From an uncultured bacterium (GTDB taxonomy: Bacteria > Bacteroidota > Bacteroidia > Chitinophagales > CAIODY01): a stretch of DNA of 64,000 nucleotides. The translations under genes and the position numbers were made by a program. Within the stretch, counting starts at the first letter, position 1, and each line of letters starts with the position of its first letter. The DNA lies in contig CAIODY010000043.1 of assembly GCA_903857255.1 (NCBI GenBank), positions 82,334 through 146,333 on the forward strand. The letters are read 5' to 3'. The notes below the pieces were generated by a model. The model was not told the DNA's origin and ran no database searches. It saw only the letters and a program-made list of their open reading frames with translations. Shown here in pieces: positions 1 to 64,000 of this stretch.

Positions 1-827
1 TCAGGGTAATCCTTTTCAAAATTTAAAATGTTGGCAATCGTAGCACCACGAAACGCATAAATACTTTGTGCATCATCGCCCACCACACAAATATTTTCGT
101 TTACCGCCGATAGTTTTTTCACAATAGAATATTGTGCATAGTTCGTATCCTGAAACTCATCTACCATCACATACTTAAACTTCTGCTGGTACTTGTAACA
201 CACTTCAGGGAAGCGTTCCAGCAATTCGTGCATCTTCATCAACAAATCATCAAAATCCATTGCACCACTCTGGAAACATCTTTTAGCATACAACTCATAC
301 AGCTTGCCCATTGCAGGGCGATGCGCCATTCTATCTTCATTCACCAAATCAACGCTGCCGTTATACATTTGCCAGGTGATGAGTGAATTTTTTGCCGAAG
401 AAATTCTGTTTAAAACGGTGTTGGGTTTGTAAAGTGTATCGTTTAAATTTTGTTCTTTAACAATATTTTTGATGAGCGATTTAGCATCGTCGGTATCATA
501 AATAGTGAAGTTGCTGGGGTAACCTAATTTCTCTGCTTCAATTCTCAACACTCGTGCAAAGATGCTGTGAAAGGTGCCCATCCAAAGGTTTTTGCCTTCG
601 TTGCCCACCAATTTCATAATTCGCTCTTTCATTTCAGCCGCAGCTTTGTTGGTAAACGTAAGCGACAAAATATTAAAAGGGTCGATGCCATTTTGAATCA
701 TGTGTACGATGCGATACGTGAGCACACGGGTTTTGCCCGAGCCTGCGCCTGCAATAATCATCACTGGTCCGTTAATACATTCCACCGCATTGCGCTGCGG
801 TTCGTTTAATTCATCTAAATAATTCAT
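1..827 (-). CDS. ATP-dependent DNA helicase UvrD/PcrA family (N-terminal part, truncated by window start)
   Basis: Reverse strand from ATG at 827 reads MNYLDELNEPQRNAVECINGPVMIIAGAGSGKTRVLTYRIVHMI...LTFTNKAAAEMKERI...MVDEFQDTNYAQY...VVGDDAQSIYAFRGA: Walker A, motif Ia, DEFQDTN and GDDxQSIYxFRGA motifs of SF1A helicases. Absent from the ORF track because it runs off the edge. Confidence 0.95.
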   Translation of the reverse strand, partial: MNYLDELNEPQRNAVECINGPVMIIAGAGSGKTRVLTYRIVHMIQNGIDPFNILSLTFTNKAAAEMKERIMKLVGNEGKNLWMGTFHSIFARVLRIEAEKLGYPSNFTIYDTDDAKSLIKNIVKEQNLNDTLYKPNTVLNRISSAKNSLITWQMYNGSVDLVNEDRMAHRPAMGKLYELYAKRCFQSGAMDFDDLLMKMHELLERFPEVCYKYQQKFKYVMVDEFQDTNYAQYSIVKKLSAVNENICVVGDDAQSIYAFRGATIANILNFEKDYP

Positions 828-845
828 GGTGTAAATGTGCGATAA

Positions 846-878
846 AAGTTTGGCGAACTTTTAAAGTTCGCCAAACTT
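846..878. repeat. Perfect 16-bp inverted repeat with 1-nt centre
   Basis: aagtttggcgaacttt-t-aaagttcgccaaactt read directly. Confidence 0.9.
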
Positions 879-946
879 CAATTAGTTGAGCAAAAGTAAA
901 ATTGGAAAGGCAGGAATAAGCGAATGAAGGGAAAGAAATTTTTGGC

Positions 947-1708
947 TTACCAATTATGGCATTTTGGTTCTCTCTTTTTAAATGCTTCATTCATTTTGTA
1001 TAACAAAGAAAGATGAAGTTGATATTCCCACGTCCATCTTGACATGTGGGGAAAGAAAGAATAAGATGGTATTATTTGAAATTGCTTAAAGTTAATAACT
1101 CCACCAGTCCCAAACATAATAGAGAATGGAAAATCTGTAACTGAATATTTTTTTTCACCAGTAATATTACTTGTTCGGTCTGCTGAAATATTATTGATTT
1201 CAAAACCGCTTCCAACTCTTAAAAACATGTGCATGTAAGTCGGTTGAAAAATATAAAGCAATTTAAAAGTTCTCAATTTGAAATTGTTATTGACGTTTTC
1301 GTAAGTTGAATAAACTGACGTTTCAGTTTCACCTTGTGAAATTATTCTACTACTAAAATATGACCCTTTAATTTCATTATAACCAATACTCAGAAGATGT
1401 TTGATGACTTTATCTGTTTTTTTATTGAGTTGTAAACCAACCCAAAAGCATGCTGTAGAATTTGCTAATTTAAAAGTGTTTTGTTGATTGTTGCTATAAT
1501 ATTGTGTGTTGCTGTTATTAGCAAAACGCTGCTCTAAATGATTGTAAAAATATTCTGTATTGTCATTGCCATAATCATCATAATTAAACTTACAAATGCC
1601 CCCACCAACTACAATTCCATAATCCCAATTCGATTTTGTTGAATCAGCATCTTGCGCCACACAAAAATTAGCGATGAATAAAAACAGGAAAAGGAATTTT
1701 AGTTTCAT
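947..1708 (-). CDS. Hypothetical secreted / outer-membrane beta-barrel-like protein
   Basis: Signal peptide MKLKFLFLFLFIANFCVAQ; alternating hydrophobic beta-strand pattern; no family recognised. Confidence 0.7.
   Translation of the reverse strand: MKLKFLFLFLFIANFCVAQDADSTKSNWDYGIVVGGGICKFNYDDYGNDNTEYFYNHLEQRFANNSNTQYYSNNQQNTFKLANSTACFWVGLQLNKKTDKVIKHLLSIGYNEIKGSYFSSRIISQGETETSVYSTYENVNNNFKLRTFKLLYIFQPTYMHMFLRVGSGFEINNISADRTSNITGEKKYSVTDFPFSIMFGTGGVINFKQFQIIPSYSFFPHMSRWTWEYQLHLSLLYKMNEAFKKREPKCHNW
1652..1708 (-). repeat. 57-bp direct repeat copy A (signal peptide coding)
   Basis: ttgcgccacacaaaaattagcgatgaataaaaacaggaaaaggaattttagtttcat, one mismatch to 2241..2297. Confidence 0.9.
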
Positions 1709-1712
1709 GATT

Positions 1713-2297
1713 CTATTTTGTTAGTGGGTGAACGACACTCATTTTGCAAAACCTTTTTGAAGCTGCATCTTTTTTGAAAACGTAGAAATAAGTTTTTGTG
1801 AAGGATGCAATAGCAACACCAATCAATGCAATTGGCGCATATGCAATCATTCCACCAAGGCTTATCAATTTAAAACCAAAATATCTGTTGTATTGATTTT
1901 GTTGGTTTGCTGCTTCATCAAAATTATACAGAGCCGAACTAATACCTGTAAGCCCGAAGAAAATCAATTCTGGATAGGCAATCATTTTGCCAATTCGTCT
2001 TATTTTTCTTTCATGGTTATCTTTATTGAATGCTATTTTTTGGATAGAAGAATAAAATATTTTTTGATTTTTTATTGTCAAAAAAGAATCTTGTATTTCT
2101 TGAACAATCCCATCAATATCAGTTTCAACGGATGAGCCATTTATAAAAGTAATTTCTACTTCTTGATTTTCATGCAAATAATAATAATTGTCGATGGTGT
2201 CGCCAAAAGCATAGTGAGTTTTCGCAACACGTAACTGATTTTGCGCCACACAAAAATTAGCGAAGAATAAAAACAGGAAAAGGAATTTTAGTTTCAT
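1713..2297 (-). CDS. Hypothetical secreted/membrane protein
   Basis: Signal peptide nearly identical to that of the adjacent ORF; no family recognised. Confidence 0.7.
   Translation of the reverse strand: MKLKFLFLFLFFANFCVAQNQLRVAKTHYAFGDTIDNYYYLHENQEVEITFINGSSVETDIDGIVQEIQDSFLTIKNQKIFYSSIQKIAFNKDNHERKIRRIGKMIAYPELIFFGLTGISSALYNFDEAANQQNQYNRYFGFKLISLGGMIAYAPIALIGVAIASFTKTYFYVFKKDAASKRFCKMSVVHPLTK
2241..2297 (-). repeat. 57-bp direct repeat copy B (signal peptide coding)
   Basis: Same sequence as 1652..1708 except gaagaat for gatgaat. Confidence 0.9.
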
Positions 2298-2372
2298 TGA
2301 AATGTTTTAAAAGAGACTTTTCAAGCAATGTAAAGTTTAAAAATAAAATTTACTTTTGTAAAAGAAAATATC

Positions 2373-2672
2373 ATGCTTAATCAATCATCCATATTGCAAT
2401 TGCTAAAAAGCAAAAAAGAATTTTTACATCAACAATTTGGTGTAAAAAATATGGCTTTGTTTGGTTCGTTTGCCAATGGCAATGCCACCGAATTGAGCGA
2501 TGTAGATTTGTTGATTGAATTTGATGAACAAGCCAAAGACATTTTCACTTTGAAAATGCAATTGAAAGATTACTTGCAAAATGAGATGGGACGGGCAGTT
2601 GACTTAGCCAACCCAAAATATTTAAAGCCTTACGTAAAATCTAAAATTCTTCAATCGGCTTTGTATGCTTGA
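2373..2672 (+). CDS. MNT-type minimal nucleotidyltransferase (MntA-like antitoxin)
   Basis: GSFANGNATELSDVDLLIEF nucleotidyltransferase motif (GSxx...SDxDLL), 99 aa, overlaps the following HEPN gene. Confidence 0.9.
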   Translation: MLNQSSILQLLKSKKEFLHQQFGVKNMALFGSFANGNATELSDVDLLIEFDEQAKDIFTLKMQLKDYLQNEMGRAVDLANPKYLKPYVKSKILQSALYA

Positions 2673-3006
2673 AAAAGACAAATTCAATTTGCAAGATTGT
2701 TTAAGTTCTATCGAGCGAATAGAAACTTATTTAGCAAACATCAATTCATTGCCAGAATTTGAAAATAATCATTTGGTTTACGATGCAGTGTTGATGAATT
2801 TTATGGTCATTGCTGAATGTTGCGAACGCATGAGTGATGAACTGAAAGAACATCACACCGAAATTGAATGGCGTAATATCAAATCATTTCGCAACTTTAT
2901 TGCTCACGATTATTTTGGTTTGGATTTATCTGAAATTTGGTCGGTTGTTCAAATCCATTTGCCTCAATTAAAAATTGATTTGGAAACAATTTTAAACGAG
3001 GAATAA
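2665..3006 (+). CDS. HEPN domain RNase-like toxin (HepT-like, DUF86)
   Basis: RNFIAHDY = RX4HXY motif of HEPN/HepT; 8-bp overlap with the MNT gene. Confidence 0.9.
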   Translation: MLEKDKFNLQDCLSSIERIETYLANINSLPEFENNHLVYDAVLMNFMVIAECCERMSDELKEHHTEIEWRNIKSFRNFIAHDYFGLDLSEIWSVVQIHLPQLKIDLETILNEE

Positions 3007-3915
3007 TTTTTCACTTCTCTTTTTCATCCAAATTATCAACACAATCATCATCACGGCTGAAGCTATTGTTGCCAGCCAGTTTGGCGCTTCTACTTTATCC
3101 ATATCCATCGTAGTCATGTTGTTGTAAAAGAAATAAGCAATCACCACTTGCGATGCGTTGTTGAAAAAATGTGCTGCAATATTTGTCAGAATATTTCCGC
3201 TGTAAGCATACATATAACCCAGCGCAACGCCCATCAACATCCGAGGAATGAATCCTAAAAACTGCATGTGAATAGCACTAAACAATGCCGCTGTGATGAA
3301 AATTGAAACGTGAATATTTTTAAAACTTTCGTTCAACATATTTTGCAACACACCACGGAATAAAAATTCTTCTACCACAGCCGCCACCAAACCAATGATG
3401 AAAACATTGAACAGCAAGCCTTTCCAAGTGTGGACATTTAAAAATGCTTTGGTTAAATCGGCATCTTGCAATTCCATTTTTCTGAAAAAATTATCCAAAG
3501 CACCAAAATGAATTTGCTCGTTGTAATACATCGTTGTGTTGATGAGTGGCAATGCAATGGTCATTAATACAATGCCATAAAAAACCATTTCGAGATTGAT
3601 ATTTTTTTTCGCTTGCAAATAATCCAGCGGATTCGGGCGTTTCAGACCTGCTATCAGCAAGGCACTCAAGCCAAATGCACCAATGCTGTAAATTAATTGC
3701 AACCATTTAATAGCATTCATGTATTGCATGTTTTGCAATGGGTTTTGCATGGCTTCCATCAAATTATTGATACCATATTTTGCGCCCAACACTAAAAATC
3801 CAACACCTTGAAAAACCATCAACGACAATAGCACTGTGCCTGCCAATAGTAGATATTGTGCAAACATTGGGTATTTATTGATGCGATAATTTTTCCAATC
3901 GAAGTTTGAATCCAT
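2992..3915 (-). CDS. CPBP family intramembrane metalloprotease
   Basis: VVEEFLFRGVLQ (EExxxR) and later FIPRMLMG...NIAAHFFNN motifs; multiple TM segments. Confidence 0.85.
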   Translation of the reverse strand: MDSNFDWKNYRINKYPMFAQYLLLAGTVLLSLMVFQGVGFLVLGAKYGINNLMEAMQNPLQNMQYMNAIKWLQLIYSIGAFGLSALLIAGLKRPNPLDYLQAKKNINLEMVFYGIVLMTIALPLINTTMYYNEQIHFGALDNFFRKMELQDADLTKAFLNVHTWKGLLFNVFIIGLVAAVVEEFLFRGVLQNMLNESFKNIHVSIFITAALFSAIHMQFLGFIPRMLMGVALGYMYAYSGNILTNIAAHFFNNASQVVIAYFFYNNMTTMDMDKVEAPNWLATIASAVMMIVLIIWMKKRSEKLFLV

Positions 3916-3980
3916 TTGTTTAAAATTGTGAGTTCAAAATTAGTTGTAATCATTCATTTATTTTAATTGCTAAGCAGAAT

Positions 3981-4769
3981 ATGAAAACAGTTATCATCGG
4001 TTCGGGAAATATTGCCACACATATTGGCAAAGCCTTTCTGCATAATGGTTTTGAAGTGGTTCAAGTGATTAGCCGAAATAAAAATCATGCAAAAGTTTTA
4101 GCCGAAAAATTAAATTGCGAAGCCGAAACTGATTTTAATAAAATTGAAAAAGCAGCTATTTATTTGATTACAGTAAATGATTCGGAGATTGAAAATGTGG
4201 TAAAAAAGTTGAACAAACTTGTTGCAGCTGAAATTTCAACAACTGCTCAAAAACCATTGTTGATGCATACTGCGGCTTCTGTTTCGATAAATGTTTTGGC
4301 AAATGAAAAATGGGATAGTGGCATCTTGTATCCTTTGCAATCGTTGAAAAAAGAAATGGATGCTGATTTAAAAAATGTGCCTTTTATTATTTCTGGTAAA
4401 TCGAAATTGATAAAAGAAATTGCGAAATCAATTAGTAACAACGTCATCGAAATGAATGATGAACAACGGCTGGCGTTGCATGTTTCCGCTGTGTTTGTCA
4501 ACAATTTTACCAACCATTTAATTGCCATTGCACAAGAAATTTGCGAAGCTGAAAAAATAGAGTTCAAACTTTTACAACCACTTTTAAAAGAAACTTTCGA
4601 GCGATTAGAAAAAATGCCAGCTGCCGAAAGCCAAACTGGTCCTGCCATTCGGGGCGATGAAAATACCATTCAAAATCATTTGCGATTTTTCACCAACCCC
4701 AATTTCAAAAAGGTTTATAGAGAATTGACTTTGAGTATTCAACAAAACGCTCGATTCAATTCAAAATAA
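3981..4769 (+). CDS. Rossmann-like and DUF2520 domain-containing protein
   Basis: IGSGNIATHIGKAF Rossmann start; ALHVSAVFVNNFTNHL typical of the DUF2520 C-terminal domain. Confidence 0.85.
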   Translation: MKTVIIGSGNIATHIGKAFLHNGFEVVQVISRNKNHAKVLAEKLNCEAETDFNKIEKAAIYLITVNDSEIENVVKKLNKLVAAEISTTAQKPLLMHTAASVSINVLANEKWDSGILYPLQSLKKEMDADLKNVPFIISGKSKLIKEIAKSISNNVIEMNDEQRLALHVSAVFVNNFTNHLIAIAQEICEAEKIEFKLLQPLLKETFERLEKMPAAESQTGPAIRGDENTIQNHLRFFTNPNFKKVYRELTLSIQQNARFNSK

Positions 4770-4805
4770 TTTTTCTTTTTAAATGAGTTTTTTTATTTTT
4801 AGTAA

Positions 4806-7400
4806 ATGAAAAACCTTATTTTTTGTTTACTGATTGTTTTCAGCTTTCACTTTGCCAGTGCACAAGTGAATGATAAATTTACTGATGGTAATTTCACCGC
4901 AAACCCAACATGGCTGGGCGATACCAGCAAATTTATTGTCAATTCAAATTTGCAATTGCAATTGAATGCGCCTGCAATTACTGATACAGCCTACATTTCA
5001 ACAATTTCAAACAGATTAGATTCAACCGAATGGCAATTTTGGGTAAAGTTAGATTTTGCGCCAAGCACTTCAAATCAGCTACGGGCTTATCTTTCAAGCG
5101 ATAGTCAAAACTTGAAAAAAACATCCAATGGCTACTTTATTCAAATGGGAACTGCTGGTTCAAATGATTCGATAGAATTTTTCAAACAAGTAGCAAATGT
5201 GAAAACCAAGATTGGTGGCGGTTTGAAAGGTCATTGTGGAAAAAACACCAACATACTTCGAATAAAAGTGCGAAGAGATTTAATTGGCAATTGGACAATT
5301 TGGAGCGACACTTTGGGCAATAATGATTTCAATATAGAATGTACTTGTTTTGATACCAGCATCCGAAACACAGGCTACATGGGCTTTTGGTGCAGTTACA
5401 CTTCCACCCGAAGCACCAAATTTTATTTTGATGATGTTTATGCAGGCAACAATATTGTTGATGTTACGCCACCAACGGTGTTGAGTGTTACACCAATTTC
5501 TTCTACACAAATGGATGTGTTGTTTAGCGAATCGGTACAACTTTCTTCTTCGCAAAATGCAGCAAATTATTCAGTAAATAATGGCATTGGAAATGCTGTG
5601 AATGCCACACGTGATGCGACAAACACAGCTTTAGTGCATCTCACTTTTTTTAGCAATTTTCAAAATAAAAATTACCAAATCACGGTAAATAATGTGGCTG
5701 ATGTGAGTAGCAATGTGATGAACAATCAAACTTTGAATTTTACTTTTTACAGAGCAAAAGCGTATGATGTTGTTATTGATGAAATCATGGCGAATCCTAA
5801 TCCACCAGTGGGTTTGCCGAATGGAGAATACATTGAGTTGAAAAATGTTTCGGGTTTTCCGATTGATTTATATCATTGGATTATTACTGATACAAACTCT
5901 TACATAATAATTAATAAGCATTTCATTATTCAACCAGATAGTTTTGTTATTGTTTGTGGAGTTAGTGATGCTCAAGCATTACAATCTTATGGGCGATTAT
6001 TAATTTGTTCAAGTATTGTTTCCTTAAATAACGATGGTGATTATATTCAATTATTGGATGCCGACTCAAATTTAATTCATTCAGTTCGTTATGATTTAAG
6101 TTGGTATCAAAGCAATTTCAAAAAAAATGGTGGATGGAGTTTGGAAATGATAGACCTTAAAAACCCTTGTGGTGCAAATAATTGGAAAGCCAGCAACGAC
6201 CCAAGTGGCGGCACTCCTGGCAAAAAAAATTCGGTAGATGGATTTAATCCTGATAACATTTCGCCCGATTTGATTAGAGCATTTCCAATCAATGATACAA
6301 CTTTAGAAATATTTTTTAGCGAACCTATGAATGTGAGTGCAATTGCCAACTTGCAAAATTTTGCGGTAGATAATTCTATTGGAAACCCAATCAATGGTGA
6401 ATTTGGAAGATATTCAGAACAAAGCATTGTTTTAAGTTTTGCAAATAAACTTCAACTAAAAACAATTTACACGATTACTGTAAATGGAATTTCAGATTGC
6501 AGCGCAAATTTAATTGCAGCCAATTCAGCAAAATTTGGATTGCCCGAAACTGTTGACAGCATTGATGTTGTGCTAAATGAAGTATTGTTTTATCCAAAAA
6601 CTTATGGCAATCGTTTTGTTGAAATTTATAATCGTAGCAATAAAATTATTGACCTTTCAAAATTACAAATTGCCAACACCGATGCGGCTGGAAACTTGAA
6701 TACGGCTGTGTTTGCACAAAAAAATGGCTACTTGTTTTTTCCAAATGATTATGTAGCCATCACCGATTCACGAGATAATGTTTTGCAAAATTATTCTACA
6801 CCAAATCCAAACGGTGTGCTGGAAATTGGCTCTGTGCCTACGTTAGACGACCACAACGGAACGGTTGCGCTAATCAATCAATCAGGAAAAATTATTGATG
6901 AACTCACTTATTCGGATGCTTGGCATTATCCATTGTTACATTCAAAACAAGGTGTTTCTTTAGAAAGAATTTCAAGCGAAGCAAAAACGCAAGATGAAAA
7001 TAATTGGCACAGTGCCGCATCGGTAGTGGGTTTTGCGACACCAGCCTATCGAAATTCAGAATCCATTTCTTCTATTTCGACAAATGCCGAAATTGATTTA
7101 GAGCCGAAAGTTTTTACACCCGATGATGATGGCAAAAATGATATTTTAACGATTCGTTATCATTTGGATAATGCTGGTTATAACGCCAACATCACTGTTT
7201 ACAATAGTTTGGGCATTTTAGTAAAAACAATTGCCAACAATCAAACTTTAGAACAAAATGGCTTTTTTCAATGGGATGGAACAGATACGAATGGGAATAA
7301 ATTAAATAAAGGCATTTACATTGTTTATGCAGAAGTCTTCAATGCAGCAGGCAAAAAAATCTATTTGAAAAAAGATTGTGTTTTAAGTGGGAAAGAATAA
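4806..7400 (+). CDS. Secreted protein with Ig-like and lamin-tail domains, C-terminal FlgD-like/gliding-motility sorting domain
   Basis: Signal peptide; two lamin-tail-like segments (DEIMANPNPPVGLPNGEYIELKN; LNEVLFYPKTYGNRFVEIYN); C-term FTPDDDGKNDILTIRY...GFFQWDGTDTNGNKLNKGIYIVY. Confidence 0.8.
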   Translation: MKNLIFCLLIVFSFHFASAQVNDKFTDGNFTANPTWLGDTSKFIVNSNLQLQLNAPAITDTAYISTISNRLDSTEWQFWVKLDFAPSTSNQLRAYLSSDSQNLKKTSNGYFIQMGTAGSNDSIEFFKQVANVKTKIGGGLKGHCGKNTNILRIKVRRDLIGNWTIWSDTLGNNDFNIECTCFDTSIRNTGYMGFWCSYTSTRSTKFYFDDVYAGNNIVDVTPPTVLSVTPISSTQMDVLFSESVQLSSSQNAANYSVNNGIGNAVNATRDATNTALVHLTFFSNFQNKNYQITVNNVADVSSNVMNNQTLNFTFYRAKAYDVVIDEIMANPNPPVGLPNGEYIELKNVSGFPIDLYHWIITDTNSYIIINKHFIIQPDSFVIVCGVSDAQALQSYGRLLICSSIVSLNNDGDYIQLLDADSNLIHSVRYDLSWYQSNFKKNGGWSLEMIDLKNPCGANNWKASNDPSGGTPGKKNSVDGFNPDNISPDLIRAFPINDTTLEIFFSEPMNVSAIANLQNFAVDNSIGNPINGEFGRYSEQSIVLSFANKLQLKTIYTITVNGISDCSANLIAANSAKFGLPETVDSIDVVLNEVLFYPKTYGNRFVEIYNRSNKIIDLSKLQIANTDAAGNLNTAVFAQKNGYLFFPNDYVAITDSRDNVLQNYSTPNPNGVLEIGSVPTLDDHNGTVALINQSGKIIDELTYSDAWHYPLLHSKQGVSLERISSEAKTQDENNWHSAASVVGFATPAYRNSESISSISTNAEIDLEPKVFTPDDDGKNDILTIRYHLDNAGYNANITVYNSLGILVKTIANNQTLEQNGFFQWDGTDTNGNKLNKGIYIVYAEVFNAAGKKIYLKKDCVLSGKE

Positions 7401-7483
7401 AATCAATTTTTTGTTTTGATGAAAATTTGTTAAATTTGAACACCAATCATTCTATTTTTTAGCAACTTTTAAAAAACCTACCC

Positions 7484-8005
7484 ATGAATTCAGAACAAAA
7501 AGTAGCTCGTATCAGTTTTTACTTTCATTGTTTTTATAGCTTGTATGCCTTATTGGGCGCAGCTTTTGTAGTGATTTCTTTTTTCGATTTCTTTTTTATG
7601 ACTTCGATGCTGTCAAAATTTTTACCCATTTCCTCATCGGGGCAACAACATTCATTATTTGAAAAGTTGTTCATTGTGGCTTGTTTGGTGAATGTTTTAT
7701 TTTATTTCTACATCTTTTTTGCTAATCAAAAAATTTGGCGAAACAAAGAATATAGCCAATCATCCAGCAAAACATTTTGGTGGTTATTTGTGCTTACGCA
7801 TCTTTCTACTTTGTTTTTATTTTTTTCTTGCACAAAAATGTATTTACCAGGTTTATCCTTATTAGGCAACAACGATTCACCCTCATTTTTTCTTTCTTTA
7901 TTTTTCATGTTGCCTGTCATCCCTTTATTAATCAGTGTTTTCGGGTTGATTGAAAATTATTTGACTGATGCTATTGAAAATAAAAAGAATGTTGCAGTCA
8001 CTTAA
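7484..8005 (+). CDS. Hypothetical integral membrane protein
   Basis: Four hydrophobic segments; no family recognised. Confidence 0.6.
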   Translation: MNSEQKVARISFYFHCFYSLYALLGAAFVVISFFDFFFMTSMLSKFLPISSSGQQHSLFEKLFIVACLVNVLFYFYIFFANQKIWRNKEYSQSSSKTFWWLFVLTHLSTLFLFFSCTKMYLPGLSLLGNNDSPSFFLSLFFMLPVIPLLISVFGLIENYLTDAIENKKNVAVT

Positions 8006-8090
8006 TTACCAAACGCTTTTTTACATCTTATTAAATACTTGCTGATTTTTCTCATGCACTATTAAACAATTTAGTTCCTATTTTTACCGC

Positions 8091-8885
8091 ATGAGTAAAG
8101 CAATCAATTCCATACAAAATTTTGAATTAAAAGGTTTGCCAAAGCGTACCATGAAGCCTCGAAACAGTGGCTGGACAATGGTGATGGACAAAGGTTTGAG
8201 TACACCTGAAGTAGAAAATTTTTTAAACATCGCAGCACCTTATACTGATATTGTGAAGTTGGGATTTGGCACTGCTTATGTAACGATGAATTTGAATGAA
8301 AAATTGGCGGTGTATCGCAAACACCATATTCCATACTACTTTGGCGGTACTATGTTCGAAGCATTTATTGCTCGAAACCAATTTGCCGATTATCAAAAAG
8401 TGTTGGAAAAGTATGAAATGGAATTTGTAGAAGTGAGCGATGGCTCATTAGAAATTGCACATAGCAAAAAACTAAAGTACATCGAAACCCTTGCCAAGCA
8501 AGGTTATAAAGTGTTGAGTGAAGTTGGAAGTAAAGATGCTGAAAAAATCTTTCCACCTTATCAATGGATTGAATTGATGGAAACCGAATTAAACGCTGGT
8601 GCTTACAAAGTTATTGCCGAAGCCCGAGAAGCAGGTAACGTGGGCATTTATCGAGGCAGTGGCGAAGTGAGAGAAGGTTTGGTACAAGAAATTTTAACGA
8701 AAATAAAAAAAGAAAAAATCATTTGGGAGGCACCTCAAAAAGCACAACAGACGTGGTTTATAAAGCTAATTGGGGCTAATGTAAATTTAGGAAATATTGC
8801 ACCCAACGATGTGATACCTGTTGAAACTTTGCGCTTAGGCTTACGCAGTGATACATTTCATCATTTTTTGGATGGAGGAAAATAG
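8091..8885 (+). CDS. Phosphosulfolactate synthase (ComA family)
   Basis: KPRNSGWTMVMDKGL...YTDIVKLGFGTAYV...FVEVSDGSLEI...IWEAPQKAQQTWFIKLIGANVNLGNI. Confidence 0.88.
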   Translation: MSKAINSIQNFELKGLPKRTMKPRNSGWTMVMDKGLSTPEVENFLNIAAPYTDIVKLGFGTAYVTMNLNEKLAVYRKHHIPYYFGGTMFEAFIARNQFADYQKVLEKYEMEFVEVSDGSLEIAHSKKLKYIETLAKQGYKVLSEVGSKDAEKIFPPYQWIELMETELNAGAYKVIAEAREAGNVGIYRGSGEVREGLVQEILTKIKKEKIIWEAPQKAQQTWFIKLIGANVNLGNIAPNDVIPVETLRLGLRSDTFHHFLDGGK

Positions 8886-8904
8886 AACTTTAAAAAGTTC
8901 TATT
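8881..8904. terminator. Palindrome between convergent genes, possible bidirectional terminator
   Basis: aatagaacttt-aa-aaagttctatt; 11-bp perfect arms, between convergent stop codons 8885/8890. Confidence 0.55.
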
Positions 8905-9645
8905 CTTAATTTCTTTCAAAAATTTTGAAGCAAAAATAAATTCATCCAATTCGGGATTAGTGGCTGTGAGTACCTCTTTGCCACTACCTTCCCAGTCTTT
9001 TAATCCTTTCCATAAGAAAACAACATGGTCGCCAATTTCCAACACACTATTCATATCGTGGGTGTTGATGATGGTGGTGATTTTAAATTCTTCGGTAATT
9101 TCTTTGATAAGTTGGTCAACCACTAAAGACGTTTGTGGGTCGAGCCCACTGTTTGGTTCATCGCAAAAAAGATATTTCGGATTCATAACAATAGCTCGTG
9201 CAATGCCCACCCGTTTTTTCATGCCACCACTAATTTCGCTGGGTGATAATTTATTTTTGCCCGAAAGATTTACTCTATCCAAACAAAAATTTACTCGGTC
9301 TAATTTTTCTTTTTTGGTCATCGTGCTAAACATGTTGAGTGGAAACATCACATTTTGCTCAATGTTCAGGCTATCAAACAATGCGCCGCCTTGAAACAAC
9401 ATGCCAATTTCTTTACGAATTACTTTTCTTTCAGCCAAAGTCATGGTTGAAAAATTTCTACCATCATACAAAATTGAGCCACTATCTACTTCAAACAAAC
9501 CTACCATACATTTGATGGTTACGGTTTTTCCGCTGCCACTGGTGCCAATAATTAAATTGGTTTTGCCAGCTTCAAATTTGGCTGAAATGCCTTTCAACAC
9601 ATCATTTTCGCCAAATTTCTTTTTGATGTTTTGTAGTTCAATCAT
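8890..9645 (-). CDS. ABC transporter ATP-binding protein (MlaF-like)
   Basis: IIGTSGSGKTVTIKCM Walker A, SGGMKKRVGIARAI signature, LFCDEPNSGLDP Walker B. Start assigned at MIELQNIKKKF (9645), overlapping the upstream stop by ATGA; ORF-track start 9699 probably too long. Confidence 0.92.
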   Translation of the reverse strand: MIELQNIKKKFGENDVLKGISAKFEAGKTNLIIGTSGSGKTVTIKCMVGLFEVDSGSILYDGRNFSTMTLAERKVIRKEIGMLFQGGALFDSLNIEQNVMFPLNMFSTMTKKEKLDRVNFCLDRVNLSGKNKLSPSEISGGMKKRVGIARAIVMNPKYLFCDEPNSGLDPQTSLVVDQLIKEITEEFKITTIINTHDMNSVLEIGDHVVFLWKGLKDWEGSGKEVLTATNPELDEFIFASKFLKEIKNRTF

Positions 9646-10388
9646 AATATTAATTGTGCTAAAACATAATCGCTCACTAAAATAAAAATGCAACTCCACA
9701 CTACAGCTTTAGTGCTGCTATTGCCAATTTCAAATGCGCCACCCTCTGTAAAGTAGCCATAGTAGCATGATATAGAGGAAATGATAAAAGCAAAAGTGAA
9801 TGCTTTGATTAAACAAAAAGTGACATTGAAGCCTACAAATTTATCGTGCAAGCCATATAAATATTGTTCGGGTGTTATGACGCTAGTGAAAAATGAAACC
9901 GTGTAACCTCCCAAAATTGTTACAGCACATGAAATAATTACCAACGCTGGAATGGCAACTAATGCACCTAAAATTTTTGGTAAAATTAAATATGCCTTGC
10001 TGTTTACGCCCATTATTTCTAATGCATCAATTTGTTCTGAAATACGCATGGTTCCTAACTCTGAAGCCAAGTTACTACCAATTTTTCCTGCTAATACTAA
10101 ACACAAAACCGAAACGGATAATTCTAAAATTGCTGAATCACGAACAATAGAAGCAATCACATACAATGGAACAAGCGGCGATACTAATTGATAAGCCGTT
10201 TGCACTGTTGTAACTGCGCCCAAAAAAAATGAGATGACACATACAATTCCCAAAGAACCTATGCCCATGGAAACCATCTGGCGAATAGTTTCTTTCCAAT
10301 ACATGCCAGCGTTTTCAGGCTTACTGAATGCGCCTTTCAGCATCAGGCAATATCTTCCAAAGTGATATAATGGTTGAAACAGCAACAT
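9642..10388 (-). CDS. MlaE-type ABC transporter permease
   Basis: LASELGTMRISEQIDALEIMGVNS motif of MlaE/YrbE permeases. Confidence 0.92.
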   Translation of the reverse strand: MLLFQPLYHFGRYCLMLKGAFSKPENAGMYWKETIRQMVSMGIGSLGIVCVISFFLGAVTTVQTAYQLVSPLVPLYVIASIVRDSAILELSVSVLCLVLAGKIGSNLASELGTMRISEQIDALEIMGVNSKAYLILPKILGALVAIPALVIISCAVTILGGYTVSFFTSVITPEQYLYGLHDKFVGFNVTFCLIKAFTFAFIISSISCYYGYFTEGGAFEIGNSSTKAVVWSCIFILVSDYVLAQLIL

Positions 10389-10581
10389 GCCTCAAACGTA
10401 ATAATTTTTTTTGAAACACCCTAAAACATTGATAAATCAAGCATTTCAAAGGCATTTAGGTTTTTCTACTTAGCATTTTGGAGTTGCTTACTTAACTGTT
10501 TCGGCTTTTTGCAATAGTAATTTTGTGTCATCAAAGCGAAAGAAAAAACTTTGAAAACCCAAACTACTAAAGCACTGAAAA

Positions 10582-11094
10582 ATGATTAAAAAATTATCCT
10601 TCATCTCACTTGGAAGTTTTGCCATGCTTTTTTGTATGCTGATTTCGGTAGCCACATTTGCAGGTGATAAACATAAAAAAGTGAAAGCTGCAAAAGCCGC
10701 ATTAGAAACGGTTGTTCAGCAAAATGTTTCGATAGCCGAATTGTATTTGAACATGAATTATACTTACGTTCCTTTAAACAACAACGCTACTCTGCAATTA
10801 CAAAATGGACAATTACCAACAGCTAATCAGCAAAATATTTTCATGATTACCAAAGATGATTATCATTATTATTTTCAAAAAAATACTCAATCATTTCAGT
10901 TTTTATATGCCGTGAAAGACAATGCCATTCCATTGTTCGACGGATTTGAATATGCGAATGCAGTAAAAATTCCAATTGGGGCACAATTATTCACATTCGA
11001 TTTAGTGAACGGCAGACCAGTAGATATGAACACTGAAATTTTAAATTTTGACAACAACAGTAATGTGGCAAATACAGAAATAATTTTGCCTTAA
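10582..11094 (+). CDS. Hypothetical secreted protein
   Basis: Signal peptide; no family recognised. Confidence 0.6.
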   Translation: MIKKLSFISLGSFAMLFCMLISVATFAGDKHKKVKAAKAALETVVQQNVSIAELYLNMNYTYVPLNNNATLQLQNGQLPTANQQNIFMITKDDYHYYFQKNTQSFQFLYAVKDNAIPLFDGFEYANAVKIPIGAQLFTFDLVNGRPVDMNTEILNFDNNSNVANTEIILP

Positions 11095-11176
11095 AAAATA
11101 TTGGCAATAACTGCCAAACCTAACCCAGATGCCCCTCTTTACTTTTTAGAAAACACAAAAACACACAACAACAATT

Positions 11177-11210
11177 GCCCGGGGCTACCAAGCCTACCGG
11201 GCTTTTTTTG
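11177..11210 (+). terminator. Rho-independent terminator
   Basis: gcccggggctaccaagcctaccgggcttttttt: GC stem plus T-tract. Confidence 0.8.
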
Positions 11211-11304
11211 TTTGAAAAAATAGTTGCCAAAAATATTGCCTTACATTTGTTCCAGTTCAAAATTAACTTTTCAAAATAGCAATAATTTTTTCTGACCTAA
11301 ACTA

Positions 11305-12435
11305 ATGAGCAGCAACAAACAAAAACTTTTTTTTCCAAATTTAGATGGGTTGCGGTTTTTTTCATTTCTAATTGTTTTTTTATCGCATAGCGTAAATGCC
11401 GATAACCCAGCCATCAAAGAAACCTTGTGGTATAGCATCATCAAGCTTCGATTGTTTTCAAATGGCGATTTGGGCGTAAGTTTCTTTTTTGTTTTGAGTG
11501 GTTTTTTGATTACTTATTTATTGATAAAAGAAAAAGAACTGACCTCAAAAATTGATGTAAAATCTTTTTACATCCGCCGAGCTTTGCGAATTTGGCCCTT
11601 GTATTATGCCGTGTTGCTTTTTGGATTTTTTATTTTTCCAATTTTAAAATTAAAATTTGGGCAAATTCCTAATGAAACAGCCAACCCACTTTTGTGTTTC
11701 ACGTTTCTGAATAATTTTGATAGAATGATTCATGTGCCTGACGCTTCGATGATTGCTGTATTGTGGAGTGTGGCAATTGAAGAACAATTTTATTTAGTGT
11801 GGCCTTTACTATTCTATTTCACCCCAAGAAAATATTATTTGCATTTAATTGTTGCAGTGATTGTTGTTTCAAATTTGTTTCGCCTTTGCTTTGTAAATAG
11901 CATCAATATTGATTTGCATACCTTGGGTGTGATTACTGATATGGCTATTGGTGGCTTGTTTGCGTATTTGTGTTTTTTCAATGAAAAGTTTTTGAGCTTT
12001 GTTAAAAAAATGCCGAAGTGGAATATTGCCATCTTCTATCTGCTGGCGTTTAGTTATGTTGCTTTTAAAGACGAAATATTTTTTAATACCCAAATGTTTG
12101 TGTGGAAACGATTAATCATGGGAACCACTTTTGCATTTATAATTGTTGAGCAAAATTTTTCTGATAATTCATTATTCAAAGTAGGCAATTGGAAAATAAT
12201 TTCGCAAATGGGAAAATTTACTTACGGACTGTACTGCTTGCACAGCATCGGCATTTTGATTTGTTTAACGCTGCTTCGCAAATATTCATTGAATCAATAC
12301 AGTTGGCAAATTTGGTTGTTTGAATTACCGATTTCATTTCTTTTAAGTGTGGGCATAAGTTGGTTGAGTTTTAATTATTTTGAAAGCTGGTTTTTGAAAT
12401 TAAAAGATAAATTTGCTTACATCACCAAGTCATAA
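11305..12435 (+). CDS. Acyltransferase family 3 (OafA/YrhL-like)
   Basis: FPNLDGLRFFSFLIVFLSHS...FFVLSGFLITYLLIKE...FYIRRALRIWPLYY...LWSVAIEEQFYLVWP. Confidence 0.93.
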   Translation: MSSNKQKLFFPNLDGLRFFSFLIVFLSHSVNADNPAIKETLWYSIIKLRLFSNGDLGVSFFFVLSGFLITYLLIKEKELTSKIDVKSFYIRRALRIWPLYYAVLLFGFFIFPILKLKFGQIPNETANPLLCFTFLNNFDRMIHVPDASMIAVLWSVAIEEQFYLVWPLLFYFTPRKYYLHLIVAVIVVSNLFRLCFVNSINIDLHTLGVITDMAIGGLFAYLCFFNEKFLSFVKKMPKWNIAIFYLLAFSYVAFKDEIFFNTQMFVWKRLIMGTTFAFIIVEQNFSDNSLFKVGNWKIISQMGKFTYGLYCLHSIGILICLTLLRKYSLNQYSWQIWLFELPISFLLSVGISWLSFNYFESWFLKLKDKFAYITKS

Positions 12436-12610
12436 TTTAGCAATAAGATTCTTCTTTCAAGACTCAAACCCTTACCAATCCTACAAATTTCACCTACTCA
12501 AAAAAGCCGCCTATCATCAATATTTGCAGTTGGCTATAAATATTTAGGTGATAAATTATTATTCAAAATCAAATAGTTAGATGGTTTTGAAAAATAAATT
12601 TTGCAAAATG

Positions 12611-12642
12611 TTTGGCAGCACAAAAAAAGGCACCTACATTTG
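12611..12642 (+). promoter_or_regulatory. Bacteroidota-type promoter TTTG-N20-TACATTTG for the rplM operon
   Basis: TTTG 12611-12614, 20-nt spacer, TACATTTG 12635-12642; fits the -33/-7 consensus TTTG...TAnnTTTG. Confidence 0.7.
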
Positions 12643-12677
12643 CAGCCCATTTAAAAAACGTAAAACGAAAAATAACA

Positions 12678-13127
12678 GTGGATAAGATTAGTTTAAAAAC
12701 AGTAATGGCAAAACCCGAAACCGTGACTCGTCAGTGGTTTGTAGTGGATGCCGAAAATCAAGTTTTAGGAAGAATGTGTACACGAATTGCAACTGTACTT
12801 CGTGGTAAACACAAAGCAAGCTATACACCGCATGTAGATACTGGCGATTATGTAATTGTAATCAATGCTGGTAAATTCAAATTGACTGGTCATAAAATGC
12901 AGGATGTAGAAGTAATCACATTTAGTGGCTACCCAGGTGGTCAAAAAATCACCAATCCAAAAGATTTGAATGCTAAACACCCAACACGAATGGTTGAAAA
13001 TTGTGTACATGGTATGTTGCCTAAAAATCGCTTGGGTCGTGCTATGCAAAGCAAATTGTTTGTGTATGCAGGTGCTGAACATCCGCATCAAGCACAAAAC
13101 CCAAAAGTTTTAGAAATCAAAAAATAA
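12678..13127 (+). CDS. rplM: 50S ribosomal protein L13
   Basis: [51 protein letters not shown] start chosen at [20 protein letters not shown] because the ORF-track start lies in the promoter. Confidence 0.93.
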
Positions 13128-13150
13128 TTTAAACAGCACAATAATTAAAC

Positions 13151-13537
13151 ATGGAAGTTATTAACGCCGTAGGTCGCCGTAAAGCATCCGTTGCTCGAGT
13201 ATTCATGAGCAAAGGAAAGGGCGAAATTTTAATCAACAATAAATCATTGAATGATTATTTTCCCATCATGTTTCACCAAAACAGTGTGTTGAAACCATTG
13301 CAAATTACTGAATCTGCAAAAGAATTCGACATCAAATTAAACTGTGATGGCGGTGGTGTGAAAGGTCAGGCAGAAGCTGCTCAATTGGCTATTGCTCGTG
13401 CATTGGTAAAATTCAATGCCGAATGGAAAAGCGCATTGCGTACAGCAAATTGCATGACTCGAAACAGCAAAGAAGTGGAACGTAAAAAACCAGGTCGTAG
13501 AAAAGCTCGTCGTAGCTCACAGTTCAGCAAACGTTAA
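13151..13537 (+). CDS. rpsI: 30S ribosomal protein S9
   Basis: INAVGRRKASVARVF...GRRKARRSSQFSKR C-terminus. Confidence 0.97.
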   Translation: MEVINAVGRRKASVARVFMSKGKGEILINNKSLNDYFPIMFHQNSVLKPLQITESAKEFDIKLNCDGGGVKGQAEAAQLAIARALVKFNAEWKSALRTANCMTRNSKEVERKKPGRRKARRSSQFSKR

Positions 13538-13597
13538 TCTTTTTTAATACCGATTAACTCAAACAATTTTCAAAAACTTATTTATCATTCACATATA

Positions 13598-14452
13598 ATG
13601 AATAAAATAACACAACAAGAATTATTAGATGCAGGCGTTCACTTCGGACACTTGAAACGCAAATGGAATCCGAAAATGTTACCCTACATTTTCATGGAAC
13701 GCAAAGGCATTCACATCATTGATTTGAACAAAACAATTGAATGCTTAGATGAAGCTGCTGCACACATGAAAGCAATGGCTAAAGCTGGCAGAAAAATTTT
13801 GTTTGTTGCTACAAAAAAACAAGCAAAAGATATCGTTGCGCAATGTGCTCAACGTACGCAAATGCCTTACGTTACTGAACGTTGGTTGGGTGGTATGTTG
13901 ACCAACTTCAACACCATTCGCAAAAGCATTAAAAAAATGCAAAGCATTGAGAAAATGTTGGCTGACGGCACTTTGGAAAACATCACCAAAAAAGAAAAAT
14001 TGATGATGAGCCGCGATAAAGATAAAATGGAAAAAGTATTAGGTGGTATTGCTAATATGAGTAGATTGCCAGCCGCTATTTTCATTGTTGATATTGGGCA
14101 CGAACACATTGCATTAGCAGAAGCAAAAAAATTAAACATTGCTACTTTTGCAATGGTTGATACTAACTGCGACCCTAACACAGTGGATTATGCAATCCCT
14201 GCTAACGATGATGCTACAAAATCGGTAACTGCTATCACTACTTATTTAATGAATGCAGTGATGGAAGGATTGGAAGAACGCAAAAACGAAAAAGTAGATG
14301 AAGCCGAAGAAACAGAAGAAGCAGCTCAGAACAATTTAACCAATTCGACTGAAGGTGATGATAACAGCGAAGAAGGCAGAAAAAAATCAGCGGCTAATGG
14401 TAAAATTCGTAAACCTGCTCACAAAGTAGCTGGCGAACGTAAACCACGATAA
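13598..14452 (+). CDS. rpsB: 30S ribosomal protein S2 with long charged C-terminal extension
   Basis: LLDAGVHFGHLKRKWNPKMLPYIFMERKGIHIIDL...WLGGMLTNF. Confidence 0.97.
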   Translation: MNKITQQELLDAGVHFGHLKRKWNPKMLPYIFMERKGIHIIDLNKTIECLDEAAAHMKAMAKAGRKILFVATKKQAKDIVAQCAQRTQMPYVTERWLGGMLTNFNTIRKSIKKMQSIEKMLADGTLENITKKEKLMMSRDKDKMEKVLGGIANMSRLPAAIFIVDIGHEHIALAEAKKLNIATFAMVDTNCDPNTVDYAIPANDDATKSVTAITTYLMNAVMEGLEERKNEKVDEAEETEEAAQNNLTNSTEGDDNSEEGRKKSAANGKIRKPAHKVAGERKPR

Positions 14453-14484
14453 TACAGTTTTTCAAGTTTATCAACAACAATATC

Positions 14485-14522
14485 AAAAAAAGTCATCGAG
14501 CCATGTGCAAGATGACTTTTTT
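14485..14522 (+). terminator. Stem-loop terminator between rpsB and tsf
   Basis: aaaaaagtcatc-gagccatgtgcaa-gatgactttttt. Confidence 0.75.
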
Positions 14523-14557
14523 AAATTAATCAAATAAAAAATAAAAATCAAATAAAA

Positions 14558-15382
14558 ATGATTACAGCAGCAGAAATTAACAAATTAAGATTGCAAACCG
14601 GTGCCGGCATGATGGATTGTAAAAAAGCATTAGAAGCTTCTAACGGCGATTTTGAAGGTGCAATTGATTATTTAAGAAAGAAAGGACAAAAAGTGGCAGC
14701 ATTGCGTAACGAACGTGAAGCGAAAGAAGGTGCAGTAATAGCTTTGACATCATCTGATGCAAAAACTGGCATTGCAATTTGCTTAAATTGCGAAACTGAT
14801 TTCGTAGCTAAAAATGAAAATTTTGTGGGCTTTGCTACACAAATTGCAAACGCAGCATTAACCAATCAACCTGCAACAATTGAAGAATTATTAAATTGCC
14901 AAATTGATGGTTTATCAATTGCAGATAGAATCACTGAACAAGTTGGCAGAATTGGCGAAAAAATTTCATTAAGCAAATATGAAAAAGTGCAAGGTGAAGT
15001 AGTGGTGCCATACATCCACATGGGTAACAAATTGGGTGTGTTGGTTTCAATGAATAAAAACATTGCTGAATCAACTGAAATAGGAAAAGATTTAGCGATG
15101 CAAATTGCAGCGATGAATCCAGTAGCTGTTGATAAAGCTGATGTGCCAATGGATGTGGTAAATCGTGAAATGGAAATTGCTCGTGAAAAAGCAATTCAAG
15201 AAGGCAAACCAGCTAATATCGTTGACAAAATTGCTTCGGGTACAGTTGAAAAATTTTACAAAGAAAGCACTTTGTTAAATCAATTTTTTGTGAAAGACGG
15301 TAACAAAACTGTTGCTGATTACTTAAAAGGAATTGACAAAGATTTGAAAGTAAATTTGTTCAAACGTGTTGGTCTGAATTAA
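14558..15382 (+). CDS. tsf: Elongation factor Ts
   Basis: ITAAEINKLRLQTGAGMMDCKKALEASNGDFEGAIDYLRKKG. Confidence 0.97.
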   Translation: MITAAEINKLRLQTGAGMMDCKKALEASNGDFEGAIDYLRKKGQKVAALRNEREAKEGAVIALTSSDAKTGIAICLNCETDFVAKNENFVGFATQIANAALTNQPATIEELLNCQIDGLSIADRITEQVGRIGEKISLSKYEKVQGEVVVPYIHMGNKLGVLVSMNKNIAESTEIGKDLAMQIAAMNPVAVDKADVPMDVVNREMEIAREKAIQEGKPANIVDKIASGTVEKFYKESTLLNQFFVKDGNKTVADYLKGIDKDLKVNLFKRVGLN

Positions 15383-15407
15383 TTTTATTCCATCGCAATA
15401 AAAAATT

Positions 15408-15447
15408 AAAAGGCTGTTTTCTTTTTCGGAAAACAGCCTTTTTTTAT
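15408..15447 (+). terminator. Rho-independent terminator
   Basis: aaaaggctgttttctttttcggaaaacagccttttttt. Confidence 0.85.
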
Positions 15448-15538
15448 TAAACTTCTTTTGAAAATACCATTCTTCTCTATTGGAGAAGATAAAGATGAGG
15501 TCGCTTATAGAATTTTCAAAAGAAGGTTATTCTGATTT

Positions 15539-16444
15539 TTACAACCCATTTAATTGAATACCAATTGCCCAAGGATACATTTTGGGTAGTATATAACTAC
15601 TCGTCAAAGATGTTTGTGAAGTATTGAACATAGGTGTTAAAGCATAAGTGCCAAAGAAATTTAATTTACCCACTCCTAATCTTACAACATAATTAATAGG
15701 CATTTGCGATAAATTATAATCGCCTGAAAACCTATGTTCCTTGCCTCTTTCAGCACTTACTTGTTTTTGCCAACCCTCTAACAATAAATTGAATTCCAAT
15801 CCAGCAGCCAATCGAAATGATTTCCAACTATCTTTTTTGCCAAATGAAAATTCAATCATTGTAGGCACAGTTAAATATTTTGTAACGAATTTATTTTTGG
15901 TATAATTCACTGAATCATTGATGGCATAAAGCGTTCCATCAGTTTTATTTTTAAGCAAATCGGTATTTTTATTATTGCCATTAAAGCGATAATTATCCCA
16001 AGTTACGCCCAAACCCCAACGAAAATTTACATGATGTTGAATTAAGTTAATTCGCTGTTGAATCAAGTACAATTTCACATTAACTGATTTAGACTGACGT
16101 AACTCGAAAGTGCTACCAAAATTATTCATGACGTGATAATTACATAACCCCAAATCGAATCCCAGCCAACAGTTTTCAATGTTTTTATGTTTATGAATTA
16201 CTTGTTTTGAAGAGGAATCTTTTGTTATTTCTACTTTTTTAGGGTTTATTCTAATCCCAATTTTTCCAATTCTAATTGTGGTTGTATCATCATGAACAAA
16301 TGCCGTATCGTTACCCTTTTTTATTATACCAATCTCCACCGATTTAATTGGATAGGATTTTTTCACTTTTATAGAATCAAATGTTACGGCTTTTGTACCT
16401 AATGCTAAAAGCATTAATGAAATTGTAAGAATTTTGTTTTTCAT
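15539..16444 (-). CDS. Outer-membrane beta-barrel-like protein, sigma/anti-sigma associated
   Basis: Signal peptide, beta-strand-rich; downstream of ECF sigma and anti-sigma-like genes on the same strand. Confidence 0.65.
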   Translation of the reverse strand: MKNKILTISLMLLALGTKAVTFDSIKVKKSYPIKSVEIGIIKKGNDTAFVHDDTTTIRIGKIGIRINPKKVEITKDSSSKQVIHKHKNIENCWLGFDLGLCNYHVMNNFGSTFELRQSKSVNVKLYLIQQRINLIQHHVNFRWGLGVTWDNYRFNGNNKNTDLLKNKTDGTLYAINDSVNYTKNKFVTKYLTVPTMIEFSFGKKDSWKSFRLAAGLEFNLLLEGWQKQVSAERGKEHRFSGDYNLSQMPINYVVRLGVGKLNFFGTYALTPMFNTSQTSLTSSYILPKMYPWAIGIQLNGL

Positions 16445-16481
16445 CTTGATTTAATTTTTATTGTTGTTGAATGTTTATGTT

Positions 16482-17342
16482 TTAATTGTCTTGTAATGCT
16501 TGTTTGTGGCTGATTTCAGCAAAACCAATGCTCACATCAAAATTGCCATTGTTGGTTTCTTTGCCCAGCACTTTGCTGCTTGCCCAAGCCAACATTTTCA
16601 AAATCTGCCTTTCGTTTTTGCTGGTTTTAAAAGGAATTTGAGCAATCATTTTTTCTTCTGTTTTTTTTGTTGGTGGAACAGAAATTGCATTTTGTGCCAC
16701 AGCTTTTATTGTATCAATTTCGGCTACATTTTTTTGTACTTGTAAAATTTCTTCGGGCTTTATTTCTTGCACCACATGTATTTCATGTTCTTCGTTCCAT
16801 TTTTTTCTACTTGTCCAAGAGTTCGGTAATTCAGCAGTATCAATAGTTTCAGGCAAAATTATTTTTGCATTGAAATTTTTATTCTCCACTCTTTTTGTTT
16901 TTGCAAAATTGTTTTTCGCTAAATAATGCTTCTCTGTTTTTATCAATTCCGAATTCCGAATTCTCAATTCCGAACTCTTCACTGAATCACTTTTTACATT
17001 TATTTTCTCTTCTGAAAACTGATGACTTTTTACTGCCGACTGATTCATCATCCACCAACCCACACCCAGCAATAGCAGCAAGATTGCCGCCGATGCCCAC
17101 ACATTGATGTTCCATTTCCAAGCAATAATTTTCGTTGAATTTTTTTGCAACAAACTTTCTTTATCAGCAAAAATTATTTTTTCATCAGCTTCCAATTTTG
17201 TTGCACCGAATAATTCCAATTCATTTTTCAAATCAGGATTCATTGCCACAAAATCTTCGACAGCCTTCCGCTGTGTATTATTCAGCTCATTTTCAATGTA
17301 GCTGATAAAATATGCTTCGTAATTATTTCTGTTGATGTTCAT
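16482..17342 (-). CDS. Putative anti-sigma factor / membrane protein
   Basis: N-terminal cytosolic region with single TM segment (WASAAILLLLLGVGWWMM), immediately downstream of an ECF sigma gene. Confidence 0.65.
   Translation of the reverse strand: MNINRNNYEAYFISYIENELNNTQRKAVEDFVAMNPDLKNELELFGATKLEADEKIIFADKESLLQKNSTKIIAWKWNINVWASAAILLLLLGVGWWMMNQSAVKSHQFSEEKINVKSDSVKSSELRIRNSELIKTEKHYLAKNNFAKTKRVENKNFNAKIILPETIDTAELPNSWTSRKKWNEEHEIHVVQEIKPEEILQVQKNVAEIDTIKAVAQNAISVPPTKKTEEKMIAQIPFKTSKNERQILKMLAWASSKVLGKETNNGNFDVSIGFAEISHKQALQDN
16943..16977. repeat. Short-period repeat (tcaattccgaattccgaattctcaattccgaactc) inside a coding region
   Basis: Four degenerate units of (t)caattccg/gaattc; encodes SSELRIRNSEL on the minus strand. 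Confidence 0.8.
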
Positions 17343-17343
17343 G

Positions 17344-17829
17344 TTATAAAACTGTTTCGATGCTTACTAAATAATTTTTCAAACTTTGCCTTGCTCTGAA
17401 AATATATACCTTCACTTGCGATTCGTTGAGGTTTAAAATTTCACCAATCTCTTTGTAATCATAACCTTCATAATCTCTCAACAACACACAAGATTTTTGT
17501 ATGTCGGGCAAAGTGTTCAAAGCCTTTTCCAAAGCATCTTTCAATCCCGATTTATGTTCGTTGATAATTTTTGTTTGTGCCGAAAATTCATCTACCAAAT
17601 TCACCTTGCTTTGCTTTCTAAACTGGTCAATTTTATTTTTATAAGCCACACTAAACAAAAACGATTTCGCTTTTTCCATTTCTACTTCATCACGTTTTTT
17701 CCATAAAATTTCAAAAGCATTTTGAACCACATCTCTTGCATTTTCTTCATGCTGGGTATGTTTAAAAATGAATCGAAACAGATGGTCGGCATAAGCGGTA
17801 ACACAAAAATTGTAATCGTTTATCGTCAT
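17344..17829 (-). CDS. RNA polymerase sigma factor, sigma-70/ECF family
   Basis: HTQHEENARDVVQNAFEILWKKRDEV (sigma2) and LRDYEGYDYKEIGEILNLNESQVKVYIFRARQSLKNYL (sigma4). Confidence 0.92.
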   Translation of the reverse strand: MTINDYNFCVTAYADHLFRFIFKHTQHEENARDVVQNAFEILWKKRDEVEMEKAKSFLFSVAYKNKIDQFRKQSKVNLVDEFSAQTKIINEHKSGLKDALEKALNTLPDIQKSCVLLRDYEGYDYKEIGEILNLNESQVKVYIFRARQSLKNYLVSIETVL

Positions 17830-17901
17830 CGTTGCTAATAAGTCGTTTGACTAATTTAAAAAGTTACAGCAAGATGAAAATATTTTTTCTGAATGAAACC
17901 C

Positions 17902-17909
17902 TATCTTTG
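17902..17909 (+). promoter_or_regulatory. Candidate -7 element TATCTTTG upstream of pheS
   Basis: TAnnTTTG match 17 nt before ATG. Confidence 0.5.
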
Positions 17910-17926
17910 TTTTTTATCGAAAAATA

Positions 17927-18949
17927 ATGCAAGCACAAAAAGAAATTATCGAAAAATTAAAAAGTGAAGTAGCCGAATTTAAAGCCAATTCATCGGATGA
18001 GTTGGAAAAATTTCGCATTCGCTTTCTGGGCGCAAAAAACATTCTGAAAGATTTATACGGCGAAATAAAAAACATTCCTGCCGAACACAAAAAAGATTTT
18101 GGCGTGTTGATGAACAACCTGAAACAGTTAGCTGAAGCCAAGTTTGAAGAATTTAAAACTTTGAAAGAAGAAAAATTATCAGCGCAAACAAAACCAGATT
18201 TGAGTTTGCCTGTTGAAAATTTTGAAGGTAGTCGTCATCCAATTTCAATCGTTCAAAATAAAATCATCGACATTTTTGGAGAGATTGGTTTTGATGTTTC
18301 GGAAGCACAAGAAATTGAAGATGATTGGCATAATTTCTCTGCTTTGAATTTACCTGCCGACCATCCTGCAAGAGATATGCAAGACACTTTTTTCGTGAAT
18401 CAAAATCCTGATTGGATGTTGCGAACCCACACCAGCAGCGTACAAGTGCGCTTGATGGAACATACGCAACCACCGATTCGCAGCATTATGCCAGGCAGAG
18501 TTTATAGAAATGAAACCATTTCAGCCCGTGCCCATTGCTACTTTCACCAAGTAGAAGGTTTGTACATTGCCGAAAAAGTTTCGTTTGTTGATTTGAAACA
18601 AACGCTTTATTATTTTGTAAAAAGATTTTTTGGCGACCATGTAAAAGTGCGTTTTCGCCCAAGTTATTTTCCATTCACTGAGCCTTCGGCTGAAATGGAT
18701 ATTGATTGTCAAATCTGCGGTGGAAGCGGTTGTAGCGTTTGCAAGCAAAGTGGTTGGGTAGAAATTTTAGGTTGCGGAATGGTGCATCCAAACGTGTTGG
18801 AAAATTGCAAAATTGATTCAAAAAAATATTCTGGTTTTGCATTCGGCATGGGTATCGAACGCTTGACGATGTTGAAATATCAAATCAATGATTTGCGATT
18901 ATTCAGCGAAAATGATGTGAGATTTTTGAGGCAATTTAGTGGGGCGTAA
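17927..18949 (+). CDS. pheS: Phenylalanine--tRNA ligase subunit alpha
   Basis: HPARDMQDTFFV...LLRTHTSSVQVRLM...RVYRNETISARAHCYFHQVEGLYI...GMGIERLTMLKYQINDLR. Confidence 0.97.
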   Translation: MQAQKEIIEKLKSEVAEFKANSSDELEKFRIRFLGAKNILKDLYGEIKNIPAEHKKDFGVLMNNLKQLAEAKFEEFKTLKEEKLSAQTKPDLSLPVENFEGSRHPISIVQNKIIDIFGEIGFDVSEAQEIEDDWHNFSALNLPADHPARDMQDTFFVNQNPDWMLRTHTSSVQVRLMEHTQPPIRSIMPGRVYRNETISARAHCYFHQVEGLYIAEKVSFVDLKQTLYYFVKRFFGDHVKVRFRPSYFPFTEPSAEMDIDCQICGGSGCSVCKQSGWVEILGCGMVHPNVLENCKIDSKKYSGFAFGMGIERLTMLKYQINDLRLFSENDVRFLRQFSGA

Positions 18950-18955
18950 AAAATA

Positions 18956-18986
18956 AAAAGGCTACAAAATTTTGTAGCCTTTTTTG
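18956..18986. terminator. Stem-loop terminator between pheS and the convergent gene
   Basis: aaaaaggctacaaaattttgtagcctttttt palindrome. Confidence 0.85.
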
Positions 18987-18999
18987 TTGAACAAGAAAA

Positions 19000-19686
19000 T
19001 TATTGTTTGACATTCCCTTGATTATTGAATTTCACAATTAACGGATAAATCAAATCAACGCCTATTGAATTTATTTTTTCAGAAACAGCATTAGTAACAG
19101 TAGAATTGCCGACAGAACTCCATTTTGAATCATAAAATGTATGACCTGTATGCACCAAAATTCTGACAGCATGTGGCTCGTTGCTAAATAAATCAATGCT
19201 GAAAAACGGACCTGCAAACAGCACATTATCATACAACTCCATCAATCCGGCTTGCGTTGAAGGATTGATGTTATTCAAATCAATGGTATTAGATGATGAT
19301 GACAACAACATTTTGAAGTAATAAAAACTCACATCAGCACCTGTGTAAATTCTGACATTTTTCTTATCAAACAGTTTATAACCAACTCTGACTGTTTCTT
19401 TCAAATTCGTCATTTTGTTAGCTTTTTGATTTGAAACAGAATTAAAGCCCCACTGAAATGCTGCATTGATTTGCCATTTTTTGATGTATCGATTAACGCC
19501 CACAATGGAAGCACTTAATGAATACGGCTGCATTTCTTTCAAATTGCTTTTTGCAAGTTGCTCATTGATACTAAATTTGTTGAACGAAGTAAACCCGACT
19601 GAATAGTAATAATCATTTCTGATAGATTGACTAAAACAATTTACTGAAAAAATAAACAGTAACGAAAATAAAATTAAACGTTTCAT
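19000..19686 (-). CDS. Hypothetical secreted protein
   Basis: Signal peptide MKRLILFSLLFIFSVNCFSQ; no family recognised. Confidence 0.65.
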   Translation of the reverse strand: MKRLILFSLLFIFSVNCFSQSIRNDYYYSVGFTSFNKFSINEQLAKSNLKEMQPYSLSASIVGVNRYIKKWQINAAFQWGFNSVSNQKANKMTNLKETVRVGYKLFDKKNVRIYTGADVSFYYFKMLLSSSSNTIDLNNINPSTQAGLMELYDNVLFAGPFFSIDLFSNEPHAVRILVHTGHTFYDSKWSSVGNSTVTNAVSEKINSIGVDLIYPLIVKFNNQGNVKQ

Positions 19687-19719
19687 AAAAAATGTTTTTT
19701 CAAAAGTACAATGAATTAA

Positions 19720-20619
19720 TTATTGCAAAGAATAGTATTGAAGCGAATATCGGGCTGTTGACATAATCATTAATAAACATTGTTTATCATTGCTAGATAA
19801 TGATGTATCAGATACAATATCATTTTCGATGTCTACAGAATATGTAGCAAAATCGCTGGCAGAATTAGAATTATCAATTGCATCAAAATAGTCGCTCAAT
19901 ACACTATATTGAACATCATTGATGTAACCATCTGAATGCATTTGATACAAAGCACTAGAGCAAGTTGTAGTTGATAAAGAGGCAACGTAGTTAAAATCAG
20001 ATTTTAAAGTAGAATAATTACCGCCAATTATAGAAGAAAATGAGGTTCCTCCAAAGACATTATTACTCGTCAATGTACTAGAAATAAAAGAATAAGTTAC
20101 ACAGTAAGAAAAACTATCATTGATATCTTCATAATTAGATGTATTACTTAATGCACTATTTAGTGTGTAGTAGTGCCAATAGCCTACATAGTCATAAGGA
20201 TTATTTGAATTGGAAACAGTTGATGAGATAGGGAAGGAAATGTTTCTTATTTGGTTATTTGAAGAATTTGAATTATTTTGATAGACCGCCTTCATCGAAC
20301 TAATGATACCACATGTGATTGCTGCGCCAACACCTAATGCTGGATTAATTACCGCTAATGGTGCTCCTTTAGCTGCACCGCTCAAATCATCAAGAATAGT
20401 TTGAAGCCATTGAGGTCGTTTAGTAAAATTATGGGAATGTTCTTTGATGATAAAAGAACTTGTTGTAGTTTTTATTTTCTCTAAAGTTTCTGAACTAACT
20501 TTTGATGTGCTTTGATTGCTAGCAGTTGCTTGCTTATTTATTTCTGATTTTTTACAAGAAAAAAATGTAGCGCTGCTGACTGCTGTAAGGAAAGTTAATC
20601 CTACTAAAATCTTTTTCAT
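19720..20619 (-). CDS. Hypothetical lipoprotein with glycine-rich hydrophobic segment
   Basis: Lipobox-like FFSCKK; GAAKGAPLAVINPALGVGAAITCGI segment; no family recognised. Confidence 0.6.
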   Translation of the reverse strand: MKKILVGLTFLTAVSSATFFSCKKSEINKQATASNQSTSKVSSETLEKIKTTTSSFIIKEHSHNFTKRPQWLQTILDDLSGAAKGAPLAVINPALGVGAAITCGIISSMKAVYQNNSNSSNNQIRNISFPISSTVSNSNNPYDYVGYWHYYTLNSALSNTSNYEDINDSFSYCVTYSFISSTLTSNNVFGGTSFSSIIGGNYSTLKSDFNYVASLSTTTCSSALYQMHSDGYINDVQYSVLSDYFDAIDNSNSASDFATYSVDIENDIVSDTSLSSNDKQCLLMIMSTARYSLQYYSLQ

Positions 20620-20881
20620 TGTTAATTAAGTTTTTGTTTTAAAAAAATTGTTTGCAGCTAATTTAATCACTCACCAACATGAGGAGTATAGCCATCGCCC
20701 GTGTTTTGAGTAAGTTTTTTCAAATCATTTCTTTCAGATTTTCTTCACCGCTTTTTTGTTGCTACATTTTTGTAGTTGATTATTTTTTTCGGTTGAAATC
20801 GGAAATAATATTTCATTAAAAAAACACGACGCAAAAATCTTAATTTCTCTTTTTTCTCACAAGATTTCTTCCTTCACTTGT

Positions 20882-20919
20882 TGTGCAAAATTTTTCACAT
20901 ATTGTGCAATTTATTGCAC
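20882..20919. promoter_or_regulatory. Candidate operator: TGTGCAA repeats and palindrome GTGCAATTTATTGCAC upstream of XRE gene
   Basis: tgtgcaa at 20882 and 20903 (21-bp spacing) and inverted ttgcac ending 20919; perfect 7-bp arms with 2-nt centre at 20904-20919. Confidence 0.55.
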
Positions 20920-20980
20920 TTTTTGTATTTTTTTTTTTTGCAAGTGATTGAAAGTTTTTATTTTTGAAAAAACTTTTTCT

Positions 20981-21238
20981 ATGAATCATAACAAACTACC
21001 TGCAAATATTGGGAGTAAATTAAAAAGATTGAGAGAGATGAAAAGATACAGCCAGCAATACGTTGCAGATGCTGTAAGTATAAGCAGAAGAACTTTAATC
21101 AATATTGAAGCTAATGCTTCTGATACATCAATGGGTACGCTAATTAGTTTAGCCAATGTTTTCGGATTGTCAATAACTGATTTAATCGAAAAATCAGAAG
21201 TTGAATTAGTCAGGAAGGTATTAGAACAAACCGACTAA
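20981..21238 (+). CDS. XRE-family helix-turn-helix transcriptional regulator
   Basis: IGSKLKRLREMKRYSQQYVADAVSISRRTLINIEANASDTSMGTLISLANVFGLSITDLI; start placed at MNHNKL (20981). Confidence 0.9.
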   Translation: MNHNKLPANIGSKLKRLREMKRYSQQYVADAVSISRRTLINIEANASDTSMGTLISLANVFGLSITDLIEKSEVELVRKVLEQTD

Positions 21239-21314
21239 CTTTTTCAAATTATTTCTAACAATTTGAAAACTATTTCTCATTGTTTTCGTATTAATTTATA
21301 GTTTTGAAAGCAAC

Positions 21315-22253
21315 ATGAAAAACCATTTAATCATTTCAAAAAAAATATTTTTCGGCAGCTTAGCAGTGGTCTCAATTTTTATTGCTTCAACTGTAAATGC
21401 ATTTTTAAATAACGAAAAAAAAGTGGCATTTACGCCATCTTCCGAGCCTAAAGATTCGGTGTATGCCATCAATATTCATCCACCAATTTTCCCGAAATCA
21501 GCATCATTTGCTGGTGAAATAGTGCCATTAAATCAACCAGATATTCGTGAGCGATTCGACCGTGAACTCACTATTAATGCCTACTTGCAAGCCAGTGCAA
21601 TTTTAAATTTAAAACAAACTACTCGTTGGTTTCCGCAAATCGAAAACACACTTAGTTCTTATGGTTTGCCCGATGATTTCAAATACTTATGTATGGCTGA
21701 AAGTGCTTTGCAGCCCGTTGCATCAAGAGTTGGCGCAGCTGGCTTTTGGCAATTCATGGACGAAACAGGAAGGAAATATGGGTTAGAAATTAATGACGAA
21801 GTGGATGAAAGGTATAATGTAGAAAAATCAACCGAGGCAGCTTGCGCTTATTTAAGTAAAATAAAAAATATGCTCGGAAGCTGGACATTGGCTGCTGCGG
21901 CTTACAATTGCGGCGAAGGGGGAACGCAAAGATTTATGGCGCAACAACATCAAAATAATTACTACGATTTGTTGTTGCCCGAAGAAACGATGCGTTATGT
22001 TTTCAGAATCTTGGCGATAAAAGAAATTTATACGCATCCGTTGCGTTACGGATTTAATTTGAATGAATCAGATTTTTATCCTCCCTATAGTTTTAAAAAT
22101 GTTGAGGTAAATTCAACTATTGAAGATTTGGCGCAATTTGCCATCGACAATGGAACTAACTATAAAATGCTGAAAATGCTGAATCCATGGCTGCGTAAGC
22201 CTTATTTAAAAAACTTAAAACACAAGTCTTACACTATTAAATTGCCAGCTTAA
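21315..22253 (+). CDS. Lytic transglycosylase (SLT domain; MltD-like)
   Basis: LPDDFKYLCMAESALQPVASRVGAAGFWQFMDETGRKYGL...AAAAYNCGEGG; LysM-like C-term. Confidence 0.9.
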   Translation: MKNHLIISKKIFFGSLAVVSIFIASTVNAFLNNEKKVAFTPSSEPKDSVYAINIHPPIFPKSASFAGEIVPLNQPDIRERFDRELTINAYLQASAILNLKQTTRWFPQIENTLSSYGLPDDFKYLCMAESALQPVASRVGAAGFWQFMDETGRKYGLEINDEVDERYNVEKSTEAACAYLSKIKNMLGSWTLAAAAYNCGEGGTQRFMAQQHQNNYYDLLLPEETMRYVFRILAIKEIYTHPLRYGFNLNESDFYPPYSFKNVEVNSTIEDLAQFAIDNGTNYKMLKMLNPWLRKPYLKNLKHKSYTIKLPA

Positions 22254-22330
22254 TTGATGGCGAAGAAAAATTTTCTTTCTCAAATATTTCACCAACTTTG
22301 CGTTTCAAATTCTTCAAATAAATTTTTTCA

Positions 22331-23332
22331 ATGAAAAAAATATTCTTGTTGCTGTTTACTGTTTTTTTATTTGCTCATGTATTTGCTGATAAAAACACAA
22401 AAAAAGAAAAAGTTACTTTCACCGTTCACATGCGAAATGGCGATGTGATTTCGGGTACGACATCTATCAGAACGCTGATTGTTAGTACATCTTATGGTCC
22501 ATTAGCTTTTCCAATCACTGCCATCAACAATATCAAAGTGGGGATTTATAATCCTGAATTGGATAAAGAAGGCATCACTAAATTGCTCGACCAATTGTAT
22601 AACATGAAACCCGAAGTGCAAAAAAATGCCTTTGAAAGCCTGATGCAACAAGAGCCCAGCGCAATTGCTGTGATAAAAGATTACATGAATAGCGAAAATT
22701 ACACAGTAACATCTTCACCAGAATATAGTGTTGAAGCGGCTTTGCAGCAGCTAATTTCTTTTTACAATGTGGATGAAAAATCGCCAATGGATGATGTGAT
22801 AAAATTTGATGACAATTATTCAGTAGAAGGCGTTTGTAATTTTTCAGGAAATATTCAGTTAGAAACTGCTTATGGAAATATTGAATTGCAACGCAAAAGT
22901 ATTGTTAGCATTGATGTTGCAAGCGAAATGCCTGATGAAGGTAATACTAAAACTTTCATTTTAAATGCTAATAAGAATATTTCAGGCAATGCTGATGGTG
23001 GATTTTTTAGCACCGGAATTAATGTGAAAGAAGGCAAAACAGTTATCATTACGGCCAACGGAAAAGTAGTATTAGCAAGCCTTTCGAATAATTCATACAC
23101 ACCCGATGGTGGTGTGAATGGTGCACCAGCACCAAGCGATGGTGGTACCAATGCCCCTTCGTATGGGCACGTGGTTTTTAAAATCGGTGAAAATGGTCAA
23201 ATCACTAAAGCAGGAGCCAGCTATAGAGGTAAGGCTGCCACATCAGGTGTTTTGTATTTGGCTATTTATGAAACAGTTTTTAATGCTGCCAATTCAGGCA
23301 CTTACAAAGTGAAAGTGAGAGTGATGGATTGA
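22331..23332 (+). CDS. Secreted protein with LecA(PA-IL)-like C-terminal beta-sandwich domain
   Basis: Signal peptide; C-term FFSTGINVKEGKTVIITANGKVVLAS...GHVVFKIGENGQ...SGVLYLAIYETVFNAANSGTYKVKVRV resembles the PA-IL-like fold. Confidence 0.55.
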   Translation: MKKIFLLLFTVFLFAHVFADKNTKKEKVTFTVHMRNGDVISGTTSIRTLIVSTSYGPLAFPITAINNIKVGIYNPELDKEGITKLLDQLYNMKPEVQKNAFESLMQQEPSAIAVIKDYMNSENYTVTSSPEYSVEAALQQLISFYNVDEKSPMDDVIKFDDNYSVEGVCNFSGNIQLETAYGNIELQRKSIVSIDVASEMPDEGNTKTFILNANKNISGNADGGFFSTGINVKEGKTVIITANGKVVLASLSNNSYTPDGGVNGAPAPSDGGTNAPSYGHVVFKIGENGQITKAGASYRGKAATSGVLYLAIYETVFNAANSGTYKVKVRVMD

Positions 23333-23480
23333 TGCAATTTTCAAATTGCAAATTACTTCTGTTGATTCCGACAATACGATTTTACACGTAAAAATTTACA
23401 AGAACAAACTTACTCTGAAAGCCTTATTGGCACTGTATTTTTGTATCGAGGTTATAATTAAAAAGTAACACTTTTTGAAA

Positions 23481-23516
23481 GTCCGTTAGTTCGTGGTTGA
23501 CTAGCGGATTTTTTTT
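23481..23516 (+). terminator. Stem-loop terminator
   Basis: gtccgttagttcgtggttgactagcggatttttttt. Confidence 0.6.
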
Positions 23517-23520
23517 ATTT

Positions 23521-25305
23521 TCAATAAATCACCACTACATTTCCTTGCTGCACAAATTTTTTACCATCAGGTTTTTGGAAAGTAATTAAATAAGTATAGT
23601 TGCCTTGTGGTACCTCTGTTCCGTTGAAAGTGCCGTTCCAGCCAGTATTGTAATCGTTGCTGATAAAAATCTTTTCGCCGTAACGATTAAAAATAATCAT
23701 TTGATAATTTTCAATATCGGGAAAGGTGATGATAGGTTTGAACAAATTATTTTTTCCTTTCGGAAAAATTGTGTTGGGAGCAAAAAATTCAGAATAACAA
23801 TGAGCACACCAATCATTTGATAAACTAATATTATTGCTTGGTACAAATAATTTATTAGCAAAGCTGAAATGCGCCTGTATTCTATAACAGAAGCTGTCGG
23901 GCGATGTTGCGAATTGCTGTAAATTATCATTGAAAGTAAATGTTGCGGAATCTACATTCCCAATTTGAACAAACGATTGTCCACCATTATTGCTCCGCAA
24001 AATATCGTAAGAATGAACTATAGCACTATCAACGTGAAATGGATTCCATTTCAAAGTTGTTGAATTGCTGCCATTAATATCACCGCTTAAAAAAATGGTG
24101 TTGCAATGCGTACCTGAAAAAACTTTTCCGCAACTATCAACCGATTCAATGAAATAATACATGGGTTTTTGATGAACCAATGCTGTCGCATCATTGGTTG
24201 TAATTGGCGACAATAAAGGCTTTGCAGAATTAACTGATTGAATAAAACTATAGTTACTGTTGGTAGTACTTCGTAAAATATTAAACGATTCTAAATCAGC
24301 AGTAACATCAGGTACAAAAATAATTTGCACTGAATTGTTTTGAAAAACTGATGCGTTCTGATACATGGTGTAAGCAGGTGGTTGCACCACATTTATTTTT
24401 ATGCAAACTTCGTTTGAAATAGAAGTATCATTCAAAATATTTTCACGGGCTTTTACAAAAAAACAAAGTGAATCGCCATCATGCACACTATTGAAAGTAT
24501 AACTAAGTGTAGTTGCATTTAAAGTTTGAACCTTTGCAAACCCAGCACCATTAATGTTTTCATAAATTTCATATTGCTTCACACCCTTCTGCCAATTTTT
24601 ATAATCATTCCAATTTAAAGTGATAGAATGGTTGCATCTGTTTTGTACTATTTGCAAAAAAACTGTGTATTGAGGTAGCATACTAAACGGTCCCAATGAA
24701 CCACAACTATCCAAAGCAGCGATTGAAAATGCCGCCGATTGTGTATTGGGGTTATAACCCGAAATTAAGTCCGAATCAGTTTTATAACCAAAAACAGTAT
24801 CAATTTTTAGGTATTTATTTTGTGTCGCGTCATAATAGTAAATGATATAAGCAAAAGTTTGTGCCGATGCACTTGGCGACCAATTCATCAAAATCAGATT
24901 TCCATTTACAGTTACAAAATTAATTATTGGAACATCGGGTGTATTGACATTAAGATTAGCTGTATCTGAATAAGAATAAATACTGCCACCTCCGCAATTA
25001 CATTCTGTTTCAATAAAATAAAGAAATGAATCATGAGGAAATGTGGGGTTAACACCAATTATAGTGTCGATAGTTTTAGTCGAATTATTTACTGTTCCCA
25101 CCAAAACAAAAGGAGCTCTGTTTTTTGAGGAATAAATTTTATAATCCACAAAACAACCTACTGGACAAGGGTTTGAAGGTACATTCCATCTTAACACAAC
25201 ACTCCCATTTCCTAAACTGCTCACACAATTCAAATGCACCGCTGCTTGCGAAAATACAAGCGATGGAAAAAAAACAAGTAACAATATTTTTAACAACTTT
25301 CGCAA
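23521..25305 (-). CDS. T9SS type B / gliding-motility-associated C-terminal domain protein with FN3-like repeats
   Basis: Signal peptide; C-term FFAPNTIFPKGKNNLFKPIITFPDIENYQMIIFNRYGEKIFISNDYNTGWNGTFNGTEVPQGNYTYLITF. Confidence 0.85.
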   Translation of the reverse strand: MRKLLKILLLVFFPSLVFSQAAVHLNCVSSLGNGSVVLRWNVPSNPCPVGCFVDYKIYSSKNRAPFVLVGTVNNSTKTIDTIIGVNPTFPHDSFLYFIETECNCGGGSIYSYSDTANLNVNTPDVPIINFVTVNGNLILMNWSPSASAQTFAYIIYYYDATQNKYLKIDTVFGYKTDSDLISGYNPNTQSAAFSIAALDSCGSLGPFSMLPQYTVFLQIVQNRCNHSITLNWNDYKNWQKGVKQYEIYENINGAGFAKVQTLNATTLSYTFNSVHDGDSLCFFVKARENILNDTSISNEVCIKINVVQPPAYTMYQNASVFQNNSVQIIFVPDVTADLESFNILRSTTNSNYSFIQSVNSAKPLLSPITTNDATALVHQKPMYYFIESVDSCGKVFSGTHCNTIFLSGDINGSNSTTLKWNPFHVDSAIVHSYDILRSNNGGQSFVQIGNVDSATFTFNDNLQQFATSPDSFCYRIQAHFSFANKLFVPSNNISLSNDWCAHCYSEFFAPNTIFPKGKNNLFKPIITFPDIENYQMIIFNRYGEKIFISNDYNTGWNGTFNGTEVPQGNYTYLITFQKPDGKKFVQQGNVVVIY

Positions 25306-25406
25306 TTTGAAATTTAGCTTTAGATATAAGACAACAAAAATCGTGAAAACGTTTTCTTCAAAAAAACTCTTTACAAACTTGATGAACTTTCAACTTTACA
25401 AACTGC

Positions 25407-26681
25407 CTATCCTACAGCCACCTCCACCATTTTATTTTTGTCGAAATATTTTTGAGCACAATTTAAAACATCATCAATGCCAGCATTTCTAATGGTTTCA
25501 ATGGCTTCGTAGTAATCTTGCAAAGTTAATCCTTGTTGCAAATACGATAAATATAACGAGCTCATTTGAAAAATATTTCCAAGGTCTTCTAAGTAACTGC
25601 CGAGCATATAATTTTTCACTTTATCCAATTCATCAGCATCCACTTTTTCGTTTTGTAGAATTTCAATTTCCTTATAAATTTCATTGATAGCATCATCGCA
25701 AACTTCGCTACCCACTTCGGTTTTGATGTAATGATAGCTGCTCAATTTATTGAAAGAAACACCTGAATGTATGCCATAAGTGTAGCCTTTATCTTCTCTA
25801 ATATTCATCATCAATCGGCTGCCGAAATAGCCACCAAATATGGTGTTGGTTAATCTTAAAATATTTGCATCAGCATGTTTTCTGTTGATAGTATGTTGCC
25901 CAATGCGAATGCTGCTTTGCACCGCATTTTCACGGCTTTGATGAATTTTTCTTTCTTCCGAAATTACGCTCTCTGGAAATTGAATGGGCTGCAAAGCTTT
26001 GCTGTTCCAATGTTTCGAGCTGAACAAATTTTCAATTTCTTTCAACATTGAATCATCGACATCACCAGCTAACAATGCTAAAGCATTGTTGGGTACATAA
26101 AATTGCTGATGAAATGATTTCAATTCATCGGCTGAAACACTGTCGTAATCAGCTTCTTCCACCATTCTACCATACGGATGATTTGCACCAAATAGTTTAT
26201 TGCTGAAAATTCTTTTGCATAAATATTCAGGCTTTTGCATGCTTTGCCGAAAACTATCTTTGCTGCGATGCACATTATTTTGCAATTCTTTTTCGCTAAA
26301 AGTGGGTTGCAAAATCATTTCCTGAATCATGGGCAGCAAGGCTTTGAAATGTTTTTTCAAACCTGTAAAACCAATTATAGCTTCATCGCTTCCGCAATTT
26401 AATTTTAGTGTTGCGCCATAAAAATCGAAGTGGTCGGCAATTTGCAAACCACTGTGCAACGCTGTTCCTTCCTGCATTTGCCGATTTGCAAAGGATGCTA
26501 CCAGCATTTTATTTTCAACAATACTACCTGCATTAACGCTGATGGTAAAATCAATAATTGGTGAATTGTGCAATGGCAGCACATTTACAGTCATGCCATT
26601 ATCCAAGGTTGATTTTTCTAAAACAGGAATTTTAATTTCGGGAATCGGCTGAAAAGCCGGAGCTATGGTTCTATTGAGCAT
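25407..26681 (-). CDS. M16 family peptidase-like protein lacking HxxEH (probably non-catalytic)
   Basis: M16 architecture (NNALALLAGDV...; GGYFGSRLMMNIREDKGYTYGIHSG); ASFANRQMQEGT at the position of the HxxEH motif. Confidence 0.88.
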   Translation of the reverse strand: MLNRTIAPAFQPIPEIKIPVLEKSTLDNGMTVNVLPLHNSPIIDFTISVNAGSIVENKMLVASFANRQMQEGTALHSGLQIADHFDFYGATLKLNCGSDEAIIGFTGLKKHFKALLPMIQEMILQPTFSEKELQNNVHRSKDSFRQSMQKPEYLCKRIFSNKLFGANHPYGRMVEEADYDSVSADELKSFHQQFYVPNNALALLAGDVDDSMLKEIENLFSSKHWNSKALQPIQFPESVISEERKIHQSRENAVQSSIRIGQHTINRKHADANILRLTNTIFGGYFGSRLMMNIREDKGYTYGIHSGVSFNKLSSYHYIKTEVGSEVCDDAINEIYKEIEILQNEKVDADELDKVKNYMLGSYLEDLGNIFQMSSLYLSYLQQGLTLQDYYEAIETIRNAGIDDVLNCAQKYFDKNKMVEVAVG

Positions 26682-26683
26682 GT

Positions 26684-27109
26684 TTAAATTTCTTTTGGGT
26701 TTATTTTTTTCCTTGATTGCTTTTTTTCGCCAACCACTTTTTTGCTTTTTATTCTTTTCTCTTTTGCTGCTTTTGTCACTTTTGTTTTCAGTCGTTTTTT
26801 CTTTGGTGTTAAAGCTTTTTCAATAACCGCTAAAAACTTTCTTTGCACTTTTTCTTTGTTGCCCAACTGGCTTCTATCCGTTTGATTTTGCAACTGCAAA
26901 ATGCCTTCGCTACTCATTTTGGTGGCTAATTTTTCGCTAACGATTTTCTTTTGTTCGTCGGTTAAAACTTTGCTTTGCCAAACATCAAAATACAACTCGG
27001 CTTGCGAAGCCACTTTGTTCACATTTTGCCCGCCTGCGCCGCTGCTGCGAACAAATTTTATTTTGCATTCTTTAAGTAGGCTGTTGTGTTTATTTAAAAC
27101 TTGATGCAT
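26684..27109 (-). CDS. arfB: Alternative ribosome-rescue factor ArfB (peptidyl-tRNA hydrolase-like)
   Basis: FVRSSGAGGQNVNKVASQAELYFDV (GGQ motif) and basic C-terminal tail. Confidence 0.92.
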   Translation of the reverse strand: MHQVLNKHNSLLKECKIKFVRSSGAGGQNVNKVASQAELYFDVWQSKVLTDEQKKIVSEKLATKMSSEGILQLQNQTDRSQLGNKEKVQRKFLAVIEKALTPKKKRLKTKVTKAAKEKRIKSKKVVGEKKQSRKKINPKEI

Positions 27110-27152
27110 TGGTTTGTGCTAAACAACACGATAAATAAATTTAGGCTGGGAA

Positions 27153-28484
27153 TTATTCTTTCACAAATTTTGCGGTATGAATCATTGCTTTTTCATCAGT
27201 TGCTTTGAGGAAATAAATGCCAGACGTTAATTCGTTTGTTGCAAATGATGCGTTATAAATTATTGGCTCAAACACAGTTCTGCCAAGCAAATCAATGATT
27301 TCAACTTTTTTGATTTTAACATCGGTATTCAAAATTTTTAGTTCATCGGTGCAAGGATTTGGAGCGATAATTAATTTATTACTCAAATCATTTAATATTG
27401 ATGAAACACCTGAATTTGCTTGACGACAAGTGTATTGTATTTTGTAAAACAAAGTTCGGTCGGTATGTGAATATGGTGATTTGAAACTAACGGAATACAT
27501 GTCATCAAGTGTGGGGTGGTAAACAACTAACGAATCATAATTCCCTGATAAAATAGGCGTTGTGTTTCCAACTTTATTCCAAGTATAATTGCTGTAACCT
27601 GCTGGGGCTATTAATCTTGCTGCTGTATCGCCTTGACAAAATAAAGTTTGAGGATAAAAAAGTGTATCAAAATCAATGTAAGCATAACCTGCATGAGCAC
27701 CTAATGCACAATCGCTTGTGGTTAAATCTAATTCTATATCATGGTTATAATAACTGCTCAAGTCCATCGAAAATGGAAGCCAATTTGTACACAAAAAAGT
27801 ATCGAGCGTATTAGTAGTATCTTTTACAATAAACCAACCCAATGGCGGATTGCTGGGTTTAGGAGTTGAAATAATTAATGAGAAAGTATCTTTTACTTTT
27901 GATGCATAATGATTGCCAACAGGACCTAAATCGTACAACAAAAATTCTAATCGAGGTTCTTGACAATAATCATGACCAGGTGGTAAATCTAAAACTGCTG
28001 AATATTTATAGGTTAAGAATTGATTTTGATGAGTAACAGCAAATTGAACACTCACAGTTTCTGCGCTGTCATTGATTTGGTCATCGCCCAATTTTAAAGA
28101 GTATTTATTATTTAAAATTGTTGGGCAAACAACTGGTAAATGAGTAATTGGGTCAACTCCAATTGAGGAAGTGTATAAAAGATTTGAATAAATAGAAGTA
28201 GAAGTATCAACTATTTTGATTCTGAAGTTGGTTAAAATTTGTTGGTTGAACCCTACATTGTAGCAAGTTTGAATTGGGTCAAACGGATTAGAGTTTGAAA
28301 CTTGATAGCTACAATTACCGCCAGTTGTAGCCGTGCCTGGATTCCCCATCGTACATAAAGTATCACCACTGATAAACGATTGCCAACCAGTCAAATCACC
28401 GCCATCAAAACCAATGTTGGAAGGAATTTGAGCTTTTACTGAAAATGAAAAAAGAACAAACAAAATGATTAAAAAGTTTTTCAT
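27153..28484 (-). CDS. Secreted T9SS type A sorting domain-containing protein
   Basis: Signal peptide at MKNFLIILFVLFSFSVKAQ (start 28484); C-term IAPNPCTDELKI...IDLLGRTVF...LTSGIYFLKATD. Confidence 0.82.
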   Translation of the reverse strand: MKNFLIILFVLFSFSVKAQIPSNIGFDGGDLTGWQSFISGDTLCTMGNPGTATTGGNCSYQVSNSNPFDPIQTCYNVGFNQQILTNFRIKIVDTSTSIYSNLLYTSSIGVDPITHLPVVCPTILNNKYSLKLGDDQINDSAETVSVQFAVTHQNQFLTYKYSAVLDLPPGHDYCQEPRLEFLLYDLGPVGNHYASKVKDTFSLIISTPKPSNPPLGWFIVKDTTNTLDTFLCTNWLPFSMDLSSYYNHDIELDLTTSDCALGAHAGYAYIDFDTLFYPQTLFCQGDTAARLIAPAGYSNYTWNKVGNTTPILSGNYDSLVVYHPTLDDMYSVSFKSPYSHTDRTLFYKIQYTCRQANSGVSSILNDLSNKLIIAPNPCTDELKILNTDVKIKKVEIIDLLGRTVFEPIIYNASFATNELTSGIYFLKATDEKAMIHTAKFVKE

Positions 28485-28535
28485 GATTTTTTGATTTTGT
28501 TTCCAAATATAATTATTCCGTTCCATAATCACAAA

Positions 28536-29783
28536 TTATTTCACCGCTTCATAATACATCGTGCTGCAATTTTCTTTTCTAAAAATTTCTTTTGCTACCC
28601 GTTGCACATCTTGTGTGGTTACTTTTTGATAATGTTCAAAATCAGTATTGATGCGGTTTGCATCGTTGAACAACAATTCGTAGTAAGCCAAACTAAATAC
28701 TCGTTCGCCCAAATCAACATTGCTGAATTGATGCGTTGATTCAATTTTGTTTTTCACTTTTTGCAATTCCTGTTCATCAATTTTTGAGTGGCACAATTTT
28801 TCAATTTCGGCAAACACAGCATCTTCGGCACTTTCAAACGAAATATTGGGCAATAATTTTCCACTTATTTTCACCAATCCTGGGTCGTGATTGCCTGTGT
28901 GATAACAACTGATGTTGCCAAACAACGGATTATCTTTCACCAATCGTTGATACATTCTACTGCTTTTTCCGTTGCTCAATAAATCGGTAATAATATCCAT
29001 CGCATAAAAATCAGGATGCGTTCTTTCCAAAGCATGAAAACTCATGTAAAACGCATTGGTAGCCACTTTACGTTGCACTTTCAAATTTCTATAAGCAGTT
29101 TGGGCTGGCTCTTTTGGTAAATTTCTTACAGGCACTTCACCCATTTTTATTTCACCAAAATATTTTTCTACCAATGGCAAAATTTCATTTTCACTCATCG
29201 GGCTGCAAATTGCTAGGATAGCATTGTTGGGCAAATAATGTTTTTTGAAAAATGCTTTTACATCTTTCAAAGTAGCATCCTCAATATGTTTCAAGCTTGC
29301 ACCAATAGTGGGCCAGCGATAAGGATGAACCTTGAAACACAACTCACTCATCAAATGCGAAACATCACCATAAGGCTGATTGATGTAGTGTTCTTTGTAT
29401 TCTTCGCTCACCACTTTTCGTTGCGTTTCCAACGATTCAGGATTAAAAGCCAAACTCAACATTCTGTCCGATTCTAACCACAAAGCGGTTTCAATATTTT
29501 GCGCTGGCATCACTTCATAATAGTTGGTGATATCGGTATTGGTGAATGCATTATTTTTTCCGCCAGCCATTTCAATTGGCTCGTCAAACGATTCTATATT
29601 GATACTTCCACCAAACATCAAATGTTCAAAAAGATGTGCAAAGCCAGTCTTGTCGGGGCTTTCATCGCGGCTGCCCACATCATACAAAATATTTACAACA
29701 GCCATCGGTGTAGTTTTATCTTGTTGAATTATCAATCGCAAACCATTTTTTAAAGTGTGTTTGCTGAATTCTATTTTATCCAT
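28536..29783 (-). CDS. M16 family zinc peptidase (catalytic)
   Basis: GFAHLFEHLMFGGS (HxxEH) with downstream glutamate region; insulinase family architecture. Confidence 0.94.
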   Translation of the reverse strand: MDKIEFSKHTLKNGLRLIIQQDKTTPMAVVNILYDVGSRDESPDKTGFAHLFEHLMFGGSINIESFDEPIEMAGGKNNAFTNTDITNYYEVMPAQNIETALWLESDRMLSLAFNPESLETQRKVVSEEYKEHYINQPYGDVSHLMSELCFKVHPYRWPTIGASLKHIEDATLKDVKAFFKKHYLPNNAILAICSPMSENEILPLVEKYFGEIKMGEVPVRNLPKEPAQTAYRNLKVQRKVATNAFYMSFHALERTHPDFYAMDIITDLLSNGKSSRMYQRLVKDNPLFGNISCYHTGNHDPGLVKISGKLLPNISFESAEDAVFAEIEKLCHSKIDEQELQKVKNKIESTHQFSNVDLGERVFSLAYYELLFNDANRINTDFEHYQKVTTQDVQRVAKEIFRKENCSTMYYEAVK

Positions 29784-29822
29784 TTAATATTTTTTTGAAA
29801 GAAATCTTTTACCCAACAACAA

Positions 29823-32800
29823 CTAATTTACACTGAAGTTCTGTACAGCTTTTATCGGATTCATGTTGTTGATGTTGAAAACGAAAGTGATGCGGTTTGC
29901 CCATTTTACAAACGAAGATTTATCGGAATAAACGCTGTTGTAATTATTTCTTAAATCTTCACAAGCTATTAATGGGAAGTTGATTTGAATATTTTTAGTG
30001 AACTTAAATGTGATACCACCATCGTACAAAAGATTATGTGTATCGCTATAAGGCAATTGCTCCAAACTATAAAATCCTAAATCAGCATACAGCGCCAAAG
30101 GCAAGCCTATGGGCAAATCAGCGGTTAAATTTAATGCACTCAACAACGAATTACTTCTGCCCACTTGAGGCGACTGCAACCAAGTTGCCTGACGGAAGCC
30201 ACCTTCTTGCATATACATTTGATGTGCCCAAAAACTGTTGGTTTCGCTGCGACCGAGGTACATGTTATCGTGCAAATAATCATCAGCACCGCTGAAACCA
30301 CTCATCTTTAAAAAGAAATCGGGCAGCGATGGATTTTCGTTGTGTACATAACCAGCAAAGAATCTTGCCGTTAAATATTTATTTCGTTTGTACAAATGCG
30401 AAGCTTCAAAAGCTAATGTCAGCTTGGCACTGGCGTTATATTGTTGCAATTGAATGAATAAACTTTGTGGGTTCAATTTTTGTTTATCCAACACTTCGTA
30501 ATTCAAAATATTAATGCCAGTAGCAGTTGAATTATCAAATGCTTTGCCTTGATAAATATTTCTTAGCAAAGTTAATTTTTGGGTGATGGATGAATTGAGT
30601 TGTTGTGGTTTGAAATTAAATTCAATGAAAGGTTTGATTCGCAAATAACTAAAATTACTTTTTGATGAAGAACCATCAGAATAAGTTTCTGTATAATTCC
30701 CTTCATCAAAATAATTGGCGCCAACACCAGCACTGATGCGGTTGATGAATGATTTATTCACTATCCAATTGCGTTGAATTTTTCCTGTGAATGCAAATTG
30801 TTTGTCTTTCAATCCAATCATTGGCACCAATTGATATTCCCAAAAATTGCCAGGCAACAACGGATTAAACACCATCAAACCTGGCATCCAACCGTTGTAT
30901 AAATTATAACCAATCAATGGCAAAATGTTAATTTGATTTTTGTTGGCTTGGCGTATAAAACCTAACATGCCAATATGTAATGGTTCGGTTTTGCGAAGCA
31001 ACCCGTTTATTTTGCTGGTGTTGTTTTGACGGTCTAATTCAGGAATATTATTCAGTGCATCTATCTTCAGTTTGTCATAATTTCCTTTTGGAAACAACAC
31101 ATCCATTTCGCCCAAAAAACCTCCATAATTAATTGTTTTCACAATGGAATCATTCGCCAAAGCACTGATGGAATAAGGTGTTCGGATGTCGCTTTTGTTG
31201 ACAACGGTTACTTTATAAAATTCATCATTGCCAATTTTTTGTGTGGTGCGATTGATGCTTTTTAACTGCAAATCAAACTTCTTAGTTGTGCCAATGGCAT
31301 CATTCCAAAACCAATCTAAATTTTGTTTGCAATTATCATCAAACACTTTTTTGATATCGGCTGGCTGTGGATGCTTAAATTGAAACTGCTGAAAATAAAT
31401 GTGCATGATGCTATCATACGTTTTTTGCCCAATTGTATTCGCCAAATAATTAAATAACAAAGGTGTTTTGCCATACACATCGCCAAAATAATTTATCGTG
31501 GAATATTGTGCTGCTGGAAGCTCACAAGGTTGGTCTTCATTTTTCCAAGCACTAAAAGCATAACCCAAATATGCCATTGAATTGCCTGATTTATTATTAT
31601 CAAATAATTTTTCAAGATTTATGCTAATCCCTTTGGGTTTAGATTTTTTCGCTGCTTCTTTTTTTGCAACATCACGAGTATAGCGTTGTTCATAATAACT
31701 GTTGATGCCTTCATCCATCCAAGCATGTGAGCGTTCGTTGCTGCCTAACATCCCTTGAAACCAATTGTGCCCCACTTCATGCACTATCACAGTTTCTAAT
31801 TCTGATTTTGAGCTTGTACTTCCAATCACCGTGATTTGTGGGTACTCCATGCCGCCGCCAGCTTCCAGCTTGCCTTCTACAGCTGTTACGTTTTTGTATG
31901 GATAATTGCCCACCCATTTGCTGTAATTTGAAATTGCCCCATTGATGTATGGAATAGCATCTTTCCAATATCGTGCGCCACGAGGCGTAAACAATAACCA
32001 AGTGGTTACATTTTGTTTGTTATCCAACTCTACATTTCCTTTCAGCACCACATATCTTTTATCAGCAAACCATGCAAAATCATGCACGTTGTTGGCCAAA
32101 TAATGCAATGTTTTTGTTTCGGTTGATGAGGCAGGAAAACCAAATGTTGGCTTGAAAGCATCCATCGTAGCCGTTTTAGCAGCGATGGTATCTAAAAAAT
32201 ATTTTTCTGATTCATTTTGTAATTCGCCAGTTGCACCTACCACATAATTTTTTGGCAAAGTGATATTCACTTCAAACGAGCCGTAGTCGCCATAAAATTC
32301 TCCCTGGTCTAAATAAGGAATGGCATGCCAACCCGAAGCATCATAAACCGCCGGCTTTGGATACCATTGTGTAATTTGATATTGCTGCCCATCATGCCCT
32401 AATCTGGAAAATGTTTTTGGAATTTTTACACGAAATGGTGTGGTGATGGTGATGCTTTCGCCAGTTCGCAAAGGCTTATTCAGCAATAGTTTGCCAATGT
32501 CAATCGTATCTTCATTTAAAATAAATGAAGCAGGTTTTCCATCAATAAAAAAACTTAAACTATCAATAAATCCTTTTTCTGAATCAGCGGCAAAATGAAA
32601 ACTTGTTTTACCCATTTGCAACATTTGCTTGGCAAATTCGGTATTATCATCTTTAAATGCATTGGGCCACAAATGGAAGTAAATAAAATCGAGTGCATTA
32701 GGCGAATTGTTGGTATAAACAATTTGAATATTGCCCAAAAGCAAGTGCTGACGGTCATCTAAGCGCACATCAATTTTGTAATCATTTTTTTGTTGCCAAT

Positions 32801-32870
32801 ATTTTTGAGCAAAAATTTTAGTAGAAAAAAATAAAACGAAGAAAAAAATAAGCGTAAGGTTTCTTTTCAT
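29823..32870 (-). CDS. M1 family metallopeptidase (secreted)
   Basis: GGGMEYPQITV and VIVHEVGHNWFQGMLGSNERSHAWMDEG (HExxH-18-E); start at signal peptide MKRNLTLIFFFVLFFSTKIFAQ (32870). Confidence 0.93.
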   Translation of the reverse strand: MKRNLTLIFFFVLFFSTKIFAQKYWQQKNDYKIDVRLDDRQHLLLGNIQIVYTNNSPNALDFIYFHLWPNAFKDDNTEFAKQMLQMGKTSFHFAADSEKGFIDSLSFFIDGKPASFILNEDTIDIGKLLLNKPLRTGESITITTPFRVKIPKTFSRLGHDGQQYQITQWYPKPAVYDASGWHAIPYLDQGEFYGDYGSFEVNITLPKNYVVGATGELQNESEKYFLDTIAAKTATMDAFKPTFGFPASSTETKTLHYLANNVHDFAWFADKRYVVLKGNVELDNKQNVTTWLLFTPRGARYWKDAIPYINGAISNYSKWVGNYPYKNVTAVEGKLEAGGGMEYPQITVIGSTSSKSELETVIVHEVGHNWFQGMLGSNERSHAWMDEGINSYYEQRYTRDVAKKEAAKKSKPKGISINLEKLFDNNKSGNSMAYLGYAFSAWKNEDQPCELPAAQYSTINYFGDVYGKTPLLFNYLANTIGQKTYDSIMHIYFQQFQFKHPQPADIKKVFDDNCKQNLDWFWNDAIGTTKKFDLQLKSINRTTQKIGNDEFYKVTVVNKSDIRTPYSISALANDSIVKTINYGGFLGEMDVLFPKGNYDKLKIDALNNIPELDRQNNTSKINGLLRKTEPLHIGMLGFIRQANKNQINILPLIGYNLYNGWMPGLMVFNPLLPGNFWEYQLVPMIGLKDKQFAFTGKIQRNWIVNKSFINRISAGVGANYFDEGNYTETYSDGSSSKSNFSYLRIKPFIEFNFKPQQLNSSITQKLTLLRNIYQGKAFDNSTATGINILNYEVLDKQKLNPQSLFIQLQQYNASAKLTLAFEASHLYKRNKYLTARFFAGYVHNENPSLPDFFLKMSGFSGADDYLHDNMYLGRSETNSFWAHQMYMQEGGFRQATWLQSPQVGRSNSLLSALNLTADLPIGLPLALYADLGFYSLEQLPYSDTHNLLYDGGITFKFTKNIQINFPLIACEDLRNNYNSVYSDKSSFVKWANRITFVFNINNMNPIKAVQNFSVN

Positions 32871-32984
32871 GAGATAAAATTTTGTTGAAAATAATTCAAT
32901 CAAAATTAAGATTTTGTTTTTTAAATAAACAGGTATTTGTTTGTTATGCTGATTTTTCAAAAATAAATTCTATTTGCAAACTAT

Positions 32985-32992
32985 TACTTTTG
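32985..32992 (+). promoter_or_regulatory. Candidate -7 element TACTTTTG directly upstream of hisS ATG
   Basis: TAnnTTTG match ending 4 nt before ATG 32997. Confidence 0.5.
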
Positions 32993-32996
32993 CAAC

Positions 32997-34526
32997 ATGA
33001 TTCAAATTAGCATACCAAAAGGAACTCGTGATTTTTCACCCGAAACATTGCGCAAGCGGCATTACATCATGAACATTATTAAAAATGTTTTTGAAAAATA
33101 TGCTTTTGAACCTTTGGAAACTCCAGCCATGGAAAACATTGAAACGCTGACTGGCAAGTATGGCGATGAAGGTGATAAGTTGATGTTTAGAGTGTTGGAT
33201 AATGGGGAAATAATAGAACACTTGAAACCGAAAGAAACAATAGAGCTTGAGACTATCAACAAAAAAGAATTTATTGATGAGATTAGCAGCAACCCATCCA
33301 CTGAATTAAAAATAGGGTTATCAAAAGAAGGAGATATTGTTATTGAAAATCCAAATCAATCACAAAAAGAATTTTACCAAGTGTTGTCTGGAGCATTAGA
33401 CAAAATGCTTGGTAGTTCAAAGCAGCTTGGTGCTGCTGTTTCCGAAAAAGCATTGCGTTATGATTTAACGATTCCGTTCGCACGATTTGTAGTGATGAAC
33501 AGAAATAATTTAGTTTTCCCGTTTCGCCGTTATCAAATGCAACCCGTGTGGAGAGCTGATAGACCACAGAAAGGACGTTTCAGAGAATTTTATCAATGCG
33601 ATGCTGATGTGGTGGGAAGTAAATCGTTGATTTTGGAAATTGAGTTGCTGAATATTTATCGCGAAGTTTTTGAAAAGGTGGGTTTAAAAAATTTCGAATT
33701 GCGATTGAACAACAGAAAAATTTTAGCTGGCTTGGCGCAATTAATAGGCGCAACAGATAAGATGATGGACATGACAATTGCCATTGATAAATTGGATAAG
33801 GTTGGAATTGAAGGAGTTCAAACTGAATTGCAAAAAAACAATTTCGATGAAGAGCAAATAAAAAAGATTGTTGAATTTCTTTCGCTGAAAGGCACAACCG
33901 AAGAGCGTTTTACGCAATTGAAAAATATTTTTGCTGACAACGAAGAAGCATTAAAAGGTGTGAAGGAATTATTTTTTGTGATGAAACAAACCGAAACTTT
34001 GTGCCCAAATGCTTCCTTGGTTTTAGATTTAACATTGGCTCGTGGCTTGAATTATTACACTGGAATTATTATTGAAGTAAAAGCCAAAGATGTGCAAATG
34101 GGCAGCATTGGTGGCGGTGGTAGATACGATGATTTGACGGGTGTTTTTGGCTTGCCAAATGTAAGCGGTGTAGGCATTTCATTCGGACTGGATAGAATTT
34201 ATGAAGTGATGGATGAACTCAAACTATTCCCTGATAATTTGCAAACAGGTGTGCAAGTATTGTTTATCAATTTTGGAAATGAGCCTGAAATGTATGCATT
34301 TCAACAGGTGCAAAAATTACGAACGAAAGATATAGTTGCTGAATTATACCCCTCAAACGATAAAATAAAAAAGCAAATGGAATATGCACACCGCAAAAAA
34401 GTTCCGTTTGTGGTGTTGATTGGTGAAGAAGAAATGAAGACGCAAAAATTTCAATTGAAAAACATGGAAACTGGCGAGCAGCAAGCACTTTCGCTGAATG
34501 AAATTATTGTTGCGATAGAAAAGTAA
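32997..34526 (+). CDS. hisS: Histidine--tRNA ligase (with insertion)
   Basis: KGTRDFSPE...EKALRYDLTIPFARFV...RYQMQPVWRADRPQKGRFREFYQCDADVVG...LARGLNYYTGIIIEV...GGGGRYDDL. Confidence 0.97.
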   Translation: MIQISIPKGTRDFSPETLRKRHYIMNIIKNVFEKYAFEPLETPAMENIETLTGKYGDEGDKLMFRVLDNGEIIEHLKPKETIELETINKKEFIDEISSNPSTELKIGLSKEGDIVIENPNQSQKEFYQVLSGALDKMLGSSKQLGAAVSEKALRYDLTIPFARFVVMNRNNLVFPFRRYQMQPVWRADRPQKGRFREFYQCDADVVGSKSLILEIELLNIYREVFEKVGLKNFELRLNNRKILAGLAQLIGATDKMMDMTIAIDKLDKVGIEGVQTELQKNNFDEEQIKKIVEFLSLKGTTEERFTQLKNIFADNEEALKGVKELFFVMKQTETLCPNASLVLDLTLARGLNYYTGIIIEVKAKDVQMGSIGGGGRYDDLTGVFGLPNVSGVGISFGLDRIYEVMDELKLFPDNLQTGVQVLFINFGNEPEMYAFQQVQKLRTKDIVAELYPSNDKIKKQMEYAHRKKVPFVVLIGEEEMKTQKFQLKNMETGEQQALSLNEIIVAIEK

Positions 34527-34529
34527 CCC

Positions 34530-35168
34530 TCAATTTTTCATCCATTTCCAAATCATCGAAGCCAATATTGCACCGATGATGGGTGCAAAAATATAAATCC
34601 ACAAACTATTCAAATTGCCTGAAACTATTGCTGGTGCAATACTTCGAGCTGGATTCATAGATGCACCGCAAATTGGTCCGGCAAACATTGCCTCTAATAA
34701 AACTGTGCCACCAATGGCAATGCCAGCCATCACACCCACTTCTTTCGAGCCTTGTGAAGTGAATAAAATTACGAGCATTAAAAAAAATGTAAGCAACAAC
34801 TCTAAAACAAACGATTGCAACACAGAACCAGCAGGCATTGTAGCACCCAAAGAAATATTTTCAGGAAACAATACCTTTAAAACCATTGATGCAGCTAATG
34901 CTCCGGCAATTTGTGCAACGATGAAAGGAAAAATCTGTTTGGTTGGAAAAAGTTTCGCAAAAGAAAATGCAATAGTTACAGCAGGATTAAAATGTGCGCC
35001 CGATGTTTCGCCAAAAGAATAAATCATGGCAGTTACAATCAATCCAAAAGTGATGGCAACGCCTAGGTGTCCTATACTTCCATGCGTTTGTTGGTCGATA
35101 ATTATTGCACCAGTACCACAAAAAATCATCGCAAAAGTGCCGATAAATTCGGCTGCGTATTTTTTCAT
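34530..35168 (-). CDS. MIP/aquaporin family channel in ars operon (AqpS-like context)
   Basis: Two NPA boxes: SGAHFNPAVT and GASMNPARS; six TM segments; stop of arsC and start of this gene adjacent. Confidence 0.92.
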   Translation of the reverse strand: MKKYAAEFIGTFAMIFCGTGAIIIDQQTHGSIGHLGVAITFGLIVTAMIYSFGETSGAHFNPAVTIAFSFAKLFPTKQIFPFIVAQIAGALAASMVLKVLFPENISLGATMPAGSVLQSFVLELLLTFFLMLVILFTSQGSKEVGVMAGIAIGGTVLLEAMFAGPICGASMNPARSIAPAIVSGNLNSLWIYIFAPIIGAILASMIWKWMKN

Positions 35169-35603
35169 TTATTCCTTTTCTACTTCTTTAATAAAATTTA
35201 AAACGGCAGCTTTTATTTTATCTCGAACCTGACGAGTAACGGCTAATTTTTCTTCGTGTGTGCCTGTTAATGAAGATGGGTCGGTAAAACTCCAATTGAT
35301 TTTTTTGTGAACGCCAGGAAATATTGGGCAACGTGCTGCACTGGCTTCATCGCAAACCGTTACCACATAATTGTACAATCTACCTTCTTTGAAAAAATCG
35401 AAAACGGCGTTGGTTTCGTTGTGTGAAATATCAATGCCTTCTTCTTTCATTACTTCAACGGCTAATGGATTGAGTGTGCCTTTTTCAAGCCCTGCACTTT
35501 CTACATGAAATTTGTCGCCGCCTAATTGTTTTAAATAAGCTTCTGCCATTTGACTTCGAGCTGAATTGTGAATACACAGAAATAAAACTTTCGTTTTGCT
35601 CAT
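35169..35603 (-). CDS. arsC: Arsenate reductase, low-molecular-weight phosphatase (thioredoxin-type) family
   Basis: VLFLCIHNSARSQMAEAYL P-loop (CxxNSxRS) and VTVCDEASAARCPIFPGVHKKINWSFTDPSS. Confidence 0.93.
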   Translation of the reverse strand: MSKTKVLFLCIHNSARSQMAEAYLKQLGGDKFHVESAGLEKGTLNPLAVEVMKEEGIDISHNETNAVFDFFKEGRLYNYVVTVCDEASAARCPIFPGVHKKINWSFTDPSSLTGTHEEKLAVTRQVRDKIKAAVLNFIKEVEKE

Positions 35604-35633
35604 GATTTTATGTTTTTGAATTTGATGAATTGA

Positions 35634-36104
35634 TTAGCAACAACCACCGCCGGGTGTGCAACAAGATGCGCCTTGTTTTACATCGGCTAAATTGAGTTTA
35701 TATTTTTCGGAATCAACGCCGCAAACTTCTGCTGCAAGGCATTCAGTGTACTTGTTGATTAATTGAAAATGATTGCCATTGAATTCAACCGCATATTTGC
35801 CAATGGTGTTGGTTTGATATTCGGCTTCTATTTCAAAATCGGCATTGCCTGTAATGAATGCTGATTTGTTTAAGATGTCAGAAATTTTTGACGCAGTTAA
35901 TCGGTGATTGACATCTTCGGCTACCCAGATTTGAAAAGAGATTAATTTCGAGATTCGTTCTTTGCCGCCACAATCAATAAAGTGTTTGTTGATTAAACCT
36001 ACTTCGGTGATATGAAAATGTTGTGGAACGCTTGTGTTATCGGGCAATAGGATAGTAATGTCGTTGACAGATTCAATTGCTTTTTTAAATTCGGAATATT
36101 TCAT
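35634..36104 (-). CDS. DUF6428 family protein with C-terminal Cys-rich tail
   Basis: MKYSEFKKAIESVNDITILLPDNTSVPQHFHITEVGLI...; C-term GASCCTPGGGCC; start placed at 36104. Confidence 0.8.
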   Translation of the reverse strand: MKYSEFKKAIESVNDITILLPDNTSVPQHFHITEVGLINKHFIDCGGKERISKLISFQIWVAEDVNHRLTASKISDILNKSAFITGNADFEIEAEYQTNTIGKYAVEFNGNHFQLINKYTECLAAEVCGVDSEKYKLNLADVKQGASCCTPGGGCC

Positions 36105-36120
36105 TTCGTTTAATTTTTGA

Positions 36121-36453
36121 TTAACAACAGTTAGGTTTTTGAGAATTTGTTTTTGTAAAAAACTTATTGAATGTTTTTTCAAATCGCTCAAAGGTTTCGT
36201 AATTGATACAATAGCAGGAAGAAGTACCATCTACTTTACCTTTTATCAATTCGGCTTTTAATAATTCTTTTAAATGTTGCGAAACGGTAGATTGCGCCAA
36301 CGGCAATACCTCTACAATTTCGCCACAGATGCAGGTTTCACGTTTGGCAATTTCTTTTAAGATAGCCACACGAGCAGGATGGCTGATGGCATTGGCAAAA
36401 TCTGCCAACTCATTTTCCTTTTTTGAAAATTCTTCTTTTTTGTTTTGAGCCAT
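36121..36453 (-). CDS. arsR: ArsR family transcriptional regulator
   Basis: [48 protein letters not shown]; CxC in the metal-binding helix. Confidence 0.92.
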
Positions 36454-36553
36454 TTACTTAATCTTATATCGCAAATATACGATAAAGCATTTTGAATTTC
36501 AAAATCAATCTTTGAAATTTCTTTTTCAATAAAAATGTTGGAGAGAAAACGAA

Positions 36554-37408
36554 CTATTGTTCGTTGTAGTTTTTCAAAAATTCTTTTTCGGTTTTGCTCA
36601 AGCTTTCATAACCTGATGCAGATATTTTTTCTAAAATTTTATTCAGCGTTTGTTCATCCGATTTTTTTTCTTTGGCTGAAACATTTGCTGTTGGCTGATT
36701 TCGATGCACTTGAAATCGTTTCCTGTTTTTCCATTTTGAAAAATTGAACTGAAATAATTTTCCAAAATCATTCCCATTTTGCAATTGCTTAATGTAAAAA
36801 TAGCCCAACAATGCGCCGCCTAAATGAGCAATATGTCCGCCTGCATTAGATGAAACAATACTCACCAAATCAATCACTAAAAATATAAGCGCAACATATT
36901 TCAATTTCAAATCTCGCCAAATCAAAAACCCAATTGGCAATTCAGGCGTGATGGTGGTTGCTGCTAATAATATTGCCATCACACCAGCACTTGCGCCAAT
37001 CAAATCAGCATTGGCAACCGTGTTTTGAAAGAATGGAAAAATGTTGTAAAACAGCATGTACAGCGATGCTCCGCCGATGCTGCCGATGATAAAAACAGGC
37101 ACAATATGTTTCTTGCCAATGAAATCTTGCAACACATCACCAAAGAAATAAAAAGCAAATAGGTTGAATAAAATATGAAACACATCGGCATGAAAGAATG
37201 CATAAGTGATGATAGTCCAAGGATGTTGAAGCCAGCGATGAAACGAAGATGGAAATGCTAAATATTGATGAATGAATGTGGTTGATTCATTTTGCCAACC
37301 CATTAAAAAAGGAAAAACATTTGCCACTACATAAATGATAATCATGCCTGCAATCAGCATGGTTAGTGCGCCGCCGTTGCGAATATCATTTTTTAAATCG
37401 TTGAGCAT
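36554..37408 (-). CDS. Rhomboid family intramembrane serine protease
   Basis: ADLIGASAGVMAILLA (GxSxG) and GGHIAHLGGALLGYFY. Confidence 0.92.
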   Translation of the reverse strand: MLNDLKNDIRNGGALTMLIAGMIIIYVVANVFPFLMGWQNESTTFIHQYLAFPSSFHRWLQHPWTIITYAFFHADVFHILFNLFAFYFFGDVLQDFIGKKHIVPVFIIGSIGGASLYMLFYNIFPFFQNTVANADLIGASAGVMAILLAATTITPELPIGFLIWRDLKLKYVALIFLVIDLVSIVSSNAGGHIAHLGGALLGYFYIKQLQNGNDFGKLFQFNFSKWKNRKRFQVHRNQPTANVSAKEKKSDEQTLNKILEKISASGYESLSKTEKEFLKNYNEQ

Positions 37409-37417
37409 GAGTGGGAT

Positions 37418-38416
37418 TTATTTCAAAAAATCTTTCCGAAGTTTTAAAATATTACGCAAAGTAAAATCCTGAATCATCACAAAATCAGTATGATTATTTA
37501 TCCAAGCATAATAATTTTCACTATCAAAACTCATAGGTTTTCCAAAATCATCAAATTGTTTTTTGCTTCGCCTGCCCAGTGGAACATGCGCCAATTCTAA
37601 GGTTTGGCGATTGCCAGTTTTTGTGATGACATCAACAATGGCAAATGGTGGTTTTGTTTTGTAGGGTTGAATTTCAGGCAAATCCATTACATAAGCCAAC
37701 GAATTTAATTTTCTGAATTCATTGAATAAACTGAAACACTTCTTTCCATCAGCATTTCCATTGGGTGTGAGGATAAATTCATTCAAATTTTTTGCTTCCA
37801 TTTTAAATGATTCATCTTTTCGCTCGTCAAAATATTTCACTTCGATGGATTGAATTTCAGAAGGCAAAAGTTTACAAATTGTTCGGTTTCTCCAATCAAT
37901 TTCTTCGCGAATATAACGAACACTCACTTCGCCATTAAAGCCTGGAATCTCGACCACATAAGGCTGTTCGCTGCCATCCATCAAAAAATAATTACCTTGA
38001 TAATCTTTTGCAGTGCCACCTACATAATAAGTTTTGATAGGTTCTTTTTCAGTGGTAAAAATTTGAACTTTTAATGCCGAACTTGCCATATCTTTCACCA
38101 CATTATTATGTTCGTTGATAGAAACTGGGCGATTGACATGAATATCGTGAATGCCTGCCAACAATAGGTCTATTGCATCTTTTCGGGTATAAAACCTATC
38201 ATTTACTTTCCAATTATTTTTTTCACGAACCAATAAAATCTGATGTTTGCCTTTATCAGTGATGAATATTTTCTGAATAGAAGCAGTATCCAACACAGCG
38301 AAATCTTTATCGTCTTTTGGTGTAAAATATTTGCATGATGAAAAAAATATCATTAGGGCAAAACCAATAACAGCAAGTGTTTTGTGAATGGTGAATAGTG
38401 AATAGTGAATTTTCAA
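37418..38416 (-). CDS. DUF4340-like lipoprotein
   Basis: Lipobox FFSSCKYF; pattern DTASIQKIFITDK...W...YFLMDGSEQPYVVEIPGF. Confidence 0.6.
   Translation of the reverse strand: MKIHYSLFTIHKTLAVIGFALMIFFSSCKYFTPKDDKDFAVLDTASIQKIFITDKGKHQILLVREKNNWKVNDRFYTRKDAIDLLLAGIHDIHVNRPVSINEHNNVVKDMASSALKVQIFTTEKEPIKTYYVGGTAKDYQGNYFLMDGSEQPYVVEIPGFNGEVSVRYIREEIDWRNRTICKLLPSEIQSIEVKYFDERKDESFKMEAKNLNEFILTPNGNADGKKCFSLFNEFRKLNSLAYVMDLPEIQPYKTKPPFAIVDVITKTGNRQTLELAHVPLGRRSKKQFDDFGKPMSFDSENYYAWINNHTDFVMIQDFTLRNILKLRKDFLK
38384..38411. repeat. Short-period repeat (gtgaatggtgaatagtgaatagtgaatt) at the start of a reading frame
   Basis: Degenerate tandem gtgaatRg units; encodes IHYSLFTIH on the minus strand. Confidence 0.8.
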
Positions 38417-38459
38417 TGAGATGAATTTTAGGCGATTTGTTTTTGTTTCTTCTGAAATT

Positions 38460-38999
38460 TTATTTCAAAAAGTTCTTCCACATCATGCTTTCCATAGGTT
38501 TAATACCACGAGCATTGTATTTGGCATTTTGCTTTTTGTTGTATAGGTTTTCAATATTTCCATCTACCACAAAGTAAATCAATTGCCCCACAGGCATGCC
38601 TGCATACACTCTTACAGGCTGCGCCACAGATATTTCCAAGGTCCAATGATTACAAAAACCAACATCACCTTTGCCAGCTGTGGCATGAATATCAATACCC
38701 AATCTGCCAATGCTACTTTTGCCTTCTAAGAAAGGAACGTGAGCATGTGTTTCAGTATATTCTTCCGTTACGCCCAAATACAAAGTATTAGGCTGCAACA
38801 CAAAACCTTCTTCACCAATTTCAAAATGCTCTACCTGATTATGCTTTTTTGCATCTAAAATTCTATCGGTATAGCAAGCTAAATATTTCCCCAGATGCAC
38901 ATCGTAACTGTTGGTGCCAAGGCAATTGCGGTCGTAAGGTTCAATTAAGATGGTTCCTTTTTTTATTTCTTCTAAAATTTTTACATCAGATAATATCAT
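38460..38999 (-). CDS. dcd: dCTP deaminase
   Basis: NCLGTNSYDVHLG...LEGKSSIGRLGIDIHATAGKGDVGFCNHWTLEI...GMPVGQLIYF. Confidence 0.95.
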   Translation of the reverse strand: MILSDVKILEEIKKGTILIEPYDRNCLGTNSYDVHLGKYLACYTDRILDAKKHNQVEHFEIGEEGFVLQPNTLYLGVTEEYTETHAHVPFLEGKSSIGRLGIDIHATAGKGDVGFCNHWTLEISVAQPVRVYAGMPVGQLIYFVVDGNIENLYNKKQNAKYNARGIKPMESMMWKNFLK

Positions 39000-39060
39000 G
39001 TGATGGCGTAATTAATTTTGGCAAAAATAGTTTTTGTTGATTGATTTTAATGCAATAATT

Positions 39061-40203
39061 CTAACAAGCTTTTTTTCGAAAATTTTTCAAAACATCTTCA
39101 TAATGCTTTTCATACACGGGTAATATTTTGCTCAACTCAAATTGTTTAGCTCTTTCCAAAGCATTGAGTTTGAATTCTTGCAGCATTTGTTCATTGCTTA
39201 ATAAATCAATCGCAAAGTTGCTCATCGCTTCCACATCACCAACATTGGCAGTGAAGCCAGTTTTGTTGTGTACATTCACTTCGGGCAAGCCACCAGCATT
39301 GCTACTGATAACAGGCACCATACAAGCCATGGCTTCCAAAGCCGCTAAACCAAAGCTTTCATATTCGCTGGGCAATAAAAATAAATCGCACAAGGCTAAT
39401 AATTCTTCCAATGCATCTTGCTTTCCTAAAAAACGAATATTGTCCCAAATGCCTTGTGTACGGCACATTTGCTCGATGTGATTTCTTTCAGGGCCATCAC
39501 CAATCAACAATAACTTGCTGGGGATTTTTTTCAACACATTTTCAAACACAGCCACTACATCTTCCACACGTTTTACTTTTCTAAAGTTCGACGTGTGAAT
39601 CAAAATCTTTTCGCCGTTGGGTGCAATGGCTTTTTTGAAATGTTCTTTATTGCTTTTTTGAAATCGTTTTAAATCAACAAAATTGGGGATTACTTCAATC
39701 GGTTTGGTGATGCCAAAAGTAGCAATGGTTTCATTTTTTAAATGTTCGGATACGGCAGTAATACCATCTGATTCCTGAATAGAAAAAGCAACCAAAGGTC
39801 GGAAGGCTTCATCTTTGCCCACCAATGTAATATCAGTACCATGCAATGTGGTGATGTATGGAATGCATTTATTTTTTGAAGCTAAAATTTTCTTCGCCAT
39901 GTAAGCCGCTGCTGCATGTGGGATAGCATAATGCACATGCAACAAATCCAGATTTTCATTTTCAATCACATCTACCAATTTGCCCACCAATGCTGATTCA
40001 TAAGGTGGATAATCGAACAACGGATAATTATTCACCGTTACTTCATGATAGAATATTCTTTCGTGAAACGATTCTAAACGTGCTGGCTGTTTGTAAGAAA
40101 TAAAATGAACTGAGTGTCCTTTATCAGCCAAAGCTTTGCCTAATTCAGTAGCTACAACGCCGCTTCCGCCATAGGTTGGATAACATACAATGCCAATTTT
40201 CAT
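39061..40203 (-). CDS. bshA: N-acetyl-alpha-D-glucosaminyl L-malate synthase BshA
   Basis: [39 protein letters not shown]4 motifs [30 protein letters not shown]. Confidence 0.95.
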
Positions 40204-40286
40204 GGAATAAAATTAATGATTGAAAAATGAATCGAGCCTAAAACATTTTTCTAATAGGAATTGTTGCAGCAAAAATTTCAGTAAAA

Positions 40287-40997
40287 TCAGAAATGATAAG
40301 CAAATCCTAAATTGATGCCGATTGAACCATTGTTCACTTTAGGCGCAGTAAAATCTTTAGCGGATGATTTTATGTTGTTCAAATCAGTCAATCCAAAAAT
40401 TCCTTTGAAACCAAAAGTAAATTGAAAATGTTCGGCTGCTTTAAACTGAATACCAATCGCAGCTGTAATTCCTACATCTTGTTTTACAATATAATTTTTT
40501 GAATTTAAATCAGTAGTGGTAGTTGGAAATTTGCCACTCGAACTTGATTCAGTCAGGTTAGCACTTTGCAACAAACTATAATTAGGCCCGCCCATTATAA
40601 AAATACCATTGCCATCTTTGCCTGATGTTAATTTCAACATCACTGGTATTTGAATATAAGTGCTTGAATATTCACCATTGATAATGCCTTTGCTGATAGT
40701 GCTATCCTGGTATTTATAACCTTGCCCTAAATAATTTAATTCAGCAACAATGCCAACATGTTTGGTTAAATCAAAACCTACTTGCAAACCAATACCACCT
40801 TTGAAAACATTACCTACTGACGATAATTTGTCTTTCGATTTATCTTTTGAAAGCGAATCAACAGTGCTCCATAACGGATTGGTATTGTTCAGCCAGACAT
40901 TGTGTAAGCCGCCTTGAATGCCTATAAACAAGCCTTGCGCTTGTGTCGTAAATGAGAAAAAAGTAGCAATGATGACAAACAGAAAAGACTTTTTCAT
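40287..40997 (-). CDS. Outer membrane beta-barrel / porin family protein
   Basis: Signal peptide, LFIGIQGG...VGFDLTKHVGIVAELNYLGQG, C-terminal aromatic HF. Confidence 0.8.
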   Translation of the reverse strand: MKKSFLFVIIATFFSFTTQAQGLFIGIQGGLHNVWLNNTNPLWSTVDSLSKDKSKDKLSSVGNVFKGGIGLQVGFDLTKHVGIVAELNYLGQGYKYQDSTISKGIINGEYSSTYIQIPVMLKLTSGKDGNGIFIMGGPNYSLLQSANLTESSSSGKFPTTTTDLNSKNYIVKQDVGITAAIGIQFKAAEHFQFTFGFKGIFGLTDLNNIKSSAKDFTAPKVNNGSIGINLGFAYHF

Positions 40998-41177
40998 GCT
41001 GATAAATTTTTGCGAAAATAAAACGAATAAAACTGCGATTAATTTTTTAAAGACAAATAATTTGTGAATGTGTTTAAAAATAAATTCTGTTAAAAAACAA
41101 AAACAGCCATCAACACAATGATTTCTGATTTTTAGTAAAGGGGTTAAGAATAAAAAGTGATTTAAAATTGGAAGTAA

Positions 41178-41678
41178 TCATTTCATTTTCGCAATTAATC
41201 CTGTCGTAGAAAAACCAGCTACCAAAGGAATCACTTCTACTTTTCCGCCTTTGTTCATCACTTCTTTTGCGCCAACGATGGTTTCAATTTTGTAGTCGCC
41301 ACCTTTTACTAAAATATCAGGTTCAATTATTTTTATCAATTCTAAAGGCGTGTCTTCATCAAATAATATTACGCCATCCACCATTTGCAAAGCCGCCAAC
41401 TGCAACAATCTCGAAGCTTCATTTTTAATTGGTCGCTCATCACCTTTCAATCTTTTTACCGATGCGTCACTGTTGATGCCAACAATCAATTTGCCATGCA
41501 ATTGTTTGGATTTTATCAATAAATCTAAATGCCCATCGTGCAACAAATCGAAACAACCATTGGTGAAAATGATTGGATTACTTTTGAATCGCCACAGGAA
41601 TAATGTTTTAGCTAAATTTTCGTGGGTTAAAATTTTCTTTTCGATAAACTCTTGGTAAGAAAGTGGATGCCAACGCAT
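41178..41678 (-). CDS. rfaE2: D-glycero-beta-D-manno-heptose 1-phosphate adenylyltransferase (RfaE2/HldE C-terminal type)
   Basis: IIFTNGCFDLLHDGHLDLL...VGINSDASVKRLKGDERPI...LVKGGDYKIETIVGA. Confidence 0.92.
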   Translation of the reverse strand: MRWHPLSYQEFIEKKILTHENLAKTLFLWRFKSNPIIFTNGCFDLLHDGHLDLLIKSKQLHGKLIVGINSDASVKRLKGDERPIKNEASRLLQLAALQMVDGVILFDEDTPLELIKIIEPDILVKGGDYKIETIVGAKEVMNKGGKVEVIPLVAGFSTTGLIAKMK

Positions 41679-41730
41679 AAATATTTTTTTAAGGAAACAA
41701 ATATAAAACTGAATCTGACTAATTAATTTC

Positions 41731-41738
41731 TAAATTTG
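41731..41738 (+). promoter_or_regulatory. Candidate -7 element TAAATTTG upstream of purK
   Basis: TAnnTTTG, 14 nt before ATG. Confidence 0.5.
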
Positions 41739-41752
41739 CACCTCAATTTTCA

Positions 41753-42907
41753 ATGAACAATTCATTTATTTCGTCTAATAAAAAACTTGGCATTTTGGGT
41801 GGTGGACAACTCGGCAAAATGCTGCTGCAATGCACCAACACGTGGGATATTTTCACCAAAGTTTTAGAACCGGCAGCCGATTCGGCTTGCAAAAATTTGT
41901 GCAACGAATTTGTGCAAGGCAGCTTGCACGATTATAAAATGGTGTACGATTTTGGTAAAAATTGCGATGTGCTGACCATCGAAATTGAGCATGTAAATGT
42001 AGAAGCATTGAAACAATTAAAAGCTGAAGGTGTAATTGTTCATCCCAACCCAAGTGCTTTAGAAACCATACAGGATAAAGGTTTGCAGAAATTGTTTTAT
42101 CAAAAAAATAGTTTCCCAACTTCCGAATTTGTGCTGTGTGAAAATAAAAACGAAGCATTTGCGGTAGCAGAAAAATGGAATTTTGAAGCTGTGCAAAAAA
42201 GCCGCAAAGCTGGCTATGATGGCAAAGGTGTGTATGTGTGTTCCTCAAAAAGTGAAGCAGAAAATCTGATGGATTTGCCTTGTGTGATGGAACGAAAAAT
42301 AAAAATGAAAACCGAAATTGCGGTGATTGCAGCCCGAAATGAAAACGATGAAGTGCGCTGCTATCCTGCGGTGGAGATGGATTTTCATGATGGCGCAAAC
42401 ATGTTGGACTTGCTTTTATTTCCTGCACAAATTGAAAACAAAATTGCCGAACAGGCTGAAATGCTTGCTACACAATTGATTCGAGCATTTGATATTTGTG
42501 GATTATTAGCCGTTGAATTTTTTGTGGATGAAAATAATCACTTGCTCATCAACGAAGTAGCACCACGACCACACAACAGCGGACATCAAACTATTGAAAG
42601 CAGCATCACTTCGCAATATGAACAACACCTCAGAGGCATTTTAAACTTACCTTTGGGCAGCACGACAATAAAAATGCCATCGGCAATGGTCAATTTGCTT
42701 GGTGCAAGCGGATTTGAAGGCGATGTGTTTTATGAAGGCATGGAAAAATGTTTGGAAAAAGAAGGTGTAAAAATTCATATTTACGGCAAGAAAAAAACAA
42801 AACCATTTCGCAAAATGGGTCATGTAACCGTTTTGCACCACGACATTAACGAAGCAAAAAAAACAGCACAATGGGTAAAACAAAACATCACAGTGAAAAG
42901 CCTTTAG
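41753..42907 (+). CDS. purK: 5-(carboxyamino)imidazole ribonucleotide synthase
   Basis: [14 protein letters not shown]...[13 protein letters not shown]...[16 protein letters not shown]. Confidence 0.95.
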
Positions 42908-43389
42908 TGGGCATTATCATGGGCAGCGATAGCGACTGGAGCGTTATGCAAGCCGCTTCCGAATTTTTGTCATCGCAAAATATTGCGCATGAATGCACCA
43001 TTGTATCGGCGCATCGTACACCGCAACGCATGATGGAATACGCTACCACAGCCCATTCCAAAGGACTGAAAGTGATTATTGCAGGTGCAGGCGGTGCAGC
43101 ACATTTGCCAGGCATGGTAGCCAGTTTAACACCATTGCCAGTGATTGGCGTACCAGTAAAATCGAGCAATTCGTTGGATGGTTGGGATTCTGTTTTATCT
43201 ATTTTGCAAATGCCCAATGGTGTGCCAGTGGCTACTGTGGCATTGAATGCGGCAAAAAATGCAGGCATTTTAGCAATGCAAATTTTAGGAACAAACGATG
43301 AAAAACTGTTGAAGAAAATGATTGTTTATAAAGAGTCTTTGAACGAAGAAGTGATGATGAAAGTGAAAAATTTTCCACCAAAAAAATAA
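42871..43389 (+). CDS. purE: 5-(carboxyamino)imidazole ribonucleotide mutase
   Basis: [17 protein letters not shown]...[11 protein letters not shown]...[14 protein letters not shown]...[25 protein letters not shown]. Confidence 0.96.
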
Positions 43390-43395
43390 TTAAAA

Positions 43396-43659
43396 ATGAA
43401 AAACAAACTTTTTTTAATTGCCACAATTTTAGTTTTCGCCACCTTGTTTTTTACCGCTGCTCATGCGCAATGCCCCATGTGTGGCGAAGCGGCACGTACT
43501 TCATTAAAAGAAGGCAACACCACAGCCATTGGTTTAAACGCAGGTATTTTATATTTGCTGTTAGGTCCTTATGTGTTGTTAAGTGCTGGCGGAGTAATGT
43601 GGTGGCGGCATCGCAAAAAAGTGCAACGCTTGATGGCAATGCAAGAACCTACTCAATAA
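43396..43659 (+). CDS. Small secreted/membrane protein with CPMC motif
   Basis: Signal peptide then QCPMCGEAARTSLKEG and one TM segment. Confidence 0.7.
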   Translation: MKNKLFLIATILVFATLFFTAAHAQCPMCGEAARTSLKEGNTTAIGLNAGILYLLLGPYVLLSAGGVMWWRHRKKVQRLMAMQEPTQ

Positions 43660-43668
43660 TTTATTTAC

Positions 43669-43704
43669 AAAAAAAGCGAACACATTTTTGTGTTCGCTTT
43701 TTTT
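43669..43704. terminator. Bidirectional-looking stem-loop terminator between convergent genes
   Basis: aaaaaaagcgaacacatttttgtgttcgcttttttt. Confidence 0.85.
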
Positions 43705-43726
43705 ATTGGTTGGAGAAACAGAAAGA

Positions 43727-46700
43727 TTATTCCATCACAATTTTTCCATTACCAATTTTTTTACCATTGTTTTTTAATTCATAAAAATAAATTCCGCTGC
43801 TTAAATCATTTCGATTAATGCTGATGATATTAAATTGATGTAAAAGCACTTTTACTTTTTCACCTAATATATTTGTGATGGTTAAATCTATATCCGCTGC
43901 GCCTTTCAAGCCATCAATGCGAATGGTTGTAAATTCATTCATTGGGTTTGGTGCAATCGAAATAGTTGGCAAATTACCATCAACAACATCATTCACTCCT
44001 AAAGCATAATCAACGGTGTTCACAGTAGTATTGGTTACTACCGCTGTGTTGAAATCAAAATAAATATTCGCAGTGTTGTTTATAGTAGAGCTTTGCGATA
44101 AACCATTTTTCAATTTTATTTTGTATTGTAAATAGCCATGGCTATGAGGTTCATCATGATTGCTATCGGGCAACATAATATTTTGAAATTTCCAAGTTGC
44201 CATTCTTGTTGCGCTATCAATTAGTAAAGTATTGTTGTTGTTGCTTTCTAACATTTGCAAAGTGTTCAAATCCAAATCGGCATCCATCACATCATTCACA
44301 ACAATATTCACAGCTGGTGCTGTGCCTGTATTTTGGAAGTTGATAGTGTAAGTCAATTCTTTTTCAGTATTCGGATTAATTGCACCATTTGTTCCTTCGC
44401 CAACTGGAGAAACTGATTTGACATTCGGGTCATAAGAACCAACTACAACTTGCGAATAATTGGTTGTGTTGTTGGTGGTATCAACATCTGTTCCGCTTGA
44501 TAAAGTGATGGTAGCATTGTGCTGTAAAACTGTTCCTAAAGCTACTGTTGAAGGCAAGTTCATCCAGATATGATTAGTAACATAAGCATTAGGTGCCAAT
44601 GAACCAACTGCCCAAATGATTTGGTGTGCAGCAGAATTATTTGTACCCAAAGTTGAACTGCCATAAGTCAATTGTGCATCATAATTAAATATAGCATTAC
44701 CACTCGAAGTTGTGCTACCAATGTTTTTTACAGTAACATAATAATAACCGCCAATGCCTGGTACTGCTGTGCTGGCAGGTGTGATATTTATCATCAAATT
44801 ATTACCTGTGGTAGCGTTGATGGCATGCACACCAAAATCATTATTCGCATAAATATTTGTACTCGAAGTGCTGACATTATATTGCGTTGGCGAAGTGGTA
44901 ATGTTGTATCCAATCAAATTGCTCAACACTGGGTTGCAAGTGATGTTGAAATTTCCATTACCATGATACATCACGGCTGCATAATTTCCGTTCCAATCTG
45001 TCCAAACATGTTGACTCATGGTGTTGCCATAAATATCTACACGGATGTTGCTGCCATCGGCTTCGCCAGCATCTTGTGTGCCATTGCCATTGTTATCAAA
45101 AAATACATGACCGCTGATAATGGATGAAGTATCCTGAAAACCAAAATCTAATCCGCTGATATTTTGATTGCCTGTAACCGTTACTACATAATGGTTTGGA
45201 TTGATTGGCAAAGTTTGATTATAACCTCCTAAATTATTGTAAGCAAAAATTGAATCGGTGCTGGGCGCAACTACTAATGTGTAATTACCCGAGGCATCTG
45301 TGCGTTGATAAAGTGAATTACCATTCAAATAAAATAATACCCACTGATTGGGGATGCCAAATTCGCCAGCATCATGAATGCCGTTGCCATTGGCATCGTT
45401 GAATACTGTACCTTTTAAAGTATCTGCAATTGGCAATACAACATTGATGTAATGCGAAATGCTATCAAAACAAGAAGTTGCATTTTGAATCATGAGCGTA
45501 ACTAAATGCATTCCGCCAGTTAGAAATTGATGCGATGGATTAGCAACATTATCATTGGTATTATCATCAAAATACCAATTGTAAGAAGTTGGTATGCCAA
45601 ATGATGTATTGGTTAAATGAACTGTATCGTCACTCATGGTATAACTGAAAGCCGCTTTGAGTGCGATGTTCACAGCTATGATTTGAGTTGTAGTATCGTA
45701 GCAACTATTAGCAGCATTGTAAGAAATTAACTGTGTAGTATCATTGCCCGAATTGGCGTAAGTATGATTTGAAGTCCAGCCACTGCCTGTCGTTCCATCA
45801 CCATAATGCCAAGTGTAAGTATTGCCTTGCACATAATTGCTGGCATAAAAATAATAATTGCCGCCACAGCCGTTGGCATTGTAAGTAAATTGCGATTGAC
45901 CTGCACATAGGCTTAACCCAGAAATTGTTATTGGATTTAATGTTATTGAATCCGTACATCCACCTGAATAAACCACCAACTTAGGATAAAAAGTACCATT
46001 GCTGCTATAAGTATAGGTACCATTTGCAAATGAATCAGTCCAGTTGCCATCACCAAAAAACCATGCGTAGGTTATGTTACCATTTTGGGCAGTTGCAAAA
46101 CTTGAAAAAGTATAGGTAGTGCCACTTTGTAAACTATCTTTTGCGTATTGAATTGCTACACATGGGCTACCACTTAATCCAGTAATTGTTATCGGGCTTA
46201 CCATAAACGAATCCTGGCAGCCATTAGCATACACCAACATTTTAGGATAAAAAGTTCCATTGGTGGTATAAGTGTGTGTAGCCGCAGCACTCGAATTCCA
46301 AGCAGCTACAGTACCATCACCAAAGAACCACAAATAACTGATAGAGCCACTAACAACAGAGGCATACCCATTAAAATTATAAGTAGAGCCATTTTGTAAA
46401 GTTGCATAAGCAGATTGAATAGCAACACATGGCGACATATACAACCCGAAATTCAAATTAGCTATGTGTTGATTGCCTGTTCCATTCACGTGATAATAAT
46501 TGTGCGAAAGCGGTGTGGTTTGAATATAGCCATAAGGCGCTGAAATATAAACTGAATCAACGCTTGGGGCAACTGGTATAGAATAATTTCCATTGGCATC
46601 AGAATAAATATAAGTTTGAAAACCGTTGTTTAAATCAATATTTACAAGCTGATTTGGAAAGCCTGTTTCGCCAGCATCTTTTACACCATTGTTGTTCGTG

Positions 46701-47326
46701 TCATTAAAAACATTACCACTCAAAGTATCTGCATTCGGAATAGTGATATTGAAATATTGTGTAAGCGTATCATAACAAGTTCCATTTTGCACATATAAAT
46801 ATGCGCTGTGTTGCCCACCTGTAAAAAAAATGTCGGTTGCATTGGTGGTATAAAATTGTTGGTTACCGCCATCAATCGTCCACACGGTGCTGGTATAACT
46901 GCCTGTGCTGGTGTTGGTGAAATAAGCTGTATCGCCATGAATGGTGTAATTGAAAGCAACACCTAAATTACAAGAATTACTTAGCACAATTGTTTGACAA
47001 AATGAATCGTTACAAGTTCCTAGTGAATCAAAAATATATTCACATATCGTGAATGCCCCATGGTATGGATAAATATGTTGGAAAGTCGCACCAGTTCCAG
47101 TATTCCAAGCATTTGAATTTACCCAAGGTGTACCATCTCCAAAATAAATGTAGCTGTGTTGTGTACTAATTTGTCCTGATGTTGTCGTGCTACTGTCAAC
47201 TACAGTAACCAATGTTCCTTGTTGCGAAACATGAAAATAGGCATGACAACCAATTTGTGCTTTTACATTGAATTGTGTTGCAAACAAAGCACCGATAAGC
47301 AACAGCAATTTTATTTTATTTCCCAT
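43727..47326 (-). CDS. Large modular secreted protein: PKD domains, SdrD B-like repeats, DUF11-like region, T9SS type A sorting domain
   Basis: Repeated WxFGDG PKD motifs; three GxVFxDxNxNGxxDAGE SdrD-B modules; C-term ISIAPNPMNEFTTIRI...LSSGIYFYEL. Confidence 0.88.
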   Translation of the reverse strand: MGNKIKLLLLIGALFATQFNVKAQIGCHAYFHVSQQGTLVTVVDSSTTTSGQISTQHSYIYFGDGTPWVNSNAWNTGTGATFQHIYPYHGAFTICEYIFDSLGTCNDSFCQTIVLSNSCNLGVAFNYTIHGDTAYFTNTSTGSYTSTVWTIDGGNQQFYTTNATDIFFTGGQHSAYLYVQNGTCYDTLTQYFNITIPNADTLSGNVFNDTNNNGVKDAGETGFPNQLVNIDLNNGFQTYIYSDANGNYSIPVAPSVDSVYISAPYGYIQTTPLSHNYYHVNGTGNQHIANLNFGLYMSPCVAIQSAYATLQNGSTYNFNGYASVVSGSISYLWFFGDGTVAAWNSSAAATHTYTTNGTFYPKMLVYANGCQDSFMVSPITITGLSGSPCVAIQYAKDSLQSGTTYTFSSFATAQNGNITYAWFFGDGNWTDSFANGTYTYSSNGTFYPKLVVYSGGCTDSITLNPITISGLSLCAGQSQFTYNANGCGGNYYFYASNYVQGNTYTWHYGDGTTGSGWTSNHTYANSGNDTTQLISYNAANSCYDTTTQIIAVNIALKAAFSYTMSDDTVHLTNTSFGIPTSYNWYFDDNTNDNVANPSHQFLTGGMHLVTLMIQNATSCFDSISHYINVVLPIADTLKGTVFNDANGNGIHDAGEFGIPNQWVLFYLNGNSLYQRTDASGNYTLVVAPSTDSIFAYNNLGGYNQTLPINPNHYVVTVTGNQNISGLDFGFQDTSSIISGHVFFDNNGNGTQDAGEADGSNIRVDIYGNTMSQHVWTDWNGNYAAVMYHGNGNFNITCNPVLSNLIGYNITTSPTQYNVSTSSTNIYANNDFGVHAINATTGNNLMINITPASTAVPGIGGYYYVTVKNIGSTTSSGNAIFNYDAQLTYGSSTLGTNNSAAHQIIWAVGSLAPNAYVTNHIWMNLPSTVALGTVLQHNATITLSSGTDVDTTNNTTNYSQVVVGSYDPNVKSVSPVGEGTNGAINPNTEKELTYTINFQNTGTAPAVNIVVNDVMDADLDLNTLQMLESNNNNTLLIDSATRMATWKFQNIMLPDSNHDEPHSHGYLQYKIKLKNGLSQSSTINNTANIYFDFNTAVVTNTTVNTVDYALGVNDVVDGNLPTISIAPNPMNEFTTIRIDGLKGAADIDLTITNILGEKVKVLLHQFNIISINRNDLSSGIYFYELKNNGKKIGNGKIVME

Positions 47327-47518
47327 GCCACTTTTATTTTAAAATTATTGATACAAATTTCATGGAATAATTTTGGCTTTACTAATACAAATTTAATTTA
47401 TTCTACGCAGTCATTTTTTTGATTGATAGAATCGTTTTTAAAAAAATAAGTTGTTCACCCTAAAACTTTTTTTCTTTCTCTTCGTAAATTACAGGTGTAA
47501 CAACAAATCATTTTAACC

Positions 47519-48229
47519 ATGTTTACACTTTCTAACAATTGGATTACGGAAGGCACTATTGATTTTGAGTATAAAAAATACTTGCTACTGGCGTATCTAC
47601 GAGATATTGACCAATCATTTAAAAATGAAAAACTGTATCCGCCATTTGCTGATTTGATTCAGCATCATCGAAATTTATTGCACTTGCGTCATCAATTAAA
47701 TTTGATGGAAGAGCAATTTCCAAAAGCAATTTCCGAAGTTGATTTGCAACGTATGAAATTGTTATTTGAAAAAATAAATGAAGATAAAGTGGTGGAAGAA
47801 ATTGAAAATATTATCAATTATGCTTTGCCTGAAATGGAAGCGAAAATTAAAAATGGTATCGAAATTTATGAAGAAGTAGAACACAAATTGCACGTGTTTT
47901 CTTTAGGATTAATTCCGCTTTATAAAGATGATGGTTATTTTTTAATCAGCGATTTTGTGAAACGAAATATCTTATTATACGATTATCATTTCACCATTTT
48001 TGCCAACTCAACTGAACAATTCAGAGCGGTAAAAACTAATTTTGTAAAATCATACAAACTTAGCATTAGCAATACTTACGAGAAGATTAAGTACGATTTA
48101 ATAAAAGCTGATAAAAGCAACCCAACACCTGCCACATTTGTGGTAGAGTTTAAAGACAATATTCCCTATCGCGAAACTTTATTGCCAGTAGCAAAAAGAA
48201 GTTTGGTGCAATTTATTTCCAACATTTAG
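47519..48229 (+). CDS. Hypothetical protein
   Basis: Long ORF, coding-like composition, no family recognised. Confidence 0.6.
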   Translation: MFTLSNNWITEGTIDFEYKKYLLLAYLRDIDQSFKNEKLYPPFADLIQHHRNLLHLRHQLNLMEEQFPKAISEVDLQRMKLLFEKINEDKVVEEIENIINYALPEMEAKIKNGIEIYEEVEHKLHVFSLGLIPLYKDDGYFLISDFVKRNILLYDYHFTIFANSTEQFRAVKTNFVKSYKLSISNTYEKIKYDLIKADKSNPTPATFVVEFKDNIPYRETLLPVAKRSLVQFISNI

Positions 48230-48322
48230 CAACTACATTTCACCACCACATTGTAACATAGAAAATAGAGTTTAAAATTCCGTGAACATCATTTCTGTCT
48301 TCGTCATTCGTGTTCTATTTTT

Positions 48323-49033
48323 CTAATCAAACATAGCAGCCAATACATCAGGTGATTTCATTTTACCAAAGTTGGGAATGTGCAACGCAAAATAATCGCA
48401 CAAAATCTGCAACACTTTTTTTCGCTGAATTCTGTTTTGCAATGCATTGCTATCATTCAAAAAAATAGCAAAAAGAGTAGAGTCATTTTTGCTTAGATAA
48501 TTGAAGTGTGATGGAATTTCTTGTTGAAAAATGCCATTCATCAAATCAAAATAATTAGTTGTTTCGGTTGAGTTTTCATGCGGATAAAAACCAAAGTGTT
48601 TACTCACTTGCAGCATGAAATCTAAATGAAATGAGGCATTCAGCGTTTCAGTAGCATCTAATTCAATCAATTTATTTTCGAGCCATTCAAAAAAATCGTT
48701 GTTATTTTCTTCTTCATAAATCACTTTGTGTAACAATTCGGCAATGAAAAAAGCAGTGGTGTTTTTTGCTACATCAAAATTTATTTGCGAAAAATGATGC
48801 ACCAATTTCACTTCACTGATGCGTTCCATTTTTTTGTGTTCGTGTTTGTACACCACTAAATCTAAAATCGTTAAAGGCTGAAACAATGCGGCTTTGCCAG
48901 TTTTTCCTGCACTGCGAACACTATTGATAATATAAGTTTGCAAGCCAAATTTTTCAGTAAAAATTTTGCACACAATACTACTCTCTTTGAATGGAGTAGA
49001 TTTGATTACAATACCTTTTGTTTTGTGCAACAT
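48323..49033 (-). CDS. recO: DNA repair protein RecO
   Basis: MLHKTKGIVIKSTPFKESSIVCKIFTEKFGLQTYIINSVRS...LTILDLVVY. Confidence 0.93.
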   Translation of the reverse strand: MLHKTKGIVIKSTPFKESSIVCKIFTEKFGLQTYIINSVRSAGKTGKAALFQPLTILDLVVYKHEHKKMERISEVKLVHHFSQINFDVAKNTTAFFIAELLHKVIYEEENNNDFFEWLENKLIELDATETLNASFHLDFMLQVSKHFGFYPHENSTETTNYFDLMNGIFQQEIPSHFNYLSKNDSTLFAIFLNDSNALQNRIQRKKVLQILCDYFALHIPNFGKMKSPDVLAAMFD

Positions 49034-49085
49034 GGCATGGCAAATTTATTTGTTAATCACTAATTGAAATGCAAAACGGTTGCAA

Positions 49086-49565
49086 TTATCTATCCATTCT
49101 GTTTAAATAAAAACTACCTAATGAAATGGTAAAAGTGCTATCCACAAAAGCAAACTGCCCAGCAATAATATTGCTTGTGCTATCCAATTCATTGATTTGT
49201 AAGCTGCCGTTGTTGTTGCTTTTCAGCCATGAACCGCCGGTTGGCAAAAATTGCATCACTGCATCAGTATGGCTTAAAGTATGAGTGCCTAAGCTGGGCA
49301 AAAATTCGACGATAAAATTATTGATGCCATTTCGATAAGCATAAATATAAATCTTACGATAGCTGCACGATGTACAATTTTTTAGCACCGCATGAAACGA
49401 ATCTGATTCATACATTTTGCCATTTACCTTATAGCTAAAATTGGGCAATATTCCTGAATTGCCTGTGTTGGTGCTGGTTGTAGAGTCGCTATCTTTTTTG
49501 CACGAAAGAATAATGCAAGAGAATAGTACGATGCATAAAACTTTATAAAATGATGGACTATTCAT
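49086..49565 (-). CDS. Hypothetical lipoprotein
   Basis: Lipobox CIILSCKKDSDS; start placed at MNSPSFYK (49565). Confidence 0.65.
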   Translation of the reverse strand: MNSPSFYKVLCIVLFSCIILSCKKDSDSTTSTNTGNSGILPNFSYKVNGKMYESDSFHAVLKNCTSCSYRKIYIYAYRNGINNFIVEFLPSLGTHTLSHTDAVMQFLPTGGSWLKSNNNGSLQINELDSTSNIIAGQFAFVDSTFTISLGSFYLNRMDR

Positions 49566-49611
49566 TTTGGCAATTTTATCAAAAATAAAAAAGATTGTCT
49601 TCACGGTTTTT

Positions 49612-50328
49612 CTACTCTTTCTTAATTTTTCCCACGCCATCATTATTGGCAGCCTTAATAGTTGCATTGCCTTTATGTTTTACACTGCCCACCCCACTGT
49701 TGTTGATGCTGATTTGTTGTTCGGCATCCACTTCGGCACTGCCCACTCCGCTATTATCAATATTCAGTTTTTGAACAATAAAACCAAAGGCTTGCAGGCT
49801 ACCCACGCCACTATTATGAATAGTAGCCGAATCGGCATTGCCACTCAATTTGGTGCTACCAACGCCCGATAAATGTGCGTTGAATATTTCACAATTCAAT
49901 TGTAAATCGTTGTTGCCTACGCCATCAGATTTCAACATCAAATGAGGTAATTTTAATAGGCTGCTACTCACTTGGTTCACTCCTTCAATAGCCAATTCAT
50001 CTATGTTTTTGATAGTTACATAAATATTGAGTTTGGTTGAATGCCGAATGTTTTTTCCTTTTTTTAAATCTAATGTTAGTTCGCCATCTTTTACATCGGT
50101 AGTAATTAAAGGAGCAAGGTTTTCATCGGTTTCCACCACTACTGCTTCCATTTCACCCTGATTAATGATGACATGAAAAACCCCATTAACAGTGAGTTTG
50201 GAGAATGAAGCTACATTTCGGTTTTGCTTAATCACATTGCCATTGCCTTTTTCGCCAATGCCAATCAAGTTGCAACTGCTTACCAATAAAGCACCAATAA
50301 ATATAGATAAAGTGGTCAGAAATTTCAT
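49612..50328 (-). CDS. Head GIN domain-containing protein (DUF2807 type)
   Basis: Lipobox LVSSCNLIG; repeated NSGVGS/GVG beta-helix-like units. Confidence 0.85.
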   Translation of the reverse strand: MKFLTTLSIFIGALLVSSCNLIGIGEKGNGNVIKQNRNVASFSKLTVNGVFHVIINQGEMEAVVVETDENLAPLITTDVKDGELTLDLKKGKNIRHSTKLNIYVTIKNIDELAIEGVNQVSSSLLKLPHLMLKSDGVGNNDLQLNCEIFNAHLSGVGSTKLSGNADSATIHNSGVGSLQAFGFIVQKLNIDNSGVGSAEVDAEQQISINNSGVGSVKHKGNATIKAANNDGVGKIKKE

Positions 50329-50494
50329 TTGCTTTTATTTTAGTAGAGTAAATGTAAGGATAGATTTTCAAAAGCAAAGAATAGTTCCGCTGTTCGGTTG
50401 ATTATCATTTGCTTTTTTTTATTTTTGTAAAATTAACCCCAGCAAAACTTTACGTTTTAAGTTTTGTTTTTCTAAATCTGAAAAAGCGTCATTT

Positions 50495-51901
50495 ATGTAT
50501 ATTGAACAAATTTACACCAGTTGTTTAAGCGAAGCATCTTACTACATTGAATCGGAAAATGAGGCGGTCATTATCGACCCACTTCGTGATACTGAAAAGT
50601 ATTTGGCATTAGCAAAATCGAGAAATGCGACTATCAAATATATTTTTGAAACGCACTTCCATGCTGATTTTGTGAGTGGTCATTTAGAATTATCAAAGCA
50701 GACCCATGCACCAATTGTCTATGGACCTCATGCAGAAACAAACTTTTCAATTCACAAAGCAATTGATGGTGAAGAAATAAAATTAGGTAAAATAAAATTT
50801 CAAATTCTTCATACACCAGGGCATACTTTAGAATCAACTTGTTATTTGTTGATGGATGAAAACAATAAACCCAATGCTATTTTCACGGGTGATACATTGT
50901 TTGTTGGTGATGTTGGTCGCCCAGATTTATTTAGTGGAAATTTATCGAAAGAAGAATTGGCAGGCATGCTTTTCGATTCCTTACAATCGAAAATAAAACC
51001 ATTATCCGATGCGGTAACTGTTTATCCAGCACATGGGCCAGGTTCGGCTTGTGGCAAGGCTTTAGGAAAAGAAACTTTTAGCACCATAGGTATTCAGAAA
51101 GCAACTAACTATGCTTTGAAACACAACAACAAAACTGATTTTGTAAAAGACGTAACCAGTGGATTAAATGCACCACCACCGTATTTTCCAATTAATGCAG
51201 GCATCAACAAAAACGGTCATCAATTGTTAGATGATGTAATGAGTTCGGCAAAAGCCTTATCCATCGAAGAGTTTGAAGCTATTGCAAAAACGGATGCTAT
51301 CATTTTAGACACAAGAACTGCCGATAAATTTACCGAAGGATTTATTCCAAATTCTATTTTCATTGGCTTAGATGGCAGGTTTGCCGAATGGGCTGGAACA
51401 ATTTTACCTTATGATAAAAACATCATTTTGGTAACTGAAATTGGCAAAGAACAAGAAAGCATTGTTCGCTTAGGTCGAGTTGGATTAGATAAAGTGATTG
51501 GCTATTTACAAGGCGGATTTGAAGCCTGGAAAAGTGCGAACAAGAAATTTGATTTGGTCATCAACGTTGAAGCTGATGAATTGAAAATGGATTTGCAATA
51601 TGATGAAGATAAAATGGCAGTGATTGATGTTCGCAAACCATCGGAATTTGAAGGCGGACATATTGATATTGCACAAAATTTTTCATTAGCTAATTTAGAA
51701 AATGAAATGACTGATTTGCCCGACAACAAAAATATGTATGTGCATTGTGCTGGCGGCTATCGCAGCGTAATTGCTATTTCATTGATGAAAAAAGAAGGCT
51801 ATCATAATGTTAGGAATATTGTTGGCGGTTGGGGAACGATTACAAAAGTACCCGAAATGCCAATCGTATTGCCTGTTCCGAAAGAAGCAAGTTTGAATTA
51901 A
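50495..51901 (+). CDS. MBL-fold hydrolase with two rhodanese domains (CstB-like persulfide dioxygenase-sulfurtransferase architecture)
   Basis: IFETHFHADFVSGHLEL metal motif; first rhodanese lacks active-site Cys, second has VHCAGGYRS. Confidence 0.88.
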   Translation: MYIEQIYTSCLSEASYYIESENEAVIIDPLRDTEKYLALAKSRNATIKYIFETHFHADFVSGHLELSKQTHAPIVYGPHAETNFSIHKAIDGEEIKLGKIKFQILHTPGHTLESTCYLLMDENNKPNAIFTGDTLFVGDVGRPDLFSGNLSKEELAGMLFDSLQSKIKPLSDAVTVYPAHGPGSACGKALGKETFSTIGIQKATNYALKHNNKTDFVKDVTSGLNAPPPYFPINAGINKNGHQLLDDVMSSAKALSIEEFEAIAKTDAIILDTRTADKFTEGFIPNSIFIGLDGRFAEWAGTILPYDKNIILVTEIGKEQESIVRLGRVGLDKVIGYLQGGFEAWKSANKKFDLVINVEADELKMDLQYDEDKMAVIDVRKPSEFEGGHIDIAQNFSLANLENEMTDLPDNKNMYVHCAGGYRSVIAISLMKKEGYHNVRNIVGGWGTITKVPEMPIVLPVPKEASLN

Positions 51902-51909
51902 TTTCAACG

Positions 51910-51981
51910 AAAGAGCGCAAAGAAAAAAAGACGCAAAGTTTGTAGAGCATTAAAATCTTTTGCGACTTGGCGTGATAAAAA
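51910..51981. repeat. Intergenic cgcaaag/ctttgcg-type repeat, inverted arms, upstream of paaA
   Basis: gagcgcaaagaaaaaaagacgcaaag ... tcttttgcgacttggcgtgataaaa. Confidence 0.75.
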
Positions 51982-52012
51982 CAAAAATAAAAATCAGCAA
52001 AAAAATATTTTT

Positions 52013-53008
52013 ATGTACGGAAACGGATATACATCGCCCGAAGAAACAGCTAAACAAAAGCCCGACCCTTTAGCTGGTGAGGATTTGCAGCAATTGGCAT
52101 TGTTTGAAGAACGCATTACCCATGGCGAAAAAATTGAACCACAAGATTGGATGCCGAAGGAATATCGCCGACAATTAATCCGTATGATTGAGCAACATGC
52201 ACACAGCGAAGTGATTGGTGCATTGCCCGAAGGTACTTGGATTACAAGGGCTCCGAGCTTTAAACGCAAATTAGCTTTGATTGCAAAAGTGCAAGACGAA
52301 ATTGGTCATGCACATTTATTATACAACGCTGCTGAAACTTTAGGCAAAAGCAGAGAGGCAATGATTAATGATTTGTTGAGCGGCAAAAGCAAGTACAGCA
52401 ATGTGTTCAACTATCCTGCCACCACTTGGGCTGATGTAACTGTGATTGGTTTTTTGATTGATGGTGCTGCCATTGTAAATCAAGTCATCAATGCTAAAGG
52501 CTCTTACGGTCCATATTGCAGAGCGTTGGAAAGAATTTGTTACGAAGAAAGTTTTCATTTAAAACAAGGGCATGATGCGTTGGTGCATTTAGCAGTTGGC
52601 ACAAAAACACAACGAGCGATGTTGCAAGATGCATTGAATCGTTGGTATCGTCCGATTATTCATTTTTTCGGACCAAGCGATAAAGCCAGTGTTCATGGCA
52701 CTTTGCTGATGAAGTGGAAAGTGAAAATGGCAAGCAACGATGATATGCGAAATCAGTTTCTTGACCAATACGTTCCAAAAATTCGTGAACTTGGTTTAGA
52801 TTTTCCTGACCCGAAATTGAATAAAAATGCTGAAGGCATTTGGGAATTCAGCGACCCGAATTGGGATGAATTTTTTGCTACCATTAATGGAAACGGACCT
52901 TGTAATGCAGAAAGATTAGCAGTTCGTCGTTGGGCAGAAGAACACGGCAGATGGGTGCGTAAAGCGTTGATGAATCCAAGCCAAAAGCAGGTTTTGCCGT
53001 TGTCGTAA
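52013..53008 (+). CDS. paaA: 1,2-phenylacetyl-CoA epoxidase subunit PaaA
   Basis: [55 protein letters not shown]...[16 protein letters not shown]. Confidence 0.95.
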
Positions 53009-53030
53009 ATTTCAATTAATCAAAAAATCA

Positions 53031-53062
53031 CTTGGCGTCTTTGCGCCTTTGTGAGAAAAAAA
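53031..53062 (+). repeat. Intergenic repeat copy between paaA and paaB
   Basis: cttggcgtctttgcgcctttgtgagaaaaaaa. Confidence 0.75.
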
Positions 53063-53068
53063 TATTGC

Positions 53069-53437
53069 ATGAAAAGTTTTGACCCAAGAGTTAATAGAAT
53101 CAACCCCATCGAGGAAAAGACCGAAATGAATATCGGTGAAGCATGGGAACCGTATGAAGTTTTTCATCAAAAAAAACGTGGCGACCATCACATTCATGTG
53201 GGTAGTGTGCATGCGCCAAATGCAGCACAGGCTTTGCTTTTCGCTAAAGAACAATATGGCAGAAGACAAAATTGTGTAAACATGTGGGTGGTGCGAACTG
53301 CCGATGTAACTCAATTTCAGTATGATGATGCTGATATTTTTGAAACAGCCATTGACAAAGAATATCGCGAAGCGTATGGCTTTAAAGTGAGAGATAAAAT
53401 CAATGCTTATAAAAAACAACAAACAGAATCAAAATAA
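53069..53437 (+). CDS. paaB: 1,2-phenylacetyl-CoA epoxidase subunit PaaB
   Basis: WEPYEVFHQKKRGDHHIHVGSVHAPNAAQALLFAKEQYGRRQNCVNMWVV; ATG at 53069 preferred to the 53051 GTG, which lies in the repeat. Confidence 0.93.
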   Translation: MKSFDPRVNRINPIEEKTEMNIGEAWEPYEVFHQKKRGDHHIHVGSVHAPNAAQALLFAKEQYGRRQNCVNMWVVRTADVTQFQYDDADIFETAIDKEYREAYGFKVRDKINAYKKQQTESK

Positions 53438-53440
53438 AAT

Positions 53441-53468
53441 TCTTTGCGCCTTGGCGTGATAAAAAATA
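53441..53468 (+). repeat. Intergenic repeat copy between paaB and paaC
   Basis: tctttgcgccttggcgtgataaaaaata. Confidence 0.75.
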
Positions 53469-53473
53469 ATTAA

Positions 53474-54226
53474 ATGACACCTGCACTTTATAATTTTATT
53501 TTAAAAACAGCCGATGACTGTTTTATTTTAGGGCACCGAAACAGCGAATGGACGGGCTTCGGACCGTTTATGGAAGAAGATATTGCCTTTGCTTCAATGG
53601 CGCAAGACAAAATTGGTCATGCTTGGTTATTGTATAAAATGCTGGATGAAAATCCAGCGGCGGCAGAAACATTAGCTTTCAAACGAGCAGAAAAAGATTT
53701 TAAATGTTGCCACTTTGTTGAGCAACCAATTGGCGAATACGATTTCAGTTTGATGCGGCATTTTTTATTTGACCATGCCGACCAATTACGTTATGAAATG
53801 TTGATGAATAGTAGCTTTGAACCATTGGCGCATTTTGCAAAAAAGTTTAAAGGCGAATTAAAATATCACACCATGCATGCTGATACTTTTATTTTGCAAC
53901 TCGGCAATGGTAATGAAGAGAGCAAAGCCAGAATGCAATCGGCATTGAATTTTTGTTTACCGTTGGCTCTAGGAATTTTTGAAGCATACGAAGGAGAACA
54001 AGAAATTATCGCACAAAATATTTTTGCTGGCGAAAAAGTTTTACAAGCAAAATGGGTAGGAAAAATTTCACCCATCATAAAAGATGCAGGACTTAAAATG
54101 CCTGATATAAATACATTACAAGCTGTTAATGGTGGGCGACATGGATTTCATTCCGATTATTTGCAGCCGCTTTTGAAAGAAATGAGAGAAGTGGTAGATG
54201 CATTTCCTGATGCAACAGAGTGGTAA
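53474..54226 (+). CDS. paaC: 1,2-phenylacetyl-CoA epoxidase subunit PaaC
   Basis: ADDCFILGHRNSEWTGFGPFMEEDIAFASMAQDKIGHAWLLYKML...ELKYHTMHAD. Confidence 0.94.
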   Translation: MTPALYNFILKTADDCFILGHRNSEWTGFGPFMEEDIAFASMAQDKIGHAWLLYKMLDENPAAAETLAFKRAEKDFKCCHFVEQPIGEYDFSLMRHFLFDHADQLRYEMLMNSSFEPLAHFAKKFKGELKYHTMHADTFILQLGNGNEESKARMQSALNFCLPLALGIFEAYEGEQEIIAQNIFAGEKVLQAKWVGKISPIIKDAGLKMPDINTLQAVNGGRHGFHSDYLQPLLKEMREVVDAFPDATEW

Positions 54227-54229
54227 TAA

Positions 54230-54727
54230 TTGATTAAGATAATGGCCACAAAAAAAAATCTTACACTAACCATCGAACCCGAAATTGATTTCGAGTTGAT
54301 AGCCATTTCAGCCACAACAGCCGATTATAAAATCTGCATGGCGTTAGATGAAAAGTTTGATTTGCCATTTCAATTTTCGGAAACGATTGAAAAAAAGACA
54401 CAAAATGTAGTTGCAAAATTTTCTGTTTTCAGTTTGGTATGTGATGTGAGGCAAACAGAAATTTGTCTCATCAACAATAAATCGGAAGGAAATATTTTAG
54501 TGAATGATTTTCGTCAGGCAGATTTTATTTTGAGATTAAAAGGCGACTGGGCATTGCAACAAAAAGAAAATTTAATTTCTTTTTTAAAAATCATCAACGG
54601 TGTAAATGCAGTAATGAAGCCCGATGCAGGCACTTTGAAAGATGTAGAATGGCTCACTTTTGAATTGCCCGACAAAGAATATTTTTATCATAAACAATAT
54701 GTGGAAGGAAGAAAACAACAGTCTTAA
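54230..54727 (+). CDS. IPExxxVDY family protein
   Basis: C-terminal FELPDKEYFYHKQYVEG and size fit this Bacteroidota-specific family; probable start MATKKN (54242). Confidence 0.6.
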   Translation: MIKIMATKKNLTLTIEPEIDFELIAISATTADYKICMALDEKFDLPFQFSETIEKKTQNVVAKFSVFSLVCDVRQTEICLINNKSEGNILVNDFRQADFILRLKGDWALQQKENLISFLKIINGVNAVMKPDAGTLKDVEWLTFELPDKEYFYHKQYVEGRKQQS

Positions 54728-54929
54728 TCGTACTTTCGAGTTCAAAAACTTTAGCGAAGCTTTTGCTTTTATGACTCGTGTGGCCATGCTTGCCGAGCAA
54801 CATAGTCATCACCCAAACTGGAGCAATGTTTGGAATAAAGTGAACATTCAATTAACAACGCACGATAAAGGCAATGTGGTTACAGAAAAAGACCGTAAAT
54901 TAGCCGCCGCAATTGACTCGATTTTGTAA
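54699..54929 (+). CDS. 4a-hydroxytetrahydrobiopterin dehydratase (pterin carbinolamine dehydratase)
   Basis: FEFKNFSEAFAFMTRVAMLAEQHSHHPNWSNVWNKVNIQLTTHDKGNVVTEKDRKLAAAID; start at MWKEENN. Confidence 0.92.
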   Translation: MWKEENNSLNRTFEFKNFSEAFAFMTRVAMLAEQHSHHPNWSNVWNKVNIQLTTHDKGNVVTEKDRKLAAAIDSIL

Positions 54930-54970
54930 TTGATTTATCAATTTGCAAAAAAATTACACCAATATTTTTA

Positions 54971-56059
54971 ATGACACCAGCAATTCTTCTTCTTCAAGAC
55001 GGAACAATTTTCAACGGATACGCTGCCGGAAAAATTGGCACTACAACGGGCGAAATATGCTTCAACACGGGTATGACAGGCTATCAGGAAGTTTTTACTG
55101 ACCCTAGTTATTACAAACAAATTGTGGTGATGACCAATATTTTTATTGGTAATTACGGCGTAAAAAAATCAGAAACAGAAAGCAATAAAATGCAGATTGC
55201 TGGCTTGGTTTGTAAAAACTGGATGCCGAACTATAGTCGTTCAATGGCAGATGGAAATGTGCAGGAATATTTTGAAAACGAGCAAATGGTGGGTATTCAG
55301 GGTGTTGATACCCGTGCAATAGTTCGCCACATCCGCAATGCAGGTGTGATGAATTGCATTATCTCATCTGAAATAAGTGATGTTGAAGAATTGAAAAAAC
55401 GATTAGCTGCCGAGCCTTCGATGGCTGGAAGAGAGTTAAGTAGTGAAGTTTCTACTAAGGAATCTTATTTTTTTGGCGAAGAAAAATCTGCCATTAAAGT
55501 TGCTGTTTTAGATTTAGGAGTGAAGAAAAATATTTTGCGTTGCATGGCTGACAGAGGAATGTATTTAAAAGTATTTCCAGCCAAAACAAAATTGGATGAA
55601 ATGATGAAATTCAATCCTGACGGGTATTTCATCAGCAATGGACCTGGTGACCCAGCCAGCATGCCTTATGCAATTGCAACGGTGAAAGATATTTTAGCTA
55701 CTAATAAACCTCTATTTGGAATTTGTTTAGGACATCAATTATTAAGTGAAGCTTGTGGTATTTCAACTTATAAAATGCACAACGGGCATCGTGGTTTGAA
55801 TCATCCTGTGATTAATTTGCAAACAGGCAAATGCGAAATCACTTCGCAAAATCATGGCTTTGCTGTAAAGGAAGAAGAAGCTAAGCAAAATGCGAATGTG
55901 GAAGTAACGCATTTGAATTTGAACGACAACACGATTGAAGGTATCAAAGTGAAAAACAAAAAAGCATTCAGTGTGCAATATCATCCCGAAAGCAGCCCTG
56001 GACCACATGATTCGAGATATTTGTTTGATGATTTTTTAGAAATGATTAAACTGAATTAA
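54971..56059 (+). CDS. carA: Carbamoyl-phosphate synthase small subunit
   Basis: GEICFNTGMTGYQEVFTDPSYYKQIVVMTN...GPGDPASMPYAI...PLFGICLGHQLL...FSVQYHPESSPGPHDS. Confidence 0.97.
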   Translation: MTPAILLLQDGTIFNGYAAGKIGTTTGEICFNTGMTGYQEVFTDPSYYKQIVVMTNIFIGNYGVKKSETESNKMQIAGLVCKNWMPNYSRSMADGNVQEYFENEQMVGIQGVDTRAIVRHIRNAGVMNCIISSEISDVEELKKRLAAEPSMAGRELSSEVSTKESYFFGEEKSAIKVAVLDLGVKKNILRCMADRGMYLKVFPAKTKLDEMMKFNPDGYFISNGPGDPASMPYAIATVKDILATNKPLFGICLGHQLLSEACGISTYKMHNGHRGLNHPVINLQTGKCEITSQNHGFAVKEEEAKQNANVEVTHLNLNDNTIEGIKVKNKKAFSVQYHPESSPGPHDSRYLFDDFLEMIKLN

Positions 56060-56065
56060 TTTTCG

Positions 56066-56103
56066 AAAGCCGTTTGTAATTAAAAACAAACGGCTTTTTT
56101 ATT
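56066..56103 (+). terminator. Rho-independent terminator
   Basis: aaagccgtttgtaattaaaaacaaacggctttttt. Confidence 0.85.
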
Positions 56104-56128
56104 TTTAGAGAAAAAACTCCTATTCTGC

Positions 56129-56136
56129 TATATTTG
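56129..56136 (+). promoter_or_regulatory. Candidate -7 element TATATTTG upstream of E2 gene
   Basis: TAnnTTTG, followed by cacctcaa as upstream of purK. Confidence 0.5.
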
Positions 56137-56161
56137 CACCTCAATAAAAATCAAATTTATC

Positions 56162-57484
56162 ATGGCTCGATTTGAATTAGTGATGCCCAAAATGGGCGAA
56201 AGTATTATGGAAGCTACCATTTTGAAATGGAAAAAAAATGTGGGCGATGCCATTGCGATGGATGAAACCTTATTAGAAATAGCTACCGATAAAGTGGATA
56301 GCGAAGTGCCAAGCACAGCCGCTGGCAAGGTGGTTGAAATTTTGTTTAAAGAAAATGATGTGGTGCCTGTGGGCAAAGTGATTGCGATAATTGAAGACGC
56401 AAATGGTCATCAGTCATCAGTCGTAAGTCATCAGGAAACAGCCAATACAAAACCAGTAGTTGCTGCTACACCAATCGCTCAACCAGTAACAAGTAACCCA
56501 AAACCAGCAACTATTTCAAGCGATAGATTTTATTCGCCATTGGTTTTAAATATTGCTCGTCAAGAAGGAATTTCGATGAGTGAATTGGAAACTTTACCTG
56601 GCACTGGGCAAGATGGTAGAGTTACAAAAAGTGATATTTTGAATCATGTAAAAAACAGAGGAAGTCATCAGTCTTCGGTTATCAGTCATCAGGAAACAGC
56701 CAATACAGTTGTAGCAGCAACTTCACCAGTTGCTCCACCAGTAACCAGCAACCCACAACCAGCAACTGTTTCAGGTAATGTTGAAATAATTGAAATGGAC
56801 AGAATGCGTAAGTTAATTGCTGACCACATGGTTCGCAGCAAAGCCACTTCGCCGCATGTAACTTCATTTGCCGAAGCTGATGTAACCAACTTGGTGAAAT
56901 GGAGAGATAAGGTGAAAAAGAATTTTGAAAAACGAGAAGGTGAAAAAATAACTTTCACTCCAATATTTGTTGAGGCTGTAGCAAAAGCATTGAAAGAGTT
57001 TCCATTCGTGAATGCCAGTGTTGATGGTACTTCTATCATTTTGAAAAAAGATATTAATGTAGGAATGGCAACTGCTACACCAAGTGGAAATTTGATTGTG
57101 CCTATCATCAAAAATGCTGACCAACGCAATTTAATTGGCTTAACCAAAGAAGTAAATCGCTTGGCAAATGCTGGCAGAAATAATGGTTTGAAACCTGATG
57201 AAACTCAAGGTGGAACTTTCACTTTAACTAATGTTGGCAGCTTTGGAAGTTTGATGGGAACACCAATTATTAATCAACCACAAGTGGCGATTTTGGCTGT
57301 TGGTGCCATCAAGAAAAAACCTGTAGTTGTTGAAACTGAAATGGGTGATGTAATTGCCATCCGACAAATGATGATGATAAGTATGAGCTACGACCATCGC
57401 ATTGTAGATGGCGCATTGGGTGGGCGTTTCATCAGCCGTGTGGTGGAATTGTTAGAAGCGTTTGATGTGAACAGAGAAATATAA
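56162..57484 (+). CDS. Dihydrolipoamide acyltransferase (2-oxo acid dehydrogenase E2)
   Basis: Lipoyl domain ...LLEIATDKVDSEVPS; E3-binding FYSPLVLNIARQEGISMSELETLPGTGQDGRVTKSDIL; catalytic SYDHRIVDGALGGRFI. Confidence 0.95.
   Translation: MARFELVMPKMGESIMEATILKWKKNVGDAIAMDETLLEIATDKVDSEVPSTAAGKVVEILFKENDVVPVGKVIAIIEDANGHQSSVVSHQETANTKPVVAATPIAQPVTSNPKPATISSDRFYSPLVLNIARQEGISMSELETLPGTGQDGRVTKSDILNHVKNRGSHQSSVISHQETANTVVAATSPVAPPVTSNPQPATVSGNVEIIEMDRMRKLIADHMVRSKATSPHVTSFAEADVTNLVKWRDKVKKNFEKREGEKITFTPIFVEAVAKALKEFPFVNASVDGTSIILKKDINVGMATATPSGNLIVPIIKNADQRNLIGLTKEVNRLANAGRNNGLKPDETQGGTFTLTNVGSFGSLMGTPIINQPQVAILAVGAIKKKPVVVETEMGDVIAIRQMMMISMSYDHRIVDGALGGRFISRVVELLEAFDVNREI
56405..56520 (+). 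repeat. E2 linker repeat copy 1
   Basis: Encodes HQSSVVSHQETANTKPVVAATPIAQPVTSNPKPATIS. Confidence 0.85.
56663..56775 (+). repeat. E2 linker repeat copy 2
   Basis: Encodes HQSSVISHQETANTVVAATSPVAPPVTSNPQPATVS. Confidence 0.85.
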
Positions 57485-57886
57485 ATGAGCCAGCAAGGCT
57501 TAATACAAAACATTGTTTTCTTTGATGGTGTGTGCAATTTGTGCAATAACTCGGTAGATTTTTTGATGAAAATTGACAAAAAGAAAACATTAAAATTTGC
57601 TTCTTTGCAATCTGATTTTGCAAAGGAAAAATTGCAACATTTTGAGGCAAAATTTTCAACAGAAAATTCTATTTTATTTTTACAAAACGAAAATCTTTAT
57701 TCGCAATCAACTGCTGTTGCGATGCTTTTGAAACAAGTAGGTGGTGGTTGGAAAATGGTTGCCAGTATGATTTTATTTTTTCCAATTTCGATTCGAGATA
57801 CAATTTATAAATTCGTTGCAAAGCACCGCTATCAATGGTTTGGCAAGCGAAATGTTTGCAGAGTGCCGAATGAAAATGAAAAATAA
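57485..57886 (+). CDS. DCC family thiol-disulfide oxidoreductase (DUF393)
   Basis: VFFDGVCNLCNNSVDFLMKID...FASLQSDFAK; DxxCxxC. Confidence 0.9.
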   Translation: MSQQGLIQNIVFFDGVCNLCNNSVDFLMKIDKKKTLKFASLQSDFAKEKLQHFEAKFSTENSILFLQNENLYSQSTAVAMLLKQVGGGWKMVASMILFFPISIRDTIYKFVAKHRYQWFGKRNVCRVPNENEK

Positions 57887-57980
57887 TTACTTCTTGACAT
57901 TTATCAAATGCTGTTTAAAATAGCAAAAATCAGAACAGCAAAACAACATTTCCATTAGTTTTGCTGTTACTGATTGCGTT

Positions 57981-58607
57981 ATGAATTTTCCCTCGAAACT
58001 TATTGAAAATGCTGTTGCAGAATTTGCATCGTTGCCAGGCATTGGCAAAAAAACCGCTCTGCGATTGGTTTTGCATTTGTTGAAACAACCCAAAGAAGAA
58101 GTAGAAAAATTTAGTTTCAACATTTCAAAAATGCGAAATGAAATAAAATTTTGCAAAGAATGCCACAATATTAGTGATGCTGAAATTTGTAGCATTTGCA
58201 ATAGTTCGCATCGAAAACACGAACAAATTTGTTTGGTTGAAAATTTACGAGATGTGATAGCTATTGAAAATACTGGGCAATACAGTGGTGTGTATCATGT
58301 GTTGAATGGTGTGATTTCGCCGATTGATGGCATCGGACCTGATGAATTGACTATTCAATCATTGCTGAATCGTGTTGAAAAAAATGAGGCGAAAGAATTA
58401 ATCATGGCTTTGAACCCAACGATGGAAGGCGATACAACGATTTTTTACATCTCCAAACAATTGCAAAATTCGACCGTAAAAATCACCAGCATCGCTCGTG
58501 GAATTGCTTTTGGCGGCGAATTAGAATATGTTGATGAATACACTTTGGCTCGGTCATTAGCCACCAGATTGCCTTATGAAAAATATTTGGTGAATAAACT
58601 TCAATGA
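57981..58607 (+). CDS. recR: Recombination protein RecR
   Basis: LPGIGKKTALRLVLHLLKQ; zinc-finger Cys residues; GxYHVLNGVISPIDGIGPDEL Toprim. Confidence 0.96.
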   Translation: MNFPSKLIENAVAEFASLPGIGKKTALRLVLHLLKQPKEEVEKFSFNISKMRNEIKFCKECHNISDAEICSICNSSHRKHEQICLVENLRDVIAIENTGQYSGVYHVLNGVISPIDGIGPDELTIQSLLNRVEKNEAKELIMALNPTMEGDTTIFYISKQLQNSTVKITSIARGIAFGGELEYVDEYTLARSLATRLPYEKYLVNKLQ

Positions 58608-58635
58608 CGAATTTTATTGATTGACCAATAAATTT

Positions 58636-58668
58636 TTTGGCACACACCAATACATTTCAATAACTTTG
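58636..58668 (+). promoter_or_regulatory. Bacteroidota-type promoter TTTG-N21-TAACTTTG upstream of rpiB
   Basis: TTTG 58636-58639 and TAACTTTG 58661-58668, 12 nt before ATG. Confidence 0.6.
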
Positions 58669-58680
58669 CAAAAAAATATT

Positions 58681-59119
58681 TATGCCCACCATTATTGGTA
58701 TAGCCGCCGACCATGCAGGTTTTGAGTTGAAAGAGAAAATAAAAATTTACTTATCAGCTAAAGGTTTTGAAGTGAAAGATTTTGGCACTCATAATTTAGA
58801 TTCGATGGATTATCCTGATGTGGTTCATCCGCTTTGCAACGCCATTGGCAATGGTGATTTTGAGCAAGGTATTTTAATTTGCGGCAGCGCACAAGGTGTT
58901 GCGATGACTGCTAACAAACATAGTTTTATCAGAGCTGCAATTTGCTGGATGCCTGATGTAGCAATAGTTACAAGGCAGCACAACAACGCTAATGTGATTT
59001 GTTTGCCTGCTCGATTTATCACCGAAGATGTAGCGAAGCAATGTGTTGATACATTTTTCAATACTGCTTTTGAAGGCGGTCGTCATCAAAACAGAATTAA
59101 CAAAATAGCTGCTTGCTAA
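58681..59119 (+). CDS. rpiB: Ribose 5-phosphate isomerase B
   Basis: IGIAADHAGFELKEKIK...DFGTHNLDSMDYPD...GILICGSAQGVAMTANKH...HNNANVICLPARFI. Confidence 0.95.
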
Positions 59120-60096
59120 TGTTGCAAAAAAAGCTTTGGTGTTGGCTAATTTTATGCTTCTTTTTTGAAAAGTTGCCAGCCCATGCTTTTGTTTTTAATA
59201 CTCCAAAAACTGATACTGGCAAAGGGTTTACAGGTTTTATTTGGAGCAACAAGCCCAAACATGATACAACAATTGGCTCTGCAATTTTTCCATTTATTTT
59301 GCCTGATAGCAGCTTCAACTACAAGCAAACTGGCTATTATTATGCTTTTGATTCATTGCATTTTCAAACTATCGCAATTGAATCAAGTGAATTTTATCAT
59401 CCACAAAAAACTAAAACAGAATATGCCGAAGTAAAACCTGCTATGCCCGAAAAATGGCTATTCTACATCATTCTTGGTTTAGCAGTAATTGTTGTTTTTG
59501 TAAAATCTGTATTTGCTCGTTTTTTTGTAGAGCTATGGAAATCATTTTTCAATTTCAATAATGCTTTGCAAATGATGCGACAGCAGGATATTTCTTTTTC
59601 GGTGCCAGGTTTGTTGTTGTCTATTAATTTTTATGTAGCTATGGCAACTTATTTGTTTCTGAATATTCATCAAAAGAAATTGCAAATTTCATTCAATGAA
59701 CTATTATTGATTCCAATTTTAATGGCATTCATAATCGGATTTGTGTTGTTCCGATTTGCAATTTATCAATTTTCAATTGTTTTGTTTAATCGAAAAAATG
59801 AATTGCAAGCCGTTAGTTTTATTGATTTATTGCAATTAGAATTTACAGGAATAATCATGGTTCCCATGATTTTGCTATTAGCATTTGGCAGCCCAGCCAT
59901 TTTACAAGCCGCATGGATTGGAAGTTATATTTTGTTAGCCAGCATTTTAATTTACCGAACCATCGTTGCATGGCGAATTGCAGGCAGTTTATTATTTGCC
60001 AATCTTTTCCATTTTATTCTGTATATTTGCACCGTCGAAATTGCCCCTGTATTGATTTTGCTCAAGTGGGTGCAACAGTGGTCAGTATTGAAATAA
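59113..60096 (+). CDS. DUF4271 domain-containing membrane protein
   Basis: C-terminal multi-TM region ending NLFHFILYICTVEIAPVLILLKWV, adjacent to hemD. Confidence 0.85.
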   Translation: MLMLQKKLWCWLILCFFFEKLPAHAFVFNTPKTDTGKGFTGFIWSNKPKHDTTIGSAIFPFILPDSSFNYKQTGYYYAFDSLHFQTIAIESSEFYHPQKTKTEYAEVKPAMPEKWLFYIILGLAVIVVFVKSVFARFFVELWKSFFNFNNALQMMRQQDISFSVPGLLLSINFYVAMATYLFLNIHQKKLQISFNELLLIPILMAFIIGFVLFRFAIYQFSIVLFNRKNELQAVSFIDLLQLEFTGIIMVPMILLLAFGSPAILQAAWIGSYILLASILIYRTIVAWRIAGSLLFANLFHFILYICTVEIAPVLILLKWVQQWSVLK

Positions 60097-60130
60097 ACCT
60101 CATTTTAAAATTTTTAAACGACTCGATAAA

Positions 60131-61021
60131 GTGCCAATAACTACTGTTAAAAAGAAAGTTGCAGCCAGAAAATCGGATATCAAGAAACCAACACCAACAA
60201 AGGTTTCAACCGTAAAAAAAAGTAAAAAAGCTGTTGTAGTAAAAAAGCCAGAAGTGATAGAAATCATTACTGGTTTACCTGTGAAAAATGTTTTGATTAC
60301 GCAAAACAAACCTATTGAAGGCGAACGTTCGCCTTATGATGAAATTGCAAAACGGTTTAAATTAAATATTGAATTTCAACCATTTTTTGAAATTCATGGC
60401 ATCACTGCAAAAGAATTTCGCCGTTATAGAATTCATCTGCACGAATTCACTTCTGTAATTTTTACCAGCCGAAATTCAGTTGACCATTTCTTTCGTTTAT
60501 TGACAGAAATGAAAACGCAAATGAGCAGCGAAACAAAATATTTTTGCACCACTGAATCAATTGGTTTATATCTTCAAAAATTCATTCAATACCGCAAGCG
60601 TAAAGTGTTTTATGGTGATGGCACTACTCGTGATTTATTGACGATAATGAATAAACACATCGAAGGCGAAAAATATTTATTGCCTTGCAGCGAAACACCA
60701 AGCACCGAAATTTTATCGCACTTAAAGAAAAATAAGTTTGATTTTTTTGAAGCAGTTTTGTTCAGAACTGTGCCAAGCATTATCAAACATTTAGAATTAG
60801 ACAGCTACGATTTGATGATATTTTTTAGTCCATCAGCTATTGAAGCATTGACAAAAAATTTCCCGAAGTTTAAACAAAAAGGAATCAGAGTTGGAGCTTT
60901 TGGACCCAGCACTTGTTTGGCAGTGAAAGATGCAGGATTTAAAATTCACATTGAAGCGCCAAGGCATGGTATGCCAAGCATGGCAGCTGCGATTGAGTAT
61001 TATTTGAAAATGATAAAATAA
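60131..61021 (+). CDS. hemD: Uroporphyrinogen-III synthase with Lys-rich N-terminal extension
   Basis: VIFTSRNSVDHFFRL...YLLPCSETPSTEIL...FFSPSAIEALTKNFP...AFGPSTCLAVKDAGF; GTG start. Confidence 0.85.
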   Translation: MPITTVKKKVAARKSDIKKPTPTKVSTVKKSKKAVVVKKPEVIEIITGLPVKNVLITQNKPIEGERSPYDEIAKRFKLNIEFQPFFEIHGITAKEFRRYRIHLHEFTSVIFTSRNSVDHFFRLLTEMKTQMSSETKYFCTTESIGLYLQKFIQYRKRKVFYGDGTTRDLLTIMNKHIEGEKYLLPCSETPSTEILSHLKKNKFDFFEAVLFRTVPSIIKHLELDSYDLMIFFSPSAIEALTKNFPKFKQKGIRVGAFGPSTCLAVKDAGFKIHIEAPRHGMPSMAAAIEYYLKMIK

Positions 61022-61042
61022 GATTCTTGAAATCATACACAC

Positions 61043-61074
61043 AAAAAAGGCAATCAAATTTGATTGCCTTTTTT
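61043..61074. terminator. Bidirectional terminator palindrome
   Basis: aaaaaaggcaatcaaatttgattgcctttttt, perfect 16-bp arms, between convergent genes. Confidence 0.88.
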
Positions 61075-61077
61075 GTT

Positions 61078-62118
61078 TTAATTAATCGGACATTTTTCGT
61101 GATAATTAATCAACTCAATATTGGTTTTTGGAAATTCGTATCCAGCATATTTTGCTCCGATTTCATCTAATGTTGCATTAATTTCTTCGCCATCCATCAG
61201 TGTTACCAACTTCAATCTGTAATCTTTGATGTGTGGCAAACCTTTTAAATAATTGGTATAATGTCGGCGCATTTCAAAAATTCCAATCATTGGTCCTTTC
61301 CATTCCAACGAACGTTTTAAATGTTTTTTACAAACTGAAATGCGTTCTTCCATCGTAGGTGCAGCAAGGATTTCGCCAGTTTTGATGTAGTGTTTTATTT
61401 CTCTAAAAATCCAAGGATAACCAATCGCTGCTCTGCCAATCATCACCCCATCCACACCATAACGGTTTTTATATTCCACTGCTTTTTGCGGCGAATCAAT
61501 ATCACCGTTACCAAAAATCGGAATTTTTATTCTCGGATTATTTTTCACTTTTCCAATCAATGTCCAATCTGCCGAGCCTTTATACATCTGTGCTCGGGTG
61601 CGCCCATGAATTGCCAAAGCCTGAATGCCTACATCCTGCAAGCGTTCGGCAACTTCCATGATGTTCAAATTATTTTCATCCCAACCCAATCTTGTTTTTA
61701 CCGTTACAGGTAATTTTGTTGATTTCACAACAGCTTCGGTTAATCGCACCATCAAATCAACATCCTTCAAAACGCCTGCCCCTGCGCCTTTCAGCGCAAC
61801 TTTTTTTACTGGGCAACCAAAATTTATATCCAACAAATCAGGATTGGTAACATCAACAATTTTTGCAGCCATTGCCAAACTTTCTTCATCACCACCAAAA
61901 ATTTGAATGCCCACTGGTTTTTCATAATCGAAAATATCCAGCTTTTGTCGGCTTTTGATGGCATCACGAATCAAGCCTTCGCTGCTGATAAATTCGGTGT
62001 ACATTAAATCTGCGCCATTGTCTTTGCACACGGCTCTGAAAGGTGGGTCGCTCACATCTTCCATCGGTGCCAAAAGCAATGGAAATTCGGGTAATTGTAT
62101 GTTTCCTATTTTTATCAC
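61078..62118 (-). CDS. tRNA-dihydrouridine synthase (DusB-like)
   Basis: LLLAPMEDVSDPPFRAVCKDNGADLMYTEFIS...DINFGCPVKKVALKGAGAGVLKD...IHGRTRAQMYKGSADW...GNGDIDSP; GTG start at 62118 preferred. Confidence 0.94.
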   Translation of the reverse strand: MIKIGNIQLPEFPLLLAPMEDVSDPPFRAVCKDNGADLMYTEFISSEGLIRDAIKSRQKLDIFDYEKPVGIQIFGGDEESLAMAAKIVDVTNPDLLDINFGCPVKKVALKGAGAGVLKDVDLMVRLTEAVVKSTKLPVTVKTRLGWDENNLNIMEVAERLQDVGIQALAIHGRTRAQMYKGSADWTLIGKVKNNPRIKIPIFGNGDIDSPQKAVEYKNRYGVDGVMIGRAAIGYPWIFREIKHYIKTGEILAAPTMEERISVCKKHLKRSLEWKGPMIGIFEMRRHYTNYLKGLPHIKDYRLKLVTLMDGEEINATLDEIGAKYAGYEFPKTNIELINYHEKCPIN

Positions 62119-62160
62119 TGTATTAAAATCGAATTGCAAAATTACGCATAAACAAAACAT

Positions 62161-62168
62161 TATCTTTG
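62161..62168 (+). promoter_or_regulatory. Candidate -7 element TATCTTTG upstream of engB
   Basis: TAnnTTTG, 20 nt before ATG 62189. Confidence 0.5.
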
Positions 62169-62188
62169 CAATTCAATTCAAAAAAATC

Positions 62189-62779
62189 ATGTTCATTAAA
62201 GAAGCTATTTATACAGGCAGTTATGTTGATTGGCAAAAAATGCCGCAGGAAGCCTTGCCCGAACTGGCTTTTGCTGGGCGAAGCAATGTCGGCAAATCAT
62301 CATTGATAAACTATTTGTGTAATCAAAAAAAGTTAGCGCATACTTCATCGCAGCCAGGAAAAACACAAACTTTTAATTTTTATAAAATCAACAAGCAATG
62401 GAATTTAGTTGATTTACCGGGTTATGGTTTTGCAAAAGTGTCGCAACAAATGAGAAAAGAATGGTTGCAACGCATGATGGATTATTTTGAAAATCGTCAG
62501 CAATTAAGAAGAGTTTGTCAATTGATTGATAGTCGTATTCCGCCACAAGCCGCCGATATTGAGTTTGCAATGGCTTTAAGCGAATTGAAAATTCAAACTG
62601 TTTTGATTTTTACTAAAGCTGATACTAAACTCAAAAATAAAATTAAAGGAAGTGTAGCAGCTTTTGAAAATGAATTGAAAGGCAAAGTGCCTTTTACACC
62701 CATTCATTTTGTTACCTCTGCGTCAGATAGAGTAGGCAGTGAACAATTTTTGGAATGGGCTAAAGATGTGATTAAATAA
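62189..62779 (+). CDS. engB: Ribosome biogenesis GTP-binding protein EngB/YsxC
   Basis: ELAFAGRSNVGKSSLINYLCNQKKLAHTSSQPGKTQTFNFY...LVDLPGYGFAKVS; start at MFIKEAIYTG. Confidence 0.96.
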   Translation: MFIKEAIYTGSYVDWQKMPQEALPELAFAGRSNVGKSSLINYLCNQKKLAHTSSQPGKTQTFNFYKINKQWNLVDLPGYGFAKVSQQMRKEWLQRMMDYFENRQQLRRVCQLIDSRIPPQAADIEFAMALSELKIQTVLIFTKADTKLKNKIKGSVAAFENELKGKVPFTPIHFVTSASDRVGSEQFLEWAKDVIK

Positions 62780-63914
62780 GGCTTCCGCTGGTTTCATTAT
62801 TGATTAAAACAACACCTGGATTTTTTCCAATTTCGAAACTGCCATAAGTTTTTTCTATACCTAAAAATTCAGCACCATTCAAAGTCGCCCATTTTAAAAG
62901 GGTTTCGAGCGATAGGTGGTTGAATTTTTGTTGAATGGTTTTTATTTCCTCATAAATATTCAAGCAAGAATTAGAAGCCAAACTATCAGTGCCGATACAA
63001 ATTTTCAAACCACTTTCTGACCATAAATTATAATCGGGCAATTTGTTTTCGATAAACAAATTAGCTTGCGGACAAGCACACAAAAAACTTTTTTTATTGT
63101 GTTGAGCAATAGCTTGTAAATCGCTTGGGTAGCCAAATGTGTTGTGTACGTACAACGTGTTGCTGTGTACGGGCATTGCTTCAATTACACTTTGCAACGA
63201 TGTTTTTTTTGTGGCGTTGAAATAAGAAATATCTAATCCTAAATTTTTATAAAAATCTAAAAACGCACCCGATTTATTTTTGAAAAATAATTCTTCGTCT
63301 TCCGTTTCCTGATTGTGAATGGTGGTGGGGGAATTATTTTTTTGATTAAAATCTGAAATCAATTGAATCAATGAAACACTTGTGGAATAAGGTGCATGAG
63401 GTGCAATTGACAAATTAGAAATTACGAATTGTTTGCTCAATTCCATTGCTTCATCAAATTTCTTTTGAGCTATCAAAGGTTGTAAGCCAATCGTTTCGAT
63501 GAAAGTGTGATAAAATAAATTGCCTTTTTTCTTTTGTTCAATTGAAATAGTCTCGTTGCTGATGTCGCCCACAGCCACAATTCCTGTAGCTATCATTTCT
63601 TGTTCAGCATCTGCAATGGCTTGTAATCTTTCTTCGGTGGAAAATGCAAATCGTTGCCCCATCAACGATTGAATGAAACCAACTAAGCCAGTATGTTGTG
63701 CGATTTTATTTTTAAGATGCGATAATTCTACATGACAATGTGCATTTACAAATCCAGGACATAATGCGCCTTGGAAGATTTCCAATTCAGCTTCATCAAA
63801 TTTTTCACGAGTAGAAATTTCTAAAATTTTTCCATCATCATCCAAAATCAAAACACCATTTTTAATGGGTGATGATGTGATAGGATAAACAATATCGGCA
63901 GAGATTTTTTTCAA
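62772..63914 (-). CDS. Amidohydrolase family protein (aminofutalosine/cytosine deaminase-like)
   Basis: GALCPGFVNAHCHVELSHL metal motif; APHAPYSTS; CIGTDSLASNSCLNIYEE; TTG start in the ORF track. Confidence 0.85.
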   Translation of the reverse strand: MKKISADIVYPITSSPIKNGVLILDDDGKILEISTREKFDEAELEIFQGALCPGFVNAHCHVELSHLKNKIAQHTGLVGFIQSLMGQRFAFSTEERLQAIADAEQEMIATGIVAVGDISNETISIEQKKKGNLFYHTFIETIGLQPLIAQKKFDEAMELSKQFVISNLSIAPHAPYSTSVSLIQLISDFNQKNNSPTTIHNQETEDEELFFKNKSGAFLDFYKNLGLDISYFNATKKTSLQSVIEAMPVHSNTLYVHNTFGYPSDLQAIAQHNKKSFLCACPQANLFIENKLPDYNLWSESGLKICIGTDSLASNSCLNIYEEIKTIQQKFNHLSLETLLKWATLNGAEFLGIEKTYGSFEIGKNPGVVLINNETSGSLI

Positions 63915-64000
63915 TTAAAAAATGTAACCCAATTTGATAGATGGTATGAAGATTAAACGAAAGCCAAGTGCTCTTTCGCCGTCTGTGCTGAAAGGTATTT
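63915..64000 (-). CDS. C-terminus of an outer-membrane beta-barrel-like protein (truncated by window end)
   Basis: Reverse strand reads IPFSTDGERALGFRLIFIPSIKLGYIF*, ending in a C-terminal Phe. Confidence 0.5.
   Translation of the reverse strand, partial: IPFSTDGERALGFRLIFIPSIKLGYIF

Follow-up and report, generated by a model that had tools for sequence, protein, structure and literature searches.

An ars operon of a Chitinophagales bacterium in which an AQPN-type channel probably replaces the arsenite pump

Yang et al. reportedly described in 2005 the aqpS-arsC system of Sinorhizobium meliloti, in which a MIP channel is said to replace ArsB beside arsC and arsenite leaves the cell downhill. 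To our knowledge, this system contains no DUF6428. Pommerrenig et al. are said to have found in 2020 that most aqpN genes sit within ars operons, and that arsenic and boron, but hardly any water, can cross the ancestral filter. According to the accounts of that study in PMC11316224, PMC7709012 and PMC10716587, plant NIPs are derived from bacterial arsenic-detoxification channels (Pommerrenig et al. 2020, doi 10.1111/nph.16217). The FAAR filter has been reported in Physcomitrella NIPs and in an algal NIP that does not carry germanium (PMC10716587, PMC7709012). It is already known as the early NIP filter. In a survey of 2015, 18 MIPs were found in ars operons, each as the sole transporter (PMC4435449). 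The repressor ArArsR of Arsenicibacter rosenii was footprinted on the site TTTTATCGTAATATTGCGATCACAATC; it binds As(III) through C41, C80 and C82, with C43 being dispensable (PMC11868830).

The operon and its genes

The window, a stretch of 64,000 nucleotides from an uncultured bacterium of the Chitinophagales (Bacteroidota), contains four genes in the order arsR, DUF6428, arsC and MIP, all on the minus strand and spanning 36453 to 34530. The features are as follows.

36468-36483, minus strand: predicted ArsR operator, ATCGTATATTTGCGAT, at -30 to -15 relative to the arsR ATG
36121-36453, minus strand: arsR, predicted ArArsR-type repressor of 110 aa with cysteines 41, 43, 80, 82, 109 and 110 (HTH_5, NF033788)
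35634-36104, minus strand: DUF6428 gene, 156 aa, with the tail SCCTPGGGCC (PF20001, 1.1e-51)
35169-35603, minus strand: arsC, putative arsenate reductase of the LMW-phosphatase fold, 144 aa, with C10 (CX5R), C84 and C92 (LMWPc, 1.9e-15)
34530-35168, minus strand: aqpN-like MIP gene, 212 aa, with the predicted ar/R filter F41-A160-A169-R175 (Pfam MIP, 5e-50)

The first-pass annotation had read four same-strand genes at 34530-36453, and all of them were found as stated, with agreeing Pfam families across the operon (HTH_5, DUF6428 at 1e-51, LMWPc, and MIP at 5e-50). The intergenic gaps are 16 nt between arsR and DUF6428, 30 nt between DUF6428 and arsC, and 0 nt between arsC and MIP, so that the ATG of the MIP gene, the last of the operon, directly abuts the arsC stop codon. 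The mechanical DUF6428 reading frame begins earlier, and the ATG at 36104 (MKYSEF) is the likelier start. The operon is preceded, at a distance of about 100 nt from arsR, by a gene of the rhomboid family, and hisS converges with the MIP gene 3 nt past its end. A search of the operon region against Rfam gave no match. The host MAG has a size of 2.97 Mb and is 96.9% complete, and its single MIP gene is that of the ars operon. The absence of ArsB and Acr3, which the same annotation had noted for the window, holds for the whole host genome as well: a transporter search that took in the ArsB, Acr3, ArsP and MIP families, in a MAG about 3% incomplete, found no acr3, arsB or arsP (ArsP-type permease) match, and no arsM match was found either.

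Two further observations were made in the window. The gene bshA for bacillithiol synthesis (TIGR03999, 1.7e-167) is located at 39061-40203, on the upstream side of the ars operon and 2.6 kb away from it, and bacillithiol may be a thiol buffer for arsenite in this host. The phenylacetyl-CoA epoxidase genes paaA and paaC were found at 52013-54226, with adjoining paaB-like and paaD-like ORFs, the last two being named by eye.

In related loci, the k-mers enriched upstream of arsR genes were ATCGTAATATTGC(A/G)AT. In the 1.25 Mb of loci that were fetched, the general operator pattern ATCGTAWWWTTGCRAT has 73 occurrences, compared with about 0.03 expected, and 67 of the 73 immediately precede an ArsR ORF; the window copy is the one at 36468-36483. 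This copy matches the central part of the site footprinted for ArArsR (PMC11868830) and, tested against the ATCGTAATATTGCGAT operator, differs only in the central A/T bases. It also includes TATATTTG, a Bacteroidota -7-like box; a simple promoter scan performed no better than on shuffled sequence. The cysteines of the window ArsR bear the same numbers as those of ArArsR (41, 43, 80, 82, 109, 110) and are conserved in 82-86 of 86 homologues. With the three ligand cysteines and the operator both present, the window ArsR is assigned by its sequence to the ArArsR type. The CxC metal helix proposed earlier is present as C41 and C43, although homology to ArArsR points to C41/C80/C82 as the probable As(III) site. 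A second arsenic regulon in the host genome was considered and rejected. The operator of the ars operon is the only intergenic exact match in the genome, the other exact match being inside a coding gene; the contig 13 matches sit inside coding genes, and the gene behind the C120 match, which has one mismatch, shows no obvious connection to arsenic.

The best NCBIfam match of ArsC is arsC_pI258_fam (1e-37); at 129 bits against a curated cut-off of 174, the protein falls short of the score set for a thioredoxin-type ArsC (TIGR02691). Despite this score, the protein has the CX5R motif and a redox cysteine pair, and C10, C84 and C92 are conserved in 98-100% of 43 homologues. Judged by its family and conserved cysteines, its activity would be arsenate reduction.

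DUF6428 is the least understood part of the operon, and it offers a testable question within a well-studied pathway. The loci inspected were L002-L031 and L195-L206, in addition to the window gene at 35634-36104. DUF6428 was located in ars clusters in 30 of 30 sampled loci, divergent short forms also lie within ars clusters, and 77 of 297 Bacteroidota genomes carry the gene. The invariant residues are H31, T33, E34, D44, C45, C122, C128, C149, P151, C155 and C156, which include HxTE and DC motifs. A C-terminal tail of the form C(C)xPxxxCC, or one closely similar to it, was found in all 57 DUF6428 ORFs and in 20 of 27 ArsM ORFs of the same loci, as opposed to 1 of the 6395 unassigned ORFs there, most of which are not genes. 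The predicted model is of fair quality (pLDDT 80.8), with a poorly predicted tail; a fold search of it against the PDB gave no significant match, and a literature search found no paper naming DUF6428. From the tail, the conserved residues and the context, it may be speculated that the intracellular role of DUF6428 is to bind or carry As(III). The more specific proposal is that of an arsenite carrier of Bacteroidota ars operons, whose C-terminal thiol tail would receive As(III) from ArsC and which would pass it to whatever exit the cell has, pump or channel; this is tentative and somewhat doubtful.

Bacteroidota ArsM proteins often end in CxPxxxCC, as DUF6428 does (L069:3969-4790, L068, L074, L079 and other arsM loci). 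In Deinococcus aetherius (L144:5206-6213), an ArsN2 acetyltransferase is fused to a DUF6428 domain near an arsR-arsC-aquaporin (FAAR) cluster. Additionally, metallophosphoesterase genes recur in Bacteroidota ars clusters (L207:4538-5311, L208:5574-7085, L074:3418-4266).

The channel and its filter

The filter was read by alignment with E. coli AqpZ, whose sequence was verified as 1rc2, and with rice NIP2;1 (Lsi1). The AqpZ residues F43, H174, T183 and R189 align with F41, A160, A169 and R175 of the window MIP, giving FAAR with Ala, and not His or Thr, at the H174 and T183 positions; the F-A-A-R filter that had been proposed from the letters alone is thus borne out. A160, A169 and R175 are invariant across 51 relatives. 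By comparison, the filter is GSGR in NIP2;1 and FHTR in AqpZ-like Bacteroidota proteins, and a FAAR pore is predicted to be wider than the water-only FHTR pore.

The first-pass annotation had further described the MIP as an aquaporin with an apparently widened pore. Its reading as a widened AqpZ was rejected, as the sequence is nearer to rice NIP2;1 (phmmer, 2e-44 to its structures) than to AqpZ (about 1e-25). The protein does not have the FHTR filter of an AqpZ water channel, and its score against the AqpZ model NF003838 is far below the cut-off (144 vs 256 bits). Plant NIPs are its closer relatives, ahead of both AqpZ and GlpF, and it has the FAAR ar/R filter with two NPA motifs. The AlphaFold2 model has a pLDDT of 92.8, and in Foldseek its top PDB matches are OsNIP2;1 with a TM score of 0.94. 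In a quick tree, in which the placement of NIP2;1/Lsi1 is uncertain owing to a long branch, the window MIP falls among FAAR channels and outside the FHTR group (support 98); nearby FAAR channels also neighbour arsR, DUF6428 and arsC. By its sequence and modelled fold, the MIP is an AQPN/NIP-type channel.

Neighbourhoods, and channel versus pump

A total of 98 close relatives were gathered by similarity to the window MIP. In 69 of these 98, an ars gene is found at most 4 kb away and in the same orientation, a proportion that describes this branch only. Among the neighbours were arsR (54), short arsC (34), long arsC (20), arsM (24) and DUF6428 (20), and acr3 was beside none of the 98. In the AqpZ-type control loci, 0 of 20 had ars genes within 4 kb. 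The survey together with this control excludes chance placement of the MIP beside ars genes. The 29 relatives without ars neighbours belong chiefly to a Polaribacter/Tenacibaculum clade, suggesting that the channel can serve elsewhere. Outside Bacteroidota, Cyanobacteriota and Deinococcota too have FAAR MIPs within their ars clusters, near arsR, arsH and arsC in Oscillatoria and within arsR-arsC-aqp in Deinococcus.

The relatives from Polaribacter and Tenacibaculum (L099, L109, L111, L113, L122, L135 and others) have WAAR filters, are mostly without ars neighbours, and recur beside DUF2911-like and epimerase-like ORFs, named by eye. A tie between the F-to-W change and the loss of ars neighbours (15/19 vs 14/79) was rejected; it rests mainly on one clade, and independent pairs gave no support. 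In Priestia megaterium (L142:3632-5639), the gene immediately after that for ArsL, the radical SAM protein of arsinothricin biosynthesis, encodes a FAAR aquaporin, and this channel may serve the arsinothricin pathway.

Among 297 Bacteroidota genomes, a close relative of the window MIP (E up to 4e-45) was present in 20, spread over 13 families. The pump gene acr3 was found in 2 of these 20 genomes and in 200 of the 277 others (Fisher p 4e-8, uncorrected for phylogeny and only a guide, as the genomes are related). This MIP type and acr3 are therefore nearly mutually exclusive in the 297 genomes. In the 30 sampled DUF6428 cassettes, acr3 was present in 16 and MIP in 6. The channel-type ars operon is widespread in Bacteroidota. 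These findings imply that a pump-free channel route is common across the phylum, and that pump and channel are interchangeable downstream of a single conserved regulatory cassette.

Proposed mechanism and known systems

The whole locus is read as an arsenite-inducible detoxification operon with an AQPN-type FAAR channel in the place of an Acr3/ArsB pump, a reading to which a probability of roughly 0.85 is given. ArsR would occupy the operator at 36468-36483 and be freed when As(III) binds its cysteines, as has been demonstrated for ArArsR. ArsC, from its family and conserved cysteines, would reduce imported arsenate to arsenite, and neutral As(OH)3 would then exit down its gradient through the channel. 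The cysteine tail of DUF6428 would, speculatively, bind or carry As(III) on the way. The substitution of a channel for a pump is suggested by the filter, the operon position, the absence of a pump and the mutual exclusion with acr3. A passive channel of this kind should give more protection from arsenate than from arsenite outside the cell.

Alternatively, the MIP might mainly carry another small neutral solute, such as boric acid, urea, glycerol or methylated arsenicals, with arsenic export as a side role. FAAR-type NIPs are said to carry boron too, 29 of the 98 relatives have no ars neighbours, and many related loci also contain arsM. Nevertheless, the place of the MIP as the final gene under ArsR control, its 0-nt distance from arsC, the mutual exclusion with acr3, and a host without arsM make such a role unlikely. 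An unrecognised transporter elsewhere, for instance an MFS carrier, with the MIP as an accessory or leak, would be allowed by an incomplete MAG and the four families searched, but is very improbable given the single intergenic exact operator match in the genome and the solitary state of all 18 ars-operon MIPs of the 2015 survey (PMC4435449).

Channel-based arsenic detoxification, as first proposed for this locus, accordingly stands as the best reading of an ars operon with a FAAR filter and no pump found in the genome, but the arrangement is not new. MIP-only ars operons were already known, the locus is a further case of the known AQPN channel type, and a claim on the channel alone confirms earlier work. 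The likeness to S. meliloti aqpS-arsC, a MIP beside arsC in the place of ArsB with no other arsenite transporter found among the families searched, is one of arrangement. With E. coli AqpZ, the window MIP has in common the fold, the NPA motifs and the filter F and R; AqpZ, however, is FHTR and water-selective, and the sampled AqpZ-type loci are not beside ars genes. The nearest solved structure, rice Lsi1 (OsNIP2;1, 7nl4/7cjs; TM 0.94, 40% identity), is a silicic acid carrier with a GSGR filter in contrast to FAAR. The arsRMC operon of A. rosenii, also of Bacteroidota, has the same ArsR C41/C43/C80/C82, terminal CC and operator core, but it uses arsM methylation and is without a channel or DUF6428 (PMC11868830). 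The arsR-DUF6428-arsC-acr3 operons of Bacteroidota begin in the same way and share the operator, with Acr3 and usually a longer ArsC where the window has the MIP and a short ArsC. Finally, the AQPN channels of ars operons share with the window MIP the NIP-type sequence and fold, the FAAR filter and the place in the operon; compared with these channels, as far as the available accounts of Pommerrenig et al. 2020 describe them, the window operon is distinguished by its Bacteroidota host, DUF6428 and ArArsR-type repressor.
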